NCBI GenBank assembly: GCA_021833625.1
Contig: JAKBEU010000002.1
Coordinates: forward strand, 186,001-250,000
DNA length: 64,000 nt
Reading direction: 5' to 3'
Source of the DNA: a bacterium
GTDB lineage: Bacteria; Patescibacteriota; Microgenomatia; UBA1406; GWC2-37-13
This document shows, in pieces, positions 1 to 64,000 of the stretch. The position numbers and the translations under genes were made by a program. How positions within the stretch are numbered: the stretch's first letter is position 1; each line of letters begins with the position of its first letter. The notes under the pieces were generated by a model. It saw only the letters and a list, made by a program, of their open reading frames with translations. It was not told where the DNA came from and did not search any database.

Positions 1-31
1 AGAGAAAGCTGGCGGAACTGTTTCAGTATGA
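1..31 (+). CDS. rplO: 50S ribosomal protein L15, C-terminal end only (partial)
   Basis: The frame starting at base 2 encodes EKAGGTVSV and stops with TGA at 29-31. This matches the usual glycine-rich end of L15, which precedes secY in the spc operon. The stop overlaps the secY start as ATGA, so the two are probably translationally coupled. Only about nine residues are visible, so the identification rests on that tail and the gene order. Confidence 0.7.
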   Translation, partial: EKAGGTVSV

Positions 32-1314
32 AAGAAATTGCCGACAAGATAAAATTATTTCTTCGTGATGAACAACTAAAAAAGAAGCTTTTTTTTACCT
101 TAGCTATTTTTCTTTTCTTCCGTATCTTTGCCTTCTTACCTGTTTCAGTTATTAATCTCGCCAAACTGAAAGTGCTATTTGCCCAGAGTCAGTTCCTTTC
201 ACTGCTTGACATCTTCTCCGGAGGCACGCTCATGAATTTTTCCATCATGGCACTCGGTCTTAATCCGTACATCAACGCCTCAATTATTCTTCAGCTTCTT
301 TCTGTTATATTCCCTCAGTTGGAACAGCTTTCAAAAGAGGGAGAGTATGGAAGATTTAAGATGAATCAATATACTCGCTTTCTGACGGTTCCATTAACCG
401 TTGTCCAATCGGTGGGTATATTTGTTCTTTTGAAAAATCAAAAAATTATCGGAACCTTGTCGCCTTTGGAATTTTTCTCATTCATTTTTACGCTTGTTGC
501 CGGCTCGTTTATCCTTATTTGGTTTGGTGAACTTATCTCTGAATTCGGACTAGGGAACGGTATTTCACTTATCATCTTTGCCGGAATTGTCGGTAGAATT
601 CCCGTTATTTTGGGAAGAACGGCCTCCACAGTGACACAGGAAACGGTCATCAACTTTATCGTCTTTCTCGTTGTTGCGGTTGTCGTTATTGCGGCAGTCG
701 TATTCATTAATGAAGCGGTCAGACGAATTCCGGTCTACTATGCAAAACGGATAAAAGGAAATAAAGTGTATCAGGGTGCAACAAACTATTTGCCCCTTAA
801 ACTTAACCAGGCAGGAGTCATCCCTATTATCTTTGCAGTATCGTTTGTTCTTTTTCCACAGCTGGCGGGAAACTTCCTTCAGTATTCAAAGCAGCCCGTT
901 ATAGCGGCAATTGCCCGTTTTCTTGTTTCGACATTTAAGCCGTCAGGCCTTGTATATAATCTGCTCTACTTTATCCTGGTTATCGGTTTTACGTTCTTCT
1001 ACACCATCATCGTATTCAGTCCGCAGAAAATTTCCGAGGAAATCCAAAAACAAGGCGGATTTATTCCCGGCATTCGTCCCGGTACCGCAACAAAACAGTA
1101 TCTGGAACAGGTGCTTTACAAAATAACGAGTGTTGGCGCTTTATTCCTTGGGCTCGTCGCCGTCATGCCTACTCTCATATCTACTCTCACCGGTATTTCC
1201 AGCTTGGTCATAGGAGGAACAAGTATTCTTATCGTCGTCTCGGTTATCTTGGAGTCTTTTAAGACGGTTGAAGCACAGCTCGTCATGAAGAGCTACGATA
1301 AGTTTTCAAACTGA
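28..1314 (+). CDS. secY: Preprotein translocase channel subunit SecY
   Basis: Forms the protein-conducting channel of the Sec translocon in the plasma membrane and works with SecA, encoded at 54234. The 428-residue protein has about ten hydrophobic segments. It carries the family signature LGLNPYINASIILQLL near residues 76-91 and the cytoplasmic loop with RRIPVYYAKR near 230-240, and its length is normal. The start is fixed by the ATGA overlap with rplO. It lies in the conserved rplO-secY-adk-map order, with rpmG inserted after it. Identification is very secure. Confidence 0.97.
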   Translation: MKEIADKIKLFLRDEQLKKKLFFTLAIFLFFRIFAFLPVSVINLAKLKVLFAQSQFLSLLDIFSGGTLMNFSIMALGLNPYINASIILQLLSVIFPQLEQLSKEGEYGRFKMNQYTRFLTVPLTVVQSVGIFVLLKNQKIIGTLSPLEFFSFIFTLVAGSFILIWFGELISEFGLGNGISLIIFAGIVGRIPVILGRTASTVTQETVINFIVFLVVAVVVIAAVVFINEAVRRIPVYYAKRIKGNKVYQGATNYLPLKLNQAGVIPIIFAVSFVLFPQLAGNFLQYSKQPVIAAIARFLVSTFKPSGLVYNLLYFILVIGFTFFYTIIVFSPQKISEEIQKQGGFIPGIRPGTATKQYLEQVLYKITSVGALFLGLVAVMPTLISTLTGISSLVIGGTSILIVVSVILESFKTVEAQLVMKSYDKFSN

Positions 1315-1373
1315 TAACAGAAAAACGGAACGATTTTTATCGTTGCATGACGTTATAAATATTATCAAAAAAT

Positions 1374-1547
1374 ATGGCAAAAAAAGGATCACGTGTTCTT
1401 CTCGGGCTCGTTTGTGAAGTATGTAACAAGCAAAACTACGTCACAGAAAAAAGCAAGATCAACACAACAGAACCGATAAAGCTGAAGAAGTATTGCAATC
1501 AGTGCAAGAAACAAACGCTCCACAAAGAGCGAAAAAAGTTAAGTTAA
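1374..1547 (+). CDS. rpmG: 50S ribosomal protein L33
   Basis: A 57-residue protein: MAKKGSRVLLGLVC, then EVC, a basic middle, LKKYCNQC and a KQTLHKERKK tail. The two CxxC pairs (CEVC and CNQC) form the zinc ribbon of the C+ type of L33, and LKKYC followed by HTLH-like residues is the family hallmark. It is a large-subunit protein near the E site. It lies between secY and adk, where spc operons usually have no rpmG. No Shine-Dalgarno site is visible in the AT-rich leader. Confidence 0.93.
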   Translation: MAKKGSRVLLGLVCEVCNKQNYVTEKSKINTTEPIKLKKYCNQCKKQTLHKERKKLS

Positions 1548-1568
1548 TTTTTTTACTTTTAACCTTTT

Positions 1569-2690
1569 ATGAAGTTTGTACTCATTGGTATACAAGGATC
1601 TGGAAAATCAACACAAGGGAATCTCCTTTCCAAAATGTTTAAAATTCCTTACCTTTCGACCGGTCACATATTTCGTGAAATCGCAAAAGAGAAAACGACC
1701 CTCGGGCGTTATATCAAAGAAACGATAAATTCGGGTGTTCTTGTCCCGGATGATAAGGCGATTGAAATTGCAAACGATTACCTTTCCCGTCCTGAGTATA
1801 AGAGAGGGTATATCCTTGATGGATTTCCCCGCACGATAAAACAGGTGGAAAAGTTCAAAAATAATGTCGATAAGGTTATTTATCTTAATATCTCCGACAA
1901 GGAGGCACTGTGGCGCCTTATCAATCGCGATCAAAAACGCGATGATGAAACTCTTCCTGCCATAAAAAAAAGAATCGAGATGTATCATACCTACACGGAC
2001 CCGGTCATCGAATACTACAGGGAAAAAGGAATGTTGCTTGATATTGACGCAACAAAATCAATTGAGCTGGTGAATAAACAGATTTTAGGAGAACTCGGAA
2101 AACAGTTCGTTGAGAACAAGATAATCGAGTGGAAGCCGAGAAAATCCATACTTGCGATAGTCGGTCTTCCGGGGGTCGGAAAAACAGAAGCAGGAGATTT
2201 TTTCAAGATGAAAAACCTTCCCGTCATATCATTCGGAAAAATAATCAACGATTATATTGACAAGGAAGGCCTTGCTCACACGGAAGAAGTCCATAAAAAA
2301 GTGCGGGAAGATCTCCGCGCAAAACACGGAAGGGAAGCCCTTGCCGTTATGAATAGGGAGAAAATACAAAGTGAACTGAAAAAAAGCCCGATAGTCGTCA
2401 TAGACGGTATGCGCTCATGGGAAGAGTATCTTTATCTGAAAAAAGAATTAAAACACGTGCGCGTTTTCATATTGGCGATTTTTGTCGATAAAAGCAAACG
2501 CAACCTACGTGCTTCAAAAAGGACGTACCGTTCACGGCTCTACGGAGAAGAACGGGACATCAATGAGCTTATCGGCACGAACATGGGGCCGACAATTGCC
2601 TATGCCGATTTCCTGATAAAGAACAACTTTTCAAAAAAAGAATTTTATGACAAGCTGGAAGCAGTCTATCGGGAGGTCTATTTTTCCTGA
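1569..2690 (+). CDS. adk: Adenylate kinase fused to a UPF0200-like nucleotide kinase domain
   Basis: 373 residues in two P-loop kinase domains. Residues 1-190 are adenylate kinase (ATP + AMP to 2 ADP): P-loop GIQGSGKST at 7-15, AMP-site YLSTGHIFR near 30, DGFPRT near 85, and a short LID with no zinc cysteines. Residues about 198-373 have a second P-loop (GLPGVGKT near 203), VVIDGMRSWEE near 280, a run of arginines and an IAYADFLIKN motif. These resemble the archaeal UPF0200 / dephospho-CoA-kinase-like family. That second assignment is from recalled motifs and is less certain than the first. The gene stands in the normal adk place before map, 6 bp away. Confidence 0.88.
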   Translation: MKFVLIGIQGSGKSTQGNLLSKMFKIPYLSTGHIFREIAKEKTTLGRYIKETINSGVLVPDDKAIEIANDYLSRPEYKRGYILDGFPRTIKQVEKFKNNVDKVIYLNISDKEALWRLINRDQKRDDETLPAIKKRIEMYHTYTDPVIEYYREKGMLLDIDATKSIELVNKQILGELGKQFVENKIIEWKPRKSILAIVGLPGVGKTEAGDFFKMKNLPVISFGKIINDYIDKEGLAHTEEVHKKVREDLRAKHGREALAVMNREKIQSELKKSPIVVIDGMRSWEEYLYLKKELKHVRVFILAIFVDKSKRNLRASKRTYRSRLYGEERDINELIGTNMGPTIAYADFLIKNNFSKKEFYDKLEAVYREVYFS

Positions 2691-2696
2691 AAGAGT

Positions 2697-3449
2697 ATGA
2701 TTATTTATAAAACCGACGAAGAGATACGGATAATGCAAGAATGCGGAGCCAAACTGAAGCGGGCAATGAAAAAGCTCCTCCCTTTGGCAAAAGTAGGGGT
2801 GACAACGAATTTTTTGGATAAGAAAGCAGAACAATTTATCCGTGAAGAAGGTGCAGAGCCGTCATTTTCGAAAGTTGAGGGGTATAAGTGGACCATTTGT
2901 CCCACGATAAATGAACAGATAGTACATACGCCCCCCAGCGAGAGGAAGCTTAAAAACGGAGATGTCCTTACCATTGATATTGGAGCATATTACAAAGGGT
3001 TTCATTCCGACCATTCCACGACATTTGTTGTCGGGGATAAAACGACACCGGAAATCGAAAGATTTCTGAAGGTGGGAAGAGACACTCTTGACAAGGCAAT
3101 AGGAAAGGCAGTCCTTGGCAATAGGATAGGAGATATATCCTTGGCAATTGAAAAAGGAGTTGAAGGCGCGGGATATTTTGTCATGGAACAGTTGACAGGC
3201 CACGGGGTGGGACGCGAGCTGCACGAGGACCCGTTTATCCCCGGATTTTTGAGTAAACCGATTGAAAAAACCATTAAATTGAAAAAAGGAATGGTTCTTG
3301 CCATCGAAGTAATATATTCGATGGGAACGAACGACATTGCATACGAAAAGGGCGGAGACTGGTCTATTGTAACGGATGATGGGAGTTTATCTGCTTGTTT
3401 TGAGCACACAATTGCCATTACCGATAAAAATACTCTAGTTTTAACGTGA
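2697..3449 (+). CDS. map: Type I methionine aminopeptidase
   Basis: Removes the initiator methionine from nascent proteins. The 250-residue pita-bread enzyme has all expected ligands: His77 (IVHTPP), metal ligands Asp94 (TIDIG) and Asp105 (FHSDHSTTF), His169 in [10 protein letters not shown], Glu204 (AIEV) and Glu236 (FEHT). There is no N-terminal zinc finger, as in the short bacterial form. It follows adk by 6 bp. Its last codons hold a probable internal promoter for infA. The TGA stop at 3447-3449 supports the standard genetic code. Confidence 0.95.
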
Positions 3450-3457
3450 ATTTATGT

Positions 3458-3463
3458 TACAAT
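3458..3463 (+). promoter_or_regulatory. Extended -10 element for infA
   Basis: TACAAT with an upstream TG one base away (TGTTACAAT), just after the map stop codon and ending 9 nt before the infA ATG at 3473. The expected transcript leader is only about 2-3 nt. The same extended -10 occurs ahead of serS and the second M20 peptidase. Confidence 0.5.
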
Positions 3464-3472
3464 ATACTTTCT

Positions 3473-3694
3473 ATGAAGGTAGACAGTAATGTCCTTGTTT
3501 TGGAAGGAGAAGTTGTTGAAAACCTTCCAAACACGTTGTTTCGAGTTAAGGTGGCTGACGCGGATAAGCTGGTTCTGTGTTATTTGTCTGGAAAGATGAG
3601 AAAAAACTATATTAAGATCTTGCCAGGCGACAGAGTCAGATTCGAGTTAACAAAATACGATATGGAGCGAGGCAGGATTACTTATAGAGTTTAA
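3473..3694 (+). CDS. infA: Translation initiation factor IF-1
   Basis: A 73-residue OB-fold protein that binds the ribosomal A site during initiation. [21 protein letters not shown], then [19 protein letters not shown] and a YRV end match IF-1 throughout. An upstream in-frame ATG at 3446 would add nine residues not found in the family, and the -10 box at 3458 would fall inside that extension. I therefore take 3473 as the start. It is followed 4 bp later by rpmJ, the usual order. Confidence 0.94.
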
Positions 3695-3698
3695 CACT

Positions 3699-3812
3699 AT
3701 GAATATACAGTCATCTATCAAAAAAAGGTGTGCAAAATGCAAGATGGTAAAAAGAAAGGGAATGTTATATGTTACCTGTACAAACCCGAAGCACAAGCAA
3801 AGACAAGGGTAA
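3699..3812 (+). CDS. rpmJ: 50S ribosomal protein L36
   Basis: A 37-residue protein beginning [15 protein letters not shown] and ending NPKHKQRQG. Ligands CAKC, Cys27 and His32 form the CCCH zinc site of L36. The length is exactly typical. It sits between infA and rpsM as in most bacteria. Confidence 0.95.
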
Positions 3813-3846
3813 TGGTTTATTACTAATTTAATTTAATATTTGTTAT

Positions 3847-4290
3847 ATGGTTCGTTTATTTGGCATCATCATTCCCGACAAAGACAAGGTTTCCTACGGT
3901 GTTACAAGATTGTATGGAATAGGGAGAACAAACGGATTAGATGTGCTTAAAAAAGCAAATATTGACTTAAAGAAGAGAATGAAAGACCTGTCAGAAGAAG
4001 AGCTCAAAAGAATTACGGAAGTGATTGAAAAAGAACATAAAGTAGAAGGAGATTTGCGGGAAGAGGTCAGTGAAAACGTAAAAAGATTAAAAGAGATAAT
4101 TTCCTACCGCGGTCTGCGCCACATGCACGGATTGCCGGTACACGGACAACGTACAAAATCGAACGCACGCACAAAGAAGGGAAAGAGAAAGACAGTCGGA
4201 GCATTAAAGAAGGAAGCATGGGCAAAGATGGAGCAGGGCAAAACCGGAGCACCAGCAGCACCGGCACCAGCAGCAAAGGCAGCAAAATAA
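3847..4290 (+). CDS. rpsM: 30S ribosomal protein S13
   Basis: S13 lies in the head of the small subunit and contacts the P-site tRNA and bridge B1. The 147-residue protein has the helix-two-turn-helix region (YGIGRTNGLDVLKKANID), the RGLRHMHGLPVHGQRTKSNART signature region near residues 92-112, and a basic KKGKRKTVG segment. The tail after about residue 120 is longer than usual and ends in Ala/Pro repeats (APAAPAPAAKAAK). The leader is A/T-rich with no Shine-Dalgarno site. Confidence 0.96.
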   Translation: MVRLFGIIIPDKDKVSYGVTRLYGIGRTNGLDVLKKANIDLKKRMKDLSEEELKRITEVIEKEHKVEGDLREEVSENVKRLKEIISYRGLRHMHGLPVHGQRTKSNARTKKGKRKTVGALKKEAWAKMEQGKTGAPAAPAPAAKAAK

Positions 4291-4304
4291 ATTATTAACA
4301 GATT

Positions 4305-4688
4305 ATGAATACACCACAAAGAAAATCAAAAAACAAAATAGTTGAAAGCGGAAAAATATTTATCACCGCAACATTCAACAACACGCTCGTTTCCGTGAGT
4401 GATGAAAAGGGTGCTGTTCTTACCACAGGTTCAAGCGGTATGCACGGATTTTCCGGAGCACGAAAATCAACTCCTTACGCCGCAACAGTAACAACAGAAG
4501 CAGTCCTGAAAAAAGTTTCAAACGACAACGGATTCAGGAAGGCAGTCGTTTTCGTTAAAGGAATCGGTCCAGGACGAGAAGCAGCGCTTCGCGCAATTAA
4601 GTCTTCTTCGGTAGATATTGACACAATAATTGATGTTACCCCAGTTCCACACAATGGCGTTCGGCCTCCGAAAGTCCGACGTGTGTAA
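4305..4688 (+). CDS. rpsK: 30S ribosomal protein S11
   Basis: Platform protein of the small subunit. The 127-residue sequence contains the diagnostic FITATFNNTLVSVSDEKG near residue 20, the GFSGARKSTPYAA stretch, the KGIGPGREAALRA loop and the C-terminal DVTPVPHNGVRPPKVRRV block. Length and motifs are typical. It lies 14 bp after rpsM and upstream of rpsD and rpoA, the conserved alpha-operon order. Confidence 0.97.
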   Translation: MNTPQRKSKNKIVESGKIFITATFNNTLVSVSDEKGAVLTTGSSGMHGFSGARKSTPYAATVTTEAVLKKVSNDNGFRKAVVFVKGIGPGREAALRAIKSSSVDIDTIIDVTPVPHNGVRPPKVRRV

Positions 4689-4724
4689 TGAGGGAGATTT
4701 TATTATGATTTTTATATTTGTTTT

Positions 4725-5345
4725 ATGAGATATACGGGTCCGAAGAATAGAATAGCACGAAGAGAGGGAATAGATCTTGGTTTGAAAACTCCGGGATCAA
4801 AGTCTCATACTCGTCTGATGAAGAAGATTGCCGTTCCCCCAGGCCAGCACGGAATAAACAAAAGAAAAAAGGTATCAGAACGCGGACATCAAATAAGAGA
4901 AACTCAAAAATTACGTTTCATGTTTGGCCTTTCCGCTAAACAATTGAAAAATTACTTTGCCAAAGCTGTTGCAACAAAAGGGAATACCGCATTATTTCTT
5001 TCCATTCTTCTTGAAAGCAGACTTGATAACGTCATTTATCGCCTAGGTCTTGCCCCGACCCGTGCAGCTGCACGCCAGTTCATTTCACACGGACACATAA
5101 GCGTAGACGGAAAGAGATTAAATGTTCCTTCCTATCAACTAAAGCCAGGACAGGTCGTTACTTTTGTATCGGAAAAGATGCAAAAAACACCTGTCGTTCA
5201 AAAAACACTGGAAACGAAAGATCTCATAATGCCACAATGGCTTGAAAAACAGGCAACAGTCGGAAAATTACTTGAAAAACCAAGTGAAAGCATCCTGAAA
5301 GAGCAAATAGATTTACGACTTGTTATCGAATATTTTTCACGATAA
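4725..5345 (+). CDS. rpsD: 30S ribosomal protein S4
   Basis: Primary 16S rRNA-binding assembly protein. The 206-residue protein begins MRYTGPKNRIARREG, has the N-terminal region without zinc cysteines, and a complete S4 RNA-binding domain (ESRLDNVIYRLGLAPTR through GHISVDGKRLNVPSYQL, about residues 95-145). In many bacteria S4 represses the alpha operon. No obvious operator fold is seen here. It lies between rpsK and rpoA as usual. Confidence 0.97.
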   Translation: MRYTGPKNRIARREGIDLGLKTPGSKSHTRLMKKIAVPPGQHGINKRKKVSERGHQIRETQKLRFMFGLSAKQLKNYFAKAVATKGNTALFLSILLESRLDNVIYRLGLAPTRAAARQFISHGHISVDGKRLNVPSYQLKPGQVVTFVSEKMQKTPVVQKTLETKDLIMPQWLEKQATVGKLLEKPSESILKEQIDLRLVIEYFSR

Positions 5346-5375
5346 CCATTATTATTTTTTAGTTGTACATTAGTT

Positions 5376-6305
5376 ATGATAACACCACAATTTCTCACAA
5401 AAATAGTTGAAAACTCGGAGTCTTTCGGTACTTTTTCATTTGAACCGTTGGTTCAAAGTTTTGGAGAAAGTATGGGAAATGCTCTCCGCAGAACACTTCT
5501 TTCCTCACTTGAGGGGACAGCCATCGTTGCCGTCAAAATAGAAGGGGTCTCTCACCTTTTTAGTACGCTCAAAGGAGTAAAAGAAACGGCTCTTGAAATA
5601 ACATTGAATCTTAAACAGGTTAAATTTAAGAAAGGTGCAGAAGGAGTACATACGCTTACACTGAATAAAAAAGGAGTAGGAAAGGTATTCGCAAAAGATT
5701 TGGAAGGTGATTTGGAAGTCATCAACGGAGATCTTTATCTTGGAGAAATCACAACAGAAAAAGGAAAAATCGAACTTGAAGTCATGGCCGAGTCCGGATT
5801 TGGCTACGTGTTAGCCGAAGAACAACCTGAGCGCGAATTTGGATTTATTTCCATCGATTCCGCTTACTCACCGGTGAAGAAAGTAATTTACAAGGTAGAG
5901 GAAGCCCGTGTCGGTAGAAAATCAAATTCCGACAGACTTATTCTCAACATCTGGACAGACGGAAGCATTACTCCTGAAGAAGCCCTTAAACAGGCCTCAG
6001 ACCTTCTCTCAAAACAATTTGCTCACGTATTCGTGCAGAACGACGTACAAAAAACAATGTCAGAGAGTGCGGTACAGGAGACAATAAATGCAGAGGCACA
6101 GGACAAAAAATTCAAAGATTTGATTATTGATGAGCTCAATCTTCCGTCCCGAGTCGTGAACGCGCTTTTGAGAGAGAACATTGAGACAGTTGCAGACCTT
6201 ATCAAAATCGGAGAAGAAAAACTCGTCTCATACAAAGGATTGGGAAGAAAATCCATCGACTTGATAAAAGACGAATTAAAAAAATTAGGATTTGAATGGA
6301 AATAA
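5376..6305 (+). CDS. rpoA: DNA-directed RNA polymerase alpha subunit
   Basis: 309 residues: N-terminal assembly domain with GNALRRTLLSSLEGTA near residue 35, the insert domain, then a linker from about 225 and a C-terminal domain from about 245. The C-terminal domain has LNLPSRVVNALLRENIETVADL and GLGRKSIDLIKDELKKLGF helix-hairpin-helix motifs, which contact UP-element DNA and activators. The length is near the usual 310-330. A functional alpha-CTD is worth noting because several promoters here have A/T-rich upstream DNA. It ends 1 bp before rplQ (TAA T ATG). Confidence 0.97.
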   Translation: MITPQFLTKIVENSESFGTFSFEPLVQSFGESMGNALRRTLLSSLEGTAIVAVKIEGVSHLFSTLKGVKETALEITLNLKQVKFKKGAEGVHTLTLNKKGVGKVFAKDLEGDLEVINGDLYLGEITTEKGKIELEVMAESGFGYVLAEEQPEREFGFISIDSAYSPVKKVIYKVEEARVGRKSNSDRLILNIWTDGSITPEEALKQASDLLSKQFAHVFVQNDVQKTMSESAVQETINAEAQDKKFKDLIIDELNLPSRVVNALLRENIETVADLIKIGEEKLVSYKGLGRKSIDLIKDELKKLGFEWK

Positions 6306-6306
6306 T

Positions 6307-6750
6307 ATGAAGCATCGCGTTGCAAAAAGAAAATTCGGATTCGGATATGATGCAAACAAGATGTTGCTCCGTCAGCTGTGTCGCAATTTTTTTCTTGAAC
6401 AGACGCTGACGACAACAAAACAAAAAGCAAAAGCAGCACAGATAGCAGTCGAGAAACTTGTTTCAAAGTCAAAGGTAAAAACAGAAGCAAACAAAAACTT
6501 TATCCTCAAATTTTTCGGAGAACCAGCACTCGTTGACAGATTGTTTGACACTGTCGGACCTGCACTTGCAAAAATTGAAGGGGGATACACACGCCTTACT
6601 CTTAGTGCACAGCGTCAGTCGGACGGAGCTATGATGGCACGATTGTCTTGGGCACACCCGGTTGTTGCAGAAAAGAAAAAGGTTGAAAAGAAAACAGAAA
6701 AAGAAGTTGAAAAGACAGAAGAACCAAAATTAGTGGAAGAAAAAAAATAA
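6307..6750 (+). CDS. rplQ: 50S ribosomal protein L17
   Basis: 147 residues. MKHRVAKRKFGFGYDANKMLL is the L17 start, and the TRLTLSAQRQSDGAMMARLSW segment closes the core near residue 118. The rest is a Lys/Glu-rich tail (EKKKVEKKTEKEVEKTEE) beyond the usual end of the fold. An in-frame ATG at 6292 would overlap rpoA and add MNGNN. The homologous start and the TAA-T-ATG junction favour 6307. Confidence 0.95.
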   Translation: MKHRVAKRKFGFGYDANKMLLRQLCRNFFLEQTLTTTKQKAKAAQIAVEKLVSKSKVKTEANKNFILKFFGEPALVDRLFDTVGPALAKIEGGYTRLTLSAQRQSDGAMMARLSWAHPVVAEKKKVEKKTEKEVEKTEEPKLVEEKK

Positions 6751-6768
6751 AAATTTAACTTGATATAA

Positions 6769-7206
6769 ATGACTCAATTAACAAAGGTAACAAAACCAAT
6801 TTCCGCAACCGAGATAAAAAGAGAATGGCATCTTATTGACGTAAAAGGAAAAGTAATCGGACGTGTTTTGACTCAGATCTCAACACTTCTTCAGGGAAAA
6901 AACAAGAGTAACTATTCTGCCAACATTGACATGGGAGACTATGTCGTTGTTATCAACGCGGGACTTTTGAGGTTTACCGGAAATAAAATGAAGACAAAAG
7001 TATATGATTCATTCTCTGGGTTTCCTGGAGGCTTGAAAAAAGAAACAGCCGGCGAGCTTTTGAGAAAGAACCCGACTCGTATCGTCATCAATGGAGCAAG
7101 CGGAATGTTACCGAAAAATAAATTGCGAGACAAAAGAATTGCCCGTTTGTTTGTTTTTGCAGATGATAAACACACATACGCGGCAGAGCTCGGATTAAAA
7201 GCCTAA
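6769..7206 (+). CDS. rplM: 50S ribosomal protein L13
   Basis: 145 residues. WHLIDVKGKVIGRVLTQIS near the start, GDYVVVINAGLLRFTGNKM and a GMLPKNKLRDKRIARLFVF block are the conserved L13 features. It is an early assembly protein of the large subunit. It pairs with rpsI downstream (20 bp), the usual L13-S9 operon attached here to the alpha operon. Confidence 0.97.
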   Translation: MTQLTKVTKPISATEIKREWHLIDVKGKVIGRVLTQISTLLQGKNKSNYSANIDMGDYVVVINAGLLRFTGNKMKTKVYDSFSGFPGGLKKETAGELLRKNPTRIVINGASGMLPKNKLRDKRIARLFVFADDKHTYAAELGLKA

Positions 7207-7226
7207 TTACTATTTTTATTGTATCT

Positions 7227-7682
7227 ATGCCAAAAAAATCTAAGGATATAAAATTTTACGAAGGAGTCGGAAGAAGAAAAACGTCAGTTGCCGTTGTGCG
7301 TTTATATATCCCGGGCAAAGATAAAATGGCAGTCGTCGGAGAACAGAAAATAAAAGAAGGTGAAATGTGGGTAAACGGAAAGAAGATTGAAGAAACGTTC
7401 CCCTCCTTATATCAAAAAGTACAGTATTTGAAACCGTTGAAACTCACAAAAGCAGATGACAGATTTTGTGTCTCCATCCAAGTAAACGGAGGAGGAGTCA
7501 ATGGTCAGTTGGACGCAGTGGTACACGGACTTTCCCGAGCGGTTGAAAAAACCGATAAAGAAGTCGTGCGCTCCATTCTTAAGAAAGACCTCTTTTTCAA
7601 ACGAGACCCGCGTGCAAGACAAAGACGCATGGTGGGAACAGGCGGAAAGTCACGAAGAGCGAAGCAATCTCCAAAGCGATAA
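7227..7682 (+). CDS. rpsI: 30S ribosomal protein S9
   Basis: 151 residues. YEGVGRRKTSVAVVRLY at the N-terminus, NGGGVNGQLDAVVHGLSRAV in the middle and the basic tail DPRARQRRMVGTGGKSRRAKQSPKR, which ends in the conserved K-R that reaches the P-site tRNA. It is the last gene of the ribosomal block. A separate -10 box follows for the glycosyltransferase genes. Confidence 0.97.
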   Translation: MPKKSKDIKFYEGVGRRKTSVAVVRLYIPGKDKMAVVGEQKIKEGEMWVNGKKIEETFPSLYQKVQYLKPLKLTKADDRFCVSIQVNGGGVNGQLDAVVHGLSRAVEKTDKEVVRSILKKDLFFKRDPRARQRRMVGTGGKSRRAKQSPKR

Positions 7683-7692
7683 CGAAATATTG

Positions 7693-7698
7693 TATCAT
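7693..7698 (+). promoter_or_regulatory. Putative -10 element for the surface polysaccharide block
   Basis: TATCAT in the 24-bp gap after rpsI, ending 8 nt before the ATG at 7707. The spacing fits the nearly leaderless promoter layout seen across the window. No convincing -35 box was found. Confidence 0.4.
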
Positions 7699-7706
7699 TA
7701 TCACAT

Positions 7707-8591
7707 ATGAAAGATCTTTCCGTTATTATCGTCTCTTATAATACAAAAGACCTGACATTTAAGTGTATTTCGAAACTTCAAACAGCCCTGAGGAAGGGAA
7801 AACTTTCCTGGGAAATAATCGTTGCGGATAATAACTCGACAGACGGGACGCAAGAAGAGCTCAAGAGAATTTCCGATAATAAAGAAATAAAATCCATCCT
7901 TAATAAAGACAATAAGGGATATGGAAAAGCCAACAATCAAGGGCTTGCTGTTGCTGAGGGAAGATATATTCTTTATTTGAATTCTGATGTATTGGTTCCT
8001 GAAGAAGCGTTCTTCGACGTTTTGGTTACCGACATGGATAAGCACCCGCTCCAGGGGGCACTCACCGTCCGCGTCCAGTTCCCGACCGGTTCAATCGATC
8101 CCGCCTCACACCGTGGATTTCCGACCGTTTGGCGCTCATTTTGTTATTTCAGCAAGCTTGAGTTTCTCACAAAAAATATTCCGTTTTTAAACAGAATGTT
8201 TGGCGGGTATCATCTCACCCATTTGCCGCTTAATAAAAAGCATGAAATCGATGCTCCGACAGGCGCATTTTTTCTTGCGCGAAAAGAAATACTTTCTACA
8301 CTTCACGGATTTGACGAAGATTTTTTTATGTACGGAGAAGACCTTGACCTGGCTTTACGGATAAAAAGAATGGGGTACTCAATTGTGTATGACCCACAAT
8401 TTACCGTCCTCCATCTTAAATATCAGAGCGGAATAAAAAAGAAAAATAATACGAAAGTCCGATCTAAAACAAAGGGATATTTCTATGATGCAATGGCGAT
8501 TTTTTACAAAAAGCATTACGAAAAATTGTACCCCGGTTGGATTTCGGCATTAGTCTACGCAGCAATTGCAAGAAAAAAAGCAGCCGTATGA
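7707..8591 (+). CDS. Family 2 glycosyltransferase
   Basis: 294 residues with a GT-A fold: LSVIIVSYNTKDLT at the start, IIVADNNSTDGTQEEL near residue 38, and YLNSDV near 93, giving the metal-binding DxD-like position. These are followed by APTGAFFLARKE and FDEDFFMYGEDLDLALRIK, the acceptor-side ED motif of rhamnosyl/mannosyl-type GT2 enzymes. The substrate cannot be told. It probably adds a sugar to a lipid-linked surface glycan at the cytoplasmic face. Its stop overlaps the next start as ATGA. Confidence 0.88.
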   Translation: MKDLSVIIVSYNTKDLTFKCISKLQTALRKGKLSWEIIVADNNSTDGTQEELKRISDNKEIKSILNKDNKGYGKANNQGLAVAEGRYILYLNSDVLVPEEAFFDVLVTDMDKHPLQGALTVRVQFPTGSIDPASHRGFPTVWRSFCYFSKLEFLTKNIPFLNRMFGGYHLTHLPLNKKHEIDAPTGAFFLARKEILSTLHGFDEDFFMYGEDLDLALRIKRMGYSIVYDPQFTVLHLKYQSGIKKKNNTKVRSKTKGYFYDAMAIFYKKHYEKLYPGWISALVYAAIARKKAAV

Positions 8592-9667
8592 AGAAAAAAA
8601 TTGGAATAGACGCCCGTTTATTATTCCAAACAGGGGTGGGGACATATCTTCAAAATCTTCTTCACTTCCTTCCGGAATATATTTCTCCCAAAAATTCCTA
8701 CTATATCTATTGTCTTCCAAAAGACAAAGACGCCATCTCTTCTTTTTCTCCCTTATTTATCCCAAGACCGTCTCCTTTCCTATGGCATACGATAGACGAA
8801 CAGATAGGATTTTTATCGGCATTGCAGAAAGACAATCTTGACCTGATGCACTTTACCTATTTTGGACATCCGATATTGTATCCACGTCCATTTATTTCCA
8901 CCATTCACGACCTGACCCCGCTTCTTTTTAAAACGGGGCGCGCATCGACAAATAAAATAGCTTACCTTATAAAGAAAATAAGTTTTAATGCCGTCTTTCA
9001 CAATCAGCTGTTCAAAAGCAGGGCGATAATTACTCCCACTATGGTAGTAAAAGAGCAGCTGGTACAGCTTTTCGGACAAGAATGGGAGAAGAAGATATAT
9101 CACATAAACGAAGGACTCTCGTATAAGTTCCTTGGAGAAAAAAACGCAAGTGAGGACAACAAGAAAAACTATTATTTATACGTGGGTAACATGTATCCCC
9201 ACAAAAACGTAAAGAGTCTGACGGAGGCTTTTCATAAAAGTGGATCGTCAAATAAATTGATAATTGCCGGACCGGATGATTACTTTACCAAGCTGCTTAA
9301 AAACAGTCTGAGCGGGAATGAAAAGGAAAAAATTGTGTTTGAAACCGGAGGAACACTTCCCAAGCTGCAGTCCCTTTACAAAGGAGCACAAGCTCTCGTC
9401 CATCCTTCGCTCTCGGAGGGGTTTGGTCTTCCCATAATCGAGGCAGCACATTACGACCTTCCCATTATTGCCTCCGACATTCCGGTGTTTAGGGAGCTGT
9501 TGGGAACATCGTATTATTCCTTTGACCCCTACGCAGTAACATCTATTATTTCTGCTATACACCAGTTTGAAAAAGATGCAATAAAAAAGAAACCAGTACT
9601 CAGACAGAAGTACTCTTTTGAGCATATGGCAGAGCAAACGCATAAGCTGTATGAAAAATTTGCATAG
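8588..9667 (+). CDS. Family 4 glycosyltransferase (GT-B)
   Basis: 359 residues. KIGIDARLLFQTGVGTYLQNLL is the typical N-terminal Rossmann start of mannosyltransferase-like GT4 enzymes. The C-terminal half has YLYVGNMYPHKNV and the donor-binding E-x7-E block SEGFGLPIIEAAHYDLPII near residue 275. The ATG at 8588 overlaps the upstream stop and is preferred to an in-frame start at 8537 inside the previous gene. The donor may be GDP-mannose, because manC lies two genes downstream. That is inferred from context only. Confidence 0.87.
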   Translation: MKKKIGIDARLLFQTGVGTYLQNLLHFLPEYISPKNSYYIYCLPKDKDAISSFSPLFIPRPSPFLWHTIDEQIGFLSALQKDNLDLMHFTYFGHPILYPRPFISTIHDLTPLLFKTGRASTNKIAYLIKKISFNAVFHNQLFKSRAIITPTMVVKEQLVQLFGQEWEKKIYHINEGLSYKFLGEKNASEDNKKNYYLYVGNMYPHKNVKSLTEAFHKSGSSNKLIIAGPDDYFTKLLKNSLSGNEKEKIVFETGGTLPKLQSLYKGAQALVHPSLSEGFGLPIIEAAHYDLPIIASDIPVFRELLGTSYYSFDPYAVTSIISAIHQFEKDAIKKKPVLRQKYSFEHMAEQTHKLYEKFA

Positions 9668-10781
9668 TGAAAAAAAAATCGCCATAGTGTATGACTGGAT
9701 GGACAAATGGGGAGGGGTGGAGCGGGTCCTTCTTTACCTTCATACAATGTTCCCGAATGCAGTATTTTTTACTTCCGCATATGACAGGAAGAATGCCGCC
9801 TGGGCAAGCAGCTTGACGGTAAAAACGTCTTTTATACAGTACATACCTGTGTGTCTCCGTTCCCGCCGTGCGTTTATGATGCCGCTTTACCCAGCTGCTT
9901 TTGAGTCATTCGACTTTTCCGAGTTTGATCTTGTCATTTCTGTTACCTCCTCCTTTGCAAAGGGAATTATTACCAAACCGGGAACAACACACGTCTGCTA
10001 TCTTCTTACTCCCATGAGATATGCGTGGAGTCACGCTGAAGAGTACTTGGATATGTTCCCGAAATCCGTTTCCCGATTGTTGACGAATGGATTGAAAAAA
10101 TTTGACGTCGCAATAAGCAAAAGACCGGATGCGTATATTTCATTGTCAAAAGTCGTTGCGAAAAGATGCAAAGATTATTACGGGATTGAATCTTCCGTTG
10201 TCTATCCTCCGTTTGATACCGACTATTGGCTGTCTCAGGAGAGCGTGATGCAAAAAATAAACCTTCCCAAAGAATATTTTCTTTATGTCGGAAGGATGGA
10301 AAAATATAAGCATGTCGAAGTGATAGTTAAAGCAGCCGCCAAGATGCCGGAAAAACAGTTCGTGTTCGTAGGCGTGGGAGATGAGGAAAGGCGTCTGCGT
10401 AAAATTGCGGGAAAAAACTGTCTTTTTGTGGGGACAATTAAGGACAATGAGCTTGCATATGTCTACTCCCATGCACGAGCCCTTATAATGCCTCAAAATG
10501 AGGATTTTGGCTATGTTTCCCTTGAGGCCCAGTTCTTCGGGTGTCCCGTTATCGCATATGGGAAGGGAGGAGCACTGGAGACTATCCAGGAGGGGAAAAC
10601 GGGGTTATTCTTTGACAAACAGACCACTCAGAGTCTTTTAGCCACGCTTGCAAGATTTAATCAAATATCATACAATCTAAGTCACCAGGTAGAGCAGATG
10701 GGACGCGCACATGTACAAAAGTTTGATGGAAGTCACTTTAAAGAAGACTTTTTTTATCAATTAGATTTAATAAAAGCATGA
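9651..10781 (+). CDS. Family 4 glycosyltransferase (GT-B)
   Basis: 376 residues. KIAIVYDWMDKWGGVERVLLYL opens the N-terminal domain, YVGRMEKYKHVEVIVKAA starts the donor domain, and EDFGYVSLEAQFFGCPVIAYG is the E-x7-E donor motif. The start at 9651 overlaps the previous gene by 17 bp. An alternative at 9618 adds an unlikely extension. It overlaps manC by 4 bp (ATGA), so it belongs to the same transcript. Acceptor and donor are unknown. Confidence 0.87.
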   Translation: MKNLHSEKKIAIVYDWMDKWGGVERVLLYLHTMFPNAVFFTSAYDRKNAAWASSLTVKTSFIQYIPVCLRSRRAFMMPLYPAAFESFDFSEFDLVISVTSSFAKGIITKPGTTHVCYLLTPMRYAWSHAEEYLDMFPKSVSRLLTNGLKKFDVAISKRPDAYISLSKVVAKRCKDYYGIESSVVYPPFDTDYWLSQESVMQKINLPKEYFLYVGRMEKYKHVEVIVKAAAKMPEKQFVFVGVGDEERRLRKIAGKNCLFVGTIKDNELAYVYSHARALIMPQNEDFGYVSLEAQFFGCPVIAYGKGGALETIQEGKTGLFFDKQTTQSLLATLARFNQISYNLSHQVEQMGRAHVQKFDGSHFKEDFFYQLDLIKA

Positions 10782-11863
10782 AAGCAGTTATTTTTGCGGG
10801 TGGAACAGGAACACGGTTATGGCCACTTTCCCGAAAAAAATCTCCCAAACAGTTTGAGCGCATTATCGGGGATAAATCAACTCTCCAACTCGCAGTTGAG
10901 CGTCTGAGGCCCGATTTTTCGTATGACGAAATCTATATTTCAACCAACGCCGCCTATAAAGACATTATTCAAAAACAACTGCCGGAAATTCCTTCCTCTA
11001 ACTATTTTCTTGAGCCGGAAAAAAAAGACGTCGGTCCCGCAATTGCCCTTGTTATGGGTATTTTGCAACAGAAATTTCCGAACGAACCCGTAATTATCCT
11101 GTGGAGCGATCATCTGGTAAAAGAGGTAACGCTATTCAGAAAAATTATTGCCCTTGCCGGAAGCCGTGTCAAAAAAAACCCGGACAGCATCGTATTTATT
11201 GCGCATAAACCAAGGTTTGCGAGCGAAAACCTGGGATATATCCATATCGGCAAAAGACAGGAAGAAAAAGGAGTTGCGCCGTTTTATTCATTTGAAGGAT
11301 TTAAATATCGTCCCGATGCGGAAACGGCAAAAGAATATTTTGCATCAGGGGCATACGCATGGAACTTGGGATATTTTGTAACGACTCCGGGATTTATCTG
11401 GAGGGCGTTTGAACGTTTTGCGCCCAATATTTTTATCAACACGAAGAAAATAATTGCCCGTTACGGAACTCCGGGATTTAACGAGGTCCTAAAGAAAGAA
11501 TACGGGAAAGTGGAAAAAATCAATTTCGACAATGCGATTTTGGAAAATCTTGATAAGGAAACCGCCTCCGTCATCGTTGAAGATATCGGGTGGAGTGACT
11601 TGGGCGCGTGGGAGGCTTTGAAGGAAGCGCTCGAACAATATCCCGATGAAAACATAATACGAGGAAAAGTACATCTTGAAGGGGTCACCGATTCTCTTAT
11701 CTACAACTATGAAGGAGAGAAGCTTATCGTCGGCATTGATTTGGACGAACATATTATTGTCAATACACGTGACGTGCTTCTTATTACAAAAAAGACATCA
11801 GTCGGAAAGGTGAAGACAGTAGTCGAAAAATTTGAAGGCACGGAACACAAAGAATTGATCTAA
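10778..11863 (+). CDS. manC: Mannose-1-phosphate guanylyltransferase
   Basis: Makes GDP-mannose from mannose-1-phosphate and GTP. The 361-residue protein has the nucleotidyltransferase signature FAGGTGTRLWPLSRKKSPKQF at 7-27, EPEKKDVGPAIALVM near 80, and a WSDLGAWEAL segment near 270. There is no C-terminal phosphomannose isomerase domain, so it is the single-function short form. A related hexose-1-phosphate nucleotidyltransferase activity cannot be excluded. It lies between GT4 genes and the lipid-carrier sugar transferase. Confidence 0.85.
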   Translation: MKAVIFAGGTGTRLWPLSRKKSPKQFERIIGDKSTLQLAVERLRPDFSYDEIYISTNAAYKDIIQKQLPEIPSSNYFLEPEKKDVGPAIALVMGILQQKFPNEPVIILWSDHLVKEVTLFRKIIALAGSRVKKNPDSIVFIAHKPRFASENLGYIHIGKRQEEKGVAPFYSFEGFKYRPDAETAKEYFASGAYAWNLGYFVTTPGFIWRAFERFAPNIFINTKKIIARYGTPGFNEVLKKEYGKVEKINFDNAILENLDKETASVIVEDIGWSDLGAWEALKEALEQYPDENIIRGKVHLEGVTDSLIYNYEGEKLIVGIDLDEHIIVNTRDVLLITKKTSVGKVKTVVEKFEGTEHKELI

Positions 11864-11866
11864 TGT

Positions 11867-12529
11867 ATGAATACCATTATTCACGGAGAAATCTATAATA
11901 AGTATTTAAAAAGACTGACGGATATCGTGTTAGCATCACTGTTGCTTATCTTATTTTTCCCCATTTGCTTTATCGTTGCCGTCGCAATTCTTATTGACTC
12001 TGATGGTCCTATTTTTGCCGATGTACCGGGACGGGTAGGGCAAAACGGAAAACTGTTCAAAATGTATAAATTCCGCTCAATGATACGGAATGCACATGTA
12101 TTGCTGCATACCGACGCACGGTTTAAGGAGTTATATCAGCAATATAAAAAAGACAGCTACAAACTGAAAGACGATCCTCGCGTTACCCGCGTGGGAAGAT
12201 TCATTCGGAAACACTCCCTTGATGAGATCCCTCAATTTCTTAATGTGTTGCTTGGAGAGATGAGTATTGTCGGACCGCGCGCATATTATCCCGACGAGCT
12301 TGAGAATCAACAAAAAAAACATCCGGAAACAAAACAATATGTCAATGACGTACTTTCCTTGAAGCCGGGAATCACCGGACTGTGGCAGGTTTCGGGCCGT
12401 TCTGAAGTACACTTTGACAAGCGGATAGCGCTTGATGCAAAATATGCCCATAGTATTTCCCTGTGTCAGGATTTCAAAATAATTTTTGTGACTCCGAGTG
12501 TTATGATTACAGGGAGGGGTGCAGTATAA
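11867..12529 (+). CDS. Undecaprenyl-phosphate sugar phosphotransferase (bacterial sugar transferase family)
   Basis: Transfers a sugar-1-phosphate to undecaprenyl phosphate to start a surface glycan. The 220-residue protein has one membrane helix (about 20-42) and the catalytic domain with FKMYKFRSM, the RKHSLDEIPQFLNVLLGEMS box, SIVGPRAYYP and KPGITGLWQVSGRS. This is the short monotopic form (PglC-like) without the extra N-terminal helices of WcaJ/WbaP. With three glycosyltransferases upstream it probably primes the polymer they extend. The sugar is unknown. Confidence 0.9.
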   Translation: MNTIIHGEIYNKYLKRLTDIVLASLLLILFFPICFIVAVAILIDSDGPIFADVPGRVGQNGKLFKMYKFRSMIRNAHVLLHTDARFKELYQQYKKDSYKLKDDPRVTRVGRFIRKHSLDEIPQFLNVLLGEMSIVGPRAYYPDELENQQKKHPETKQYVNDVLSLKPGITGLWQVSGRSEVHFDKRIALDAKYAHSISLCQDFKIIFVTPSVMITGRGAV

Positions 12530-12541
12530 TGAATATACTGC
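12521..12541. repeat. Perfect inverted repeat with an embedded -10-like box
   Basis: GCAGTATA, five bases, TATACTGC: an 8-bp perfect inverted repeat at the end of the sugar transferase gene. It contains TATAAT at 12525-12530 and lies about 30 bp before the DUF4012 start. It could be an operator over a promoter or a weak mRNA hairpin. It is not followed by a T-run, so it is not a normal terminator. Confidence 0.45.
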
Positions 12542-12570
12542 AAAGTTAATTAGCATTTACCGCTTTTATT

Positions 12571-14394
12571 ATGAAAAAAAAGACAGGGTTTTTGTTACTG
12601 GGCGTTTTCCTTATTTTCTTTATCGCCGTTTACTTTTTGTTCTACATTCCTTATACGAAAATAAAAGCAAAGGGGATGGCTGTTTTGGTATCCGCTCAAG
12701 ATTTGAAAGCCGCATTTTCGAAAAACGACATAGATCTTCTTACGGCAAAATTGAAGATAACTGATGAAAAATACAGCGAATTTGAGAAAGAAGCAAGCAC
12801 TGTCTATTGGGCAAAACCTATTCCTTACGTTGCTGATTTTAAGAATGGGGTTGAAGCGGGAAGATACGGCATTGAAGCGGCAAAAGTCGCGATAAAATCG
12901 ATAGCACCCTACGCCGATCTTATCGGGTTTAAAAAAGGAGAGTCATCATTCGTTGAAAAATCGGCAGAAGGAAGGCTGCAGACCGCCGTTCTTACTTTGG
13001 ATAAAGTGCTTGTCAACATAGACGTTATTTCTGCAGATATTGGAGAAATTGAAAAACGTCTTCAGGCAATTGACGAGAAAAGATATCCGGAATCATTAGG
13101 AGGCGTGTCGATTCGAAAAAACATCGTATCCATAAAAGACCAGTTTACGGGTGTTTCCCATTTGTTTGTCGATGCAAAGCCCCTTTTGAAACGATTTCCT
13201 GAAATTTTAGGATCAAAAAAAGAGCAGACCTATCTTATTCTTTTTCAAAACGATGCAGAGCGTCGTGCAACGGGAGGATTTTTGACCGCATATGCCGTGT
13301 TTACCATTAAAGACGGAAAAATGTCCATCCAGAAGTCAGAGGACATGTATACGCTCGATGCAAGTATTGCAAATCATCCGACTCCTCCGCGGGAAATACG
13401 GGAATATTTTCCCACAGTCGGGGTATTTAATATCCGCGATACGAACTTGTCACCTGATTTCGTGAAATCACTTGAACTGTTCAACAGTTTGTATAAAAAA
13501 AGCGGTTCGCGCGTAAAGTATGACGGAGTCGTTGCCATGGATACGAAAATACTGGTAGATATGCTCACGATATTTGGAGATGCTGAGGTGGACGGTATGA
13601 CGTTCAGTGCAAAAATCGACAGTCGTTGTGACTGTGCCCAAGTTATCTATCAGCTTCTTTCCACAATTGGTGAAGAGGTGGGGTACCAAAAGACAAACCG
13701 AAAAGGAATTCTTGGCGATCTGATGCTTGAACTTTTCAACAGAGCACTGCGTTTCTCCCCGTCCCGCTATTGGGGAACGCTTGCCCAAACGATGCTCAAG
13801 AATCTGGACGAAAAACATATTCTGCTTAACTTTGTCGATCCCGAAATCCAAACGTCAATTGAAAAGCTTAATTACGGAGGGAGAATCCGTGAAACAACAA
13901 CTGATTATCTTCATATTAATGACGTAAACTTCGGAGGTCAAAAGTCCAATCTTTTTGTGAAGGAGACCATGACTTCAAAGACGGAGAAGAAAGGATCTGA
14001 CGTAGAGCGTGAAGTTACGGTCGAATACCGCAATCCGTATCCGGCATCAAACTGCAACAGAAACCAGGAACGTATCCTGTGTCTGAATGCTACTCTGCCA
14101 AACTGGGTCCGTATATATGTGCCAAAGGGCTCAAAGTTGGTTTCGTTTGACGGGTCAGCCAAAAAAGTACAGACATATGACGACTTAGGCAAAACAGTGT
14201 TTGAAGGATTTCTCCGCGTAAATCCAATGGGAATGGCAAAAATAAAAGTGGTGTATACGCTGCCAAGTGGAGTTAATGCGGATGAACTATTGGTGCAAAA
14301 ACAGCCGGGAGCAGACGGAGAAAAATATACGGTGACGATTAACGGACAGAAAAAATTTGACAAAGTGCTGGAAACGGATACTCTTGTCAAATAA
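12571..14394 (+). CDS. DUF4012 membrane-anchored protein
   Basis: 607 residues with one N-terminal membrane helix (about 5-27) and a large outside part. The stretch ILFQNDAERRATGGFLTAYA near residues 222-241 and the following DGKM and ED-YTLD segments are the DUF4012 signature. The domain is common in Actinobacteria, Chloroflexi and CPR, often beside polysaccharide genes. Its function is unestablished; a role in polymer export or attachment at the envelope is inferred from location. Cysteines near 350 and 490 could form disulfides outside. Confidence 0.82.
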   Translation: MKKKTGFLLLGVFLIFFIAVYFLFYIPYTKIKAKGMAVLVSAQDLKAAFSKNDIDLLTAKLKITDEKYSEFEKEASTVYWAKPIPYVADFKNGVEAGRYGIEAAKVAIKSIAPYADLIGFKKGESSFVEKSAEGRLQTAVLTLDKVLVNIDVISADIGEIEKRLQAIDEKRYPESLGGVSIRKNIVSIKDQFTGVSHLFVDAKPLLKRFPEILGSKKEQTYLILFQNDAERRATGGFLTAYAVFTIKDGKMSIQKSEDMYTLDASIANHPTPPREIREYFPTVGVFNIRDTNLSPDFVKSLELFNSLYKKSGSRVKYDGVVAMDTKILVDMLTIFGDAEVDGMTFSAKIDSRCDCAQVIYQLLSTIGEEVGYQKTNRKGILGDLMLELFNRALRFSPSRYWGTLAQTMLKNLDEKHILLNFVDPEIQTSIEKLNYGGRIRETTTDYLHINDVNFGGQKSNLFVKETMTSKTEKKGSDVEREVTVEYRNPYPASNCNRNQERILCLNATLPNWVRIYVPKGSKLVSFDGSAKKVQTYDDLGKTVFEGFLRVNPMGMAKIKVVYTLPSGVNADELLVQKQPGADGEKYTVTINGQKKFDKVLETDTLVK

Positions 14395-14404
14395 CGACTA
14401 AGAT

Positions 14405-14938
14405 ATGTCATTTTCAAGAGCGCTGGAAACTGATGAGGCTTTTGTTTTGACAAAAAAAAAGATGTTGAGACTGGACTCACTTGTTATTCTGTTCACCAAA
14501 CAGTCAGGCAAGATAGCAGTTATTGCAAAAGGCGTTCAGAAAATAACGAGCAGACGGGTCTCAGCACTTCAGACAGGCAATCTTATTTCAGTTTCATATT
14601 CCAAAAGAGGAGATGCCCCTGCCTTTCTTTCTGATGTCTCCCTCATCTCACATTTCAGTGAACTGAAGAAAAGTCAGGAAAAAATTCAGAACATGTACTC
14701 TTTTTTTTATATCCTTAACACGCTTCTTCCCGAACATCAGAAGGAGGAAAAAATGTATGAGCTTTGTAAAAAAACAATGATCCGATTGGGAAAAAGCAAC
14801 ATGCCCATTTTTTCCCTTACTCATACCATTTGTGACCTTTTCAATTTCCTCGGATATGGAGAATTCCATTCTCTAGACGAATGTAAGTTAAAATACGAAG
14901 AAATTACGGGTAAACAAATACCGTATTCTATTATATAA
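14405..14938 (+). CDS. recO: DNA repair protein RecO (short form)
   Basis: Mediator that helps load RecA on SSB-coated DNA in RecFOR repair. The 177-residue protein has the N-terminal OB fold (RALETDEAFVLTKKKMLRLDSLVILFT, with GKIAVIAKGVQK near 40) and a helical middle domain (ILNTLLPEHQKEEKMYEL). It is clearly shorter than the usual 230-260 residues. The C-terminal zinc-finger region appears absent rather than frameshifted, because the glyQS promoter and gene follow at once. Confidence 0.75.
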   Translation: MSFSRALETDEAFVLTKKKMLRLDSLVILFTKQSGKIAVIAKGVQKITSRRVSALQTGNLISVSYSKRGDAPAFLSDVSLISHFSELKKSQEKIQNMYSFFYILNTLLPEHQKEEKMYELCKKTMIRLGKSNMPIFSLTHTICDLFNFLGYGEFHSLDECKLKYEEITGKQIPYSII

Positions 14939-14939
14939 T
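14934..14939 (+). promoter_or_regulatory. -10 element for glyQS
   Basis: TATAAT overlapping the recO stop codon and ending 8 nt before the glyQS ATG at 14948. An AGAAG stretch lies between them but is too close to the ATG to be a good Shine-Dalgarno site, so a nearly leaderless start is likely. Confidence 0.5.
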
Positions 14940-14947
14940 CAGAAGAT

Positions 14948-16312
14948 ATGGATGAGATAGTCGCACTTGCAAAACGAAGGGGATTTGTGTTTCCGTCATC
15001 AGAAATATACGGGGGACTTGCCAACAGCTGGGATTTCGGTCATTATGGCACGCTCCTTAAAAACAACATCCGTGATCTGTGGTGGAAAAAATTCGTACTC
15101 GACAGAAAGAATATGGTAGGCATTGATGCAAGCGTCATGTTAAGTTCGAAGATATGGGAAGCGTCAGGACACGTCTCAGGCTTTACCGATGCTCTTGTCG
15201 ACTGTAAATCATGTCACTTTCGCACCCGTGCGGATCATCTTATCGAAGATGCGGTGAAGGATATAAAAGTAGAGGGACTTTCGACACAGGAATTGACCGA
15301 CCTCATAAAAAAACATTCAATAAAATGTCCGAAATGCGGAAAGAAGGATTTTACCGATGTCCGCAAATTCAATCTTCTTTTTGAAACGAAGATGGGGATA
15401 ATAGAAGGGGAAAAATCGACCGTATATCTGCGGGGTGAGATAGCTCAGGGGATTTTCATCAATTTCAAAAATGTCCTCAACTCAATGAGAGTCACTCTTC
15501 CTTTTGGTATCGCACAGCAGGGGAAAGCATTCAGAAACGAAATAACCATGGGCCAGTTCGTACACCGGACACTGGAATTTGATTTGATGGAGTTTGAATA
15601 TTTCATCAGAAAAGAAGAATGGGAAAAAACGTTTGAGTATTGGAAAAATGAAATGTGGCAATTCGCAAAGAATATCGGACTTCGTGAAAACAAATTAAGA
15701 TGGAGGGAGCATGAAGAATTTGAACGTTCTTTTTATTCCAAAAAGACGATGGACATAGAATACAACTATCCGTTCGGGTGGAAAGAAATGTTCGGTCTTG
15801 CTTACCGGACTGATTTTGATCTGTCAAATCATATGAAACATTCGGGGAAAGATTTACGGTATGTCGACCCGAAAACAAAAGAGATGTTCATTCCTCACGT
15901 CATAGAACCGACATTTGGACTGTCCCGCCTTACGGGAATTGTTCTTGTGGATGCATTTACTAAAGAGACAGTAAACGATAAGGACAGGTTCGTCCTGAAA
16001 TTAAATCCTAAAATTGCCCCTATAAAAGCCGCAATATTTCCGCTGCAAAAAGATGAGAAACTGGTTGCTATAGCCGATTCGCTGTACGGCAAACTAAAGG
16101 AAAAATTTGTCGTCGAGTATGACAATGCCGGCAATATCGGGAAAATGTACAGACGACAGGATGAAATAGGGACGCCATACTGCATTACCATCGACTATCA
16201 GACGGCAGAGGATAAAACGGTGACAATACGTGACCGCGATACGATGAAACAGGAACGTATTCCACTCTCCTCCGTCGCAGAAGTTATCAATACTCATATT
16301 ATTAATTCTTAA
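14948..16312 (+). CDS. glyQS: Glycyl-tRNA synthetase, single-chain dimeric type
   Basis: 454 residues, class II. Starts with the family block DEIVALAKRRGFVFPSSEIYGG and SWDFGHYGTLLKNN, has a zinc-type insert with CKSCHF and CPKCGKKDF (about 87-130), motif 2 around GKAFRNEITMGQFVHRTLEFD, motif 3 HVIEPTFGLSRL near 325, and an anticodon-binding domain at the end. This is the eukaryote/Gram-positive alpha2 type, not the GlyQ/GlyS tetramer. The length is normal. Confidence 0.96.
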   Translation: MDEIVALAKRRGFVFPSSEIYGGLANSWDFGHYGTLLKNNIRDLWWKKFVLDRKNMVGIDASVMLSSKIWEASGHVSGFTDALVDCKSCHFRTRADHLIEDAVKDIKVEGLSTQELTDLIKKHSIKCPKCGKKDFTDVRKFNLLFETKMGIIEGEKSTVYLRGEIAQGIFINFKNVLNSMRVTLPFGIAQQGKAFRNEITMGQFVHRTLEFDLMEFEYFIRKEEWEKTFEYWKNEMWQFAKNIGLRENKLRWREHEEFERSFYSKKTMDIEYNYPFGWKEMFGLAYRTDFDLSNHMKHSGKDLRYVDPKTKEMFIPHVIEPTFGLSRLTGIVLVDAFTKETVNDKDRFVLKLNPKIAPIKAAIFPLQKDEKLVAIADSLYGKLKEKFVVEYDNAGNIGKMYRRQDEIGTPYCITIDYQTAEDKTVTIRDRDTMKQERIPLSSVAEVINTHIINS

Positions 16313-16320
16313 CATTTTGT

Positions 16321-16773
16321 ATGAATAAAAAAATTATTGTGGGGGTTGTCATACTTATTTTGGCAGTTGTTGCCGGGGTAGTTGCCGTCTCAACATTGGG
16401 AAAAAAAGAGGCACCTAAAAAAGTAGCGCAACAAACGGAACAGGATGTAATCCCAACAGTTGATGCTTCAACAACAGTTGAACTCAAACAAATTGAGGGA
16501 AAAAAAGAAATAGAACTTGTGGTAAGTGGCATCCCAAAAACCACGTCTGCCATCGATTACGAATTGTCATACGAAACAAAACAACAGGGCACTCAGGGGG
16601 TTATCGGGACCATTTCAACGATTACGGGAAGTGGGTTTACAAAACAAATTACACTGGGAACGTGTTCTTCAGGAAGATGTGTATACCACGAAGTAGTAGG
16701 TGCAATCCACATTACATTAAAATTTACCGGTGACTACGGACAGAAAGTCCTCGAAAAAGAAATATCTTTGTAA
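16321..16773 (+). CDS. Small membrane-anchored extracytoplasmic protein, unknown function
   Basis: 150 residues. An N-terminal membrane helix (about 4-24, IIVGVVILILAVVAGVVAVS) is followed by a charged linker and a beta-rich outer domain. Two cysteines in GTCSSGRCVYHE near 118-124 could form a disulfide or bind metal. No family is recognised. It stands between glyQS and rpsT. An immunoglobulin-like or FN3-like fold is possible (ELVVSGIPKTTSAIDYELSY looks strand-rich) but unproven. Confidence 0.65.
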   Translation: MNKKIIVGVVILILAVVAGVVAVSTLGKKEAPKKVAQQTEQDVIPTVDASTTVELKQIEGKKEIELVVSGIPKTTSAIDYELSYETKQQGTQGVIGTISTITGSGFTKQITLGTCSSGRCVYHEVVGAIHITLKFTGDYGQKVLEKEISL

Positions 16774-16791
16774 TGAGGTGACTTCTTAGGC

Positions 16792-16829
16792 TATACTGTT
16801 ATTAATAGCTATAAAATAAAAGGGGGTGA
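16792..16829 (+). promoter_or_regulatory. rpsT promoter and strong Shine-Dalgarno site
   Basis: TATACT at 16792-16797 is a good -10 box. AGGGGGTGA at 16821-16829 then lies 9 nt before the rpsT ATG at 16839 and can pair with the 16S 3' end. It is one of the few clear Shine-Dalgarno sites in the window. GCTAT at 16790-16794 and ATAGC in the leader could form a short hairpin. Confidence 0.6.
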
Positions 16830-16838
16830 ACTAATATT

Positions 16839-17093
16839 ATGCCAAATATTCAATCAGCAAAAAAGAAAATGAGAAAGGACGTAAAGCGTACAAAAAACAA
16901 CGCGCTTTACATTACGGCAATAGAAAAAGCAATCAAATTGCTCACAAAAATAACGGGAACAGAGAAGGACAAAAAACAGGTGAGTAAAGCAGTGTCCCTT
17001 ATTGACAGAGCAGCAAAAAAAAGAGCCATACACAAAAACAAAGCTTCTCGCTTAAAATCACGTGTTATGAAGTTGGGTGCTAAAAAGAAATGA
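16839..17093 (+). CDS. rpsT: 30S ribosomal protein S20
   Basis: 84 residues, very basic and helical: MPNIQSAKKKMRKDVKRTKNN at the start and IDRAAKKRAIHKNKASRLKSR near 48-70 are the S20 signature. It binds the bottom of the 30S body. It has the clear Shine-Dalgarno site noted separately. It overlaps the pilN-like gene by 4 bp (ATGA), an unusual pairing of a ribosomal protein with a pilus gene. Confidence 0.93.
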   Translation: MPNIQSAKKKMRKDVKRTKNNALYITAIEKAIKLLTKITGTEKDKKQVSKAVSLIDRAAKKRAIHKNKASRLKSRVMKLGAKKK

Positions 17094-17629
17094 AATATCA
17101 AATAAATCTTCTTCCTAAAAAGGAATTAGATTTTGTCGATAAGATCATCTATTTCGCACTGCATTATTTGCGGTATGTTCTTGTATTGACTCAAATCGTC
17201 GTTATTTCGGTCTTTTTTTATCGGTTTAAAATTGATCAGGAAATTATTGATCTGAAAGACGAGCTTCAGCAAAAACAGGAGATTGTTGCGGTTTCGCAAC
17301 CGCTCCTTGATGATGCAAAAATTGTCGATACGAAGACAAAACAAATACGTGAGATACTGTTGAGTCAAGTACAGTTCAAGGAGGCCCTTTCTTATTTTTT
17401 AAGCACGTTCCCTGTTGATCTCACTATCAACAGATTAGAAATACAGGGAGGGCAATTTAAATTTGATGCTACGACTACTTCTCCCAATATCATCCGATCC
17501 TATCTTGAACGTCTGCGGAAAGAAAAACGTTTCAAAACGGTAGTCCTAAACAATATTCAACGGAATGGGTTGGAATTTGTTGCGCCGTTTATTTTATCCG
17601 ATTTTCAGTTGGCAGCAAGTAAAAAATGA
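17090..17629 (+). CDS. pilN: PilN-like type IV pilus inner-membrane protein
   Basis: 179 residues: short cytoplasmic start with INLLPKKE, the conserved peptide by which PilN binds PilM, one membrane helix (about 27-45), a coiled coil (about 50-90) and a small alpha-beta outer domain. This layout is that of PilN/GspL. It overlaps rpsT and the pilO-like gene by 4 bp each. No pilM is next to it, so the PilM partner must be elsewhere. Confidence 0.7.
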   Translation: MKYQINLLPKKELDFVDKIIYFALHYLRYVLVLTQIVVISVFFYRFKIDQEIIDLKDELQQKQEIVAVSQPLLDDAKIVDTKTKQIREILLSQVQFKEALSYFLSTFPVDLTINRLEIQGGQFKFDATTTSPNIIRSYLERLRKEKRFKTVVLNNIQRNGLEFVAPFILSDFQLAASKK

Positions 17630-18204
17630 ACAAAACATCACTAAAAGAAAAAATTCAGGCAAAAAAAGTAACTGATTACAGCTACATGATATTGCTTTTT
17701 ATTTCTTTTGCGTTTTTCACTTTTTTTGTCATACGTCCCAATGTGCTGACTATTTTTTCGCTCCAAGAAGAGTTGGGTAAGCTGCATATATTGGACACGG
17801 GGTATGAAAACGTTATTAAAAAAATTGTCGATATTCAATCTTTCTTGGAAGAGAACAGAACCGACCTCTACCTTCTTGATGAAGCTCTTCCCAGTTTGCC
17901 GCAGATCAATAAAATAGTCGATGACACCCAGAACTCCGCTTCAGCTTCAGGAGTAAAGATTAATTCGATGGCCATAAGTAACGTAGATTTGAAAGACAAA
18001 ACCGTCGAGTTTACACGGAAGAAAATTAGTATTAATATGGATGGAGAGGCCAATTTCCTTAATTCGAAGGACTTTATTAATGAAATGGTCGATGGAAGGC
18101 GGCTCAAGATAATCAAACAATTGAATTTCAGTCAAGATATCCAAGGCGGTACGCAAAGCGGAGCCTTAAAACTTATTATGGAAATTGAAGGGTACTATCT
18201 ATGA
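17626..18204 (+). CDS. pilO: PilO-like type IV pilus assembly protein
   Basis: 192 residues: cytoplasmic tail, one membrane helix (about 22-42, MILLFISFAFFTFFVIRPNV), a coiled coil and a ferredoxin-like outer domain. The NSASASGVKINSMAIS segment is like the PilO core (asGvki). With the overlapping pilN-like gene it would form the alignment subcomplex of a type IV pilus. The assignment is from architecture and order rather than strong motifs. Confidence 0.65.
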   Translation: MNKTSLKEKIQAKKVTDYSYMILLFISFAFFTFFVIRPNVLTIFSLQEELGKLHILDTGYENVIKKIVDIQSFLEENRTDLYLLDEALPSLPQINKIVDDTQNSASASGVKINSMAISNVDLKDKTVEFTRKKISINMDGEANFLNSKDFINEMVDGRRLKIIKQLNFSQDIQGGTQSGALKLIMEIEGYYL

Positions 18205-18386
18205 AAGGGAAAGAATTGCTTATTTTGTCAGTCGGCGTTTTCTTAACCATTCTTGCGTGGATGGTTATCGATATTTTCCATATCCAGACAAAGATTAACG
18301 AACAAATTAATATTAAGCCTGTTCAAGTGCCCAATTATCAAATGGACAAGACAATCATTGGCATATTGAAGGAGAAAATGAAGTAA
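18201..18386 (+). CDS. Small single-pass membrane protein, pilus-operon associated
   Basis: 61 residues: MKGKE, then a membrane helix (about 5-25, LLILSVGVFLTILAWMVIDIF), then a short polar outside tail with NIKPVQVPNYQMDKTIIG. The ATGA overlap with pilO and gap of 3 bp to the next gene put it in the same transcript. It may be an accessory subunit in the position PilP often has, but it has no PilP lipobox and is far shorter. No family is recognised. Confidence 0.6.
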   Translation: MKGKELLILSVGVFLTILAWMVIDIFHIQTKINEQINIKPVQVPNYQMDKTIIGILKEKMK

Positions 18387-18389
18387 ATT

Positions 18390-19733
18390 ATGGTGTATAG
18401 CAAATTATTTGCCTCTGCGCGCGTGAATAAGAACGTGCGTGTGTTGGGCGTGGCAGCAGTTTTCTCGCTTGTCGTGGGTGTGGTTTTGTTCGTACATCAC
18501 TTCATTTACGTAAATGGACTCAATACAATCGGGAGTCTAAAAAAAATGCAGATTGTCAATCTTACGTCAAATGGCACAGGAGTGGTATGGGAAGTAAAAA
18601 ACAATCCGACAGATATCCAGTGGGTAGAGTGGGGCGAGTCAATGAATATTATGGATCACAAATCTCCTCCCGGGGCGGGAACAGGAAGTCTCAAATACAT
18701 GTCCATTACCGGCATGGAGGCAAACAAAATATATTACGTGCGCATCCGTTCATATGCAGGGGTATATACATGGGAGGGAAAACGTGCCATACAATTGAAA
18801 ACTCCAAAAGTATCACAGGCATATCCTCAAACGCCTGCATACGGAAAGGTCCTTTATCCGTCAGGCAGGGCATATACGAATGGAATTGTTTTTTTTGAAG
18901 TTGAAGGATATGTTCCCCAAGTTGCCTTTACAAAAGAAACAGGAGAATGGCTTGTCTCGCTCAATGGATTTGTGGACAAAAAGACAAACGTAATTACTTC
19001 CATTAAAGATAACGCCAAAGTGACGATCCGTATTCCGTCGTCTCCGGAGACTGTTGTGGTAACTACCGCAAAACAGATAGCCCCCATGTCAAAAATCATG
19101 GTTATCGGGACGTCATCAACCTTTCTTGCACAGGGAGCAGGGAATGAAAGCGTGTTGGGCGCAACCACTGAAAAAGCACAGCAGGAAGTAAAGCAGCCCA
19201 GTATCACTTATCCGAAAGAAGGCGCACTCATTCCGGGCAATACGCCTCTTATAAAAGGGACAGCGGTTGAGAACAAAGAGCTGAACGTCCTTATTCAGGG
19301 GCCGAAAAAACAATATAGCTACCGGGTTGTGGCAGACGGTAACGGGGATTGGCTTGTGCAGTATCCGCTTGCTCTGGAGCCGGGGCGATACGTGGTTTCC
19401 GCGACTACCCAGGACAGGTCCGGATTTAAGCTTACTCTCAGACGCACGTTCAGTATCATAAAAAATGGGGAGCAGGTACTGGGAGAAGCTACGGGTTCAC
19501 CGACACTCGCTCCAACGGCAGTTCCGACCATTCCTGCAATTCCCACTCCGACAACCGCATCCGTTCAACCGACAACGGCATTGAGTCCTACCGCCGCAAT
19601 CCCAACCGTACTGGTTCCTACCCAATTCGTTCCTTCTCCTACCCCTCCCCGCACAGGAGGAGAGATCAGTGGTTACCTATTTACTGCGGCAGTGTGTATT
19701 GTCTTGGGGGCAGGATTGGTGCTTGTTTTTTAG
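18390..19733 (+). CDS. Surface protein with FN3-like domain and LPXTG-like C-terminus
   Basis: 447 residues. N-terminal membrane helix or signal (about 20-42), a fibronectin-III-like segment (LTSNGTGVVWEVKN to YYVRIRSYAG, about 55-120), a second beta domain, an Ig-like domain near 275-350 (YPKEGALIPGNTPLIKGTA), then a Pro/Thr linker from about 368. It ends with PPRTG at 419-423 and a final hydrophobic helix. PPRTG is a variant of LPXTG. There is no basic tail after the helix. It is likely wall- or membrane-displayed and may be a substrate of the sortase at 29072. Confidence 0.7.
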   Translation: MVYSKLFASARVNKNVRVLGVAAVFSLVVGVVLFVHHFIYVNGLNTIGSLKKMQIVNLTSNGTGVVWEVKNNPTDIQWVEWGESMNIMDHKSPPGAGTGSLKYMSITGMEANKIYYVRIRSYAGVYTWEGKRAIQLKTPKVSQAYPQTPAYGKVLYPSGRAYTNGIVFFEVEGYVPQVAFTKETGEWLVSLNGFVDKKTNVITSIKDNAKVTIRIPSSPETVVVTTAKQIAPMSKIMVIGTSSTFLAQGAGNESVLGATTEKAQQEVKQPSITYPKEGALIPGNTPLIKGTAVENKELNVLIQGPKKQYSYRVVADGNGDWLVQYPLALEPGRYVVSATTQDRSGFKLTLRRTFSIIKNGEQVLGEATGSPTLAPTAVPTIPAIPTPTTASVQPTTALSPTAAIPTVLVPTQFVPSPTPPRTGGEISGYLFTAAVCIVLGAGLVLVF

Positions 19734-19763
19734 TCCGGTTTATTGATATTATTAACAAAGAGT

Positions 19764-20444
19764 ATGGAGAGTATCTTATCCTTTTTTATTTCGGTGAACA
19801 AAGTAGCATTATTGGCTTTTGTTGTCGTGCTCGGTTTTTTACTCTATGAACTGTATCTTTATCGGAAAGAAAAACAGAAGACAAAAAAGCCCTCCGTTCC
19901 TCAATTTGTCCCTACTGCTGCGATTCCAACTGTTGCCGTCGGTGCTCCCGTTGTCCAGGCTTCTGTGCCGCCTAAAAGTGCGGCTCCACTGAAAAAAACA
20001 TCCGGCGACCAACCGAGAGTTCTTATCGTAATAGGTATACTAACCGTTCTTATCGTCGTTGGGGTTTTTCTTTATTTTTTTATAACGCAATTGGGTAAAA
20101 AGAAAACAGCCGTTACATCAGTTCCGATAGTGAGGGAAGTATCATCGGCGGGCTTGAAAGTATTTACCAAGGACTGGACTGAAATAAAAAACGGTGAAAA
20201 AACTTCCATTCAGATAAAACCCGGGGACACCGTTTATATCGGTATACAAACAATTGAAGAGGCGGATATTGATCGTGCACGTATTAAGGTAAATAAAACC
20301 GATTGGGAGATAAAAGACATAACGACAACACTCAATCCGAAGTTAAAAGTGTATTATAAAGAATATCTGGTCGCGACAGGGACGGCTCAGTTAAAAATTG
20401 ATGCACAACTGCACTCAACCAGTGATGGCTGGTTAGGGGATTAG
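19764..20444 (+). CDS. Bitopic membrane protein, unknown function
   Basis: 226 residues with two membrane helices (about 9-29 and 88-113) separated by a Pro/Val-rich loop, then an outside domain of about 110 residues (AGLKVFTKDWTEIKNGEKTSIQ to QLHSTSDGWLGD). The in-frame TTG at 19743 is upstream; ATG 19764 is preferred. It lies between two LPXTG-like protein genes and shares their transcript (gap of 2 bp to the next gene). No family is recognised. Confidence 0.6.
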   Translation: MESILSFFISVNKVALLAFVVVLGFLLYELYLYRKEKQKTKKPSVPQFVPTAAIPTVAVGAPVVQASVPPKSAAPLKKTSGDQPRVLIVIGILTVLIVVGVFLYFFITQLGKKKTAVTSVPIVREVSSAGLKVFTKDWTEIKNGEKTSIQIKPGDTVYIGIQTIEEADIDRARIKVNKTDWEIKDITTTLNPKLKVYYKEYLVATGTAQLKIDAQLHSTSDGWLGD

Positions 20445-20446
20445 GT

Positions 20447-21073
20447 ATGAAAAAAAAATCACCAATCGTCACGGTCATACTTCTCGTCATGAGTAGCGTC
20501 ATTTTGGCCTCCATTTTTTATGTCAGCAGTCTTTTAAACGGAAAGGGAAGTGCATCCGTCACGCAAATTCAAAAAACAAAGGCAAGCGCCCAAACGTATC
20601 ACAAATTGCTTGCATTAAACGACATAGCAATCACCCCTGTTGATAACGGGACAGGTTCAACGCCGACGCCTACTGGTGAACCTGCGGCAAGTCCAACAAC
20701 CGCTCCCACGGTTGCCCCTACGGTTGTTGCAGCTACGCCGCTTCCAACAGTATCAAAATCGCTTACCCCCACAACAGTATCCGAGCCGACGGCACTCGTT
20801 GTTTCTCCTACCGTTGCCCCGACCATTCCTTCAGCAACGCTTATTCCCCCGACTGCCGTTCCCACAAAACAGTCGTTGTTGCTTGCATATCATAATCCAA
20901 GTCCGACGGTAGCAGTAACGGATGCAAACGGAACGGGAAACATTACGGTGACAAAAAAACCTACGACAATTCCGACAAAAACACAAGCTCTTCCGGAAAC
21001 GGGATGGGTGCAAACTCCCCTCATTCTTTTTATAGTTGCCTCAAGCACTATCCTCCTGTCACTCCTTTTTTAA
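20447..21073 (+). CDS. LPXTG-anchored surface protein with Pro/Thr-rich stalk
   Basis: 208 residues: signal helix (about 7-27, IVTVILLVMSSVILASIFYV), a short globular part, then a low-complexity stalk of Pro, Thr, Val and Ala (about 65-175). It closes with LPETG at 182-186 and a hydrophobic helix that ends the protein. LPETG is a classic sortase motif. The usual positively charged tail is missing. It is the likely substrate of the class E/D-like sortase at 29072, though the two are about 8 kb apart. Confidence 0.75.
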   Translation: MKKKSPIVTVILLVMSSVILASIFYVSSLLNGKGSASVTQIQKTKASAQTYHKLLALNDIAITPVDNGTGSTPTPTGEPAASPTTAPTVAPTVVAATPLPTVSKSLTPTTVSEPTALVVSPTVAPTIPSATLIPPTAVPTKQSLLLAYHNPSPTVAVTDANGTGNITVTKKPTTIPTKTQALPETGWVQTPLILFIVASSTILLSLLF

Positions 21074-21093
21074 TTGAATTTTATACTGAAGAA

Positions 21094-21741
21094 TTATCCG
21101 TTTCTCCCAATGGACAAAAATTGGTGTGCGTCAAGTGACGCTTTTCCTATAAGAAATCCGTCTATTTCTCCCGTTGCAAGGTAGCTTGCGCTGTTTGTCT
21201 CATTCACCGATCCTCCGTAAATGAAAACGCAGTCTTTGGGAAGTGTCATTTTTTTCTTCATGATAAGGACCTGTTCCGGAGGTTCGTTTTGTCCTGTCCC
21301 GATTGCCGCAACGGGCTCGTATGCGACAAACGTAACTCCTTCCGGAATAGGATCTTTTTCATCACGGACGCAGTAGATGGGCTCGATATTATATTTTTTC
21401 GCAAGCAGAACTTTGGAAGCCAAATCCCCGTCTGATTCATGGAAATGCTTACGTCTTTCGCTATGACCGATAATGGTAAAACCTGCCACACCCTGAAGCG
21501 TTTTTGCCGTTGTTTCACCGGTATAACTTCCTTCTTCAACAGAGGCAATCGTCTGCGCGCCGACAATAACATTTTTCAATTCTTTGAAGGCCTGTTGCAT
21601 ATATCTAAGAAAGGGGGAAGGAGGACAAACTATAAATGTAGTATTTTCCTGAAAAATATATTCTTTTAAAAATACGTCACTCCAATGAATAACATCGGCA
21701 CTGTTTTTGTTTGCTTTCCAGTTCCCAATGATGTATTTCAT
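21094..21741 (-). CDS. tpiA: Triosephosphate isomerase
   Basis: Interconverts dihydroxyacetone phosphate and glyceraldehyde-3-phosphate. The 215-residue barrel has Lys in GNWKANKN near 8, the electrophile His in IIGHSERRKHF near 85, and catalytic Glu in VAYEPVAAIGTG near 148. GGSVNETN near 185 binds phosphate. It is shorter than the usual 245-255. Start ATG 21741 gives the family N-terminus MKYIIGNWK. The upstream in-frame start at 21759 would lie upstream of the -10 box. It is divergent from the helicase gene. Confidence 0.94.
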   Translation of the reverse strand: MKYIIGNWKANKNSADVIHWSDVFLKEYIFQENTTFIVCPPSPFLRYMQQAFKELKNVIVGAQTIASVEEGSYTGETTAKTLQGVAGFTIIGHSERRKHFHESDGDLASKVLLAKKYNIEPIYCVRDEKDPIPEGVTFVAYEPVAAIGTGQNEPPEQVLIMKKKMTLPKDCVFIYGGSVNETNSASYLATGEIDGFLIGKASLDAHQFLSIGRNG

Positions 21742-21747
21742 AGTATC

Positions 21748-21753
21748 ATTATA
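21748..21753 (-). promoter_or_regulatory. -10 element for tpiA, overlapping the divergent helicase promoter
   Basis: On the minus strand TATAAT ends exactly 6 nt before the tpiA ATG, so the predicted first base of the mRNA is the start codon. The plus strand reads TATATA at 21750-21755, 12 nt before the helicase ATG at 21768. Both -10 boxes share the same few bases in a 26-bp gap. Confidence 0.6.
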
Positions 21754-21767
21754 TACCAAACAGCACT

Positions 21768-23537
21768 ATGCGCGACATTAACTTCGACACGTTAAATCCC
21801 CACCAAATGAAGGCAGTTTCCTATACCTCCGGACCTTCCGTCATTTTGGCAGGTGCCGGTTCGGGGAAAACAAGGGTCCTTGTGTATAAAGTGCTGTATT
21901 TGATTACACAAAAAAAGATAGATCCGAAAAGTATCATCATGATTACGTTCACCAACAAAGCGGCAGCCGAGATGAAACGGCGGGTTGATCTGGCAGACCG
22001 GGGGAGTCTTGGATTTATCGGAACCTTCCACTCGTTTTGCGCGTTTATATTAAGAAAATATGCAGGAAGACTCGGATACGGACCCGACTTTGTTATCTTT
22101 GATGACGACGATCAGCAAACGCTTCTGAAGCAGATTCTCAAAAAAGTTGACGCAGACAGAATGACGCTTTCTTATGCGGCCCATCTTATTTCGGCAGCAA
22201 AAAATCAGCTCATTCCTCCCGAACGGTTTACCCACTTTTTTCCTGATGGAAAAGCAGTAATCGTTGCAGAGATTTATGCGGAATATCAGAAGAAGTTGAA
22301 GAAAAATAATGCATTCGATTTTGACGACTTAATAATGAAAGTCGTTGAACTTCTCCGGCGGGACGAAGAGCTATGCTCTCATTTGCAGGACCTCTATTCC
22401 CATATATTGATTGATGAGTTTCAGGATACGAATTATGCCCAATACACATTGGTACGGCTTCTTGCGGAACGGAAAAAAAACGTGACGGTGGTCGGTGATT
22501 TTTCACAGGGTATTTATTCCTGGCGCGGAGCGGATATCCGCAATTTGGAAAAATTTCAGGAAGATTTTCCTGAAAGCGAAGTGTTTTACCTGGAACAAAA
22601 CTACCGTTCGACACCCGACATTTTGGATTTTGCAAATGATATTATCTCCAAGAACAGCGGGCATCCGATACTGAAACTGTTTACGAAACAGGGGAAGGGT
22701 GAGGAGATCGCAATAAAAGAACTGCAAAACGAAGAAGAGGAATCTTTGTTTGTCGTTTCCGAAATCGAACGGCTCCAACCCGAATATAAGTATAAGGATA
22801 TTGCGGTGTTGTATCGTATTAACGCGCAGTCCCGTTCGCTTGAAGAGGCCTTATTGCAGTATGGAATTCCCTACATGCTTGTCGGAGGGACACGGTTTTA
22901 TGAAAGAAAAGAAATAAAGGATATTCTGTCATATCTCCGTCTTGTCGTTAATCCGGAAAACGAAGTTGCCAAAGAGCGAATACAAAAACTTGGGAAAAGA
23001 AGGTGGACGGAATTTGTAGCCTCTTTTACACAGTTGCGGGCAGAGGCGGAGAAAAAAGATTCGGCTGACATAATGGAAGATATTTTCGACTCGACGCAGT
23101 ATCTATCCCTTTACGACACAAACGATCCGGACGATTATTCCCGGCTTGAAAATATTAAGGAGTTAAAAAGTGTTGCTCTGTCATACCCGAAACTGAATGA
23201 GTTTCTTGAACAGGTCGCGCTTGTTGAGTCGGAATATTCGGAGGGGGAAAAACAGCAAAAAGGAAAAGAAGGAGTGCGTCTCATGACACTCCACCAGGCA
23301 AAGGGACTTGAATTTTCTGCCGTTTTTCTCATAGGAGTCGAAGAAGGAATTCTTCCCCACTCACGGTCCATAAACGACTATCACCAGTTGGAGGAAGAAA
23401 GACGGCTGATGTATGTAGGAGTAACAAGAGCAAAGGAACGGCTATATATCTCCCACGCCAGACGGCGATTTATGTTCGGGCGACGCATGGAGTCGAGCCC
23501 CTCGCGCTTTATTGCCAACGAGAGTGAAGAATGGTAA
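21768..23537 (+). CDS. uvrD: UvrD/PcrA-type superfamily I DNA helicase
   Basis: 589 residues. Motif I AGAGSGKTR at 29-37, motif Ia ITFTNKAAAEMKRRV, motif II HILIDEFQDTNYAQY near 210, motif III VGDFSQGIYSWRGAD, motif IV LEQNYRS, motif V VRLMTLHQAKGLEF near 505 and motif VI EEERRLMYVGVTRAKERL near 543. A 3'-5' helicase of nucleotide excision repair and replication restart. It is shorter than the 650-740 residues of UvrD/PcrA. The missing length falls mostly in the 2B subdomain, between about 395 and 500. Confidence 0.9.
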   Translation: MRDINFDTLNPHQMKAVSYTSGPSVILAGAGSGKTRVLVYKVLYLITQKKIDPKSIIMITFTNKAAAEMKRRVDLADRGSLGFIGTFHSFCAFILRKYAGRLGYGPDFVIFDDDDQQTLLKQILKKVDADRMTLSYAAHLISAAKNQLIPPERFTHFFPDGKAVIVAEIYAEYQKKLKKNNAFDFDDLIMKVVELLRRDEELCSHLQDLYSHILIDEFQDTNYAQYTLVRLLAERKKNVTVVGDFSQGIYSWRGADIRNLEKFQEDFPESEVFYLEQNYRSTPDILDFANDIISKNSGHPILKLFTKQGKGEEIAIKELQNEEEESLFVVSEIERLQPEYKYKDIAVLYRINAQSRSLEEALLQYGIPYMLVGGTRFYERKEIKDILSYLRLVVNPENEVAKERIQKLGKRRWTEFVASFTQLRAEAEKKDSADIMEDIFDSTQYLSLYDTNDPDDYSRLENIKELKSVALSYPKLNEFLEQVALVESEYSEGEKQQKGKEGVRLMTLHQAKGLEFSAVFLIGVEEGILPHSRSINDYHQLEEERRLMYVGVTRAKERLYISHARRRFMFGRRMESSPSRFIANESEEW

Positions 23538-23540
23538 ACT
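23535..23540 (+). promoter_or_regulatory. Putative extended -10 element for the acetyltransferase gene
   Basis: TAAACT preceded by TGG, at the helicase stop codon, ending 7 nt before the ATG at 23548. It fits the TGn-TANNNT spacing seen elsewhere but is a weaker match. Confidence 0.35.
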
Positions 23541-23547
23541 ATTACAT

Positions 23548-24117
23548 ATGAAAACTGAATCCGTTATGACTCGTATTGCGAGGCGCATTTCTACCGTTTG
23601 GTTGGAGTTTGTCGTATTTATTCTTCATTTGGGAGGAAGTGTCCCCTGCCATCATTTCCGTCGTTTTTTGTACCGTTTGGCGGGGATGAAAATAGGGAAG
23701 GGCACCTCCGTTCATATGGGTCTTCGTTTATACAATCCGCGCAATATCTCAATAGGAGACGACACCGTTATTGGTGAAGAGTCGGTACTTGACGGACGCG
23801 CCACTCTCCGTATCGGAAATCATGTCGCATTTGCAACAGGAGTTAAACTATACAATTCCCAGCACGATATCCACAGCCCTACGTTTCAGGCAATATCGGC
23901 ACCTATTATTGTCGATGACTATGTCTTTATCGGTCCTTCTGCGATAATTCTTCCCGGCGTGCATATCGGAAAGGGAGCGGTTGTGGGAGCTCAGGCGGTT
24001 GTAACAAAAGATGTGGCCCCTGACTCGATAGTTGCAGGAGTTCCCGCCAAAGAGATAGGGAAACGCGGACTTTCTGAATATTCCTACAAAATCGGACGTG
24101 CAGCGTGGTTCAGATAA
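23548..24117 (+). CDS. Hexapeptide-repeat O-acetyltransferase (WcaF/maltose acetyltransferase-like)
   Basis: 189 residues. Left-handed beta-helix repeats run from about 55 to 165 (IGKGTSVHMG, ISIGDDTVIGEESVLDG, LRIGNHVAFATG, VFIGPSAIILPGVHIGKGAVVGAQAVV). SQHD near 97 has the catalytic His, and VAGVPAKEIGKRG closes the fold. It acetylates a sugar or similar acceptor with acetyl-CoA. ATG 23548 is chosen because the alternative at 23512 lies inside the helicase gene. The genes converge with 2 bp to the VanW gene. Confidence 0.85.
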   Translation: MKTESVMTRIARRISTVWLEFVVFILHLGGSVPCHHFRRFLYRLAGMKIGKGTSVHMGLRLYNPRNISIGDDTVIGEESVLDGRATLRIGNHVAFATGVKLYNSQHDIHSPTFQAISAPIIVDDYVFIGPSAIILPGVHIGKGAVVGAQAVVTKDVAPDSIVAGVPAKEIGKRGLSEYSYKIGRAAWFR

Positions 24118-24119
24118 GC

Positions 24120-25535
24120 TTAGTTTGCCGTACCGACAAGATAGACTGCCTGCCATGGTCGGAATGCTATATTGAAATCTTTCTGAAATATTTCCTGATT
24201 ATCTTTCGTTACTTTGTAGGTGTAAAACACCTTTGCACCCCAAGCAGCAAAATCCACCTGTTTCGTGACGCCTTTTTTAAGAGTGGGATCATCCTGATAT
24301 AGGGGATCGGGAGGAGCTGAAACGCCGGAAACAATAGGGGTTGACAACTGGACAACCCGACTGTCTTTTTTTCCGTAGAGCTTAAAGGCGAGTTTGTCGT
24401 GTTCTTCATCCGCCACGGTTTGAATAAGGATGCTCGCGGGAGTGTTATTTATGAACTTTAAATCAACAGTAGGACCGAATACGGTTGCATCCAGACCCGG
24501 CTTTGAATCGTTCTCATAGTATCCGACACGGTATGCATGCGGATGATATTCGACAATAGGGAGACCGGCATTCAGAATGGCCCTAAAAAGTGTCGTAGAG
24601 ACTTGACAGACCCCCCCTCCGTCTCCCAGCACCGTTTTCCCATCCTTAATAATGTATGCGGGTTGATAACCGGTTGAAGAGGAAATATCCCCCACCGTGT
24701 CGTTGAATGAAAACGTTGCGCCTTTTGGAATAAGCACTCCGTTAAATTTTGACGTTGCAAGGAGCAGGTTATGAATTCTTTGCGGAATGGAGTGGGTATA
24801 ATCGGAATTTCCCTCCGCAATAAGCTCTTCAATTCCGAAGGTATTGGTCTGTGCGAGGGTAATGTCCGGCTTTACGACCGTTTGCGCAATGGAAATTACA
24901 ATGGGGCGATGAATATCTGAAGCGTTGTTTATTTCATTCTTCAAAGCTTTATCTATGTCCAACAGCGTTTTCGTTGTTTCAATATGAAGTCCGTTTTCTT
25001 CCTTTTCAAAAACGGTTACTTTGCCTGCTTCGAATTGAAAACGAGCATCCTTCGGTTTTTTTTCATAGTCATCCTGTACCTGGGAAATTGCATCGATAAC
25101 CGGTTGTTTCAGATACGATATTTCAAGGGGGAAGTCAAATTTCTGCCACGAAAAAATGCTTTGCAGCGTCTGGAGGATGCGTGAAGGAATATTGGGTGAC
25201 CGTCCTACTATGTATGCTTTTTCAAACGCCTCATCCGTATTCAGATGAAGGCGCAATGTCTGTGCAGAAAGCGTTGCAATGGTAGTTGAATTAAAGGTTA
25301 TCTGTACAACAACATTTTGTAGCCTATTTTCTATAGGGGAGAACTGTAGGGCTATCTCCGATTTATTGCGGTTCGCAACCGATTCGGAATTAATAGAGAC
25401 GTTGGGAAAAAGACGGGACGCATACTTATTTTGTATGAAAGAAAAGGCTCCAAAAGCAATACTACAAACAGCTACAACCCCTGCGACAACAAAAACAATT
25501 GTAGTGATGAGACGGTGTTGTTTTTTTGGTATCAT
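24120..25535 (-). CDS. VanW family membrane-anchored protein
   Basis: 471 residues: N-terminal membrane helix (about 9-33), a putative peptidoglycan-binding-4-like region (about 50-280), then the VanW domain with GATFSFNDTVGD, GDGGGVCQVSTTLFRAI and EYHPHAYRVGYYE (about 300-380). A C-terminal beta domain follows. VanW proteins are common in envelope loci, but their biochemical role is not established. The start at 25535 is taken because its CAT lies 6 bp from the divergent gene's ATG. Longer in-frame starts would run into that gene. Confidence 0.85.
   Translation of the reverse strand: MIPKKQHRLITTIVFVVAGVVAVCSIAFGAFSFIQNKYASRLFPNVSINSESVANRNKSEIALQFSPIENRLQNVVVQITFNSTTIATLSAQTLRLHLNTDEAFEKAYIVGRSPNIPSRILQTLQSIFSWQKFDFPLEISYLKQPVIDAISQVQDDYEKKPKDARFQFEAGKVTVFEKEENGLHIETTKTLLDIDKALKNEINNASDIHRPIVISIAQTVVKPDITLAQTNTFGIEELIAEGNSDYTHSIPQRIHNLLLATSKFNGVLIPKGATFSFNDTVGDISSSTGYQPAYIIKDGKTVLGDGGGVCQVSTTLFRAILNAGLPIVEYHPHAYRVGYYENDSKPGLDATVFGPTVDLKFINNTPASILIQTVADEEHDKLAFKLYGKKDSRVVQLSTPIVSGVSAPPDPLYQDDPTLKKGVTKQVDFAAWGAKVFYTYKVTKDNQEIFQKDFNIAFRPWQAVYLVGTAN
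25530..25535 (+). promoter_or_regulatory. -10 element for the solute-binding protein, containing the VanW start codon
   Basis: TATCAT ends exactly 6 nt before the ATG at 25542. Its last three bases are the complement of the VanW ATG. The opposite strand has TATCAT at 25551-25546, 10 nt before the VanW ATG and inside the solute-binding gene. Each promoter thus lies within the other gene. Confidence 0.55.
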
Positions 25536-25541
25536 GAATAT

Positions 25542-27059
25542 ATGGATGATAAAAAAAATACCGATGGAATGCAACAGGGAAATGAGGTTCCACAGCCAAT
25601 ATATGAAACTGTGCCGGTAGATCCAAACGCAGCTGAGCAAAATACGCTACAGCCGGAAGAGGTGTCGCAAAACGTTGTTGAAACGGATCAGGGAAATAAC
25701 GGGCAACTGCAACCAGAAGTTGTTCCCATCGCAGACGAACCCCCGGCCATCTATCAGGAAAAAAGCAAACTTCCCTTCATAGCCATTGGTGCGGTCGTTC
25801 TTGTTGTCCTTTTGCTTGTCGTTGTCATTCTTTTTAGCAGGAAGAGTGCGACAACGCCTCCACCTCAGGCAACTACGCTAGTGTATTGGGGATTGTGGGA
25901 AGACAAAGAGGTTATGGATGCGCTTATTAAAGAGTATCAAAAAAGTAACCCCCAGGTAAAAATACAATACGAAAAGAAGGACCCGGCGGATTATCTTCAG
26001 AAGCTTCTTGTGTGGACACAAAAAGGGCAGGGGCCGGATCTTTTCCGATTCCATAACACATGGCTTCCCGAGGTAAATGAAATCACCGCGCCTCTTCCCG
26101 ACACGGTCATGACCGCACAACAATTTGAAAAGACCTTTTACCCCGTTCAGCAGAAAGATTTGAAAATAGGATCAAAGTATTACGGGTTGCCGACATATAT
26201 AGACGGATTAGTCTTGTTGTGTAATCAGGATCTTCTCAAAAAAGCGGGGGTTGCGACGGTTCCGGGCAACTGGGACGATCTTATCGCAGCTGCCAATAAG
26301 GTGCTGGTGAAGGAAAAGGACGGACATATCATTACGGCAGGACTGGCGGGCGGTACGGCAACAAATGTGGAGCATTTCTCCGACATTTTTGGGTTAATGC
26401 TTATGCTCAACGGAGGAAGCCTCTCAAAGCTTGACGAAGCCGAGGCGGCAGGGGCCCTTGAAGCATACAGAAGATTTGCGGAAGAACCCAATAATGTGTG
26501 GAGTGAAGATATGCCAAACTCAATCACGGCTTTTGCCCAGGGAAAAGTAGCAATGATTTTTGCACCCACCTGGGAAATCCAAACAATCAAAGCAACGGCA
26601 CCGGACTTAAAGATAGTAGTCGGCGAGATACCGAGCCCCCCCGGAGGGAAACAGGTATCTCTCGCCTCATACTGGGTTGAGGGCGTTTCAAGTAAAAGCA
26701 CCCATCAGCTGGAGGCATGGAAATTCCTGGCGTATCTTACCTCAAAGGAAGGGGAAACAAAGCTGTTTGAGGTGCAAAGCTCTTTGCGCCTTTTCGGGAC
26801 GGCATATTCACGTATAGACCTTGCGGACTTACTTGTTCAGCACGAGTATTTGGGCCCTGTCGTGAAACAGGCAATTGAAGATAAGTTTGTCTCGTTGCCC
26901 CTTGAAAGCAGTACGTTTGATGATGCGCTCGATGACGGAATTATCCAGTATGTGCAAAATGCTATCAATGCAACATCGCGTGGAGTGTCGTATACTGAAG
27001 CATTGGGAACAGCAAAAAAAGGTGTCGATCAGGTTTTTTCACGATATAAAATAAATTAG
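25542..27059 (+). CDS. Membrane-tethered extracellular solute-binding protein (family 1 type)
   Basis: 505 residues. The first about 75 residues are polar, acidic and Gln-rich and should be cytoplasmic. A membrane helix (about 80-105) follows, then a two-lobe periplasmic-binding fold beginning TLVYWGLWEDKEVMDALIKEY and including ADYLQKLLVWTQKGQGPDLFR. This is typical of sugar ABC transporter binding proteins. No permease or ATPase gene is near. The cytoplasmic N-tail is not usual for lipoprotein binding proteins. The ligand is unknown. Confidence 0.8.
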   Translation: MDDKKNTDGMQQGNEVPQPIYETVPVDPNAAEQNTLQPEEVSQNVVETDQGNNGQLQPEVVPIADEPPAIYQEKSKLPFIAIGAVVLVVLLLVVVILFSRKSATTPPPQATTLVYWGLWEDKEVMDALIKEYQKSNPQVKIQYEKKDPADYLQKLLVWTQKGQGPDLFRFHNTWLPEVNEITAPLPDTVMTAQQFEKTFYPVQQKDLKIGSKYYGLPTYIDGLVLLCNQDLLKKAGVATVPGNWDDLIAAANKVLVKEKDGHIITAGLAGGTATNVEHFSDIFGLMLMLNGGSLSKLDEAEAAGALEAYRRFAEEPNNVWSEDMPNSITAFAQGKVAMIFAPTWEIQTIKATAPDLKIVVGEIPSPPGGKQVSLASYWVEGVSSKSTHQLEAWKFLAYLTSKEGETKLFEVQSSLRLFGTAYSRIDLADLLVQHEYLGPVVKQAIEDKFVSLPLESSTFDDALDDGIIQYVQNAINATSRGVSYTEALGTAKKGVDQVFSRYKIN

Positions 27060-27063
27060 TACT

Positions 27064-29070
27064 ATGCAACTGCCTTTTTTGTCCAAAACAAAATCAAACG
27101 GTGAGATATATTGCGGGATTCTCCTTAAAGAAGCTCATGGAACGTGCTTTCTTTATCAACAAAGTGCAGATTCTCTTACTCTTCTCAAGCAAAAGCAATT
27201 CCAATATTCCGACGGGTGGGAACATGTCGTTGACGATGTTGATGAGGCCCTCTCTCTTCTTGAACAGGAAGCGGGGCAAGGAACGACAAAAAAGTGCATC
27301 TACTTTATTTTTTCTCACCTTATCGACCAACAGACGAAGGAAATAGCAAAACCGTATATCACGAAAATGAAAGATATTGCGGTGTCTCTGGAGATGAAAC
27401 CGGTCGGATATCTGGAAGTCGTTGATGCGGTGCATGAATATATTGAAAAACAGAAGCAGATCCGTCTTTCCAGTCTTGTCGTTGAAGTTGATGATACGAA
27501 AATCACCCTCTTCGTTTTTATCGGCGGACATAAGGTAGAGACGCACAGTATTTCGCGGACAGCTGTTTTTTGCGATGATGTTGAGGCAGCACTTCGTGAG
27601 GTTGAGTTGCATGTACTTCCGACCCATATTTATATGTACAACTCTACCGACTTGGCTGAAGAATCCTCCGATCTTCTTATGCACGGGTGGAAAAAAGAAC
27701 TGTTTGCCCAACAGCCGCGAATTGATATTTTGACGAAATCAATGGTGGACACGGCACTGCATCAGTTACTCGAAAAACAATTATGCGGTCAAGTTGTTTC
27801 GGCGACAATAGAAGATACTCCCAAAAAAGAAGACGTGTTGGGATTTGTTGTGGGGAAAGATGTCTCTAAACAGCCGGCTGTTGCCAGTAGCTCTTCGGTT
27901 TTGCCGAAGCAGACGGAAAAGAAGCCTTTGTTTGTCCTTCCACGCGTCCCCTCCGTTCGATTACCGTATATCGGTATTGGGATTGGAGTTGTTGCGGTTG
28001 TGCTTGCTGTTATGGGTTTTCTTTATTTCTTCCACTCTGCAGTGATAGCGCTTACCCTGCCTAAGGTTACCAAACAGACACTGACCTCCGTTATTGCCTC
28101 AGAAACGGCAACAGACGATTCCACAGCAAAGCTTGATGCAACGACAAAAACATTTACCTATAAGGAAAAAAAAGATACGACAGGGAAGCGGGACATAGGT
28201 GAAAAGGCATCGGGAGAAGTGACCGTATACAGCTATGACGATAAGGAACGGGGACTTGGCAAAGGGACAAAATTACAGACGGGTTCACTCGTATTTGAAA
28301 CGGAAGACCAGGTCCAAGTACCTGCATCTCAGTTTGCGGCCGATGGCATTACGAAAAATCCCGGAAAAGCAAAGGTGAGCGTTCAGGCTGTTGCAATAGG
28401 AAGTGACGGTAATATTGATAAAAACAGCAGGTTCACCGTTGCGGACAATGCATCAAGCGTACTGTTTGGGATAAACGAATCCGCCTTTTCGGGAGGAACA
28501 AAGAAAACTATCCGTACGGTAGCAGCAGCCGACCGTGAGGCATTGCGGGCTTTGCTTATCGAGAAAGCGAAAAAAGACGGATTAGGAGAAAAATCCGATA
28601 AAACCCGTCTTGTCGTTTCGGAACTTTCGAAGGTGGTGCTTTCAAAGGAAAATTTTTCGGCGGAGGTAGGGGAGGAAACGAATTCGTTGACTCTTTCGGC
28701 AAATGCAGATGCAACCACTTATTCCATTGCAACAAGTTCAATTGAGGCACTTATTCGTCAGGATTTGGAGAAAGAAAGACCGGACGGATATCAGACCGAT
28801 AACGTAACGTTCGCGGTCAAAAGTCAAAAAAAGTCCGGAGACAGCAATATTGCGCTGTCCGTAGAAGGGAAAGCAGACTTTGTAAAAACCGTGGATGAAA
28901 AAAAGCTAGTGCAAGAGGTAACAAACATTTCGGTTGAAGAAGCTCAAAAACGCATAGAGCAGAAGTTCGGAATCGATCAGGTAACGATTCAGGTTACTCC
29001 TTCCATTCCTCTGTTACAATCTCGTATGCCTTTCTGGACAAAGGCTGTTCATATCAAAATAACAAAGTAA
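27064..29070 (+). CDS. Large bitopic protein with baseplate-J-like extracellular region
   Basis: 668 residues. Residues 1-285 are cytoplasmic, alpha-beta, and may have an actin-like (PilM-like) fold; this is a weak impression. One membrane helix follows at about 300-325. The outside part (about 330-668) has GEKASGEVTVYSYDDKERGL, LGKGTKLQTGSLVFETEDQV and VSVQAVAIGSDGNID, which resemble baseplate J-like domains annotated in many CPR proteins. It lies 4 bp after the solute-binding gene and 1 bp before the sortase. Function unknown. Confidence 0.65.
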   Translation: MQLPFLSKTKSNGEIYCGILLKEAHGTCFLYQQSADSLTLLKQKQFQYSDGWEHVVDDVDEALSLLEQEAGQGTTKKCIYFIFSHLIDQQTKEIAKPYITKMKDIAVSLEMKPVGYLEVVDAVHEYIEKQKQIRLSSLVVEVDDTKITLFVFIGGHKVETHSISRTAVFCDDVEAALREVELHVLPTHIYMYNSTDLAEESSDLLMHGWKKELFAQQPRIDILTKSMVDTALHQLLEKQLCGQVVSATIEDTPKKEDVLGFVVGKDVSKQPAVASSSSVLPKQTEKKPLFVLPRVPSVRLPYIGIGIGVVAVVLAVMGFLYFFHSAVIALTLPKVTKQTLTSVIASETATDDSTAKLDATTKTFTYKEKKDTTGKRDIGEKASGEVTVYSYDDKERGLGKGTKLQTGSLVFETEDQVQVPASQFAADGITKNPGKAKVSVQAVAIGSDGNIDKNSRFTVADNASSVLFGINESAFSGGTKKTIRTVAAADREALRALLIEKAKKDGLGEKSDKTRLVVSELSKVVLSKENFSAEVGEETNSLTLSANADATTYSIATSSIEALIRQDLEKERPDGYQTDNVTFAVKSQKKSGDSNIALSVEGKADFVKTVDEKKLVQEVTNISVEEAQKRIEQKFGIDQVTIQVTPSIPLLQSRMPFWTKAVHIKITK

Positions 29071-29071
29071 T

Positions 29072-29815
29072 ATGCCGTTGCACGTATATCTGAAGGAGAA
29101 TACCTCTCCGAAACGGAAAGCCATCAACTATATTTCCTATATTTTTTTGGGAATAGGATTTTTACTGTTATTTTGGGCTTTTTATCCCATTCTTTCGTTT
29201 GAGCTGTACTCACGTTTTATCCTGTCAAAAAATATGTATTCGCCCCTTCCCTCTTCATCAATTGCCTCCTCCATTCGTGAAGCGGGAACAGTGCTTGGGA
29301 GTTCAAATGCTTTTTCAAGCAACCTGCGCGACTTCACTCAGGCACACTTATGGTTTCCCGGAAAACAACAGGACCAGACAAAGTCTGCATTTGCGGTGAA
29401 TGATTTCTACCTCTCTATTCCAAAGATCAATATCACAAAAGCCCATGTGGTCGTGGGGGGGGACGATCTTACCAAAAGTCTTATACACTATCTCCCAAAA
29501 ACAATGCCGGGTGAGTTTGGAAATGTCTCTATTTTCGGCCATTCAACGCTTCCACAGCTGTATAATGAAAAGGACTATAAAACCATTTTTACCTACCTTC
29601 CTTCTCTTGAAAAAGGGGACAAAATCTTGGTCCAGGTGGGGGATTTGGAATACGAATATGAAGTCTACGACATGTTTGTCGTGAACCCTGATAAAATCTC
29701 CGTACTTGAGCAGCAGTATGACGGCGCATATTTGACGCTTGTTACCTGTGTTCCCCCGGGAACATTCTGGAAACGACTGGTGGTAAAAGCGCGCCTCACC
29801 AAGCTTCCTCAATAA
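29072..29815 (+). CDS. srtE: Sortase (class D/E-like transpeptidase)
   Basis: 247 residues with an N-terminal membrane helix (about 20-42) and a sortase barrel. The catalytic triad is His157 (IFGHST), Cys226 (LTLVTCVPPG) and Arg235 (WKRLVV). Sortases cut LPXTG-type signals between Thr and Gly and join the protein to the wall or to a pilin. LPETG and PPRTG proteins are encoded at 20447 and 18390. The class call is from the TLVTC-x(n)-KRL form and is tentative. Only 1 bp separates it from the baseplate-J-like gene. Confidence 0.88.
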   Translation: MPLHVYLKENTSPKRKAINYISYIFLGIGFLLLFWAFYPILSFELYSRFILSKNMYSPLPSSSIASSIREAGTVLGSSNAFSSNLRDFTQAHLWFPGKQQDQTKSAFAVNDFYLSIPKINITKAHVVVGGDDLTKSLIHYLPKTMPGEFGNVSIFGHSTLPQLYNEKDYKTIFTYLPSLEKGDKILVQVGDLEYEYEVYDMFVVNPDKISVLEQQYDGAYLTLVTCVPPGTFWKRLVVKARLTKLPQ

Positions 29816-29847
29816 CCAATTTGTGTTGTATAACCTATAATATATGT

Positions 29848-29853
29848 TAAAAT
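29848..29853 (+). promoter_or_regulatory. Extended -10 element for the penicillin-binding protein gene
   Basis: TAAAAT with TG one base upstream (TGTTAAAAT), ending 7 nt before the ATG at 29861. AAGGGG lies between box and ATG and might act as a very close ribosome contact. A second box, TATAAT, lies about 12 bp further upstream. Confidence 0.5.
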
Positions 29854-29860
29854 AAGGGGT

Positions 29861-32167
29861 ATGTTTCATGGCTTAAAACCGAAGTTTGTGCTGTTTTGGA
29901 GGGGACTATTAAAAATCTCCTATTTTTTTGTCTATAAAATAGTATCCTTCTTCATTTTTATCGGTGAAATTACCGAGCAAATTGTTCTGTTTCCTTTCCG
30001 TTTTTTGTTTGTTTTTTCCAAAAAAACATCCTCATACGTCATGAGCAAGAGGTATGTTGTAAAAAAAGGGGGGAAATCCATTGTCGGGATAGTGCAAAAC
30101 ATAGGGCTTGGCATATTTGCTTTCTTACGGTTTCTTCTTATCGTCATTGGCAAAATTATCAACTGGATAATTCTTATCCCGCTGCGTTTTATTTCTTCGT
30201 TATTTTCTCCGGAGTTGAGGTTTTTTTTAATTGGGGTATTTATGTGTTTCATGGGTTTTTTTCTTTACAGTTCCTATCAATTTGTCGTACAGTTGCCTTC
30301 ACCGACCGATATTGGAAAATTGAATTATCCGCTTTCAACACATATGTACGATCGGAACGGAAAACTGCTTTACGAAATATATAAGGATCAAAACAGGACC
30401 ATGATAAAACTCTCGGACGTTCCGTCATACGTCTATGATGCAACCATCGCCATAGAAGATAAGGACTTTTATAAACACAATGGGGTCTCGTTTTTCGGCG
30501 GAATATTGCGTGCCTTAAAAGAAATGTTTGTCCTTCATAAAGGATTGCAGGGCGGTTCGACCATTACACAACAATTGGTAAAAAGCGCGCTTCTGACTCC
30601 CGAGCGGACGATTACGAGAAAAGTAAAGGAAATAGTCCTTGCTCTCTGGACGGAAAAACTGTACACAAAAGATCAGATACTGGAGATGTATCTGAACCAG
30701 GTTCCGTACGGCGGGTCATCCTACGGAATTGAAGAGGCAGCAAAAACATACTTCGGGAAACACGCAAGCGAACTCAGTATTTCTGAAGCCGCATTCCTTG
30801 CCGGTATGCCACAGTCTCCTTCGGTGTATTCTCCTTACACGGATCCTAAGCTTGCGACAAACAGACGAAACGAAGTACTGAAACGGATGTATGAACTCGG
30901 TTATATTACACGCGAACAGAATAGCGAGGCAGCAAAAGACGACGTTGCAGTCATTCCGCTACAGACTACCATTTATGCCCCGCACTTCGTATTCTACGTG
31001 AAAGCAGATCTTGAAAAACAGTACGGAATTCAGCAGGTGGAAGAAGGGGGGCTGCGCGTCGTAACAACTCTTGATTTGGATATCCAAAAGGAGGCGGAAA
31101 AGATCATCAAAGAAGAACTGGAAAAAGTTGCCTATCTGAATGTGACAAATGCCGCACTTCTTGTGACCAAGCCTTCAACGGGAGAAATACTTGCAATGGT
31201 GGGTTCTGCCGATTATTTTAACGGACAATCGGGTGCATATAATGTGACAACGGCACTCCGTCAACCAGGAAGTTCCATAAAGCCAGTAACATATGCTCTC
31301 GCACTTGAAAAAGGATATACGGCTGCAACGATGCTTGATGATGTCCCGACAGCCTTCAGTATTCCGGGAGGCGCCCCTTATGTGCCGGTGAATTATGACG
31401 GAAAATTTCATGGACGCGTTCCCATTAGATATGCCCTTGCGAATTCATTCAACATTCCCGCAGTCAAAATGCTCAACACCCTTGGAGTTGATGAAATGGT
31501 GTCTTTTGCAAAAAGATTAGGAATAAGCACATGGGGCGACTCATCCCGTTTCGGTTTGTCCCTTACTCTGGGAGGAGGAGAGGTAGAAATGGTTGATATG
31601 GCAACTGTTTTCGGTACGTTTGCCAATCAGGGAGATAAAACTGCCGTCACGGGTATACAGAAAATTTACAATACCCGGAACGATCTCGTATATGAACATA
31701 CCCCCACGAAAACACACGTACTAAGTCCGGAGACAAGCTATATTCTCTCGGATATTTTGTCCGACAACTTTGCGCGGAGATGGGAATTCGGAACCAATTC
31801 TGCCCTTGAAATACCCGGATATAAAGTTGCCGTTAAAACGGGAACAACCGATATGAAAAAAGACAACTGGACAATAGGATATACTCCCGATTTTGTGGTA
31901 AGTGTTTGGGTCGGAAACAATGACAACACTCCGATGAATCAATACCTTGCGTCAGGAATAACAGGCGCCGCTCCCATATGGAACAGAATGATGTCTTATC
32001 TGCTTACGAAATACGGAGCTCACTGGTATGCAAAACCGGAAAACGTTGTTGAAAAACAATGTTATTTCGGCAAAACGGAATATTTTGTCAAAGGAACGGA
32101 GACAAAAGCAAACTGTGCTGCCGCCGTTTTTCAGTCGATTGACACTACTCCGACAAAGACGCCGTAA
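29861..32167 (+). CDS. Class A penicillin-binding protein (transglycosylase/transpeptidase) with extra membrane helices
   Basis: 768 residues. An unusual N-terminal part has about three hydrophobic stretches (about 10-48, 85-105, 112-142) before the outer domains. Glycosyltransferase motifs: AIEDKDFYKHNGVSF near 200, GGSTITQQLVK, RKVKEIVLALWTEKLY and YLNQVPYGGSSYG. Transpeptidase motifs: PGSSIKP (SxxK) near 467, SFN in ANSFNIPAV (SxN) near 530, and KTGTT near 660. It polymerises and cross-links peptidoglycan. Only one membrane helix is usual for the class. Confidence 0.93.
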   Translation: MFHGLKPKFVLFWRGLLKISYFFVYKIVSFFIFIGEITEQIVLFPFRFLFVFSKKTSSYVMSKRYVVKKGGKSIVGIVQNIGLGIFAFLRFLLIVIGKIINWIILIPLRFISSLFSPELRFFLIGVFMCFMGFFLYSSYQFVVQLPSPTDIGKLNYPLSTHMYDRNGKLLYEIYKDQNRTMIKLSDVPSYVYDATIAIEDKDFYKHNGVSFFGGILRALKEMFVLHKGLQGGSTITQQLVKSALLTPERTITRKVKEIVLALWTEKLYTKDQILEMYLNQVPYGGSSYGIEEAAKTYFGKHASELSISEAAFLAGMPQSPSVYSPYTDPKLATNRRNEVLKRMYELGYITREQNSEAAKDDVAVIPLQTTIYAPHFVFYVKADLEKQYGIQQVEEGGLRVVTTLDLDIQKEAEKIIKEELEKVAYLNVTNAALLVTKPSTGEILAMVGSADYFNGQSGAYNVTTALRQPGSSIKPVTYALALEKGYTAATMLDDVPTAFSIPGGAPYVPVNYDGKFHGRVPIRYALANSFNIPAVKMLNTLGVDEMVSFAKRLGISTWGDSSRFGLSLTLGGGEVEMVDMATVFGTFANQGDKTAVTGIQKIYNTRNDLVYEHTPTKTHVLSPETSYILSDILSDNFARRWEFGTNSALEIPGYKVAVKTGTTDMKKDNWTIGYTPDFVVSVWVGNNDNTPMNQYLASGITGAAPIWNRMMSYLLTKYGAHWYAKPENVVEKQCYFGKTEYFVKGTETKANCAAAVFQSIDTTPTKTP

Positions 32168-32177
32168 AACAACCTCA

Positions 32178-33266
32178 TCATTTTGTTTTTAATTTTGTAA
32201 AAAACAGTTCAAGGATTTTGTAATAGGTATCAAGGCTTTTAATCAAGACCCACTCACAGTCTCCGTGAAGTCCCTCCCCGACGGGTCCGCACGTAACGCC
32301 ATTCACATGAATGCCATTATAATGTCTGATATCAGACCCTCCATGTTTTGAGATAATTTTCGGAGGGGAGTGGGTGATGACTTTTACCGACTGTTTCAGC
32401 AATTTTACATACTCATTGTTTTCATCAGTAAGTTGAGGAGGCTCGAATGACTGGTACTCAAGCTCCATACTGGGAAACATTTTTGATAACGTTTTCTTTA
32501 TAGAGTTCCAATCTTCAGGAATGAAGCGTACATCAAGTTTCATTTCGCAATTGTCGGGAACTTTATTAAACGTTACATTTGAAGTTTCTATTTTTGCGAT
32601 ATTAATGCTTGTCCGCCACTGTTCTTTTGTAAGAACGGGGTATTTTTTTTCAATCATGTCAAGCGCCTTTTTCATTTTGAGAATTGCGCTTTCTCCTCTC
32701 CATTGATATGCCCCGTGAGCGGCGACACCCGTCGCTTTAACATTGACCCAAATAATTCCCTTTGCTTTGTTGTTGATGCCGTAGTCCGTCGGTTCTGCGG
32801 CAATTACAAAATCTGCCCGTACCCCCTGTTTTATTTGATGTTGCGTGCCGTTGTACCCTCCAATTTCCTCATCGGTAACGAGTTGTAGTCCAATCGGATA
32901 GGGAAGGAGGCGGGACAATTTTTTAAACAAAACAATTTCAACGGCAGCTCCACCTTTCATATCAATTGCACCTCTCCCATAAAGTTTTCCGTCTTTTTCA
33001 AACGGAATAAACTGTTTGGCGTTTCCTGCAACCACATCCAGGTGTCCGTTAAGTATTACCTTGAATTTCTTTGGTCTGCTTTTGCCGGAGTATACAAGAA
33101 TGCTCGGTTTTTTGTTTGAAGAAAACTCTTCAATAGTAAATCCGTTTAATTCCTTTTTTACGGCATTTATAATTTCCTGCAACTTTTTTTCGTTTGAACC
33201 GACTGACTCTATTGAAATCAATTTTTTTGTCAGATCCAAAATTTCATTTTTCATATGCTCATTCAT
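32178..33266 (-). CDS. M20 family zinc metallopeptidase / deacylase
   Basis: 362 residues of the ArgE/DapE/CPG2 fold. Zinc ligands and catalytic residues are all visible: GHLDVV (His, Asp) near 75, GRGAIDMKGG near 98, VTDEEIGG (catalytic Glu) near 130, AAEPTD near 157 and the closing GLHGDCEWV His near 340. It hydrolyses an amide bond of a small peptide or acylated amino acid; the substrate is unknown. Its ATG directly follows the stop of the ATPase gene, making it the last gene of the four-gene operon starting at 37389. Confidence 0.87.
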   Translation of the reverse strand: MNEHMKNEILDLTKKLISIESVGSNEKKLQEIINAVKKELNGFTIEEFSSNKKPSILVYSGKSRPKKFKVILNGHLDVVAGNAKQFIPFEKDGKLYGRGAIDMKGGAAVEIVLFKKLSRLLPYPIGLQLVTDEEIGGYNGTQHQIKQGVRADFVIAAEPTDYGINNKAKGIIWVNVKATGVAAHGAYQWRGESAILKMKKALDMIEKKYPVLTKEQWRTSINIAKIETSNVTFNKVPDNCEMKLDVRFIPEDWNSIKKTLSKMFPSMELEYQSFEPPQLTDENNEYVKLLKQSVKVITHSPPKIISKHGGSDIRHYNGIHVNGVTCGPVGEGLHGDCEWVLIKSLDTYYKILELFFTKLKTK

Positions 33267-34241
33267 TTAATTAATAATTTTTCTTCTTTTTTTGTCCCTG
33301 CGAATTTGTGTCAGATTTATCCTATTATTTTCGCATTCCTCAACGAGCGACACAAGGGAATTAAGCGGGCCATCATCTGTGTCTGAAGAGGTGATGACCC
33401 CCTCCATAACGAAAAGGAATTGTTCTTTTTTATCCCTTGCCAGCTCCTTGAGAACGGGGTATGTCCTGAGGGCGGAAAGCACCAAGTCATTGGGTATTTG
33501 CACTTTTTGCATGTATTCGGCAAGCCTCCTATCCGTTTCCATCTGGCCCATGTAGTCCACCACAATACGTGGTACCTCCTGATCGATAAGGAATTTGTTT
33601 ATAGACTTTCTTGACTGGAGAAAAAGCGGTATCTGGTACCTGGGGAATGTCTGCAGGAAGGTAGTATACTGATCTCTTAATTCTTTATCCAAGAAAACGG
33701 AGGCCCATTCCTCATCGTGACTGGTTATGGCAATTGGTACAGTTGCACTATTGAGCGCATCGATAATTATCGGCACTCTTTTCTGCTGGGCTTCCCGTCC
33801 GATATCCCGTCCGACCGATCGTGACTTTAAAAATAAATAATCAAAACTGTCAAAAAAAATAGGGATATTTCTTTCGTTTGCCCGCTTAATCTGTAATGCC
33901 AGTTCCTCCCCCTCTACTTCCTGGTGATGGCCGTTTATAAAACAATAGCCTATTCCCGCAATGTCACAAATTTCCGACAACCCGAAGAGAATGGTGCCTT
34001 TTCCGCTTTGGGGAGGTCCCTCAATAAGCAGTTTGCCTTGTGAAAAAAAAGTATCGGCCGCCGTAACTGTTTCCTCCGGTCTCCACACCTCCTTTTCCTC
34101 GCGCAACTGTTGTGCCGTTACTCCTCTGACAAGGGGCAAAAGGGAGTCCCTCGGAGGAAGCGCAGCACCTGCAAAAAATTTTATTCCATTAAAACTTTCT
34201 TCCCGATGCGGTCTTCCTTCTTTTCTTATAACTTCGCTCAT
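33267..34241 (-). CDS. P-loop ATPase of unknown function in the DUF1177-M20 operon
   Basis: 324 residues. Walker A GPPQSGKGT near 75, a Walker-B-like IPIFFDSFDYLFL near 125, and a sensor-like AITSHDEEW near 170. An Arg-rich stretch and helical C-terminal region (about 190-310) follow, with a basic end (RRDKKRRK). It looks like an AAA+/STAND-type single domain; no named family is recognised. It starts 1 bp after the DUF1177 gene and its stop touches the M20 start, so strict co-expression is expected. Confidence 0.7.
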   Translation of the reverse strand: MSEVIRKEGRPHREESFNGIKFFAGAALPPRDSLLPLVRGVTAQQLREEKEVWRPEETVTAADTFFSQGKLLIEGPPQSGKGTILFGLSEICDIAGIGYCFINGHHQEVEGEELALQIKRANERNIPIFFDSFDYLFLKSRSVGRDIGREAQQKRVPIIIDALNSATVPIAITSHDEEWASVFLDKELRDQYTTFLQTFPRYQIPLFLQSRKSINKFLIDQEVPRIVVDYMGQMETDRRLAEYMQKVQIPNDLVLSALRTYPVLKELARDKKEQFLFVMEGVITSSDTDDGPLNSLVSLVEECENNRINLTQIRRDKKRRKIIN

Positions 34242-34242
34242 A

Positions 34243-35166
34243 TTATTTTTTTTGCAAATGTTTCATATCTCCGTATTTTTTTTCAATACGGACAAATTCA
34301 TCATTGTCGACAAGGGTTACCTTTCCTTTTCCAAACCGTTGAGCAACCTCAATAAGGAATCGTCCCACCTCATCAATTTGAGAGATATTTGAAACCCCCG
34401 TGGCACATCCGGCAACCGGAGAGACAGAAGTTATCGCAACCCCAACCACAGGCGACTGTGTCGCCGTACAGGGTTGCATGATGCTGTTGAAATGATAAAA
34501 ACCATTTCCGTAGGGCGTAATATCCTGGGTCGTGATAGGGAACGTAACGGGAGGTTTTCCAGTTACCTGTTCCATGAGGGATAACAGATCATCGCTCATT
34601 TTCAGGATATATCCGCTTTTGACGGTGGGAGAGAGGGCGAATCCGTTATGGTTGATTATCTTATTCCCCCTTGACGTATCAACTGACAATATCGCATCCA
34701 TTTTCGGGTCAACTTCGTATGCGTTCATTGTCGCAAGTTCAACGGGGGATCCCATGAACGGGACTGGTTCGTGAGGAGTTGTGGGAGCGTTTGTGCACAC
34801 ATGAGTTGCAATTATCACATCTCCCTCAAGCTCATCTCCGTTACGTTTCATCACGGCAAGGCGAAACGCAGTTGAAAGAGCCGTCAAAGCACCGTCTCCG
34901 TCGGAGACAAATCCGACCGTCTCAGGGCGGGCACCTACTCCACCAAGACGTCCGATTATCCCAAGAGTCGGCGCCGTTCCCTTTTTTGATTTTCCGTTTT
35001 TCCCTGGAATGAGAATTTTGACAAATTCGGTTGAGCCTTTTTTTTCGGTAACGACTTTGAGCGTTACTTTTTGTTTATTTTTTTTGAAAAGAGCAACAAG
35101 TTCACTCCCGGGTTTCCCCGGTTTGTCAAGAAGTTTGTAAATGGACAGTATTTCTGAAATCAACAT
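34243..35166 (-). CDS. DUF1177 family protein
   Basis: 307 residues, very well conserved against the DUF1177 pattern I recall: TLGIIGRLGGVGARPETVGFVSDGDGAL near 85-110, DVIIATHVCTNAPTTPHEPVPFMGSPVE, DAILSVDTSRGNKIINHNGFA, and FPITTQDITPYGNG. In Firmicutes this family, as recalled, lies near peptide uptake and peptidase genes. That fits the M20 peptidase in this operon. The biochemical function is unknown. His and Asp residues in THVC and VDTSRGN look like candidate catalytic or metal positions. Confidence 0.8.
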   Translation of the reverse strand: MLISEILSIYKLLDKPGKPGSELVALFKKNKQKVTLKVVTEKKGSTEFVKILIPGKNGKSKKGTAPTLGIIGRLGGVGARPETVGFVSDGDGALTALSTAFRLAVMKRNGDELEGDVIIATHVCTNAPTTPHEPVPFMGSPVELATMNAYEVDPKMDAILSVDTSRGNKIINHNGFALSPTVKSGYILKMSDDLLSLMEQVTGKPPVTFPITTQDITPYGNGFYHFNSIMQPCTATQSPVVGVAITSVSPVAGCATGVSNISQIDEVGRFLIEVAQRFGKGKVTLVDNDEFVRIEKKYGDMKHLQKK

Positions 35167-35178
35167 AGGGATATTTAA

Positions 35179-37389
35179 TTAATTGGTTAATAACTGGGAA
35201 TTTCTCATTTCTTCCGGATACTCTGTCTGACCATAGAGATAGCGTATATAACTCTCCAGTTTTGGGTACACTTTTCTCATCAGTTCCCGGGCGCTTCTGT
35301 TTGAATCGTCTTTGGACATTTGCTTGGTGCTTCGTGCTTCTTGTACGCTCACAAGTTCTCTAAGCAGCGTTGCAAAATCAGGGTCCCATAGAAACTGCAT
35401 AGCATGATGGACAAACGGATTGTCAGAAAGAGGGAAGTATGCCTGCATATTTAGGCTTTCGAGCTTTTTTTTCAGTTCTCCCATTCGACTTTCATCTGAC
35501 AAGTAATGGGGAAGCGCTGCTTGAACTTTTACAAATTCGCCCTGTGCCACCTCAAGAGCTTTCTGTTTTTCGCTTAGTTTATTTCCTAATTCTTTTTCCA
35601 TTTTTTCTGCCCCCCGGACCTGTCCGCCCATATATTCGACAACAGATCCGCTTTGCACCGGTACGCTTCCTGCCAAAAGGGAGTCAAGATACGCAACAAC
35701 CTCAGGAAGTCTTTGTACATCTGCACGCGTCATGTCATCAGCACTGCCTTCTTCAACTTTTCTTTGTGCGTTTTGAAGTGATTTTTCAGCGGAGGTACGC
35801 ATTTTTTTTACCATCTCGAGTTCTGTTGGCTTTACATGTGTCACTTTGCCTTCTGTCAATGTGCGACTAAGCGTAAGATATCTTTGATTTTCTGCAACAG
35901 ACTGTTCCTGTTGGACAAATTGCTGGTGTGCCTTATCCACTCCCTGTTGGGCTTTTTTCAGGGGAGCAAGCGTGGCTTGCAGCTTTGTCAGTTCGCCTAT
36001 TGTGTCCGCTTTTTCTTTGCTGTTATCAGCAAGATACGATCTCAAAAACTGCAGGTGCTCGGTCACGTTGTTTCGGTGGAGTCGTGCGGGATTGCTGAAT
36101 TGTTGATCGACCGATTCTAAGAAGGTTCTTGTCTCCTCAGGTGTGCCAAGCTTTCCGGAAAAATTGAGTCTCGTCTCATGTTGCACTCCGTTTCTGAATG
36201 TGGGAAGATCGGCAAATCCAACAGCTAATGCTTGCGGATTTTGGGTTGCAAATCTCAGGTAAATATCCCTCATCATAATAAGCCCACGTGCGAACGCCGG
36301 ATCGTTTCCCATTTTTTCTAGTTCCTCACTCGATGGCTCTCTTAGTCCCATAATGACATCCTTCGGAAGATCCATTGAGCCCCACCGGAGATGGTCTATC
36401 TGTTTTTCGCGGACATGGTAGTCTGACTGAAGAGCTCTTTCCATTGCTGCTCTCACCGGTCCGTTATGACCGTCGCTGTCAAGCTGTCTTTGCAGTGCCT
36501 GTTGTACCAATTGCAATTCATTTGGCCCCATATAGGTATAAATAACTTCAGCAATACGGAAGGAGGGATCATAGGGGAGACCCATTTGTGAAAACCACTC
36601 AGATAACGCTTGAGGTAACCCCAGTTCGTCAAAGTTAACCGACAACACCGTTGAGTCAGGATTAATGAGTTTTGATCTTCGTTTAACTATTTCATTTATT
36701 CGCTCGTATGCTGCCTTCGTTTCTGTTTGCGCTTCATCATGGGGAACTCCAAACTCATTTTCAAGCCGCGATGCCCACATGTCCGACTCGATTAAATGAA
36801 CCATTTCACTTTGTCCTCCCAAGAGTGCCCCTGAGGCATGAGTTATGGAGGGCGCTAAATTAACGAGCTTTCGCGCGGTATCCGCAACAACTTCCGGCGT
36901 AACCAATCCGTTTTGCATTGCAACGCGAAGTTCGGTCATTGTCCGCACTCCCCATGTTTCGATGACACAGGATCCGCCGGTATGCATATTATTTGTTTCT
37001 CGGACGGTGAGCTCTCCCGGCACGGAACGAACGCGGACATAGTCTGATGTTCCTAGGTTTGAGACTGCAGTTTCAAATTCCGTTGGAGTCAGGTTTTCAG
37101 GGCCCCTGCTTGTCGGAGAAAACTGTGTATATCCGCTCATCCAATTCGGGTTATTGGCAGGGTCAAACCGTCCGTCGTACCTGTTTGGCCTATGAAAATC
37201 GTCTCCATATTCTCCTGAATCGCTTGTTGGCGGCCATATTTTTCCCAGTACCCCCCTATGGAAATTCAGATATCTTTCAAATCGGGTCCCTCCCTCCATA
37301 ACTCCTTCCAGAGGATCCATTACCTCAGCTCTTGGAATGGGGGTTCTCAAGACTTCATTGGTCCTTTTCGCTTCGATGACTGTACTCAT
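35179..37389 (-). CDS. 736-residue soluble protein with long coiled coil, unknown function
   Basis: No family recognised. Residues 1-440 look globular, with Gly/Asn/Pro-rich parts at the start (about 30-110) and a TGGSCVIETWGVR segment near 135. A coiled-coil-rich region spans about 440-650 (KLQATLAPLKKAQQGVDKAH and NKLSEKQKALEVAQGEFVK). A helical end follows. No membrane helix or signal peptide is visible. It is Gln- and Glu-rich compared with its neighbours. It is the first gene of a tight operon (12 bp to DUF1177) behind a structured leader, so its cellular partners may be the ATPase and peptidase. Confidence 0.7.
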   Translation of the reverse strand: MSTVIEAKRTNEVLRTPIPRAEVMDPLEGVMEGGTRFERYLNFHRGVLGKIWPPTSDSGEYGDDFHRPNRYDGRFDPANNPNWMSGYTQFSPTSRGPENLTPTEFETAVSNLGTSDYVRVRSVPGELTVRETNNMHTGGSCVIETWGVRTMTELRVAMQNGLVTPEVVADTARKLVNLAPSITHASGALLGGQSEMVHLIESDMWASRLENEFGVPHDEAQTETKAAYERINEIVKRRSKLINPDSTVLSVNFDELGLPQALSEWFSQMGLPYDPSFRIAEVIYTYMGPNELQLVQQALQRQLDSDGHNGPVRAAMERALQSDYHVREKQIDHLRWGSMDLPKDVIMGLREPSSEELEKMGNDPAFARGLIMMRDIYLRFATQNPQALAVGFADLPTFRNGVQHETRLNFSGKLGTPEETRTFLESVDQQFSNPARLHRNNVTEHLQFLRSYLADNSKEKADTIGELTKLQATLAPLKKAQQGVDKAHQQFVQQEQSVAENQRYLTLSRTLTEGKVTHVKPTELEMVKKMRTSAEKSLQNAQRKVEEGSADDMTRADVQRLPEVVAYLDSLLAGSVPVQSGSVVEYMGGQVRGAEKMEKELGNKLSEKQKALEVAQGEFVKVQAALPHYLSDESRMGELKKKLESLNMQAYFPLSDNPFVHHAMQFLWDPDFATLLRELVSVQEARSTKQMSKDDSNRSARELMRKVYPKLESYIRYLYGQTEYPEEMRNSQLLTN

Positions 37390-37409
37390 AATAAGGGTAA
37401 AACTAAAAA

Positions 37410-37430
37410 CCCCGCCTTTGTGGGGCGGGG
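37410..37430 (-). terminator. Intrinsic-terminator-like hairpin just upstream of the 736-aa gene
   Basis: CCCCGCC (37410-37416) pairs with GGCGGGG (37424-37430). Read on the minus strand the stem is followed by TTTTTAGTTTT. It lies 20 bp before the ATG at 37389, so it would either end transcripts from serS or attenuate expression of the operon. Confidence 0.7.
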
Positions 37431-37460
37431 AAAATATTTATAAATAATAAATAAATTCAC

Positions 37461-37474
37461 CCGCCTAGAGGCGG
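37461..37474. repeat. Short GC hairpin
   Basis: CCGCC, TAGA, GGCGG: a 5-bp stem with a 4-base loop in A/T-rich DNA. It has no T-run on either side. It is one of three similar CCGCC hairpins in the 363-bp gap. Confidence 0.4.
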
Positions 37475-37533
37475 AGAATAAGACAAAAGACAAAAATAAT
37501 AACGCCGAATATATTCGGATTTGGTGTTTTCAT
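37465..37533 (-). CDS. Possible 22-residue hydrophobic peptide
   Basis: ATG at 37533 reads MKTPNPNIFGVIIFVFCLILRL and stops at TAG (37465-37467). It is nearly all membrane-type sequence after residue 7. A TATAAT at 37567-37562 (minus) lies 28 nt upstream. Its stop falls in the hairpin at 37461-37474. Such short hydrophobic peptides resemble type I toxins, but length alone makes chance likely. Confidence 0.2.
   Translation of the reverse strand: MKTPNPNIFGVIIFVFCLILRL
37505..37518. repeat. 14-bp perfect palindrome, operator-like
   Basis: CCGAATATATTCGG is fully self-complementary and lies mid-gap upstream of the 37389 operon. Its length and symmetry fit a dimeric repressor site. No cognate regulator is evident in the window. 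Confidence 0.35.
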
Positions 37534-37600
37534 TAGTTACAGTAAAAAATAAACGACTCCGATTATAAATAGAAAAATAAAAAATTCTCCCATAATACTG

Positions 37601-37723
37601 AAAAACCCGCCTGTCTGGGCGGGTGCTTTTTAAAAGGTTTTTCCTTTTTTATCCATTAAGCACCTCGCCTGGTAAGGCAAAGTTGTTTAACGATAATAAA
37701 GGAAAAACGACTGTTCATATTAC
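37601..37723 (-). ncRNA. Candidate structured small RNA or 5' leader (about 123 nt)
   Basis: It starts about 7 nt after a strong promoter and ends at an intrinsic terminator. GUUUUUCCUUU (37708-37698) pairs perfectly with AAAGGAAAAAC (37647-37637). Inside, UUAUC/GAUAA, GUUAAAC/GCUUAAU (one A-C mismatch) and ACUUUGCCU/AGGCGAGGU continue the stem to a UACC loop. Several pairs are G-U on the minus strand and would be A-C on the plus strand, which supports minus-strand transcription. No Rfam family is recognised. It could be an independent RNA, or a leader with attenuator for the operon at 37389. There is no other gene in 37390-37752. Confidence 0.55.
37606..37623 (-). terminator. Intrinsic terminator of the candidate RNA
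   Basis: CCCGCC (37606-37611) pairs with GGCGGG (37618-37623) around TGTCTG. The minus strand continues with TTTTT (37605-37601). The plus strand has TGCTTTTT after the stem, so it could work weakly in both directions. Confidence 0.75.
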
Positions 37724-37729
37724 CTGTTC

Positions 37730-37756
37730 ATTATATCACGATTTTTATAAAGTCAA
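37730..37756 (-). promoter_or_regulatory. Strong promoter of the candidate RNA
   Basis: Minus strand: TTGACT (37756-37751), 15 bp, then TATAAT (37735-37730) with TG one base upstream (extended -10). The -35 box overlaps the serS stop codon. It is the best two-box promoter match I found in the window. Confidence 0.65.
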
Positions 37757-39000
37757 GGAGATATCTTGTCAAAGCCAGTGTATGACTGCAATACTTTCGG
37801 GACAGTTATTGTTCCGTCTTTCTGCTGATAATTTTCAAGAACGGCAATCAGGGTACGGGGAGATGCCATTGCGGTATTGTTCAGCGAGTAACAATATTCG
37901 GTTGTGCCGTCTTTTTTTCTGTATTTTATTTTCAATCTTCGGGTCTGGAACTCGCCCATTATCGAATTACTCATTGTCTCTCCGTATTTTTTCCGGGCCG
38001 GCATCCATGTTTCGATATCGTATTTTTTTATCTGAGGTTCACCCATATCTCCCGTACACATAAGCAAAACGCGGTAGGGGAGACCCAAATCCTGTAAGAT
38101 TTCCTCTGAGTTCTGTTGCAGTTCTTCGTGCAGTTTTCGTGCTTCGTCAAGATTATTTTTTCCAATAATGACCTGTTCTATTTTCCAGAATTCATGGACG
38201 CGGTAAAGCCCTTTTGTATCTTTGCCGTATGCTCCCGCCTCTTTTCTGAAGCAGGGAGAAAACGCAACGAATTTTTTCGGAAGATCTTCTTCTTTCAAAA
38301 TTTCACCGGAAAAATAAGAAGTCACGGGAACCTCTGCGGTCCCGGCCAAATATGCGTCGTCATCATTCAGTTTATATACTTCCTGCTCTCCCCAAGGAAA
38401 CTGTGCAGTACCGAAAAGAGTAAATCCCTTGACGATGGAAGGAGCGATAAGGGGGGTATACCCTTTTTCGGTAAGTTTTTTGAATACGTAAAAAAGGAGT
38501 GCCATATGCAGAATTGCCCCTTTATTTTTCAAGAAATATCCCCTAAATCCGGACACCTTCGTTCCCCGTTCAAGATCGAGAATATCAAGCGCAAGCCCCA
38601 GATCAATGTGGTCTTTGGCGGGGAAATCGAATGTTGGGGTTTCTCCCCATTTTTTTATTTCCTGGTTACCCGTCTCGTCTTTTCCGACAGGCACCTCATC
38701 AAGCGGAACGTTGGGGACAAAGCTTACCATTGTGTTAAGCTCTTTCTCGATTGTTGCAAGTTTTAATTCCTTATCTTTTAGTTCCGTTTTTAATTCTATG
38801 CCTCTTTTTTTTGTTACCTCTGTGAAAGGTTGTTTGGCAATTTTGTTGCGTTCTTCCCTGAGAAGCTGTATCTGCCTAATATATTCTTTCCTGTCGTCGT
38901 CAAAGGTAAGTATCTTATCTACATCGGCAACCCTGTTTTTATTTTTTATTGCGGCAATTACTTTTTCTTTGTTTTGTCGGATATATTCAAGGGATAACAT
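37753..39000 (-). CDS. serS: Seryl-tRNA synthetase
   Basis: 415 residues, class II. N-terminal coiled coil arm (about 25-105) begins after MLSLEYIRQNKEKVIAAIKNK. The core has TAEVPVTSYFSGEIL near 230, motif 2 FVAFSPCFRKEAGAYGKDTKG near 255-275 and the motif 3 region (NNTAMASPRTLIAVLENYQQ) near 380. It charges tRNA-Ser. ATG 39000 gives the family N-terminus. The earlier in-frame start lies in rdgB. It has an exact leaderless-type promoter inside the rdgB end. Confidence 0.96.
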   Translation of the reverse strand: MLSLEYIRQNKEKVIAAIKNKNRVADVDKILTFDDDRKEYIRQIQLLREERNKIAKQPFTEVTKKRGIELKTELKDKELKLATIEKELNTMVSFVPNVPLDEVPVGKDETGNQEIKKWGETPTFDFPAKDHIDLGLALDILDLERGTKVSGFRGYFLKNKGAILHMALLFYVFKKLTEKGYTPLIAPSIVKGFTLFGTAQFPWGEQEVYKLNDDDAYLAGTAEVPVTSYFSGEILKEEDLPKKFVAFSPCFRKEAGAYGKDTKGLYRVHEFWKIEQVIIGKNNLDEARKLHEELQQNSEEILQDLGLPYRVLLMCTGDMGEPQIKKYDIETWMPARKKYGETMSNSIMGEFQTRRLKIKYRKKDGTTEYCYSLNNTAMASPRTLIAVLENYQQKDGTITVPKVLQSYTGFDKISP

Positions 39001-39004
39001 AGGA

Positions 39005-39622
39005 TTATTGTAACAAATCGCTTGCAATAAGGGGAGCCAGCTCGCGTACCGCAAGAAGACGATGGTTAACTAAGGCATGTTCTTCGGATGAAAGTTCATC
39101 ATAAAATTTGTTGAACCTGTCGACTATAAAAAGGGCGCGGTAGGGAAAGCCTGGACGGGCCAAGCCGCTTGAATGGTGGGCAACGTGTCCGTCAACGGAC
39201 TTTGTCACCTGTATATGCATGTTGTGAAGCGGATTAAAAAAGTGGAGACAAAGGGTAAGGTGACAGGTGCGCTTTTCATCAGGAAAGCCATGAAGTTTTT
39301 TAAGCGTATAGTTTGTGAGTTCGACGTCAGTTGCATCTCTCCCGATCCACCGTTTTGAATGGACTCCGGGTTCGCCATTTAAAGCATCAATCGTAATTCC
39401 TCCATCATCTGCAACGGTCGGAAGTCCTGAGATTTTAGAAAAATAGAGCGCTTTTAATTTTGCGTTCTCAGAGAACGTTTCCCCCGTTTCCTCCGGTTCC
39501 TGGTTAATATTCAGATCGTCAAGAAGAATGAGCGAAATGCCGGACTTCAAAAGGGGCGCAAAGCCTCTTCTCAATTCCTCCTTTTTTGCCGGATTGTGAG
39601 TGGCAATGAGAAGCTGTTTCAT
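39005..39622 (-). CDS. rdgB: Non-canonical purine NTP pyrophosphatase (RdgB/HAM1)
   Basis: Hydrolyses dITP/XTP to the monophosphate to keep damaged purines out of DNA and RNA. The 205-residue protein has LLIATHNPAKKEELRRGF at the start, EETGETFSENAKLKALYFS near 42, VADDGGITIDALNGEPGVHS near 70-90 and KRWIGRDATD. The C-terminal half is more divergent than usual: the FGYDP region is replaced by GLARPGFPYRALFI. It overlaps lysS by 4 bp, and its last codons hold the serS -10 box. Confidence 0.83.
   Translation of the reverse strand: MKQLLIATHNPAKKEELRRGFAPLLKSGISLILLDDLNINQEPEETGETFSENAKLKALYFSKISGLPTVADDGGITIDALNGEPGVHSKRWIGRDATDVELTNYTLKKLHGFPDEKRTCHLTLCLHFFNPLHNMHIQVTKSVDGHVAHHSSGLARPGFPYRALFIVDRFNKFYDELSSEEHALVNHRLLAVRELAPLIASDLLQ
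39007..39012 (-). promoter_or_regulatory. Leaderless-type extended -10 element for serS
   Basis: Minus strand TGTTACAAT ends exactly 6 nt before the serS ATG (39000). It is built into the last codons of rdgB. The 19-mer TTGTTACAATAATCCTATG closely matches the one ahead of the M20 peptidase at 42841. Confidence 0.6.
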
Positions 39623-41682
39623 AGTCCAAGGTCGCCCGCAATAGTTTGCATTGCGTTAAGCGCCAGTGTAACGAAATCGGCAAGGGGAAGACCTAGCTTG
39701 TCTTCACACTGTTGGATCATTGCCCTGTTTGTCCGTGCGGCAAACCCCTTATTTTTGAATTTTTTCAAAACTGCCTCCGGCGTTACGTCTGCTATTTTCT
39801 TATTCGGCAGAATAAGTGTTGTTGCGGTAATAAGTCCGGTCAGACTGTCACATGAACTTAAGGACCAGTCCATATTGGTCATCGGCTCTTTCTGTTTGTT
39901 GTAGTCAAAGTTATGGGCAAGAATAGCATTTAGCAACTCTTCGTTTGTCTCTCCTTCTTTTTTCAACATTTCAACCGTTTTTACTGCGTGTTTTTCGGGA
40001 GTCAGTTTTGTTTCTTCCCAGTCCGCATCATGCAGTAATCCGGTAACTCCCCAGAGATTTTCATCCCCATTAAAATGTCGGGCAAGTGCTTTCATGACCG
40101 CTTCAACGGCAAGGGAATGTTTAAAGACATTCGCTGCAAGGCGCGGCTGAACAAAAGCAATGGCTTTTTCACGGGTGAAAAAAAGTGGTGCGGATTTTTT
40201 TGCAGCCTGTTTTTCGTTTGAAGGAGTGTGGACTGACATCCCGCTTTTTTTAAGAGTCGGGAACAACATTGTTTCGCGGATCGCCCATGTGTTGGTAAAG
40301 AACATGACAAGGCGTTCTATTCCGATGCCAATTCCTCCGGTCGGCGGCATACCAAATTCCATTGCGGTCAAAAAATCTTCATCAATCTGTTGCGCCTCTT
40401 CCTTATCTTTTCGGACTGCCTTTTGATCGTTACTGAAACGTGCACGCTGGATTACCGGATCCGTAAGTTCGCTCCATCCGTCACAGATTTCTTTTCCGGC
40501 AATATATCCTTCAAACCGTTCGACCCATCCTTTTTTGGTGGGATGGCCCTTTGAAAGAGGGGATACGTCTTCCGGATAATCAATTATCCATGTGGGTTCG
40601 ATAAGAAGTTTTGGAATGGAATGTTCAAAGATGACATAAATAAGCTGTCCTTTTGTCTCTCCTCCTATTAGTTCTATTGCATGTGTTTTGCAATACGCCA
40701 TAAGATCTTCTTTTGAAGAGGAGTCGACGTCAAGTGAAAGTTTTTCTTTCATTATTTCAGACATGGGGATTCGCGGCCATTTGCCGGACAGGTTAATTTC
40801 CTTTTCTTCTATTTTCATTTTCAAAGAACCGTTCAGTTTTTCCGCAAGGAATTTGAAAAGCCCCTCCGTCACATCCATGACACGGTGATAATTTGCGTAT
40901 GCTTCGTACCATTCAACCATGGTAAATTCAGGACTGTGCGATCTGTCAAACCCTTCATTCCTGAAGTCGTGTCCTATTTCATATACTTTCTCGTATCCTC
41001 CCGCAATGAGGCGCTTCAAATACAGTTCAAACGCGATTCTCAGATACATATCCTGGTCGAGAGCATTGTAGTGTGTTACAAACGGTTTTGCATTTGCTCC
41101 TCCATATAGGGGATGAAAAACGGGAGTTTCGACTTCCCAAAACCCTAAGTTGTCCAAATATTCTCGCAAAAACCTCAGCAATTTTGTGCGAACATTAAAT
41201 CGCTCTCTCACTTCCGGGTTGAGAAGTAGATCAAGGTAGCGCTGTCGAAATCTCTGTTCCGTATCTTTCAGCCCATACCATTCATGGGGAAGCGGTTGAA
41301 GCGATTTGGAAAGAAGTGTTAAACTTGAAGGGATAATGGACAGCTCTCCTGCGGTTGTTTTTGTAACCGTTCCTTCAACGCCGAGATAATCACCGATATC
41401 AAGAAGCGATAATTGTTTATACGTTTCCTCTCCCAGTACGTCTTTTTTAAAGAAAAGTTGGATTTTCCCGGACTCATCTTTTAAATCGGCAAATGCGATA
41501 TTTCCATGTGTCCTGAATGAGAACAATTTTCCCGCAGTTTTTACCTGTTTTCCTTCCATGTCTCTTACTTCCCCAATCATCTGTTTTTTTTCATATGATG
41601 AAGGGTAGGGATTCCATCCGATTTCACGTATTTTTTCCAGTTTTTTCAGCCGGTCTTCTTTCAGATTTTGTGCGGTAGACAT
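39619..41682 (-). CDS. lysS: Lysyl-tRNA synthetase (class II) fused to a C-terminal HD hydrolase domain
   Basis: 687 residues. The LysRS part (1 to about 500) has the OB anticodon domain, motif 2 EIGHDFRNEGFDRSHSPEFTM near 235-255 and motif 3 MPPTGGIGIGIERLVMFFTN near 450. From about 505 an HD phosphohydrolase domain follows: HS at 522-523, GLLHDADWEE with HD at 551-552, ILAHN near 590 and a final Asp in SSCDSLTG near 612. The extra domain is about 180 residues and is not part of normal LysRS (about 490-500 residues). Its substrate is unknown; alarmone or nucleotide hydrolysis is speculative. Confidence 0.93.
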   Translation of the reverse strand: MSTAQNLKEDRLKKLEKIREIGWNPYPSSYEKKQMIGEVRDMEGKQVKTAGKLFSFRTHGNIAFADLKDESGKIQLFFKKDVLGEETYKQLSLLDIGDYLGVEGTVTKTTAGELSIIPSSLTLLSKSLQPLPHEWYGLKDTEQRFRQRYLDLLLNPEVRERFNVRTKLLRFLREYLDNLGFWEVETPVFHPLYGGANAKPFVTHYNALDQDMYLRIAFELYLKRLIAGGYEKVYEIGHDFRNEGFDRSHSPEFTMVEWYEAYANYHRVMDVTEGLFKFLAEKLNGSLKMKIEEKEINLSGKWPRIPMSEIMKEKLSLDVDSSSKEDLMAYCKTHAIELIGGETKGQLIYVIFEHSIPKLLIEPTWIIDYPEDVSPLSKGHPTKKGWVERFEGYIAGKEICDGWSELTDPVIQRARFSNDQKAVRKDKEEAQQIDEDFLTAMEFGMPPTGGIGIGIERLVMFFTNTWAIRETMLFPTLKKSGMSVHTPSNEKQAAKKSAPLFFTREKAIAFVQPRLAANVFKHSLAVEAVMKALARHFNGDENLWGVTGLLHDADWEETKLTPEKHAVKTVEMLKKEGETNEELLNAILAHNFDYNKQKEPMTNMDWSLSSCDSLTGLITATTLILPNKKIADVTPEAVLKKFKNKGFAARTNRAMIQQCEDKLGLPLADFVTLALNAMQTIAGDLGL

Positions 41683-41690
41683 ATTTCTCA

Positions 41691-41696
41691 ATTATA
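41691..41696 (-). promoter_or_regulatory. -10 element for lysS
   Basis: Minus strand TATAAT ends 8 nt before the ATG at 41682. It lies in the 28-bp gap after the upstream M20 gene. Confidence 0.5.
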
Positions 41697-41710
41697 ACAA
41701 TAAATGAGTT

Positions 41711-42841
41711 TTATGGAGCCAAATCGACAAGACGAATATACGTTGTCAGTATTTCGCATATTTTTGAAACGGACTGTAAGGATACCCACTCGTTGCATGA
41801 ATGCGCGTTTCCGCCCACCGGGCCAATACCAAGTGTAGATATTTTGTGAGAGCCGAATATATTCTCATCCGCAACGGAAGACCTGAAGTAGGGAACTGCC
41901 TTTTTTCCCGTTGCTTCTCGTATGCTTTTCTTCATCAAAGAAAGATGAGTGTCGCGGGGAGAAACAACATAGGGTTCAAGAAACGGACTTTCTCTTTGCT
42001 TCAGATTGATATCGACTGAAATCTTATTCCCGTATTTTCTTTCGATTCTTGCCGCTACTCCTTTCAGTTTTGCCAATAACTTTACATGCGTAAGGGGAGG
42101 AAGGACAGCAGAGTCCAGTTCACACATAATCTGCTCGGGAAGAGACATACCGGTTGTTTTTGATTCTATTTTTCGTACGAATACAAATTGTTTTTTATCT
42201 CCGTTTTTTTTATACATTTTTTTTAGGGACTGTATAAATTCGCTTAGGACATAGTTAATGTCACATGAGGGTTCGTAAAAAGCATAGTGCTTTGACTGTC
42301 CCCTTATTGATACGGTATATACAGCTCGTCCTATTCTCCCGACTACTATTCCCTGGTTACCGTTTGCAAATGCCGGTTCCGTAGATATGACATTTACGAC
42401 GTCCTCCATGAAAGAAGAATTGATAAGTTTAAATCCTCCTTTTGAGATATTTTCCTCATCAATGCAAAATGCCATTTTAAGCTTTATGTTTTTCGGAGAC
42501 GAATTGAGAAACGAAATGATACTGGCAACCATTCCTGCTTTCATATCCCAAGCTCCGAGCCCATATGCACGGTCTCCCTTAATATTAAGAGTGTAGGGAT
42601 CCGTCATCCATCCATTTGCAATTCCCACTGTGTCTAAATGTGTATACAGCAGAATACTTTTCTTACTCGAACCTTTTTCAACAAGTATGTTATATCTGTC
42701 CTTTTCAACGAGCTGTTTTGTCACCCTGCAATTTTTCTTCAGAAAAAAAGAATATATATATTCGGATATTTCTTTTTCGTGAGGATATCCGGAAGGGATG
42801 GCAACGAGTTTTATAAGCAGTTGTTGTATATCAGTGTTCAT
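41711..42841 (-). CDS. Second M20 family metallopeptidase / deacylase
   Basis: 376 residues. THLDTV (ligands His, Asp) near 75, GLGAWDMKAG near 103, IDEENISKGG (catalytic Glu pair) near 135, STEPAFANGN near 160 and GGNAHSCNEWV near 345. The sequence is only distantly like the M20 gene at 32178, so it is a separate subfamily rather than a duplicate. The start at 42841 is chosen because a -10 box ends 6 nt upstream. ATG 42847 is the alternative. It overlaps the GNAT gene by 11 bp. Confidence 0.87.
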   Translation of the reverse strand: MNTDIQQLLIKLVAIPSGYPHEKEISEYIYSFFLKKNCRVTKQLVEKDRYNILVEKGSSKKSILLYTHLDTVGIANGWMTDPYTLNIKGDRAYGLGAWDMKAGMVASIISFLNSSPKNIKLKMAFCIDEENISKGGFKLINSSFMEDVVNVISTEPAFANGNQGIVVGRIGRAVYTVSIRGQSKHYAFYEPSCDINYVLSEFIQSLKKMYKKNGDKKQFVFVRKIESKTTGMSLPEQIMCELDSAVLPPLTHVKLLAKLKGVAARIERKYGNKISVDINLKQRESPFLEPYVVSPRDTHLSLMKKSIREATGKKAVPYFRSSVADENIFGSHKISTLGIGPVGGNAHSCNEWVSLQSVSKICEILTTYIRLVDLAP

Positions 42842-43868
42842 GGGCATATTGTAACAATTTATCACGCGTCATATAGGTCGGCAACAGATCATTTTTTTCG
42901 CTCAAGGGTCGGTCATCATTCACTCCTCCGGATATGCGGACGTGCTGTTCAAGAAATCGGGGAGGAAATCCGAACTGTGCCAAAGTTTCTATGCTAGTCG
43001 TTCGACCGAGCGTACGCGCAGCCCGCAGCACCCCTGGTGCCTGTGCATTTGACTCTCCGTATAAAAGATCGATATCGGTTTGCGCAAGGACTTTCATCAA
43101 CTCGGATGCAATTTTTGTATAAAGTCCTTTGCCGCGATACTCTTCGCGTGTTGCAGCTTCCGTTATCTCATACATGACAAACGGTTGAGGTGCGCCCCCT
43201 CTTTCTATTGCAAACTCAGCGCGTTCCGCCATGCCCGCACTTACCAACTGATCGCCGACAAATGTCCCCAGAAGAATATTGGTGGGATTTTGAAGAATAT
43301 TTATGACCTCGTCTCTTGACCAACCAAAGGCCTTATACAACTGCGCATATTGATCAATGATGTCCTCGTCAACCCGATCTCTTTCGGTTATTTCCCTGAA
43401 CCCGTAAGGAGAATAATCATGTTCCTTGTTGGACGGAGGATTGCCCATTATTTCCCGAACTGCCTGCAGCTCCTTTTCAAACAGTTCAGGCGGCGTATGT
43501 CTCTCCTGTGCATTTTTTCCCAAATATAAAATGGAACAATCATTAAACATTTTTCCGTCTCCCGAAAGTCTGATGATGCCTTCAACTAGAGGCGTTATCC
43601 GTTCGCGCTCATCAGGCGTTAGCCCTGAAAGCACGGCGTTCTCGACAAAATAACGTGCACTTATTCGGGTGGTATCAGCGCTAAGCGGCATCTGGCTGAA
43701 TTCACTTGATAATTGAAGCAAGTCTCCGGGAAGCGTAATCACGGCAGGATAGATACCTTTTTTGCGCTTCTCGGAAGCGGCAACGGGAGGGTAGGTGACT
43801 TCTCCAACACTGCTTGTTTGTATTGCGGGAATATCATATCCGTTCCCCTGCATCTCCATTTGTGCCAT
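42831..43868 (-). CDS. GNAT family N-acetyltransferase-like protein
   Basis: 345 residues. The C-terminal half has a GNAT core: LLGTFVGDQLVSAGMAERAEF as strands, then EITEAATREEYRGKGLYTKIASEL with the acetyl-CoA loop (R-G-K-G-L) near 255-265, and a DLLYGESNAQAP segment. The first about 150 residues are not recognised. It probably acetylates an amine of a small molecule or protein. It overlaps an M20 deacylase gene, so the pair might add and remove an acyl group, but that is context only. Confidence 0.75.
   Translation of the reverse strand: MAQMEMQGNGYDIPAIQTSSVGEVTYPPVAASEKRKKGIYPAVITLPGDLLQLSSEFSQMPLSADTTRISARYFVENAVLSGLTPDERERITPLVEGIIRLSGDGKMFNDCSILYLGKNAQERHTPPELFEKELQAVREIMGNPPSNKEHDYSPYGFREITERDRVDEDIIDQYAQLYKAFGWSRDEVINILQNPTNILLGTFVGDQLVSAGMAERAEFAIERGGAPQPFVMYEITEAATREEYRGKGLYTKIASELMKVLAQTDIDLLYGESNAQAPGVLRAARTLGRTTSIETLAQFGFPPRFLEQHVRISGGVNDDRPLSEKNDLLPTYMTRDKLLQYAHEH
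42848..42853 (-). promoter_or_regulatory. Leaderless-type extended -10 element for the M20 peptidase
   Basis: Minus strand TGTTACAAT ends exactly 6 nt before the ATG at 42841, within the last codons of the GNAT gene. The 19-mer TTGTTACAATATGCCCATG closely matches that of serS. Confidence 0.6.
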
Positions 43869-43877
43869 AGAAAATCT

Positions 43878-43883
43878 ATTATA
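43878..43883 (-). promoter_or_regulatory. -10 element for the GNAT gene
   Basis: Minus strand TATAAT ends 9 nt before the ATG at 43868, in the 88-bp divergent gap with the ACT-domain gene. Confidence 0.5.
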
Positions 43884-43942
43884 ATGGTGATAGTAAAAAT
43901 TACAAATAATTCACATAATTTGACAAAATAATTATAAAATGT

Positions 43943-43948
43943 TAAAAT
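43943..43948 (+). promoter_or_regulatory. Extended -10 element for the ACT-domain gene
   Basis: TGTTAAAAT: TAAAAT with TG one base upstream, ending 8 nt before the ATG at 43957. The in-frame ATG at 43939 overlaps this box, so it is less likely to be the start. Confidence 0.5.
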
Positions 43949-43956
43949 TACAACAT

Positions 43957-44589
43957 ATGCAAACAGTAACCGACCTCACCCGAAACTATATAAAGTCACA
44001 CATATTTTTGGAGGAAATGCTCTCAGAAGGAATTGCGAATCACAGCGCTCTTGCACGTATTATGAAACCGGAATTTGAAGAAACCCTGCTTAAAAATATA
44101 CAGATAGGATCGATTGTCATGGCTCTCAAACGCATTGAATCAACTCTGCAAAAAAAGAATTTGCAAAGGGAATTGAAAGCAGAAGAAATAATTGTGCGTT
44201 CTGACTTGGTGGAATATACGTTCAGTCACACCGAGGAAACCGTCGCAAAGCTCAGACAGCTTTTGAATTCCTTTGAGAAGAACTCCAACGCTTTTTTTAC
44301 GATAACGGAGGGTGTATTCGAACTTGCGATAATTGTCAGTAAAAAATATATGACGCTGGTTGAGAAGGCGTATGCCGATACAAAACAGATTGCAAAGCGT
44401 TCCCATCTTTCAGCCCTTATCCTAAGGCTACCGAAAGAAAATGTCACAACTCCCGGCGTCTACTATTCCATTTTGAAACGTCTGAATTGGGAAGGGATAA
44501 ATGTCATTGATGTCGTTTCGACAAATACCGAGTTCACTCTCATTCTAAATGACGACGAAGTGAGCCGTGCATTTGCCATCCTGAAATAA
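43957..44589 (+). CDS. ACT-domain protein, unknown function
   Basis: 210 residues. The N-terminal about 70 residues (VTDLTRNYIKSHIFLEEMLS, ANHSALARIMKPEFEETL) look like a helical, possibly winged-helix, segment. The end, from about 145, has an ACT-like pattern: SALILRLPKENVTTPGVYYSILKRLNWEGINVIDVVSTN. ACT domains bind amino acids and control enzymes or transcription. The gene stands alone, divergent from GNAT and touching greA at the 3' ends. A regulator is possible but not shown. Confidence 0.6.
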   Translation: MQTVTDLTRNYIKSHIFLEEMLSEGIANHSALARIMKPEFEETLLKNIQIGSIVMALKRIESTLQKKNLQRELKAEEIIVRSDLVEYTFSHTEETVAKLRQLLNSFEKNSNAFFTITEGVFELAIIVSKKYMTLVEKAYADTKQIAKRSHLSALILRLPKENVTTPGVYYSILKRLNWEGINVIDVVSTNTEFTLILNDDEVSRAFAILK

Positions 44590-45048
44590 TTATTTCACGG
44601 ACACTATTTTATACGTTACTTTCCCGCTCGGAAGGGTGATTTCTATTGCTTCTCCCGTCTTTTTTCCGATAAGAGTTTTGCCGATAGGAGATGTGTGGGA
44701 AATCTTTCCGTTCATCGGATCCGCTTCAAATTCTCCCACCACTTGAAATGTTCTTGTTGTTCCTCCCGCATCTACAACTATTGTTTTTCCGAGTGAAATC
44801 AGGTTGTCACCGGTATTTGTTTCCACTATTTCCGCATGTCTTATGACGTGTTTTATTTCGAGTATTCTTCCGTCCAATTCTCCCAGTTCCTCGCGGGCAG
44901 CGTGGTAAGCATTGTTTTCCTTGAGGTCACCCATTGAACGGGCCTTCTGTAGTTTGTCTATGGTGAAAGGGCGTTTTACCTCTTGGAGATTCTTCAACTC
45001 TTCCTGAAGATTATCAAAGCCTTCTTTGGTTATCTGTATTTTTTTCAT
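44590..45048 (-). CDS. greA: Transcription elongation factor GreA
   Basis: 152 residues. N-terminal coiled coil with ITKEGFDNLQEELKNLQEVKRP and the tip acidic pair in the SMGDLKENNAYHAAREE loop (D-x-x-E-N), then the C-terminal FKBP-like domain with ISHTSPIGKTLIGKKTGE near 115-135. It rescues backtracked RNA polymerase by stimulating transcript cleavage. The length is typical at about 155. It touches the ACT gene with no gap at the 3' ends. Confidence 0.95.
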   Translation of the reverse strand: MKKIQITKEGFDNLQEELKNLQEVKRPFTIDKLQKARSMGDLKENNAYHAAREELGELDGRILEIKHVIRHAEIVETNTGDNLISLGKTIVVDAGGTTRTFQVVGEFEADPMNGKISHTSPIGKTLIGKKTGEAIEITLPSGKVTYKIVSVK

Positions 45049-45054
45049 ATGACG

Positions 45055-45060
45055 ATTATA
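45055..45060 (-). promoter_or_regulatory. Leaderless -10 element for greA
   Basis: Minus strand TATAAT ends exactly 6 nt before the greA ATG (45048) and overlaps the stop codon of the HAD gene. The greA mRNA is predicted to start at the ATG. Confidence 0.6.
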
Positions 45061-45658
45061 GTATATGTAATGTGGTAAGTTTCGCTTCCAATTGTTTCGC
45101 GTCCTTAAATTGAATACTTTTTATCCCGAGAGATGAAGCCGCATCGCAATTCTGTTTCATATCGTCAATAAAAATACATTCATCAGGCTGCGCACCTATT
45201 ATGTTAAGGGTTTTTTTGAAAAAATTTGAATGGGGTTTTATTTCCCTCAACAGATAAGAGGGAATGACTTTGGATAAATATTGCACAAGGCCGGATCCCT
45301 CAACCTTATATTTCATCAGCATTTTTCCTTCATTTGTTGCAAGCGCTATTTTATATTTTTTCTCCAGTGTTTGGAAAAGCGTCTCCATCCCTTCGGTTGG
45401 AACAACGTCTTTTTTGAATAGTTCATCAAATTCGGAAACGCTCAGGTCAAGCTTATGCTGTTTCAGGTATTTACCGATAAACTGTTCATGGGAAATATAT
45501 CCAAGCATGTAGTTGGTATATTCCTTTGCCGTATACATTCCCTCGAGCTGTTCCTGGCTGAAATAGCGCGTTTCAACGGTGTAACCGTTGGGGTTTTTCA
45601 GTGTGGGAGCAATAATTACTCCACTTACATCACATAAAATCCACTCAATAGTTTTCAT
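45056..45658 (-). CDS. HAD-superfamily hydrolase (subfamily IA)
   Basis: 200 residues. Motif I is WILCDVSGVI near 6-15, where the usual second Asp of DxD is Ser, as in the DxGGV subgroup. Motif II is LATNEGK near 105, a Lys lies in EIKPHSNFFKKTL near 135, and motif III is CIFIDDMKQNCDAASSLG near 162. It is a probable small phosphatase or haloacid dehalogenase-like enzyme. It has a proper AGGAGA Shine-Dalgarno site before the ATG, matching its place after the EamA gene in one transcript. Confidence 0.82.
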   Translation of the reverse strand: MKTIEWILCDVSGVIIAPTLKNPNGYTVETRYFSQEQLEGMYTAKEYTNYMLGYISHEQFIGKYLKQHKLDLSVSEFDELFKKDVVPTEGMETLFQTLEKKYKIALATNEGKMLMKYKVEGSGLVQYLSKVIPSYLLREIKPHSNFFKKTLNIIGAQPDECIFIDDMKQNCDAASSLGIKSIQFKDAKQLEAKLTTLHIL

Positions 45659-45659
45659 A

Positions 45660-46559
45660 TTAATTTTCTCCTTTTAATATGACAAAAGTAGAGGATATCA
45701 AAATCAACACTCCTCCGACAAATGTTGCCAATGTCGGAATTTCTTTAAAGAAGAGGAAGGCAAAAAATATTCCAAATACTAACTCAGATAAGAGGATAAT
45801 GCTTCCTGCTGTTGCCTTAAAGTATTCAAATCCTTTTGTCATGGCAAACCATGCTAAAAAGTTATCTATTCCGAAGAGAATTGTTGTTATCCAAACACTG
45901 CTTGTTACGTGAGTGATTCCTCCGCCGAAATAAAAAGAACGTTCAATAGTCAAACTGAGTGCACCAAGCACCACAACTCCCACAAGAGTGTTGGCAAACA
46001 TCATAAAACTTGCAGGATATTTATTCAGTTTTTTTCGCAAGATAAGGTAAGAAGATTGGCCAAGCGCCGACAGTATTGCAAAAAAGCCACCCAACTTCCA
46101 CGTCGGGATAGAGTTTGGGGAGAAGAGAAGCGCCAAAGCGACAAGACTGATAATTAAGGAAGCTATGTTTACCAAATTAATCTTGTCTTTAAGAAAAAAA
46201 TAGCCAAGGATGGGTGCAATGATGGCATATGTGTAAAAAAGAAATAGTGCATTACTGACTTTTGTGTATAAAATACCGTAGGTAAAAAACAGGTTTGTGA
46301 GCGCATAACCGAATATTGTGGTAATGGCAAGAAGAAAGATATCTTTTTTATCTACTTTTATTTTTGATTTTGAAATCAGGAAGAGATAAATTGCGGCTGC
46401 AAAAAAAGCAAAGATATACCGCAAAAAGACCTGGGACATGGGAAGCAAACCGCCCCCTCCCAAGGTTCTGATAAGGACAGGTATGATGCTATATAAAAAC
46501 GCAGACGTTAAAAGGAGTAAAATTCCTTTAGCGGAATTATTCTTTTGGCTATTTTTCAT
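45660..46559 (-). CDS. EamA/DMT-family transporter
   Basis: 299 residues with about ten membrane helices in two EamA halves. The first runs from ILLLLTSAFLYSIIPVLIRT to about 140. The second runs from about 155 to the end and includes LSELVFGIFFAFLFFKEIPT. The family exports or imports small metabolites; the substrate cannot be told. ATG 46559 is preferred because the longer TTG start at 46580 overlaps a TACAAT box (46570s) upstream. It is followed 1 bp later by the HAD gene. Confidence 0.83.
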   Translation of the reverse strand: MKNSQKNNSAKGILLLLTSAFLYSIIPVLIRTLGGGGLLPMSQVFLRYIFAFFAAAIYLFLISKSKIKVDKKDIFLLAITTIFGYALTNLFFTYGILYTKVSNALFLFYTYAIIAPILGYFFLKDKINLVNIASLIISLVALALLFSPNSIPTWKLGGFFAILSALGQSSYLILRKKLNKYPASFMMFANTLVGVVVLGALSLTIERSFYFGGGITHVTSSVWITTILFGIDNFLAWFAMTKGFEYFKATAGSIILLSELVFGIFFAFLFFKEIPTLATFVGGVLILISSTFVILKGEN

Positions 46560-46645
46560 ATTCTTTGTCCATTGTATCAAATCTCAGACAAAGAAAGAGC
46601 GCTTCTTAACGATTTAATTAAGCAGAAGCTCCCCAACAGAGTGGA

Positions 46646-47263
46646 TTAAAATCCCAAATCTTTTTCGACAAGGATTATGTTGATTTTTCTATACATCATA
46701 GGATTTTCATTTTTGAAAATCACTATTTTGTTCAGGCTGGTGCCGACTCCATATTTTGACATCATATGTTTATCTTCAAGAGGAACGACATGTTCTTCAA
46801 GCCGCTTCATTGCATCTGCAAGTGTCGCTACTATTTTTTTTGTACTGATAACAAATACAAGGTTTTGCGAGGTGAAGACAATATGGGGAAGCTGGCTTCC
46901 GGTATTTGATGCAATTACAAACTCACCGTTTTCAACCAGCGCATGGACGCTTCCCAGGTAATAATCGGAAAGTACGGACTTTTTACGCAGTTCTGCTTGT
47001 TTGGCAGGATCTTTTTCCGCGAGGATCATTTCATGGAAATTGACCCACCCGTGTTTTCCGCTTTTCAGATAGTCAACGAATCCAATCTGTTCAAGCGTTA
47101 CGGATGCACCGTTCATAACGGATTCACCCTTAGGAATAATTTTTTTAATTGTTGTAAGCGCTTCCTGTTCGTCTTTTACGACAAACACGTTGTACTGTTT
47201 TGCCTTGAGGGCCATCGCTGTTTTGTCAACGATCTGTTTATTTGGTAAGGAATCAAAGTTCAT
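46646..47263 (-). CDS. LUD-domain protein (LutC/YkgG-like)
   Basis: 205 residues. The LUD pattern is visible: PKGESVMNGASVTLEQIGF near 50, LSDYYLGSVHALVENGEFVIASNTGSQ near 100-125 and VFVISTKKIVATLADAMKR near 140. LutC-type proteins take part in lactate use with LutA/B, but those iron-sulfur partners are not in the window, so a stand-alone role is likely. Its -10 box is not obvious. A GCTTCT/AGAAGC inverted repeat at 46601-46629 follows the gene and may be a weak terminator. Confidence 0.83.
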   Translation of the reverse strand: MNFDSLPNKQIVDKTAMALKAKQYNVFVVKDEQEALTTIKKIIPKGESVMNGASVTLEQIGFVDYLKSGKHGWVNFHEMILAEKDPAKQAELRKKSVLSDYYLGSVHALVENGEFVIASNTGSQLPHIVFTSQNLVFVISTKKIVATLADAMKRLEEHVVPLEDKHMMSKYGVGTSLNKIVIFKNENPMMYRKINIILVEKDLGF

Positions 47264-47351
47264 AGTAGATTAATGGTAATTCTAATACCTTGATTGTAAT
47301 AGTTTAATAAAAAATGTCAAGAGGTAGTTTTTTGTGGTTTTACATTTCCAA

Positions 47352-47921
47352 CTAATTTTGGACAAGGGGGAGAAATTCTTTCCAGTCGTGAGCTATTTTT
47401 ATCTGCGCATCGCTAAGCGTCATCTGGCCACTGCAGACCAGTTTGTGAAGATAATTCTCGACCTTGTCTTTTTCATGAAACCCGGGACGCGGTTCGGCTG
47501 ATTCCGGCCACAGATTGCTGATATCGTTTGAACCCCCAAGCTCGAGACTGATAAGGTGATCAACTTCATACTCATTTTTCATATGCGTCGTAATTCCGTA
47601 TTCTGCGTATACCTCTTTTTTTACGCTTTCAGGAACATTACGTACCGATTTTGAATACCCCGGTACGCAGATTTGCTCTCTTGTCGCTCCCTTAATGACG
47701 TCTCCCGGTGTGCATGCTTCATCTTCAATTCCTTGTGTGGCGACACACCCTGAGGACTTGGTGCGCGTCTGTATCGAAGTACCTAAAACATTCTTTGTGA
47801 TAGTAGGAGATATGCTTTGTGACGTTTTTGGAACCTGTTGCGGCTGTCTGTAAAACGAATAAGCTGCGCATAAAAGGAGAAGTACTATCACTAATGCAAA
47901 AATGACTCTCGTTGTTTTCAT
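47352..47921 (-). CDS. Secreted or membrane-anchored HNH-type nuclease
   Basis: 189 residues: N-terminal hydrophobic signal (about 5-24), a Ser/Thr linker, four cysteines near 58-85 (CVATQ, EACTPGD, ICVPGYS), and the HNH beta-beta-alpha core YEVDHLISLELGGSNDISNLW near 117-138. EVDH gives the catalytic His and the second Asp/Asn follow. A cysteine near the end (KLVCSG) may be structural. It probably degrades DNA at the cell surface, perhaps for nucleotide uptake. It is predicted leaderless. Confidence 0.78.
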   Translation of the reverse strand: MKTTRVIFALVIVLLLLCAAYSFYRQPQQVPKTSQSISPTITKNVLGTSIQTRTKSSGCVATQGIEDEACTPGDVIKGATREQICVPGYSKSVRNVPESVKKEVYAEYGITTHMKNEYEVDHLISLELGGSNDISNLWPESAEPRPGFHEKDKVENYLHKLVCSGQMTLSDAQIKIAHDWKEFLPLVQN

Positions 47922-47928
47922 TAAAAAA

Positions 47929-47934
47929 ATTATA
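47929..47934 (-). promoter_or_regulatory. -10 element for the HNH nuclease gene
   Basis: Minus strand TATAAT ends 7 nt before the ATG at 47921, in the gap after the VOC gene. Confidence 0.5.
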
Positions 47935-48002
47935 TCAGAGAAGATTCTGATGAGTTTGTTTTGATGGTATAGGGCGTGGTACGATGTTGGAGCTTATTTT
48001 TA

Positions 48003-48416
48003 TCACCCTCTAATTCCAAGGCCCTGAGAGAAGCGTAGTAAATATCCACTAGGATCCATCACAAGGATTTCTCGACAGCCATGCAACGTTTTTTTCACTT
48101 TATACCAACTATCTTTTACTCCTCTCTTTAATGGATAATTATTTTTTGCAAGTGAATCGACAATTTTCTGTACATTATCTGTCTCAATTTGAAAGTTAAT
48201 CCCTCTTCCGAATGGATATTCCGGTGTTCCATTGTGCCAAACCTCATCTTCATCTTCCTGTTGAATCATAAGTTGACTTCCCTGATAGGAAAGGAAGGCA
48301 AATAATGGGTTTTGTCTTTCATATTCAAGTTTGAAACCCAATATGTCTGTATAAAAATTGAGACTTTTTTTGAAGTCAATAACATAAAGTTCGGGAAGGA
48401 TATTGTTGAATCTCAT
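48003..48416 (-). CDS. VOC-superfamily (glyoxalase/bleomycin resistance) protein
   Basis: 137 residues with two beta-alpha-beta-beta-beta halves: LPELYVIDFKKSLNFYTDILGF near 5-27 and GINFQIETDNVQKIVDSLAKN near 75, ending VMDPSGYLLRFSQGLG. A His/Glu metal set is only partly visible. Members include glyoxalases, dioxygenases and drug-binding proteins, so the substrate is open. The gene is monocistronic next to the tRNA-Glu gene. Confidence 0.83.
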   Translation of the reverse strand: MRFNNILPELYVIDFKKSLNFYTDILGFKLEYERQNPLFAFLSYQGSQLMIQQEDEDEVWHNGTPEYPFGRGINFQIETDNVQKIVDSLAKNNYPLKRGVKDSWYKVKKTLHGCREILVMDPSGYLLRFSQGLGIRG

Positions 48417-48423
48417 AGCTTTG

Positions 48424-48429
48424 ATTGTA
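48424..48429 (-). promoter_or_regulatory. Extended -10 element for the VOC gene
   Basis: Minus strand TGATACAAT: TACAAT with TG one base upstream, ending 7 nt before the ATG at 48416. Confidence 0.5.
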
Positions 48430-48443
48430 TCAAAGTTTGGGGG

Positions 48444-48516
48444 TGTCGCTAACGGGATTCGAACCCGTGTTCACAGAATGAGAATCTGTTGTCCTAGGCC
48501 TCTAGACTATAGCGAC
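48444..48516 (-). tRNA. tRNA-Glu(CTC)
   Basis: 73 nt cloverleaf on the minus strand. Acceptor GTCGCTA pairs with TAGCGAC, discriminator A. The anticodon stem ACAGA/TCTGT holds the loop TTCTCAT with anticodon CTC (Glu, codon GAG). The T-arm is ACGGG, TTCGAAT, CCCGT. The 3' CCA is not encoded, because the next bases are CCCCC, so it must be added by the CCA-adding enzyme. Confidence 0.95.
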
Positions 48517-48533
48517 AAGGTCCTTATTTTAGC

Positions 48534-48644
48534 TTATCGGTACTTGATAAACAAGTATCCCAGCAAAAAGAAAACGATAATACCCATGAGTATGAGAAAG
48601 CTCACTCTTGGTTCAAGACTGTCTTTAGTGTGTTTTTTTACCAT
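48534..48644 (-). CDS. Small single-pass membrane peptide (36 aa)
   Basis: ATG at 48644 reads MVKKHTKDSLEPRVS, then a hydrophobic stretch FLILMGIIVFFLLGYLFI and KYR before TAA at 48534-48536. GGGAGG lies one base before the ATG, unusually close for a Shine-Dalgarno site. TATACT (minus) lies about 10 nt upstream. A basic start plus a membrane helix is a believable small protein, but there is no homology support. It lies between the DsbA-like gene's terminator and tRNA-Glu. Confidence 0.4.
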   Translation of the reverse strand: MVKKHTKDSLEPRVSFLILMGIIVFFLLGYLFIKYR

Positions 48645-48666
48645 ACCTCCCTTCAGTATACAAAAA

Positions 48667-48688
48667 GGAGGTGGCTTTCACCACCTCC
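48667..48688 (-). terminator. Intrinsic terminator of the thiol-oxidoreductase-like gene
   Basis: GGAGGTGG (48667-48674) pairs with CCACCTCC (48681-48688) around CTTTCA. The minus strand continues TTTTTG. It lies 20 bp after the stop of the gene at 48708 and is one of the few clear terminators in the window. Confidence 0.8.
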
Positions 48689-48707
48689 ATTGTTTTAAAT
48701 TACTGGG

Positions 48708-49742
48708 TTATTTTGCAGGGGCACATCCGGCTGCGGATGTGGTCGTTCCTGTTGAGGCAACTTCATCAGTTGTTGCAAATGCTGTTGCCATATCTTTGGT
48801 TGATATCTGTGTTGAGAATGAACTGTCAGGAGTTTTTGACCCACAGCTCACAATTGTTTGAATGCTGTTCGGGACACGTCCTCCGAAATCAAATTCCGAC
48901 ACGACCTGTTTTCCGTTAAGGATAAGAGTCGGGGAACCGCTCACTTTAAGCTGGGATGCTAAGTCAAAATCTTTTTGTGCATAAGCAAGTCCTCTCTTTG
49001 CATCTCCTGTGCAGCCGTCAAGCTGAGTCTTATTGACACCGGATGACGTAATACATTCATCTGTTTTTCCCGCCTGCATGTAGCAAGAAACATATGGCCA
49101 ATAGAGATCTTTTTGTTCTTCACGGATACATATCTGTCTTAAGTTTTCTTTTGCTTCTTCGTCTCCGTGCATTGAGGTAATTTTCCCGTCAACGATTGAG
49201 CCGATATACTTTATGTCAAGATTAGATGACAGGGCAGGATTTTCAGCAAGGGCATTCTTATATACACGCTGCATCTGAAGCCCGAAAGGACAGTTGGATA
49301 CGACAAACGCCGTAAGGTTTGCTTTGTCAGCTTTTTGCAGATCGTTGCAGGTCAACTTTTTTTGCTCAGTTGTTGCAGCTGCTGTTTGCTTACCTACTTT
49401 ATCAAGTTCAACTCCGGAGGTAAAAAGTATTTTTCCGTCTTTTGTGATATAGGAGGTATAGTCTTGGTTATTCAGTTTTAATACGAATTCATAAATGCCG
49501 CTTTTTTCAACGACACTTGCAATTTCAAACTTTGTTGAAGGATTGTTTAAGACTTTTTTGATTGCTTCAGGAATTTGTTTATTTTTGAATTCTTCCGTTT
49601 TTCCTTTGAAACTTCTTATGATGAGCAGAATAGCCGCAAGACAAATAACAACGGCAACAATTGCCCAATTAAATTTCGGCTGTTGGGCCGACTGAGCCTT
49701 TAGATCCACTTCGGGTTTTGAGGATGAATGTTTTTTTATCAT
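48708..49742 (-). CDS. Membrane-anchored thioredoxin-fold (DsbA/GILT-like) protein
   Basis: 344 residues: short cytoplasmic part, membrane helix (about 27-45), a small domain (about 55-115), then a thioredoxin fold from about 130. FVVSNCPFGLQMQRVYKNA near 146-165 has one active-site Cys (CPFG, not CxxC). Later cysteines in QICIREEQKDLYWPYVSCYM and ECITSSG resemble GILT/DsbA-like thiol proteins. A cis-Pro segment GSPTLILNGKQV lies near 285. It probably handles thiols outside the membrane. It has its own terminator. Confidence 0.72.
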   Translation of the reverse strand: MIKKHSSSKPEVDLKAQSAQQPKFNWAIVAVVICLAAILLIIRSFKGKTEEFKNKQIPEAIKKVLNNPSTKFEIASVVEKSGIYEFVLKLNNQDYTSYITKDGKILFTSGVELDKVGKQTAAATTEQKKLTCNDLQKADKANLTAFVVSNCPFGLQMQRVYKNALAENPALSSNLDIKYIGSIVDGKITSMHGDEEAKENLRQICIREEQKDLYWPYVSCYMQAGKTDECITSSGVNKTQLDGCTGDAKRGLAYAQKDFDLASQLKVSGSPTLILNGKQVVSEFDFGGRVPNSIQTIVSCGSKTPDSSFSTQISTKDMATAFATTDEVASTGTTTSAAGCAPAK

Positions 49743-49776
49743 AGTGCAAACATTAAATACTATTTATTAATAATTG

Positions 49777-50127
49777 TCAACACAACGTAGCTCCATTCAT
49801 GGAACTTTTTGCCGTTTTTACGAAACGGAGTTTTTCGACCTCTCCCTTTTTTTCGACAGTGACAAGAAGCATGCCTTGAGACGCCACTCCCATAATCATG
49901 CGGGGGGCAAGATTTGCGACAAAAAGATATTTATTTCCGATAAGTTTTTCGGCAGTGATATATTTTGCAATGCCTGACCGGATAGTAACGGTTCCGTAAT
50001 CGGCTCCCAGGTCAACCGTCAAGTGAAGCAGTTTGTTTGATCCTTCAACGGGCACCGCGTTTTTCACCTCTCCGACACGGATATCAAGTTTTGAAAAATC
50101 TTCATACATCACCTCAGGTTTTTTCAT
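49777..50127 (-). CDS. Free-standing tRNA-binding domain protein (EMAP/Trbp111-like)
   Basis: 116 residues, one OB fold: DFSKLDIRVGEVKNAVPVEGS near 9-29, NKLLHLTVDLG, and VANLAPRMIMGVASQGMLLV near 75-95. This is the C-terminal dimer domain of bacterial MetRS found as a single protein (Trbp111/CsaA-like). It binds tRNA structure. It lies 55 bp downstream of a shortened alaS. A separate metG C-terminal role cannot be excluded. Confidence 0.85.
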   Translation of the reverse strand: MKKPEVMYEDFSKLDIRVGEVKNAVPVEGSNKLLHLTVDLGADYGTVTIRSGIAKYITAEKLIGNKYLFVANLAPRMIMGVASQGMLLVTVEKKGEVEKLRFVKTAKSSMNGATLC

Positions 50128-50129
50128 AA

Positions 50130-50156
50130 GATCCTTCGACTTCGCTCAGGATGACA
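50130..50156. repeat. Dispersed 27-bp repeat of the TCCTTCGAC...GCTCAGGA type
   Basis: The segment from 50130 to 50156 contains TCCTTCGACTTCGCTCAGGA. From memory this sequence occurs in intergenic DNA of many unrelated bacterial and metagenomic genomes. Its function is unknown. It lies between alaS and the tRNA-binding gene. I found no second copy here. Confidence 0.55.
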
Positions 50157-50182
50157 TAAGAGAGCAAATGATAATGCTCATG

Positions 50183-51988
50183 TCATTTCGCGTAAATTCT
50201 AAATAAATTGCTCCCAATCTTTTCGCATTTCATAATTGTGAAGCTGCCGATTTCTTTTGTATTGGTAACATGTGGTCCTCCGCAAAATTCTTTGGAATAC
50301 TCTCCTATAGAATATATCTTTACCATATCGGGATATTTTTGTCGGAAAAAAGATTTTGCTCCCAGTTTTTCCGCTTGACTTTTCGGAAGGAGTTGAAACG
50401 AAACGGGAAGCTCCGCTTTAATTTTTTCATTTACAATTTCGGCAACTTTTTTAAGTTGTTCCTCCGACGGCTTACTCAGGGAATAGAAATCGAACCGAAG
50501 CCGTTCTCCGGTGATATTTGAGCCTTCCTGCCGTATCTCACTTCCCAAGACGTCAAAAAGTGCCTGGTGCAAAAGATGTGTTGCCGTATGATATTTAACG
50601 GTTTGTTCATTATTATCAGCAAGTCCTCCCTTGAATTTTGCAGTAGATGCAGAACGGGAAAGTTCCTTGTGTTTATTAAACTCGCTGATGAATTGATCGC
50701 GATCTATTTCCTGTCCTTTTTCCCGGAACAGCTCCACAGTGACTTCAAAGGGAAAACCGTGTGACTGATAAAGATCAAAGGCACCCTTTCCGTCGATAGC
50801 AGAGATTTTTTCTATCAGTTTTATTCCTTTTTCGAGGCTTACGTTAAATTTTTTTATCTCATCCGTTATTATCGGCTTAATTGTTCTCATGTCTTCTTCG
50901 GGGTTAAAATAGACACCCCTGTAAAGTTCAAGGATTTTTTCAGAAACTGCAGCGACCTCATCCGGCGAAGGAAGCTTGCCTAACAGTTTTCTGAGTTTCA
51001 CCGTAAGTCTCCGGAGCAGCCTTCTTAACACATACCCCTGTTCTTTATTTGAGGGAAGTACTCCGTCTTTTATAAGAAATACGGACGCTTTCAGGTGATC
51101 TGCGATAATGCGCATGGAGGGCCTGTTTTCTTCATCGACATATGATTTATGTGTTATGATTTCTATCTCCTTAATAATCGGCGCAAAGAGGGAAGTTGCA
51201 AACATATCGTTGGTGTTTTCCATCGCCATCATAAGCCGTTCCAGTCCTCCTCCGAAATCAACGTTCATTTTAGGAAGAGGGGAAAACATACCATCACTGT
51301 TTTTTTTGTACTGCATAAAAACAGAGTTTCCTATTTCCAGGAACCTGCCGCATTCGCAGTTCGGATGGCACTTTTCTCCATATTTTTTATCATGCGCCAC
51401 TTGAGTAAACTCAAAAAATACTTCGCTGTCTGGTCCACCGGGTTCGCCGCTTGGCATCTCGGACGGAGTTCCGGACCGTGACCACCAGTTCTTTTTTGCA
51501 TCATACAGATAAATATGATTACCGATATCGGCTTTTATTCCCACCTTTTTAAATTCTTGTTTCCAGATTTCAACGGACTCCGTATCCTGGGGGAGCTCGT
51601 TTTCTCCTTTGAAGGCAGTAACGTAGAGCTTTTGCGGATCAAGGTGGAGTTCGTTGACGAGGAATGAAAAAAACCAGGGGATCTGTTCTTTTTTGAAATA
51701 GTCTCCGAGCGACCAGTTTCCCATCATCTCAAAAAATGAATCATGTCTGTTGTCTCCCACTTCTTCAATATCCTGTGCACGGATACACCTTTGTATGTTG
51801 TACAGTCGGGTTCCAAGGGGGTGGACTTCTCCTAAGAGAAAGGGAACAAGCTGTTGCATTCCGGACCCCGTAAAAAGAGTTGTTGGGTCCTCTTTCGGGA
51901 CAAGCGGAATAGGAGGAACCTCTCTGTGGTTTTTCGAAGTCCAATAATCTGCAAATAATTTTCTGAATTTAAAGTGGTCAATTGTCAT
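50183..51988 (-). CDS. alaS: Alanyl-tRNA synthetase, short form without C-terminal domain
   Basis: 601 residues against the usual 860-890. The catalytic core is present: FTGSGMQQLVPFLLGEVHPLGTRLYNIQRCIR near 38-70, FEMMGNWSLGDYF near 85 and PKMNVDFGGGLERLMMAM near 240. The editing domain is also present, with zinc-site residues in KYHTATHLLHQALFD (HxxxH) near 480 and EFCGGPHVTNTKEIG near 570. The C-Ala/DHHA1 region is missing. The protein ends right after the editing domain, as a natural stop rather than a frameshift. Confidence 0.93.
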   Translation of the reverse strand: MTIDHFKFRKLFADYWTSKNHREVPPIPLVPKEDPTTLFTGSGMQQLVPFLLGEVHPLGTRLYNIQRCIRAQDIEEVGDNRHDSFFEMMGNWSLGDYFKKEQIPWFFSFLVNELHLDPQKLYVTAFKGENELPQDTESVEIWKQEFKKVGIKADIGNHIYLYDAKKNWWSRSGTPSEMPSGEPGGPDSEVFFEFTQVAHDKKYGEKCHPNCECGRFLEIGNSVFMQYKKNSDGMFSPLPKMNVDFGGGLERLMMAMENTNDMFATSLFAPIIKEIEIITHKSYVDEENRPSMRIIADHLKASVFLIKDGVLPSNKEQGYVLRRLLRRLTVKLRKLLGKLPSPDEVAAVSEKILELYRGVYFNPEEDMRTIKPIITDEIKKFNVSLEKGIKLIEKISAIDGKGAFDLYQSHGFPFEVTVELFREKGQEIDRDQFISEFNKHKELSRSASTAKFKGGLADNNEQTVKYHTATHLLHQALFDVLGSEIRQEGSNITGERLRFDFYSLSKPSEEQLKKVAEIVNEKIKAELPVSFQLLPKSQAEKLGAKSFFRQKYPDMVKIYSIGEYSKEFCGGPHVTNTKEIGSFTIMKCEKIGSNLFRIYAK

Positions 51989-51995
51989 GAGGTAA

Positions 51996-52001
51996 ATTAT
52001 A
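51996..52001 (-). promoter_or_regulatory. -10 element for alaS
   Basis: Minus strand TATAAT ends 7 nt before the ATG at 51988, in the 57-bp divergent gap with nnrD. The nnrD side has TATAAC at 52025-52030, 15 nt before its ATG. Confidence 0.5.
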
Positions 52002-52045
52002 CTAAAATTACTTAAGGATTAGATTATAACTTAGACGTTCTTTCC

Positions 52046-52975
52046 ATGATCGTTTCGACAAAAGAAAATAAAAATATTGGAACCTTTCTGCAAAAACTGG
52101 TCCTGCCGGGACGCGGATCTCACAAGGGACAAAACGGAAAAGCACTTATAATCGGCGGATCATCTCTTTTTCATGGAGCGGTTATCTGGTCAGCTGAGGT
52201 CGTGGATCATTTGCTTGATATGGTCCATGTCGCCTCCACCAAAGAGAATAACGACATTATCTCGCAGATTAAAACGAAATGGCAGGGAGGAATCGTTGTT
52301 GATTTTGAAGATATCCTCCTATACGCACAGGAAGATGATGTTATTCTTGTCGGGAACGGAATGATGAGAGGAGATCGCAAGGAGAAGGTAAAAGAGATAA
52401 CATGGAATGAAGTGCTTGCAATCAAAGATGAAGGAGAGTTTACAAGAAATCTCGTATATTACCTTATTGTTCATTTCCCCAAAAAACAATTTGTGTTTGA
52501 TGCAGGAGCTCTCCAGATGATGGAGCCCGAATGGCTGCTTCTTCTTGAGAGACGACCGATACTTACTCCCCACCAAAAAGAATTTTTCACCCTTTTTGAC
52601 AGAAACATTTCTCCCCTTCAGCAAAATCAAAAAAGAGAAGCGGCAGAAGAAATGGCAAAAAAATATAACTGCATCATCTTACTAAAAGCCGTTGAAGATA
52701 TCGTGACGGATGGCACAAAAACCGTCATCATCGAGGGAGGAAATGCCGGACTTACAAAAGGTGGAACGGGAGATGTCTTGGCTGGGCTTACCGCAGGACT
52801 CTCAACAATGACCGATGTTTTTTCTGCTCCGGTACTTGCATCTTTTATTTTAAAAAAAACAGCGGACGAGTTGAGTGCCATCAAGGGTTATTGGTTCAGT
52901 ACGGTTGACATCATAAACGAATTTCCCCATGTGTTCCATTCTCTTGTGTTAAGCAATAACTCCGGCTCATTGTGA
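52046..52975 (+). CDS. nnrD: ADP-dependent NAD(P)H-hydrate dehydratase (YjeF C-terminal type)
   Basis: 309 residues, ribokinase-like fold. LPGRGSHKGQNGKALIIGGSS near 18-38 binds substrate, ILTPHQKEFFTLF near 172, and GLTKGGTGDVLAGLTAGLS near 237-255 is the ATP/ADP site with catalytic Asp in GTGD. It repairs hydrated NAD(P)H. The N-terminal epimerase domain (NnrE) is absent, so it is the single-domain form. Confidence 0.86.
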   Translation: MIVSTKENKNIGTFLQKLVLPGRGSHKGQNGKALIIGGSSLFHGAVIWSAEVVDHLLDMVHVASTKENNDIISQIKTKWQGGIVVDFEDILLYAQEDDVILVGNGMMRGDRKEKVKEITWNEVLAIKDEGEFTRNLVYYLIVHFPKKQFVFDAGALQMMEPEWLLLLERRPILTPHQKEFFTLFDRNISPLQQNQKREAAEEMAKKYNCIILLKAVEDIVTDGTKTVIIEGGNAGLTKGGTGDVLAGLTAGLSTMTDVFSAPVLASFILKKTADELSAIKGYWFSTVDIINEFPHVFHSLVLSNNSGSL

Positions 52976-53028
52976 TATGTTGTTTGACTTATCAGTTGTT
53001 TTGAGGTACTATTTCTGTACAGAAATAT

Positions 53029-53454
53029 ATGAAAAAAGAAACAGGTGTTGCGATTTCGATGGGAATCATATTCGGCCTTGTCTTTTCGTTTGTTGTTATC
53101 CTTAATACACAAAAAAATCAGACGGTCACCCAAAAGCAGCAAACACAAAAAAAAGTAGTAACAGGCGCTGGCACGGGCGTAGCAATAGAGCCCCTTATTG
53201 TTTCTGCGCCTACGGATGGAGTAGTCCTTGATACGAATAAAGTATCTCTGAAGGGAACGACTGAAAAAGGGAGTTTTCTCGTTGTGCAGACTCAGACAAA
53301 AGACTTGACCGCAACAGCGGAAAATGGAGCTTTTACGATTGACGTCCCCCTTTCACTAGGAGAGAACGTCATTCACATAAGTTCTTATCCGAAGGGAACG
53401 GGAGGCAAAGTACAGGAGAAGGAATTGAAAGTTTACTATTTAACTGCAAATTAA
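53029..53454 (+). CDS. Membrane-anchored Ig-like domain protein
   Basis: 141 residues: membrane helix (about 6-26), Gln/Lys-rich linker, then a beta domain SAPTDGVVLDTNKVSLKGTTEKGSFLVVQ to VIHISSYPKGTG (about 63-125) of the bacterial Ig-like type seen in cell-surface proteins. It resembles the middle of the 447-aa surface protein at 18390. It overlaps the next gene by 1 bp. Function unknown. Confidence 0.65.
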   Translation: MKKETGVAISMGIIFGLVFSFVVILNTQKNQTVTQKQQTQKKVVTGAGTGVAIEPLIVSAPTDGVVLDTNKVSLKGTTEKGSFLVVQTQTKDLTATAENGAFTIDVPLSLGENVIHISSYPKGTGGKVQEKELKVYYLTAN

Positions 53455-54182
53455 TGAATAAAAAACAATCACTACTTATATCGGTCGTTGCTGTTTGTTT
53501 GTGTGTCGTGCCGGCCGTGATTGCGATTTCTCCAACGCTTGAGCCGACGAAGTCTGCTTCCATATCAGCAACTCCTGAAGAAAAAGGGGCACAACATCTT
53601 CTTGATACACTCAAATCACAGGCAGAAGCGCTGCAAAAAAAAGATCAACGGGCATATGTCGGTATCGTTTCAAAAATCAAAGACAGCATCGTCACTATAA
53701 ACGCAACTGAAGGTGTGGATGAAAAGACTTACTCCATAAAAATAGATGACACACTCACGCACCTGTACAGAATTGCAGGAACCAAAACAAATGAGATAAA
53801 AAAAGGAGATCTGAAAGAAGGGGACTATATTATTGTTACAGGGCAGATGCTGGATAATACCGTTGAAGCAAATGACGTATATATTGATGAGCAATTTTTG
53901 GTAAAAACCGGGAGAATCTCTGAAATTTCGAAGACCGATTATTATTTAAAAGTTATTACGTACGACAAGGATGAATATACTCTTGATATTCAGAATTCCA
54001 CACGTCAATTCATGTTAAACGTTAAAACAAAAGAAATTGAGAGCATTGGATTTTCTAAAATGAAAGAGGGCGATTCAGTCCATTTTGTTGTTAGTAAAAC
54101 AAACCCGGGAACAAGTAAGGAAAAAAACAGATATGATGCTATACGAGTTCTTGTCATTCCACAAGAATTTTCGGTTCAATAA
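53454..54182 (+). CDS. Secreted protein with OB-like repeats, unknown function
   Basis: 242 residues: signal peptide (about 6-25, LLISVVAVCLCVVPAVIAI), Ser/Thr linker, then two similar beta modules: YVGIVSKIKDSIVTINATEGV near 63 and KTGRISEISKTDYYLKVIT near 152. Each has a following GDYIIVTGQ or GDSVHFVVSK. This pattern is like the DUF5666-type OB modules, which is only a loose likeness. It overlaps the Ig-like gene and lies before secA. Confidence 0.6.
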   Translation: MNKKQSLLISVVAVCLCVVPAVIAISPTLEPTKSASISATPEEKGAQHLLDTLKSQAEALQKKDQRAYVGIVSKIKDSIVTINATEGVDEKTYSIKIDDTLTHLYRIAGTKTNEIKKGDLKEGDYIIVTGQMLDNTVEANDVYIDEQFLVKTGRISEISKTDYYLKVITYDKDEYTLDIQNSTRQFMLNVKTKEIESIGFSKMKEGDSVHFVVSKTNPGTSKEKNRYDAIRVLVIPQEFSVQ

Positions 54183-54216
54183 CGTCATTTTTTGTTTTCT
54201 CCTTTTTCTTCCCATT

Positions 54217-54222
54217 TATAAT
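54217..54222 (+). promoter_or_regulatory. -10 element for secA
   Basis: TATAAT in the 51-bp gap, ending 11 nt before the ATG at 54234. It predicts a leader of about 5 nt. Confidence 0.5.
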
Positions 54223-54233
54223 TACACATACCT

Positions 54234-56918
54234 ATGTTTAGTTTTTTTTCCAAATTGTTCGATTACAATCAAAAACAAGTAGATACATATAAAAAAATTG
54301 TCGATGAAATCAATACACTGGAAAGTGAGATGAGAGATTTGAAAGACAGTACATTCAGGGATGAGACACTGAAATTTAAGGAACAAATTGGGGAAGGGGT
54401 TTCTCTTGATGCTATTCTTCCACGTGCATTCGCACTTGTCAGGGAAGCGGCCAGACGGAAGCTTGGAGAAAGGCATTTTGATGTTCAGTTGATGGCAGGC
54501 ATCGCTCTTCACCAGGGAAAAATTAGTGAACAAAGAACTGGAGAAGGGAAAACACTTTCAGCAGTATCGGCGCTTTACCTAAATGCGCTGGAAGGGAAAG
54601 GAACCCACCTTGTCACCGTCAACGATTATCTTGCTCGCCGAGATGCCGGTTGGATGGGTGAGGTATTCAACTTCCTCGGACTGACAACCTCCGCAATAAT
54701 AAACGATCAATCTTTCATCTATGACGAAAATCATGTAGATGGTGATGTCCAGGACTGGAGGCTCAAGCATCTTCGCGCATGTTCCCGAAAAGAAGCGTAT
54801 GAGGCGGATATTACCTACGGTATCAACAGTGAATTCGGATTTGATTATCTCCGCGATAATATGGCAGTGAATCCGGAAGACTTAGTACAACGCGGGTTTC
54901 ACTTTGCCATAATTGATGAGGCAGACTCGGTCCTTATCGATGAAGCGCGTACTCCTCATATTATTTCCGCTCCCTACGAAGAAGATACTTCCAAGTATTT
55001 CAAATATGCAAACATCGTCAAACAACTTGATAAGGACGATTATAAAGTAGATGAAAAAGCGAGAACTGTCCATCTTACGGAAGCCGCTATTTCAAAGATA
55101 GAAAAAATCCTTGGCGTTACTAATATATATGAAAAGGATTATGACACTCTATTCCATATAGAAGCGGCATTGAAAGCAGAAGTATTATTTAAAAATAATA
55201 AAGACTATATCGTCAAGGACGGAGAAATTGTTATTGTGGATGAGTTCACCGGCCGTCTTCTTTCGGGAAGACGATTTTCCGAGGGAATTCATCAGGCAAT
55301 TGAGGCAAAAGAAAACGTACAGATCCAACGGGAGTCAAAAACGCTCGCTACGGTGTCTTTGCAGAACTATTTCCGTGCATACAAAAAAATTGCAGGAATG
55401 ACAGGAACCGCATCAACAGAGGCAGAGGAATTTAATAAAATTTACAAGACAGATGTCATCATTATTCCAACCCATAGGCCGATGGTACGAAAAGATGAGC
55501 CGGACATGATTTATAAGACGGAAAATGCAAAATATAACGCCATTGCGGAAGAGATAGCGCAGCAGTATAAGACGGGACGCCCGGTACTTGTCGGCACAAC
55601 ATCCATTGATAAAAACGAATATTTATCGCGATTGCTTCTCAAAAAAGGAATTCCTCACGAACTTCTCAACGCAAAAAACCATGAACGGGAAGCGATAATC
55701 ATCTCCCGTGCAGGAAAAAAACATGCAATAACGGTCGCGACAAACATGGCAGGGCGTGGAGTCGATATCATTTTGGGAGGAGTGAAACCGAATCCTGACG
55801 ATAAGGACTATAACAAGCTTATGATGGAGTGGCAAAAAGAACATGACGAAGTCATGAAATTGGGAGGACTCTATGTCCTTGGTACCGAACGCCATGAGTC
55901 ACGACGTATCGATAATCAGTTAAGAGGACGTGCAGGACGACAAGGAGATCCGGGTGAAACCCGCTTTTTTGTCGCGCTTGAGGACGACTTGATGCGCATT
56001 TTCGGAGGAGAACAGATATCAAAACTGATGACATTTTTTAATCTTCCCGAGGATCAGCCACTCAGTCATTCGATGGTTTCAAAGGCCATAGAGCAAGCCC
56101 AGGTAAAAGTGGAAGGATATAACTTTGATATCCGAAAGCACCTCGTTGATTATGACGATGTCCTCAATAAGCAACGCGAAATAATATATGCACTTCGTCG
56201 AAAGATGTTGTTTGCAATTACAGATAAAGACACTTTCAAAAAAACAATTCTTGATATGTTTAACGAAGAGGTAAACTCAATCCTTGCACAATATACATTT
56301 GAGGGGGTTGAATTTACTGAAGAAATGGAAAACGATTTAATCCGTGAAATGGAACTTCTCTGTACTCCCGGAAAATCCCAGCTCAAGCAAATGGTGAAAA
56401 GCAGACAAATTGAAGAATTAAAAAAACACATGATTGCAGAAATAGAGCGGGAATTTGCAGCGCGGGAAAAAATGGTGGGCGAAGTACTATGGAAAGAAAT
56501 AGTAAAATCCATTTTCCTCTCGACTATAGATAAATATTGGACGGACCACTTAACCGCAATAGAGGACCTACGTGAAGGAATAAATTTGAGAGGATATGCA
56601 CAGCTTGATCCGCTTATTGAATACAAAAATGAGGCATATTCCATGTTTGAAAAACTCATGACGGATATTCCATACGAATCAACACGCAAACTTTTTAAGA
56701 TTGAGATTTCAGAGCTTGAAAGGATCCGACCAGAAACGCCGACCCATATGCAACTTTCATCGGCTGGTGCGGTAAATCCGTTTAATCAAGCAGAACAAAA
56801 GGAAACAAAAAAGGTGGCCGTTACGCAAGCAGCTGTTGCAAAAGAAAAGCCGGGAAGGAATGATCCTTGCTGGTGCGGAAGCGGAAAGAAATACAAAAAA
56901 TGTCACTGGCCCAACTAA
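54234..56918 (+). CDS. secA: Preprotein translocase ATPase SecA
   Basis: 894 residues, full-length. Walker A RTGEGKTLSAVSALYLNAL near 100, DEAD-type IIDEADSVLIDEARTPHIIS near 223, motif TGTASTEAEEF near 390, GTTSIDKNEYLSRLL near 445 and VATNMAGRGVDIILGG near 500. At the end GRNDPCWCGSGKKYKKCH has the CxC(x)nCH zinc site that binds SecB or lipids. It drives secretion through SecY (28). It overlaps the elp3-like gene by 4 bp at the stop codons. Confidence 0.97.
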   Translation: MFSFFSKLFDYNQKQVDTYKKIVDEINTLESEMRDLKDSTFRDETLKFKEQIGEGVSLDAILPRAFALVREAARRKLGERHFDVQLMAGIALHQGKISEQRTGEGKTLSAVSALYLNALEGKGTHLVTVNDYLARRDAGWMGEVFNFLGLTTSAIINDQSFIYDENHVDGDVQDWRLKHLRACSRKEAYEADITYGINSEFGFDYLRDNMAVNPEDLVQRGFHFAIIDEADSVLIDEARTPHIISAPYEEDTSKYFKYANIVKQLDKDDYKVDEKARTVHLTEAAISKIEKILGVTNIYEKDYDTLFHIEAALKAEVLFKNNKDYIVKDGEIVIVDEFTGRLLSGRRFSEGIHQAIEAKENVQIQRESKTLATVSLQNYFRAYKKIAGMTGTASTEAEEFNKIYKTDVIIIPTHRPMVRKDEPDMIYKTENAKYNAIAEEIAQQYKTGRPVLVGTTSIDKNEYLSRLLLKKGIPHELLNAKNHEREAIIISRAGKKHAITVATNMAGRGVDIILGGVKPNPDDKDYNKLMMEWQKEHDEVMKLGGLYVLGTERHESRRIDNQLRGRAGRQGDPGETRFFVALEDDLMRIFGGEQISKLMTFFNLPEDQPLSHSMVSKAIEQAQVKVEGYNFDIRKHLVDYDDVLNKQREIIYALRRKMLFAITDKDTFKKTILDMFNEEVNSILAQYTFEGVEFTEEMENDLIREMELLCTPGKSQLKQMVKSRQIEELKKHMIAEIEREFAAREKMVGEVLWKEIVKSIFLSTIDKYWTDHLTAIEDLREGINLRGYAQLDPLIEYKNEAYSMFEKLMTDIPYESTRKLFKIEISELERIRPETPTHMQLSSAGAVNPFNQAEQKETKKVAVTQAAVAKEKPGRNDPCWCGSGKKYKKCHWPN

Positions 56919-58549
56919 GAGAGCGTCTTGACCATGTAGGTATTTTTTTCTTGGTATCCGAATTTCTTGTAGTAGTTCCTCACTCCGATGCCGGAAATAA
57001 TCGAAAGACTTTTTATTGATTTTTCTTTGGTAATTGTTTCTGCTCTGAATAGGAGCTCTTCTCCGAGTCCGCGGTGTTGTGTTTCTTTTTTTTCCTCAGC
57101 TCCAAGCTGCAGCGCCTTACCATAGACGTGGAGTTCGCGTACCATTGCGCCGCCTTCTGCGATGCGAAGTCTCACAAATCCAAGGCATCGATTATTGGCA
57201 TCGATTTTTTCTATAAAATATTCTTTTCCACCGGATGCTTCATATAATGCCTCTCGCAGGCGGAATGGCTTTTGAGGCTGTCTCAGTTGTATTTCCCGAC
57301 AACGGATGCACTGGCATTTTTTTCCTTCTTCATGTAATTTTTTTTGAATAATCTCTCGTAAGTTGGGAGGGAATAGTTGCTCGTTCATCATGTGTGTCGT
57401 AATATCCCGAGTAAGTCTCCCTATGCGGACCCAAGGAGGAGCCACTCTGCTTTTAAAATAAACAATAACGTCAACAAGGTGCGAAAAAGAGTAAGGAATA
57501 TATTTTTTTTCCATATACCACGTTGCAAGGGGAGTGAATTTTGTCACGGTTGTCGGATACAGTTTCAAATGATCCGGCATAAAGCGCGGGTCAGTAAACG
57601 CCTGTTCCACCATTTTCTTGTCACTGTCCGGAGTTGATCCCGGAAGATTGAGCATGAGATGGTATCCTACCTTAAACCCTGCATTTTTAAGAAGCTTCGT
57701 TGCCTCTACGACAGACTGAACGGTATGCCCCCTTTTTATTATTTTATAGATTGTATCGGAAAGAGTTTGGACGCCCAGTTCAACATGAGTAACTCCCAGT
57801 TTCCTGAGATAGAGGATTTCTTTTTCATTAATATAATCGGGACGTGTTTCAATATTGACGCCGATTATGCGCGAAGGAGCGTTTTCATTTTTTTGTTGCG
57901 CTTCGAGGAGACTGCGGGCGGTGTCGAGAGACTTTTTTCCTGATGTGAGGAGTTTGAGTGTGTCGCCATTGCAGCCGTCGTAGAGTCTTTTAAAAAACCA
58001 TGTGCGGTATCTCCTGGGAAGAAACGAAAAAGTTCCTCCCTTTACGATAAGTTCAATTTTATCGATGTTGTGATTGGAGAGTGCAAACATTATCAACCTG
58101 CTCTGTGTTTGTTTGAACGGATCAAAGCCGCTGCGTATAGCCCGCATGACAGCCGGTTCATCGGAAAAATAACTTTTTGGGACGTTTGGCTCGGAGGGAC
58201 AATAGACACAGTTGAAGGGACAGGCAACACCCTTTGTAAATACGGTAAGGGGAACAATGCCCGACTGTGAGCGCATCTTTGTTTTGATAAGTGAATGGTG
58301 GGCGAATGCGAGGAATTCCGGGGAGAATTTGTTTGAATAGCGCTGGAGAATAAACTGGAGCCACCAGATAGAGGGACTTTTTCCTTTAAACGCTTTCACA
58401 TAGACGGAATTTTTTTGGATAGAATGAATATGTTTCTGCCAGTTAAATGGTTTTTTTGTCGTGTTTTTTTCCCACAGTTCTTGCAGCGCAATGAGAAGCG
58501 TGATAAGATGTGGCTCGAGGTCCTTCGGGAAATTATTGGGATAGTACAC
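56915..58549 (-). CDS. Elp3-like radical SAM/GNAT tRNA uridine-34 modification enzyme
   Basis: 544 residues. Radical SAM cysteines are in GVACPFNCVYCPSEP near 105-120 (CxxxxCxxC form), GGTFSFLPRRYRTWFFKRLYDG near 170 and EIRPDYI-like ETRPDYINEKE near 225. The C-terminal GNAT part (about 420-544) contains the acetyl-CoA site QHRGLGEELLFRAE. It makes carboxymethyl-type changes at tRNA U34. The start is GTG at 58549, because the frame has no close upstream ATG. Confidence 0.9.
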   Translation of the reverse strand: MYYPNNFPKDLEPHLITLLIALQELWEKNTTKKPFNWQKHIHSIQKNSVYVKAFKGKSPSIWWLQFILQRYSNKFSPEFLAFAHHSLIKTKMRSQSGIVPLTVFTKGVACPFNCVYCPSEPNVPKSYFSDEPAVMRAIRSGFDPFKQTQSRLIMFALSNHNIDKIELIVKGGTFSFLPRRYRTWFFKRLYDGCNGDTLKLLTSGKKSLDTARSLLEAQQKNENAPSRIIGVNIETRPDYINEKEILYLRKLGVTHVELGVQTLSDTIYKIIKRGHTVQSVVEATKLLKNAGFKVGYHLMLNLPGSTPDSDKKMVEQAFTDPRFMPDHLKLYPTTVTKFTPLATWYMEKKYIPYSFSHLVDVIVYFKSRVAPPWVRIGRLTRDITTHMMNEQLFPPNLREIIQKKLHEEGKKCQCIRCREIQLRQPQKPFRLREALYEASGGKEYFIEKIDANNRCLGFVRLRIAEGGAMVRELHVYGKALQLGAEEKKETQHRGLGEELLFRAETITKEKSIKSLSIISGIGVRNYYKKFGYQEKNTYMVKTLS

Positions 58550-58556
58550 GGAAAGG

Positions 58557-58571
58557 ATTACAATTTATAAT
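58557..58571. promoter_or_regulatory. Divergent -10 boxes of the elp3-like and AsnB-like genes
   Basis: Minus strand TGTAAT (58562-58557) ends 7 nt before the GTG at 58549. Plus strand TATAAT (58566-58571) ends 14 nt before the ATG at 58586. Both lie in a 36-bp gap. Confidence 0.45.
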
Positions 58572-58585
58572 GAAATTATTCGAAA

Positions 58586-59347
58586 ATGGACATACATGAT
58601 TATATTCAAAAGGCTGATGGTATTGTATCAAATCACTTCACGGAGTATCTCAAAACAGCGCAGAACGTAGGTGTTTTGCTTTCGGGGGGGATTGACTCTT
58701 CGCTCATTACCACATATGTGGCCCACTTCTATAATAATGCCTATATTCTTTCCATGGGAACGGATAAAACAAAAGACAAACCCTTTGCTATGCAAGTTGC
58801 CAAACATTTGGGAAAAAAACTTGAATGGGTTTTCCTGTCGGAAGAAGAAATCGTACACACGCTGCCTGTTGTTAGAAAACTATTAGAAAGAGTCGGGGTT
58901 GAATGTTCGACAATGCAACTATCCCTTGCGACGGGATATTTCCTTATTTTTAAACATGCTCATGAACTTGGAGTTTCCGCAATCGTCACAGGGCAGGGGC
59001 CGGACATTCTATTTGCCGGATACCACAAATATAAGGGGATGAATAATGATGAACTTACGTCTCAAATAAGAAAAGATTTGGTCCTTCTTGAAACCGACAA
59101 AAAAAGAGATAGCGCCATGGCATCTTACTTTGGGATACAGCTTTTTAATCCCTATCTTGAAGAAGACTTTGTTGAATTTTCCCTTACCGTTCCTGCGGAA
59201 TATAAACTAAAAGATGGGATTGAAAAAGTGTTTATGAGAGAATGGGGAAGAGGGCGAGGGCTGCCTGAGGAAATAATCAATCGGCCAAAAAAAGCATTCC
59301 AATACTCAACGGGTTTGCAGAAAAAGATAGTGGAGCTTCACGCTTAA
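58586..59347 (+). CDS. Asparagine-synthase-like ATP pyrophosphatase without a glutaminase domain
   Basis: 253 residues. The PP-loop VLLSGGIDSSLITTYVA near 28-45 matches AsnB, and VTGQGPDILFAGYHKYKG near 135-152 and RPKKAFQYSTG near 235 are the downstream synthetase motifs. The N-terminal Cys2 glutamine amidotransferase domain (about 200 residues) of AsnB is absent. It may use free ammonia or act on another substrate. It overlaps the patatin gene by 4 bp at the stop codons. Confidence 0.8.
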   Translation: MDIHDYIQKADGIVSNHFTEYLKTAQNVGVLLSGGIDSSLITTYVAHFYNNAYILSMGTDKTKDKPFAMQVAKHLGKKLEWVFLSEEEIVHTLPVVRKLLERVGVECSTMQLSLATGYFLIFKHAHELGVSAIVTGQGPDILFAGYHKYKGMNNDELTSQIRKDLVLLETDKKRDSAMASYFGIQLFNPYLEEDFVEFSLTVPAEYKLKDGIEKVFMREWGRGRGLPEEIINRPKKAFQYSTGLQKKIVELHA

Positions 59348-60183
59348 TTTCCACCGAGTATACGTTGGAAGAAACGCTGGAGAGAGTTCTTTTTCATGAG
59401 GAGATTTAGGTGTCCTATATGTTTCTCCATTATCTCAATACCGCATTGGATGCCGTCTATTTTTGCATCCTGTTTGAGAAGCGATCTCCACTCCATTTTT
59501 GATACATCCGGATAAATGAGGATATCTGCTTTCTTTACTTCATCGTTTGCAATTCTGCGTGCCATAATGCTGAAAGACTCCTCGGCAACCTGGACGAAAT
59601 TGGCTTTTCCTATTTGACTGTTTTCTTCCATATCATTATAAAGCTGCACTGCAATGACGATATCCGCCCCCATCTTTTTGACCGTTTCAACGGGAACCGG
59701 ACTTAAGACCGCCCCGTCAGTCAGGAGATATTTGCCGATTTCAACAGGTTTAAATACGACGGGCATCGCGCAGCTTGCGCGAATTGCCTTGGTGAGGGAG
59801 CCGGTTTTTAATTCGACTTTTTTTGCGGTCCTTAAATCCGTTGCAACTGCCGCAAACGGGATTTTTGTGTCCTCAATTTTTGCATTGTGTAAATATCCGT
59901 CAAGAAAACCTTCGAGACGATTCCCCTGGAAAATACCCGACTGAAATGTCGGGTCGGCAAAATATGAAAGTATCTGAAGCCAATTTTTATCCATGACATA
60001 TTTTTCAATGGAGGCGATATCCTTGTTGAGCGCATAAAATCCTCCGACCAATGATCCCGCACTGGTTCCTGCGATGTAGTCAATAGGGATTTTGTATTTT
60101 TCAAGTGTTTTTATGACGCCGATATGGGCCAAACCTTTTGGACCTCCTCCACCGAGCGCAAGTCCTATCTTTTGACGAAACAT
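59344..60183 (-). CDS. Patatin-like phospholipase (RssA-like)
   Basis: 279 residues. Oxyanion hole GGGGPKGLAHIGVIKTLE near 10-28, nucleophile Ser in GTSAGSLVGG near 38-48, and catalytic Asp in LLTDGAVLSPVPVETVKKMG near 153. It is a Ser-Asp lipid acyl hydrolase, probably cytoplasmic or membrane-associated because no signal peptide is seen. The exact lipid is unknown. Confidence 0.9.
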   Translation of the reverse strand: MFRQKIGLALGGGGPKGLAHIGVIKTLEKYKIPIDYIAGTSAGSLVGGFYALNKDIASIEKYVMDKNWLQILSYFADPTFQSGIFQGNRLEGFLDGYLHNAKIEDTKIPFAAVATDLRTAKKVELKTGSLTKAIRASCAMPVVFKPVEIGKYLLTDGAVLSPVPVETVKKMGADIVIAVQLYNDMEENSQIGKANFVQVAEESFSIMARRIANDEVKKADILIYPDVSKMEWRSLLKQDAKIDGIQCGIEIMEKHIGHLNLLMKKNSLQRFFQRILGGN

Positions 60184-60190
60184 ACCATAT

Positions 60191-60196
60191 ATTATA
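60191..60196 (-). promoter_or_regulatory. -10 element for the patatin gene
   Basis: Minus strand TATAAT ends 7 nt before the ATG at 60183. Confidence 0.5.
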
Positions 60197-60266
60197 GCTG
60201 AAACTGGGAGCTAAAGAAGATATTCATTTTTACGTTTTCAAGTTACATGTAGCGAGCATTTTGTGC

Positions 60267-60272
60267 TATATT
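60267..60272 (+). promoter_or_regulatory. Extended -10 element for the 154-aa gene
   Basis: TGCTATATT: TATATT with TG one base upstream, ending 8 nt before the ATG at 60281. A longer in-frame GTG at 60263 would overlap the box, so ATG 60281 is preferred. Confidence 0.5.
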
Positions 60273-60280
60273 TAATCCTT

Positions 60281-60745
60281 ATGGACACAAATACAGATCA
60301 ATCACAAACCCAAAATACAACTGTTGAAGAAGCAGAAATCGTCGAGGCTCCACGAGGTTCAATGACCATAGTCGAACTCACCGCTCTCATAAACCGCTAT
60401 GAGGGTGATATGAAAAAAATGAGGGATAACCTTAAAATCCAAAACGGTATGCTTCGGGATGCGGTTGAAGGGGACGCCTCATATCATGAACTGGACGTAC
60501 AGTCAAAAGATCTGAACAAGAAAAAGGCGGAAATAAAGCAGAAAATTTCAAAGACTCCCGCAATGGAAGCGGTAGTTGCTAAAATCGAAGAATACCGCTC
60601 GGAAATTAAGGATGCCCATGAAATGCTTTCCGGATATCTTGAAGAATATCAAAGAGTCTCCGGCACCAATATCATTGAGGGAGAAAATGGAGAGATAAAA
60701 GAAATCGTTCCCATGTACAAACTCGTCAAACGAGGAAACAGATAA
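60281..60745 (+). CDS. Small soluble coiled-coil protein, unknown function
   Basis: 154 residues, highly charged. The first about 35 are polar and acidic (TTVEEAEIVEAPRG), then a helical region (about 38-125) with coiled-coil character: NRYEGDMKKMRDNLKIQNGM, KDLNKKKAEIKQKIS and EYRSEIKDAHEMLSGYLEEY. No signal or membrane helix is seen, and no family recognised. It converges with the SNase gene with 7 bp between. Confidence 0.6.
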   Translation: MDTNTDQSQTQNTTVEEAEIVEAPRGSMTIVELTALINRYEGDMKKMRDNLKIQNGMLRDAVEGDASYHELDVQSKDLNKKKAEIKQKISKTPAMEAVVAKIEEYRSEIKDAHEMLSGYLEEYQRVSGTNIIEGENGEIKEIVPMYKLVKRGNR

Positions 60746-60752
60746 AGTGACT

Positions 60753-61280
60753 TTATCTACACGTCTTCCATAGTCCTTTGTTATTTATGCGGGCATTCTC
60801 TGCCGCTTTTTGAAAGAGTAAAGCGTACCTAACATCGGGCGGATAGGTTGCCTGGAGTGCGTATCCTTCTTTCACGAGGTATTCATTTACGAAAATATTA
60901 CCCACCCAAACGTAGCGGAGAAGTCTGCCATATTTATCTGTGTCCGAGACATCTTTTTGGAGAGTTATTTCTTTTCCCTCAACTAATTTTTTGTTAAATG
61001 CAGCAGCCTCTGTCCCAAAACATTGTGCCGATTTTGAAAAGCTGTGAAGTTCGGGAGTGTTTATTCCTATATAGCGAACTCTCCTATCGTCTGAAAGAAC
61101 TATAGTGTCTCCGTCGATAACTCGTTTTACCATTGCGCTTTCCTTCTTGTTCTTAGTCCTTACAATCTTTGGAATCTTAATTTGTATTTGTGTACTTTTT
61201 GTATTTTTCGAAATATATATTCCGACAAGAAGGAATAGTACGACAATAAAAAAATAGAGAAAAATAATTTTCTTATTCAT
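60753..61280 (-). CDS. Membrane-anchored thermonuclease (SNase-like)
   Basis: 175 residues: N-terminal membrane helix (about 4-22), basic linker, then the SNase OB fold: RVIDGDTIVLSDDRRVRYIGINTPEL near 53-78, with Arg and Glu positions for catalysis, then QKDVSDTDKYGRLLRYVWVG near 113-132 and NIFVNEYLVKEGYA. It cuts DNA or RNA outside the membrane. Together with the HNH protein at 47352 it makes two surface nucleases, plausibly for nucleotide scavenging. It shares a mirrored promoter with the next gene. Confidence 0.9.
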   Translation of the reverse strand: MNKKIIFLYFFIVVLFLLVGIYISKNTKSTQIQIKIPKIVRTKNKKESAMVKRVIDGDTIVLSDDRRVRYIGINTPELHSFSKSAQCFGTEAAAFNKKLVEGKEITLQKDVSDTDKYGRLLRYVWVGNIFVNEYLVKEGYALQATYPPDVRYALLFQKAAENARINNKGLWKTCR

Positions 61281-61287
61281 TACTAAA

Positions 61288-61302
61288 AGTATAGCGTATA
61301 CT
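61288..61302. promoter_or_regulatory. Mirror-image divergent promoter of the SNase and histidine phosphatase genes
   Basis: AGTATAGCGTATACT: an inverted repeat AGTATA, GCG, TATACT. Minus TATACT (61293-61288) ends 7 nt before the SNase ATG. Plus TATACT (61297-61302) ends 7 nt before the ATG at 61310. The whole gap is 29 bp. Confidence 0.6.
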
Positions 61303-61309
61303 GTTTCTT

Positions 61310-61897
61310 ATGCCAAAAAAAATAATAATCGTAAGACACGGAGAGACTGACTATAACGTACGAAGCGTCATTCAGGGGCATCTTGACATACCGCTTAATA
61401 AAAAGGGAATGGAGCAGGCGGAAATAGCGGCTGAAGTTCTCAGAAAAGAAACGATTGATGTCTTTTTCTCCTCAGATTTGCAGCGTGCACTTGTCACTGC
61501 AAAAAAAACGGCACGCCATCATAATAAGGAGGTAATTGTCACTACGTCCCTTCGTGAACGAAGCTTTGGAAAACTTGAAGGGATGGAAACAAAAAAAATA
61601 ATTGAGCTGATTCCCACCTTTACCATGGAACAAAACTTTTCAATACCCGACAACGTTAAGATGAAATACGATATCGAAACGGACTCCGCCCTTAAAGAAA
61701 GAATTTCAGAATTTGTGAAAAAAGTACATATACATAATGACAAAACAATTGCCATTTTTTCCCACGGCGGGTTAATCCGCAATCTCTTAATGGAATTCGG
61801 GGTTCCCTTCGACGTTATAAAAATGATGCGGATAAAAAACGCATCACCCATAATCCTCGAAAAAAAGGAGTCAAGCTACGTTCTCGTTACTTTTTAG
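61310..61897 (+). CDS. Histidine phosphatase family protein (phosphoglycerate mutase-like)
   Basis: 195 residues. Catalytic His in IIIVRHGETDYN at 5-16, Arg/Glu set in FSSDLQRALVTAKKTARHH near 52-70 and ERSFGKLEGM near 83, and the second His in AIFSHGGLIRNLL near 148. It removes phosphate from a small molecule or acts as a cofactor-dependent mutase. CobC/GpmB-type functions cannot be separated by sequence reading. Confidence 0.86.
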   Translation: MPKKIIIVRHGETDYNVRSVIQGHLDIPLNKKGMEQAEIAAEVLRKETIDVFFSSDLQRALVTAKKTARHHNKEVIVTTSLRERSFGKLEGMETKKIIELIPTFTMEQNFSIPDNVKMKYDIETDSALKERISEFVKKVHIHNDKTIAIFSHGGLIRNLLMEFGVPFDVIKMMRIKNASPIILEKKESSYVLVTF

Positions 61898-61904
61898 TTT
61901 TGCC

Positions 61905-63665
61905 TTATTTGACCGTCACGCTTTTTGCAAGATTTCTCGGCTTATCAGGGTCCGCGCCTCTCCCTATTCCAAGATAATATCCGAGGAGTTGTCCTACTGC
62001 GACATTATAAAAAATTGAAAAGGAAGCTCCGTTGTCGGGCGTTTCGATAAAGCAGTCAAACGCCTTATTATTCTCAGGTCCCACCCCGATAATATATGCG
62101 CCGCGGCTTTTCAGCTCTATTGCCGAGGATATGACTTCCTTTTGGACCGCATCATGCGCCGTAAGTGCGATGCACGGGGTTCCCGGTTGGATGAGCGAAA
62201 TAACGCCATGTTTTAATTCTCCTGACGCAAAACTTTCCGCATGCATATAGCTTGTTTCCTTGAGCTTGAGAGCAAACTCAAGAGCACTCGGATAATTTAT
62301 GTGTTTGCCGATGAGATAGATATGTTCGGTTTTAAGCAACTGTTTTGCGAGATTCAAAATTGTTTCACTTGTTTTTTTATTCTTCAGCCACAAAGGAAAG
62401 TCATGAATAAATGGTGCCGGATTTATTTTTGACAATTCACCTGTGAGTGCAAAGAAAATTCCAAGCTGTGCGGTAAATGCTTTCGTTGACACAACGGCTA
62501 TTTCCGGTCCGGCACCGACAGGTAAACAATAATCGGCGAGCCTTTCGAGCGTTGATCCCTGGGCATTTATAATAGCCACTATCTTCGCTCCGTTTTTTTT
62601 CGCCTGTTTTACCGCGAGAATAGTGTCTGCGGTTTCTCCGCTTTGGGAAATGGCAAAGACGAGTGATTTTTCCGAAACAAGAGGAGAGAACGGCTCGAAT
62701 TCGTATGCCCCGAAATTTATTGCTTCAACTCCTGCTTGTGCAAAAAGATACTGTGCAGCAAGCCCGCAATAGGAAGCGCTTCCGCATCCGATAAGAATGG
62801 GTTTATAACCTACTTTTATACGTTGTGCCACCTGTGCAATTGTCTTGTCTTTATGTGTCAGTGCGTTTGGTATCGTCTTTGCCTGTTCGTTTACTTCCTT
62901 TAACATGAAATGGGCATATCCCGCCTTTTCTGCCGCTTCGGCCTTCCAATCGATTTTTCTCACTACCAATTTTTTCTCTTTTTCAGTTGAGATGGAATAA
63001 AGGGAAACATCGTCATTCTTTTTTATATCTATTACCTCATCATCTTCCATAAAATAGGCGGTATTTGTTTTATCCAAAAAAGCCGTTGCGTCGGACGCAA
63101 TATAGATTGCATTTTTTGCAACACCAATGACAAGCGGAGACCCGTTCCGGCAGACGACAACCTCTCCCGTCTTTCCGTTTAACACCGCAATGGCATTTGA
63201 ACCGACAAGTTTTTTAAACGTATGGAGCGTTGCCTTGAAGAACGGTTTCGTCTTCGATTCCTCTTCGATAAGGTGCGCGATAATCTCGGTATCGGTTTCC
63301 GAAACAAAGACGTGTTTTTGGGTTTTCAGTTTTGATTGCAACTCCTGATAATTTTCGACAATGCCATTATGAATGACGGCAATGTGGTGTGAACAGTCAA
63401 GATGCGGATGAGCATTCGCATCCGTTACTCCTCCGTGTGTTGCCCAACGTGTGTGTCCGATTGCAATAGAACCCCGAGGAAGGGAAGTTGCGGCAGACCC
63501 GATTTTGCCGATATGTTTGTCAATCTTTATATCGTTTGAATCGGTTGCCTTAAGTGCAATACCCCAAGAATCGTATCCTCTGTATTCCAATTTTTTGAGT
63601 CCAGAAAGCACCGTTTGAGCCGCTTCATTTGTTTGATCGTTTATTACGCCGAAAATTCCGCACAT
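61905..63665 (-). CDS. glmS: Glutamine--fructose-6-phosphate aminotransferase
   Basis: Makes glucosamine-6-phosphate, the first step to peptidoglycan and glycan amino sugars. The 586-residue protein begins MCGIFGV with the N-terminal Cys nucleophile of the class II glutaminase, and has RGYDSWGIA near 37 and HTRWATHGGVTD near 75. Two SIS domains follow from about 260, with CGSASYCGL, SQSGETADTI near 335 and the C-terminal AKSVTV end. ATG 63665 places Cys at position 2. A longer start would destroy that. The leader has a glmS-type ribozyme. Confidence 0.97.
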   Translation of the reverse strand: MCGIFGVINDQTNEAAQTVLSGLKKLEYRGYDSWGIALKATDSNDIKIDKHIGKIGSAATSLPRGSIAIGHTRWATHGGVTDANAHPHLDCSHHIAVIHNGIVENYQELQSKLKTQKHVFVSETDTEIIAHLIEEESKTKPFFKATLHTFKKLVGSNAIAVLNGKTGEVVVCRNGSPLVIGVAKNAIYIASDATAFLDKTNTAYFMEDDEVIDIKKNDDVSLYSISTEKEKKLVVRKIDWKAEAAEKAGYAHFMLKEVNEQAKTIPNALTHKDKTIAQVAQRIKVGYKPILIGCGSASYCGLAAQYLFAQAGVEAINFGAYEFEPFSPLVSEKSLVFAISQSGETADTILAVKQAKKNGAKIVAIINAQGSTLERLADYCLPVGAGPEIAVVSTKAFTAQLGIFFALTGELSKINPAPFIHDFPLWLKNKKTSETILNLAKQLLKTEHIYLIGKHINYPSALEFALKLKETSYMHAESFASGELKHGVISLIQPGTPCIALTAHDAVQKEVISSAIELKSRGAYIIGVGPENNKAFDCFIETPDNGASFSIFYNVAVGQLLGYYLGIGRGADPDKPRNLAKSVTVK

Positions 63666-63704
63666 AAAAAAAGATAAAAATGTATAAGAAGTAGTTTTGG
63701 CAGG

Positions 63705-63856
63705 CATTGCATCGCATGTTCTTTTCAAACATGCGTTAAGTTGTGCAATGTGCAACTAAGGGTTTCCGCAGATTACTTCGATTGTTCTCACTCATGACAT
63801 ATGAGTGGAACGCCCTTTCCTCGTAACCCCCCATTTTTTCCGGGGGGCCACACGCT
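63705..63856 (-). ncRNA. glmS-type self-cleaving ribozyme in the glmS leader
   Basis: Read on the minus strand, all core parts come in the known order. Cleavage site A-GCG (A at 63856, G1 at 63855). P1 CCCCCC/GGGGGG (63847-63842 with 63832-63827). ACGAGG (63824-63819). P2.1 AAGGG/CCCUU (63817-63813 with 63762-63758). AUCGA (63782-63778). UGCGG, which pairs as a variant of GGCG with CGUG. P3 AGUUG/CAACU, P4 CGCAUGUU/AACAUGCG. A 7-bp pseudoknot CAUUGCA/UGCAAUG joins the P3 loop (63750-63744) to the strand after P4 (63711-63705). An extra hairpin (63784-63811) sits between P2.1 and AUCGA. It should be activated by glucosamine-6-phosphate. Confidence 0.9.
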
Positions 63857-63895
63857 CAATTTTGTTGATAATTTCTGTCAAACAACTACTGTTCA

Positions 63896-63907
63896 ATAGT
63901 ATACTAT
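63896..63907. promoter_or_regulatory. Palindromic divergent promoter of glmS and plsY
   Basis: ATAGTATACTAT is a perfect 12-bp palindrome. Plus TATACT (63900-63905) ends exactly 6 nt before the plsY ATG. Minus TATACT (63903-63898) would start the glmS leader near 63891, about 35 nt before the ribozyme cleavage site. In the 246-bp gap nothing else beyond the ribozyme was found. Confidence 0.55.
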
Positions 63908-63911
63908 ATGT

Positions 63912-64000
63912 ATGATTGGTATTCTTTCTCTTGTTAATTATCTTCTCGGCTCAATTCCGTTCGGTCTGCTTATCGGGAAAATGCGGGGAGTTGATGTCCG
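63912..64000 (+). CDS. plsY: Glycerol-3-phosphate acyltransferase PlsY, N-terminal part (runs off the window)
   Basis: ATG at 63912 reads MIGILSLVNYLLGSIPFGLL and then IGKMRGVDVR to the window end. GSIPFG near 13-18 is the first conserved motif of PlsY, and the D-V-R after it leads to the GSGNIGATN block that should follow. It makes lysophosphatidic acid from acyl phosphate. It is predicted leaderless. Confidence 0.85.
   Translation, partial: MIGILSLVNYLLGSIPFGLLIGKMRGVDV

Follow-up and report, generated by a model that had tools for sequence, protein, structure and literature searches.

What could an operon do whose first and third products belong to no named family, and when would a cell express it? 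This question is raised by a locus of a CPR bacterium. CPR bacteria are believed to subsist on the amino acids and peptides of hosts or neighbours, and to our knowledge the way in which they sense and meet a shortage of amino acids is largely unknown. The window, that is the whole stretch of 64,000 nucleotides analysed here, covers positions 186001-250000 of contig C1 in a host genome of 1.10 Mb and 3 contigs. On its minus strand, the genes of a 736-aa protein, a DUF1177 protein, a P-loop ATPase and an M20 metallohydrolase follow each other in this order, with intergenic gaps of 12, 1 and 0 bp (Table 1). The reading frames, order and gaps of the tight operon described in the initial annotation were all reproduced. 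Upstream of the operon, on the same strand, lies serS. The most informative part of the locus is the leader region (37756-37410), which lies outside the coordinates of the four genes and had gone unnoticed in the initial annotation.

Gene families and conservation of the operon

The 736-aa protein gave no match above the curated cut-off of any Pfam or NCBIfam model and nothing significant in PHROGs or PDB sequences. It had been described as a coiled-coil protein. This holds for the C-terminal part, where a heptad signal was found at about residues 435-490 and 575-658, but not for the conserved N-terminal part of about 440 residues, which carries no consistent heptad signal. Thirty residues are invariant among 14 sequences of the family, including G138, G139, C141 and E144, R327, K329, Q330 and H333, and D394, a pattern that would suit an enzyme better than a scaffold. 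Of 83 genomes of the order, 15 encode a member, and all of these belong to one family; a sample of 379 genomes of the phylum has none, the own genome apart, and in the viral contigs searched, no relative was found. Its tree separates clade I (8 genomes, 7 of them with DUF1177) from clade II (7 genomes) with a support of 100/100. The clade II homologues, found in T4SS-like/PBP clusters of Roizmanbacteria (G014, G032, G363-G367), belong to the same family over their full length and share the invariant GGxCxxE, YTYxG and RxKQxxH motifs. They differ in being only 17-20% identical, in adjoining PBP and T4SS-like genes (PrgI/VirB4-like, named by eye), and in the absence of both DUF1177 and the ATPase. 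In G034, the gene of the 736-aa family is broken by stops and lies on more than one contig.

Likewise, the ATPase had no curated Pfam or NCBIfam match above cut-off and nothing significant among PHROGs or PDB sequences, and the earlier description of two unrecognised families was thus borne out. Walker A (GxPQxGKG; GPPQSGKGT in the window) and a Walker-B-like hhhhDSxD motif are invariant in six sequences, with a polar residue in the strand after the latter and an ASCE-like motif order; no arginine finger was identified in these six sequences. A link to defence systems was looked for with PADLOC, which returned a single weak ATPase match (E 0.03); such a link was therefore rejected. The ATPase occurs in 6 of the 83 genomes of the order, each time with DUF1177 directly upstream, and its carriers are named Candidatus Roizmanbacteria or are MAGs named Patescibacteria or bacterium. 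Among the 83 genomes, the 6 with the ATPase are nested within the 7 with DUF1177, and these within the 8 with a clade I homologue of the 736-aa protein, a pattern that is more than chance.

In the case of DUF1177, the assignment to PF06675 was made with 434.7 bits (cut-off 25), with residues 39-306 aligned on positions 3-270 of the 272 of the model. Of 72 genomes in the family Roizmanbacteria, 7 have this gene, with a gene of the 736-aa family directly upstream in all seven, and in a 286-genome sample of the phylum there was none, the own genome apart. A relation of DUF1177 to M20/M28/M42-type peptidases (clan MH), suggested by its motif order, was not supported: hhalign comparisons with M42, M28 and M20 profiles were no better than controls, which we counted against the peptide-salvage reading given below.

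The M20 protein matched PF01546 (94.6 bits) and PF07687 (58.4 bits), and its zinc and catalytic motifs are intact (GHLDVV, GAIDMKGG, DEEIGG, AAEPT, GLHGD); against TIGR01910 it reached 179 bits, under the cut-off of 217.6. Six genomes (G000, G013, G018, G019, G034 and G338) share the order 736-aa protein, DUF1177, ATPase, and 1 to 25 bp separate these three genes, so that the ATPase lies directly 3' of DUF1177 in six of seven loci. The gene after the ATPase follows at -4 to 16 bp in four loci, at 112 bp in G019 and at 223 bp in G018. In the fourth position, one peptidase gene can stand in for another: it is either M20 (G000, G018, G019, and distally in G357) or the dipeptidase PepE (S51; G013, G034, G338), whose Ser motif is intact. 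G018 has a 162-aa N-terminal fragment of the enolase superfamily between the ATPase and M20, and G338 an Asp/Glu racemase after PepE. In G357, a 690-aa homologue of the 736-aa protein and a diverged DUF1177 (47-49%) are followed by M20 1.8 kb further on, and no ATPase was detected in between. G370, a genome that is 77% complete, contains a shortened homologue of the 736-aa protein, an M20, a second M20 and a protein with a peptidyl-tRNA-hydrolase domain; neither DUF1177 nor the ATPase was found in this incomplete genome, which we counted against the peptide-salvage reading given below.

Overall, the linkage of these genes in other genomes supports the earlier proposal that they form one co-expressed unit. 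It had been suggested that this idea would fall if the genes were together in no other genome; they do co-occur elsewhere. The operon was found, however, in one family only (Roizmanbacteria), and a CPR-wide system was not supported.

Outside these genomes, DUF1177 is found on plasmids of other bacteria and of an archaeon, mostly within operons of peptide catabolism, as seen in a survey of annotated neighbourhoods (the Niallia record carries no annotation at its DUF1177 locus). In most cases the neighbours are OPT/YSL or dipeptide ABC transporters, an ArgE/DapE deacylase, AroM, PepE and an Asp/Glu racemase, and DUF917/hydantoinase genes are also found beside DUF1177. Because its plasmid neighbours are mostly peptide transporters, M20, AroM, PepE, racemases and DUF917/hydantoinases, DUF1177 probably has a role in the breakdown of small or unusual peptides. 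The theme of peptide processing, already proposed for the locus, is in line with these operons and with the exchange of M20 for PepE.

Table 1. Coordinates of the operon genes and of the leader elements within the window.
Feature	Position	Strand	Basis or remark
736-aa protein, clade I	35179..37389	(-)	~440-aa conserved N-terminal part, heptad-rich C-terminal part
DUF1177 protein, 307 aa	34243..35166	(-)	Pfam match
Orphan P-loop ATPase, 324 aa	33267..34241	(-)	motifs; no named family
M20 ArgE/DapE-like metallohydrolase, 362 aa	32178..33266	(-)	Pfam match and motifs
Promoter-like TTGACT / TATAAT before first leader ORF	37730..37756	(-)	similar promoter in other loci
Leader ORF 1, MNSRFSFIIVKQLCLTRRGA, near-leaderless	37656..37718	(-)	
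Leader hairpin 1:2 (P1) with purine-rich antiterminator segment GGCGAGGTGC	37637..37708	(-)	folding, arm-swap test
Intrinsic terminator 1 (3:4), ACCCGCC..GGCGGGT and T-run	37605..37624	(-)	folding, arm-swap test
Short hydrophobic ORF MGEFFIFLFIIGVVYFLL	37537..37593	(-)	
Leader ORF of second attenuator, MKTPNPNIFGVIIFVFCLILRL	37465..37533	(-)	
Intrinsic terminator 2, CCCCGCC..GGCGGGG and T-run	37410..37430	(-)	20 nt 5' of the start codon of the 736-aa protein

Leader region and its RNA helices

The leader follows the same plan in all seven DUF1177 loci: a promoter, a short ORF, a hairpin, a purine-rich segment (GGGCGGGAGGAT-like) and an intrinsic terminator, so that ahead of the first gene a short promoter-preceded ORF always stands before a terminator. 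The leader ORFs have 16-29 codons, the hairpin begins at nucleotide 10-12 of the ORF, and the -10 box lies about 10-20 nt 5' of the leader ATG; in the loci other than the window, a promoter similar to that of the window was seen 12-20 nt 5' of this ATG. Two leaders in tandem, as in the window, were found in G018, while in G019 the leader ATG lies 670 nt upstream of the gene of the 736-aa family. Palindromes of the form CCGCC-N2-10-GGCGG occur at 9 places in the genome of the window, 3 of them in this leader. In G013 the gene upstream of the leader is divergent, and therefore the terminator belongs to the leader and not to that gene.

Compared with dinucleotide shuffles, the minimum free energies gave z-scores from -2.5 to -6.4 in six loci and of -7.0 in G019. 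Since MAFFT did not align the 3' arms of the leaders correctly, covariation was assessed by arm swapping, in which the arms were exchanged between the seven genomes and all 5040 assignments were permuted. Three mutually exclusive helices, 1:2, 2:3 and 3:4, were identified, whose arms covary between genomes. The permutation values were p=0.0012 for hairpin 1:2, p=0.026 for antiterminator 2:3 and p=0.0004 for terminator 3:4; these are indicative, since the test takes the genomes to be exchangeable and the 1:2 arms of four genomes are similar. When the start of the ORF was taken as covered by the ribosome, five of the six loci examined showed pairing of segment 2 with the 5' arm of the terminator, at -11.7 to -22.8 kcal/mol; segment 2 of G018 is part of the ORF and was hence covered in this folding. 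All Rfam matches of the leader remained under the gathering cut-offs (anti-hemB 35.4 vs 49.5 bits, Phe_leader 29.9 vs 55), and no T-box riboswitch was matched in 32000-39100 of the window at E<=1. Altogether, the comparison of sequences and predicted folds makes it well supported that the leader is a transcription attenuator.

Proposed amino-acid sensing and function

Of the residues of the leader peptides, 53% are Ile, Leu, Val or Phe when read in frame; this share is 37-39% in the two alternative frames and 30% across the proteome. The bias may stem in part from pyrimidine-rich RNA, given the 37-39% in the other frames. No one amino acid is dominant. Both points were counted against the peptide-salvage reading.

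Two further leaders in the own genome would act as internal positive controls, as in both the amino acid fits the gene. Before thrS there is MITFFSITTTTFS, with the codons ACA ACA ACT ACG in a row and a terminator, and before argH there is MLHLLFQSSASRRTSRWGNRCRVA, with five Arg codons and a terminator; the identity of both genes was above cut-off (TIGR00418 and TIGR00838). Taken whole, the argH leader is no more stably folded than its shuffles (z -0.65), and this was counted against the peptide-salvage reading. Because of the Thr-run leader before thrS and the Arg-rich leader before argH, the organism of the window appears to make use of leader-peptide attenuation. Most other candidates of the whole own-genome scan were rejected, being in or beside coding sequence or having no promoter.

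For the operon, we propose that RNA polymerase would start at the promoter around 37756-37730 and would first make the leader with its near-leaderless, Ile/Leu/Val/Phe-rich ORF. If this ORF is translated at full speed or not at all, hairpin 1:2 or the ribosome would hide segment 2, and terminator 3:4 would end transcription. If hydrophobic aminoacyl-tRNAs, which are the tRNAs presumably sensed, become scarce, the ribosome would stall in the ORF and segment 2 (GGCGAGGTGC-type) could pair with segment 3 (GCACCCGCC-type). With 2:3 paired, the terminator could not form and the operon would be transcribed. DUF1177 and the exchangeable metallo- or serine peptidase or deacylase (M20 here, PepE elsewhere) would then hydrolyse small or unusual peptides and may release the missing amino acids, with help from the P-loop ATPase and the 736-aa protein, which would probably present or activate the substrate. 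We give an even chance to this reading of an amino-acid-starvation-responsive peptide-salvage operon that is switched on by a shortage of hydrophobic amino acids.

If true, an attenuator before a peptide-breakdown operon, together with the thrS and argH leaders, would mean that CPR bacteria sense the supply of aminoacyl-tRNA via ribosome stalling. It would also predict the time at which two unknown protein families are produced, and would give a testable context to DUF1177, a bacterial and archaeal family without known function. The broader proposal, put forward tentatively and as somewhat short of probable, is that of a new amino-acid-sensing peptide-salvage system of CPR bacteria, in which two new families, the ATPase and the 736-aa putative enzyme with its invariant GGxCxxE...RxKQxxH signature, would process peptides together with DUF1177 and an exchangeable peptidase. 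These genes would stand under leader-peptide attenuators that are maybe the first recognised in CPR bacteria and that would also control thrS and argH.

Alternative explanations and known systems

The attenuator could be real and the operon could nevertheless, instead of supplying protein synthesis in general, recycle a special compound, e.g. murein peptides, D- or iso-peptides, cyclic dipeptides or hydantoins, of which racemase or epimerase genes would be the signature. The Asp/Glu racemase in G338 and the enolase-superfamily fragment in G018 speak for this, as do DUF917, hydantoinase and AroM beside plasmid DUF1177, and we also counted in its favour the enrichment of these partner families in clusters of cyclodipeptide oxidases (PMC11055893). 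However, racemase or epimerase genes are found in 2 of 7 loci only, the one in G018 being a fragment, and generally hydrophobic leader peptides are no pointer to Ala, Glu or DAP; we consider this explanation unlikely. Much further down the scale stands the idea that the hairpins simply end serS transcription, as ordinary terminators do, and that the short ORFs arose by chance. It would fit the position of serS upstream on the same strand in the window, but a promoter is found around the end of serS, before the hairpin. The divergent upstream gene in G013, the architecture shared by 7 of 7 loci and the arm-swap tests also oppose this idea, which we regard as extremely improbable.

A system for peptide processing or protein quality control was suggested in the initial annotation; in such a complex, proteins would be unfolded by the ATPase and the coiled-coil protein or delivered by them to the peptidases. 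An ATPase with Walker A (GPPQSGKGT) and Walker-B-like (hhhhDSxD) motifs does adjoin a large heptad-repeat protein. On the other hand, this ATPase matches no named ATPase family, let alone a recognised unfoldase family, there is no protease chamber, and the linked hydrolases are exo-/dipeptidases and deacylases acting on small substrates; moreover, clade II homologues of the 736-aa protein are present without the ATPase or DUF1177. Such a complex seems quite improbable. The short hydrophobic ORFs might also encode functional membrane peptides like those of type I toxins of the Ibs type, or respond to ribosome-targeting antibiotics instead of amino-acid supply. Peptides such as MKNTVLFYIILLFIVLI and MKKRVLFIIILHFLLLF, which resemble Ibs, look like short membrane peptides. 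Leader ORFs are likewise used by antibiotic-induced attenuators (e.g. PMC6851288), and this was counted for an antibiotic response. Against both stands that the ORFs differ in length (16-29 aa) and sequence while the RNA helices covary, that in the thrS and argH leaders of this genome the amino acid fits the gene, and that no antisense element caught the eye in an unsystematic inspection. In our judgement, membrane peptides or an antibiotic response are very unlikely.

Attenuation and operons of DUF1177, PepE and M20 are each of already known kinds. In the literature searched, we did not find their combination, the two orphan families or leader-peptide attenuation in CPR bacteria. The DUF1177 operons of peptide or hydantoin catabolism on plasmids of Klebsiella, Sodalis, Paenibacillus and Salinigranum, whose DUF1177 is 52-56% identical, are alike in joining DUF1177 with PepE, M20 ArgE/DapE-type deacylases and Asp/Glu racemases. 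Typically they run from an OPT/YSL or dipeptide ABC transporter over DUF1177, AroM and PepE to an Asp/Glu racemase or M20. In contrast, the window operon has neither transporter nor AroM, two orphan proteins (the 736-aa protein and the P-loop ATPase) flank its DUF1177, and a leader attenuator lies in front. Inspection by eye and family scans of the operon genes recognised no peptide transporter in any of the seven CPR loci, and that the transporter-free window operon is in this way unlike DUF1177 operons elsewhere was counted against the peptide-salvage reading.

Leader-peptide transcription attenuators are well established for the trp, thr, his, ilv and leu operons of proteobacteria. The window leader shares with these a promoter, a short ORF with an amino-acid bias, a 1:2 hairpin, a 2:3 antiterminator and a 3:4 intrinsic terminator. 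It differs from them in that its ORF is near-leaderless and lies nearly whole within the hairpin, and in its mixed Ile/Leu/Val/Phe bias with no dominant codon. Finally, the genes attenuated in proteobacteria are biosynthetic, whereas those of the window are catabolic or unknown.

Candidate leader peptides elsewhere in the genome

Leader ORFs were also found before two other genes of the source genome. In the case of thrS, the region between a tRNA gene and thrS holds a leader ORF with five Thr codons, four of them consecutive, as well as alternative hairpins and a terminator, and is, judged by sequence, probably a threonine attenuator. In the case of argH, a leader ORF with five Arg codons, an antiterminator-like pairing and a terminator precede the gene, a probable arginine attenuator. 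Additionally, a short ORF and terminator upstream of a 306-aa protein of unknown family could be a Tyr/Phe leader.

Features outside the operon (window, the 64,000-nt stretch; C1 and C2, contigs of the source genome; L, individual DNA stretches)
Feature	Position	Strand	Remark
thrS leader region	L148:3075-3214; C2:121875	+	leader ORF MITFFSITTTTFS
argH leader	L130:1448; C1:159848	-	leader ORF MLHLLFQSSASRRTSRWGNRCRVA
Short ORF and terminator	C2:421834, upstream of L167:4962-5882	-	MNKFQLIKQFSFYYYQLLYGGPV
Lysyl-tRNA synthetase-like ORF, 690 aa	window 39619-41691	-	by eye
Second M20 gene, ArgE/DapE-like	window 41711-42865	-	divergent
AT-rich stretch without ORFs, 1.8 kb	L034:8494-10302		between DUF1177 and M20, genome G357
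750-aa proteins, peptidyl-tRNA-hydrolase domain	L033:2317-4596; L064:10297-12552

Neighbouring genes and related loci

Immediately upstream of lysS in the window lies the second M20 gene; by eye, the synthetase-like ORF appears to carry an HD-type hydrolase domain at its C-terminus (HSLAVEAVMKAL...GLLHDADWEET). In G357, the AT-rich stretch occupies the ATPase position of other loci and is possibly a decayed gene. M20 genes adjoin the genes of the 750-aa proteins, which occur only in genomes G338 and G370; in these proteins the peptidyl-tRNA-hydrolase domain is N-terminal and the remainder is unrecognised. Clade II homologues of the 736-aa protein (L063, L065-L068, L023, L024) lie inside a PrgI/VirB4-like cluster, where the gene upstream of them codes for a penicillin-binding protein and the one downstream for a conserved, unclassified protein of 190 aa.

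Follow-up and report, generated by a model that had tools for sequence, protein, structure and literature searches.

Two ribosome-mediated transcription attenuators of the trp/ilv type very probably follow one another on the minus strand between serS and the next gene of the window (the whole 64,000-nt stretch of DNA analyzed here), at positions 37756 to 37405. Low charging of tRNAs with certain amino acids appears to turn on the operon that lies downstream. serS ends at 37753 and the next minus-strand gene begins at 37389, with both attenuators in between. The genome that contains the window is 1.10 Mb in size, and the nearest named relatives of its serS are mostly from Candidatus Roizmanbacteria and other Microgenomates. 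An earlier note on this DNA had proposed a new small RNA or an attenuator leader at the end of serS. Of that proposal, the attenuator leader, acting as a switch ahead of the 37389 operon, is well supported; the new small RNA is unneeded in view of the leader ORF, the predicted switching, and the relatives, and the element fits the description of a translated leader-peptide ORF better than that of a noncoding RNA. The leader ORF, the antiterminator pairing, and the second attenuator (37533 to 37405) were absent from the earlier note. The features are as follows, all on the minus strand.

37730 to 37756, minus strand: predicted promoter, from sequence (-35 box TTGACT at 37756 to 37751, 15-bp spacer, TG-extended -10 box TATAAT at 37735 to 37730)
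37656 to 37718, minus strand: leader ORF 1, MNSRFSFIIVKQLCLTRRGA, 20 codons, ATG 11 nt past the -10 box and nearly leaderless, with homologous leader ORFs in relatives
37680 to 37703, minus strand: control codons S6 to L13 (TCC TTT ATT ATC GTT AAA CAA CTT), from folding by ribosome position
about 37637 to 37708, minus strand: long 1:2 hairpin, the stem described in the earlier note
37658 to 37669, minus strand: segment 2, GGCGAGGUGCUU, at the stop codon of leader 1, from complementarity to segment 3
37618 to 37628, minus strand: segment 3, AAGCACCCGCC, which forms the 5' arm of terminator 1 or, in the antiterminator, pairs with segment 2 (2:3 pairing)
37601 to 37624, minus strand: terminator 1, ACCCGCCCAGACAGGCGGGU, with U run (stem 37624 to 37605)
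37537 to 37593, minus strand: small ORF MGEFFIFLFIIGVVYFLL, directly past terminator 1, role uncertain
37465 to 37533, minus strand: leader ORF 2, MKTPNPNIFGVIIFVFCLILRL, its stop running into segment 2'
37460 to 37465, minus strand: segment 2', GGCGGG, at the stop of leader 2
37405 to 37430, minus strand: terminator 2, CCCCGCCCCACAAAGGCGGGG, with U run, from sequence and folding
35179 to 37389, minus strand: first operon gene, 736 amino acids
32178 to 35166, minus strand: likely remainder of the operon, by strand and spacing (a DUF1177 protein, a protein with a P-loop-like motif, and an M20 [ArgE/DapE-like] hydrolase)

Anatomy and predicted switching

The promoter was found on the minus strand just as the earlier note had described it, and its TTGACT box shares bases with the TGA stop codon of serS. 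It is missing from the list of a simple consensus scanner because that scanner demands a spacing of 16 to 18 bp. The long hairpin and intrinsic terminator of the same description were also borne out: the 131-nt minus-strand RNA has a folding energy of -44 kcal/mol (z = -5.2), and none of 200 shuffles was as stable. The plus strand is equally foldable (-45.5 kcal/mol), and therefore the G-U pairs from which the minus strand had been favored are not in themselves enough to decide the strand; the assignment to the minus strand holds because of the promoter, the leader ORF, and the homologues. No Rfam family reached its gathering score over the hairpin region, in agreement with the earlier failure to match SRP RNA, tmRNA, 6S RNA, RNase P, or a T-box. 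Relaxed thresholds gave only sub-cutoff scores of a generic hairpin-plus-terminator kind, and the Rfam leader Phe_leader (RF01859) scored 29.9 bits against a gathering score of 55.

Leader ORF 1 lies between the promoter and terminator 1, as do its equivalents in relatives, and overlaps the hairpin from its 5' arm through its loop. Three pairings were found in the window, with energies of -30.4 kcal/mol for 1:2, -20.0 kcal/mol for 2:3 (the antiterminator, which has one bulged A), and -13.0 kcal/mol for 3:4 (the terminator). Antiterminator and terminator are mutually exclusive. When the folding of the free RNA was computed for each ribosome position, with the ribosome footprint modeled simply, the choice between them was set in silico by where the ribosome stood: the simulated probability of the antiterminator was 0.17 without a ribosome, 0.97 to 1.0 with the ribosome at codons 6 to 12, and 0.21 with it at the stop, and this behavior was robust across footprints of 11 to 18 nt. 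In the folding model, the 1:2 hairpin sequesters segment 2 when leader 1 goes untranslated, and a stall at control codons S6 to L13 frees it.

These pairings suggest the following course of events. RNA polymerase would initiate just upstream of leader ORF 1. With the tRNAs for the hydrophobic codons (Ile, Val, Leu, and possibly Phe) charged, the ribosome would proceed to the stop codon and cover segment 2, the terminator would form, and transcription would end at about position 37601. At low charging, the ribosome would stall at codons 6 to 13 and block the 1:2 hairpin, whereupon segment 2 would take the 5' arm of the terminator and the polymerase would read through. Attenuator 2, with its own leader, would repeat the test ahead of the 37389-to-32178 operon. 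Charging of Ile, Leu, and Val, perhaps with Phe, is most likely what the pair senses; Lys and Gln codons also sit among the permissive codons of leader 1, which counts against a firm assignment of the sensed amino acid.

The second attenuator was matched at 37401 to 37514 both by R1 (E value, 0.004), a covariance model built from the window and four relatives (L003, L010, L028, and L031), and by model R2 (E value, 5e-7). Its segment 2' can pair with the CCCCGCC of terminator 2 (37430 to 37410). A clear 1:2 hairpin was not found on folding of attenuator 2, which therefore would allow read-through unless leader 2 is translated to its end. Tandem units occur elsewhere, in genomes G015, G022, G025, G052, and G069, and the tiny ORF MGEFFIFLFIIGVVYFLL matches in position the second leader of the tandems in G015 and G069. 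This ORF stops 3 bases ahead of the start of leader 2 and is possibly a coupled extra leader.

Conservation of the element in relatives

The earlier note had made conservation in relatives one of the tests of its proposal, and the same layout and leader ORF were found there. Three genomes of one genus (L010, L028, and L031) share the layout downstream of serS, and L003, of the same genus, has the element away from the end of serS. In the window and all four of these relatives (5/5), an ORF of about 20 codons begins 10 to 13 nt past the -10 box and extends across the hairpin's 5' arm and into its loop. The leader peptides of the relatives are MVSNGFSFQLTFLLLFTEAGL (L003), MRTNILSVLFIQLIIPQRAD (L010), MVHKSLSVLFIQLITPKRAE (L028), and MVNKIVSVCFMLLITPQRAE (L031).

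A search with R1 gave matches, many of the weaker ones provisional, in 62 of 72 family genomes at an E value of ≤0.05; 90 matches were read one by one. With R2 at an E value of ≤0.001, matches were found in 28 of 29 sampled family genomes, in a further 42 genomes of the class, and in 14 genomes of the phylum outside the class, the E values of this extent search being rough and its filters strict. Several of the weakest matches at the phylum level (L295, L299, and L300) did not have the appearance of attenuators. A match before a gyrB/parE-like gene (G000:C2:188868) lacks a leader ORF and is probably false. DNA similarity to the element itself returned few matches, because conservation is mainly limited to the switch elements.

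Among relatives, 76 of 85 switched in silico, compared with 65 of 425 dinucleotide shuffles, a switch being defined as a maximum antiterminator probability of >0.7 that falls to <0.3 at the stop. The permissive stretch typically terminates where the control codons lie in a run. Segment 2 is a GGCGG-rich block on or close to the leader stop, and it is complementary to segment 3, which forms the terminator's 5' arm. The 1:2 and 3:4 helices covary, with 277 cells changed on both sides against 90 in shuffled and 38 to 69 in slid controls, in an alignment fitted to the model. A -10-like box (5 or 6 of 6 positions) is present no more than 25 nt from the leader ATG, mostly at 6 to 14 nt, in 56 of the 76 switching relatives; the corresponding count for a control stretch is 12 of 76. 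Only 4 of the 76 leaders have a Shine-Dalgarno-like tetramer ahead of them. Since the -10 box lies so near the ATG and Shine-Dalgarno sequences are rare, the leaders appear close to leaderless.

The possibility that the tiny hydrophobic ORFs encode a type I toxin or a small protein of the membrane was considered and dropped, as the ORFs of relatives end at GGCGG blocks before terminators, like leader peptides.

Leader codons and downstream genes

Across the family, the codons of the leader match the pathway of the downstream gene for HisG, DAHP synthase, IlvB, IlvE, and LeuA. Leaders such as NFYFYF, NYFYFYF, and FFYFYFF precede DAHP synthase; LNLLLNL and ALLILA leaders precede 2-isopropylmalate synthase (LeuA); IIVLL-type leaders precede the branched-chain transaminase (IlvE); a VIIALVLI leader precedes acetolactate synthase (IlvB); an SHH leader precedes HisG; and an ITTTT leader precedes ThrS. 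Outside the family, where genes were named by sequence resemblance, FYF leaders precede DAHP synthase (L276 and L283), a VIIALIITR leader precedes IlvB (L279), and MTSKLFFAFFFTSRKRG precedes a PheS-like gene (L286). Runs of aromatic codons occur before 9 of 10 DAHP synthases and 12 of 75 other genes (P = 6e-6). One of those 12 is an SFYYY leader (L207; G002:C10) before a relative of tryptophanase/tyrosine phenol-lyase, an enzyme that is normally catabolic and that here would stand behind a starvation switch.

As a guard against bias from the RNA model, the DNA upstream of all 11 HisG genes and of 30 ThrS genes in the family was read independently of that model. Upstream ORFs with His-His were found at 7 of 11 HisG and 0 of 30 ThrS genes (P = 1.5e-5). 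Those with Thr-Thr-Thr were found at 7 of 30 ThrS and 0 of 11 HisG genes, which is not significant alone (P = 0.16), and no Thr-run upstream ORF was found at the other 23 ThrS genes, the majority of those read, a point against the codon match. In the genome that contains the window, outside the window itself, a leader with a Thr run, MITFFSITTTTFS, lies before threonyl-tRNA synthetase (G000:C2:121875-121976; L178). At G000:C2:111953-112062 (L117/L164) of the same genome, the attenuator leader MKNNLSVLFIRLITPPRAG lies directly before a histidine decarboxylase gene (above the NCBIfam cutoff). Its control codons are Ile, Leu, Val, and Phe and not His, which counts against the codon match.

The operon behind the window pair would extend from 37389 to 32178, its membership and boundaries being judged from strand and spacing. 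The 736-amino-acid protein encoded by its first gene has no Pfam or NCBIfam family match. Its homologues in five other genera follow the leaders MQSKVLSCFYLIFINR; MIKKVLSSIICFFVLIMMPYRAGRFLITR and MEQSVLFIFILVMFYSYLAGN; MKNQVWSIKYFLFLTR; MKKRVLFIIILHFLLLF; and MKNQALSYLFVLFISPFTGGRMT, respectively, a pattern from which a hydrophobic (I/L/V/F) leader seems to accompany this gene family. No such leader was seen directly upstream of two other homologues (L308 and L313). Genes of M20-family peptidases/deacylases lie on the minus strand at both 41711 to 42865 and 32178 to 33266, within about 10 kb, the latter in the attenuated operon.

These comparisons bear on other explanations of the element. 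The leader peptide might itself arrest the ribosome in response to a metabolite, in the manner of SecM, TnaC, or SpeFL, for example through a terminal RAG, RAD, or RAE; the closest relatives do end in RAG, RAD, or RAE or in RAG before the stop, and one group of them precedes histidine decarboxylase. We set this explanation aside as highly improbable because the codons of the terminal residues fall within the GGGCGG pairing block, and this explains why they are conserved; moreover, the leader in the window ends in RRGA, and the ends of other relatives are unrelated, yet their control codons match. A stand-alone, trans-acting small RNA ending at terminator 1, with an accidental leader ORF, is slightly less probable still. 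It would have its own promoter and terminator, and a stable RNA of about 120 nt would accumulate, but such a transcript is also the expected terminated leader of an attenuator. Relatives show the same reading frame, stop position, and alternative pairing, with codons that track the downstream gene; control in cis accounts for this conservation, so no small RNA is required to explain it. Least credible of all is a mere serS terminator region with chance structure, since, although a terminator is expected after serS and the stem folds on both strands, the fold has a z score of -5.2, switching is far above that of shuffles, and relatives occur away from serS, ahead of matching biosynthetic genes.

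Comparison with known attenuators

Proteobacteria are the classical setting for such leader-peptide attenuators. The proteobacterial amino acid leaders (Trp, Leu, Phe, His, and Thr; for example, RF01859 Phe_leader and RF00513 Trp_leader) share with the present elements a leader ORF with control codons, a 1:2 hairpin, a 2:3 antiterminator, a 3:4 intrinsic terminator, and matching biosynthetic genes downstream. In contrast to them, the elements described here have conserved GGCGG/CCGCC blocks, fall below the gathering scores of the Rfam leaders, and have leaders that would begin nearly at the start of the transcript and are rarely (4/76) preceded by a Shine-Dalgarno-like sequence. In the multivalent ilv-type leaders of Escherichia coli, a single leader mixes Ile, Leu, and Val control codons. 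The window shares this mixture but differs in its shorter leader (20 codons), its two serial attenuators, and its uncharacterized downstream operon.

In Actinobacteria, attenuators of trp, ilvB, and leuS (PMC1262725) and of ilvBNC in Corynebacterium (PMC10272879 and PMC11857589) have been predicted or studied. They share the mechanism, the GC-rich complementary antiterminator/terminator triples, and the mixed branched-chain codons, whereas the present elements belong to another phylum, differ in sequence, and cover a broader set (aromatic, His, Thr, Leu, Ile/Val, and Met leaders) that includes serial pairs. A survey of premature terminators has spanned 302 species (PMC2965389). We found no report of leader-peptide attenuation in CPR/Patescibacteria in the part of the open-access literature that was searched.

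Implications for Patescibacteria

The mechanism itself is classical, and switches of this kind are found repeatedly ahead of amino acid genes across a little-studied branch of bacteria. Patescibacteria can hardly be cultivated, and their genomes are tiny, with few regulators known. A recognizable attenuator names the amino acid to which a gene answers, and the leaders can therefore be read as labels for uncharacterized operons. In the family, Phe/Tyr, Leu, Ile/Val, His, Thr, and Met leaders precede known and unknown genes alike; a VMMM leader with three Met codons, MSKLISNSSVMMMPQPLRRR, for instance, precedes a gene of no known family (L222; G071:C5). The elements imply coupled transcription and translation and regulated amino acid metabolism in Patescibacteria. 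We tentatively propose, as a possibility that we hold to be somewhat short of even, that a large leader-peptide attenuation regulon is one of the main means of amino acid control in Patescibacteria and that many of the I/L/V/F attenuators, the window pair included, govern uncharacterized, nonbiosynthetic operons. These operons might form a starvation program, perhaps for getting amino acids from a host, that would come on at low tRNA charging and, in the window, be filtered by two serial attenuators.

Follow-up and report, generated by a model that had tools for sequence, protein, structure and literature searches.

Introduction

Does the leader of a glmS gene from one of the tiny-genome Patescibacteria encode a glmS ribozyme, and if so, how are its unusual active-site helix and its additional hairpin to be understood? 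The question was raised by the window, the whole 64,000-nucleotide stretch of DNA analysed here (GCA_021833625.1, contig JAKBEU010000002.1, positions 186,001-250,000 of the forward strand). It belongs to a 1.1-Mb, Roizmanbacteria-like genome (Patescibacteriota, Microgenomatia, UBA1406, GWC2-37-13), the closest named relatives by GlmS protein being Candidatus Roizmanbacteria (71% for L001, a locus of a congener). The putatively regulated gene is:

61905-63665, minus strand: glmS, 586 aa, starting MCGIFGV with an N-terminal Cys (translation, with the start at 63665; TIGR01135, 575 bits against a cut-off of 418).

The candidate ribozyme lies upstream of this gene, in the 5' leader, at a distance of 39 nt. 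Two other observations were made in the window. The plus strand at 58586-59347 encodes a 253-aa asparagine-synthase-domain protein in which the synthetase part (PF00733) was recognised but a glutaminase domain was not. A Yfr1-like match within the glmS coding sequence (63360-63421, minus strand; E=0.47) was sub-threshold, with 21.4 bits against 38, and was taken as probably due to chance.

Results

The Rfam model of the glmS ribozyme (RF00234) aligned end to end with the leader, model positions 1-167 falling on 63867-63703 of the minus strand, with 28.8 bits (E=3.2e-5, 281 nt searched). As the gathering score is 37 bits, routine annotation misses the leader; under stricter filters RF00234 gave no match to it, whether 4 kb or the whole genome was searched. 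This low score counts against the reading that we prefer. An alignment (A1) was made of 25 glmS leaders extracted by RF00234 from other Patescibacteria, the window's genome and genus being left out, and a covariance model (R1) was made from it. R1 matched the leader with 67.7 bits (E=9.7e-14, searching the window and one relative's locus), and model position 1 fell on A63856, the proposed cleavage site. Genome-wide, the leader was the sole R1 match (E=1.5e-12). Since this independent model matches nowhere else in the genome, a chance match is ruled out. The original prediction of a glmS-type ribozyme was thus borne out, by a full-length but sub-threshold alignment to the Rfam model and decisively, at the predicted cleavage site, by the lineage model. 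The leader has the appearance of a genuine, though diverged, glmS ribozyme of a Roizmanbacteria-like genome.

All the parts that had been named (cleavage site, P1, ACGAGG, hairpin, AUCG, UGCGG, P3, P4 and pseudoknot) are present on the minus strand, and the leader holds the conserved core nucleotides (A/G1 site, ACGAGG, UCG, CGG). From 5' to 3', the features are as follows.

63855-63856, minus strand: predicted self-cleavage site, A(-1)63856 / G(+1)63855; the R1 match has its 5' end on A63856 and the RF00234 alignment puts AGCG here.
63849-63854, minus strand: P2.2 5' strand, C2 G3 U4 G5, U6 bulge, G7; partner 63771-63767 (covariation, 62 leaders).
63826-63848, minus strand: P1 hairpin, GCCCCCC / GGGGGGU (sequence, RF00234 alignment, minimum-free-energy [MFE] fold).
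63819-63824, minus strand: ACGAGG core, of which CGA (63823-63821) is the P2.1 5' strand (67/69 parsed leaders; 5/6 columns invariant in A1).
63813-63817, minus strand: P2 5' strand, AAGGG; partner 63762-63758 (pairing; A1 covariation).
63784-63811, minus strand: extra 28-nt hairpin in J2/2.1, with 11 bp, one bulged A and a 5-nt loop (MFE fold against shuffles).
63779-63782, minus strand: AUCG, of which UCG is the P2.1 3' strand (every parsed leader has AUCG or UUCG, as the parser required).
63773-63778, minus strand: P2.1-P2.2 pseudoknot loop, AAGUAA, short in the window (many relatives have a second extra stem here).
63766-63772, minus strand: UCUGCGG, P2.2 3' strand (53-56 are 63770-63767; RF00234 and R1 alignments).
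63758-63762, minus strand: P2 3' strand, CCCUU (R1 alignment).
63739-63757, minus strand: P3 hairpin, AGUUG / CAACU (A1 covariation).
63744-63750, minus strand: P3.1 pseudoknot, 5' part, CAUUGCA in the P3 loop (7-bp match to 63711-63705).
63713-63735, minus strand: P4 hairpin, CGCAUGUU / AACAUGCG, without P4.1 (sequence, RF00234 alignment).
63705-63711, minus strand: P3.1 pseudoknot, 3' part, UGCAAUG (pairs with 63750-63744).

By homology, the G of CGA within ACGAGG would be the active-site guanine. The GGG/CCC pairing of the original prediction held, while its label of P2.1 did not: this helix is P2 in the crystal nomenclature, and P2.1 is formed by the CGA of ACGAGG with the UCG of AUCGA, following the residue numbers of PMC7125110. 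The P3.1 pseudoknot of the window is an exact 7-bp match, equalled in 1 of 60 tail shuffles; across relatives it reached p<=0.05 in 14 of 61 leaders, a weak result caused in part by the inexact placing of tail ends. In the congeners L001 and L141, position -1 is C and not A (C/GCGUGUGG).

The leader folds strongly (z = -5.1), as might be expected also of a leader that senses glucosamine-6-phosphate (GlcN6P) or acts structurally with no cleavage at all, through occlusion of the start region, say, or an effect on mRNA stability. This we hold to be extremely improbable, given that both the window and its relatives retain the catalytically important nucleotides of the cleavage site, the active site and P2.2, that no terminator-like hairpin was found at the locus, and that the 39 nt before the ATG have no obvious pairing with it. 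Two results count against the self-cleaving ribozyme that we favour: no sigma-70-like promoter was recognised at the locus, and the pseudoknot-free minimum-free-energy fold does not show the active core.

Covariation of the helices

Across P1, P2, P3 and P2.2 together, 91.7% of the A1 cells were standard pairs; shuffling lowered this to 76.3%, and sliding the partners to 51% or less. The slid control matters too, because related sequences inflate such shuffle tests. Two-sided changes were found in 81 cells, with 25 expected by shuffling. In P2, 94.4% of cells were paired and four of the five pairs had compensatory changes; for P3 these figures were 95.9% and five of six. P2.1 is too nearly invariant for a covariation test.

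P2.2 consists in the published numbering of pairs 2-56, 3-55, 4-54 and 5-53, with position 6 bulged (Andreasson et al., PMC7125110); the window pairs are C2-G56, G3-C55, U4-G54, G5-U53 and G7-C52. Our parser fixed pairs 2-56 and 3-55 and restricted position 54 to A or G, and these are therefore not evidence. Positions 4-6 were able to pair with 54 and 53, leaving one of the three bulged, in 61 of 62 leaders against a shuffled mean of 51.3, and none of 5000 shuffles reached 61/62. The same held for distinct letter combinations, of which 14 of 15 fitted (9.3 in shuffles). Thirty-one leaders required the bulge at position 6, 13 at position 5 and 9 at position 4; the others were ambiguous. The claim that CGUG/UGCG replaces CGCC/GGCG with pairing kept is thus upheld, as P2.2 covaries and 61/62 leaders allow full pairing. 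Judged from this comparison, the unusual P2.2 is typical for Patescibacteria leaders and covarying, with a bulged base that appears to shift among positions 4, 5 and 6. Residues 4, 5, 6 and 53 have been proposed to covary on the basis of mutational interactions around residue 6, and a bulge able to shift is a hypothesis from the same mutational work (PMC7125110); the natural variants fit this hypothesis and bear directly on it.

The window has the commonest P2.2 form, UGU with UG, in which the bulge is at 6 and U-G and G-U stand in tandem. Bacillota, with CGCC/GGCG, have a stronger helix, which counts against the preferred reading, and mutagenesis of a core ribozyme construct showed a large loss of activity on changes at 5-53 (PMC7125110). 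The leader could then be a decayed glmS ribozyme that inherited the fold but, with too weak a P2.2 and a core disrupted by the inserted stem, now cleaves too slowly to be of use. Such decay would fit the sub-threshold RF00234 score, the tandem wobble pairs, the stem inserted into the core and the C at -1 in both congeners. We nevertheless consider it very unlikely. The UGU/UG letters occur in 26 of 62 leaders and are therefore the lineage standard, so that decay through loss of P2.2 is improbable when the same pairing is the commonest among relatives. Moreover, the window retains the core columns that are invariant in A1, the inserted stem persists from genus to genus although its sequence changes, and changes of A-1 have been reported to be better tolerated than changes of G1 (PMC7125110). 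These observations favour a diverged ribozyme over a decayed one.

Extra stems within the core

The 28-nt hairpin (63811-63784) had a minimum free energy of -13.1 kcal/mol against a shuffled mean of -2.9, and none of 5000 shuffles was as low. Measured as an unbulged helix it has only 4 bp (p=0.24); with the bulged A it has 11 bp. Its position is between the P2 5' strand and AUCG. We parsed 63 distinct Patescibacteria leaders, counting inserts of at least 10 nt at J2/2.1 and at least 12 nt in the P2.1-P2.2 pseudoknot loop. An insert was present at J2/2.1 in 34 of the 63, the window among them, and in the pseudoknot loop in 38; 32 leaders had both, 6 the pseudoknot loop only, 2 J2/2.1 only and 23 neither. 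Most of these inserts outfolded 95% of their own shuffles (30/34 at J2/2.1, 35/38 in the pseudoknot loop).

Unlike the 32 leaders with both stems, the window and L001 have the first only. Pairing is kept in close relatives: the congener L001 has GACCCGCC..GGCGGGUC, a stem of different sequence at the same place. In the pseudoknot loop, G049, another congener, has 79 nt and L001 6 nt, showing that stems come and go inside one genus. Nineteen Bacillota leaders exceeded the Rfam cut-off, and 17 of them were cleanly parsed; all 17 had 1-3 nt at J2/2.1, short pseudoknot loops and an AGCGCC start. With inserts in 0/17 at either point, the hairpin does lie outside the classic Firmicutes form, as had been noticed. 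Comparison of the leaders indicates that it is a lineage feature of Patescibacteria. Because the inserted stems vary in sequence and presence, we infer for them a role in folding or none, and not one in the active site.

A REP-like palindrome (CTTGTCCTGAGCGAACGAAGTGAGTCGAAGGA and variants) forms variable ribozyme stems in several Roizmanbacteria relatives, namely the pseudoknot-loop insert of L084, L095, L097 and L099 and the P1 of L001 (2260-2325). This suggests that a repeated element was taken up into ribozyme loops of these bacteria.

Distribution in Patescibacteria

Genomes in which RF00234 exceeded its cut-off numbered 22 of the 72 in the family; samples from the class and the phylum gave 43 of 373 and 20 of 380, respectively. 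Strict filters were applied, so that these counts are minimum values. The glmS ribozyme class is therefore widespread in Patescibacteria. R1 matched 30 of the 72 family genomes, and comparison with the coordinates of GlmS matches placed 29 of the 30 directly 5' of glmS. The remaining one, in G018, is near a contig end, and the glmS of that genome begins at the very start of a different contig. Both same-genus genomes had one R1 match each, in front of glmS. G753, which holds L001, and G048, a genome of the window's genus, had ribozyme matches identical in coordinates and score and are apparently the same assembly.

How often the class occurs in CPR had been left open in the original prediction; it is common in Patescibacteria, and the hairpin called extra is lineage-wide, so the locus is less exceptional than was implied. 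In this phylum the core commonly appears to have its active-site helix re-paired and to bear an additional stem or two. Such re-paired, stem-bearing leaders are scored poorly by the standard Rfam model.

Discussion

Homology, position before glmS, conserved core nucleotides, compensatory change and the recurrent J2/2.1 stem together assign the leader to the glmS ribozyme class. We are highly confident in the explanation as a whole: a diverged glmS ribozyme whose predicted GlcN6P-triggered cleavage at A63856/G63855 would limit glmS mRNA, with an extra stem that is most likely neutral for the chemistry. Its most likely function, by homology, is self-cleavage triggered by glucosamine-6-phosphate and lowering glmS mRNA. 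The leader RNA would bind this product of GlmS as a cofactor and undergo self-cleavage at the A63856/G63855 bond. This would leave a 5'-hydroxyl on the downstream mRNA, which RNase J would probably degrade, and GlcN6P would thereby limit its own synthesis. The extra stem would project from the joining segment, most likely leaving the chemistry unchanged and affecting folding or stability. For the class, this mechanism, including mRNA decay by RNase J1, is described in PMC7125110. A gene of the RNase J family is present in the genome (TIGR00649, 484.8 bits, cut-off 400), as it is in 64 of the 72 family genomes; its link to glmS mRNA decay is one that we infer.

The window locus shares with the Bacillota-type ribozyme (RF00234) its gene context, the A/GCG cleavage site, a full-length alignment and the identical order of P1, ACGAGG, P2, P2.1, P2.2, P3, P3.1 and P4. 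It differs in P2.2 (CGUG/UGCG with a U6 bulge, against CGCC/GGCG with A6), in the 28-nt stem at J2/2.1 where Bacillota have 1-3 nt, in a P4 without P4.1 and in a score below the Rfam cut-off. With other Patescibacteria ribozymes (L081-L137) it has in common the insertion point at J2/2.1, the commonest substrate type, AGCGUGUGG, and the P2.2 partner UCUGCGG.

McCown, Roth and Breaker (2011, RNA 17:728) reportedly described additional stems within the catalytic core of Deinococcus-Thermus glmS variants; these belong to a different phylum. As Rfam already recognises many relatives, and in view of those reported core stems, the window locus is taken as an additional member, with variant features, of an established class. 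Our literature search, which reached a minority of the subscription papers, found no paper linking glmS ribozymes with Patescibacteria or CPR. Whether the Patescibacteria ribozymes form an undescribed structural sub-class, defined by the J2/2.1 and pseudoknot-loop stems and by a P2.2 bulge moving among 4, 5 and 6 with changes at 53 and 54, seems to us evenly balanced. If they do, the bulge shift would be a natural counterpart to rearrangements so far inferred from engineered mutants.

The Rfam model misses part of the Patescibacteria glmS ribozymes (22 against 30 of the 72 genomes). The inserted stems show core sites that tolerate additions, information of use in engineering and in tests of folding models. 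By homology, these findings would mean that bacteria with tiny genomes possess a ribozyme that uses a metabolite.
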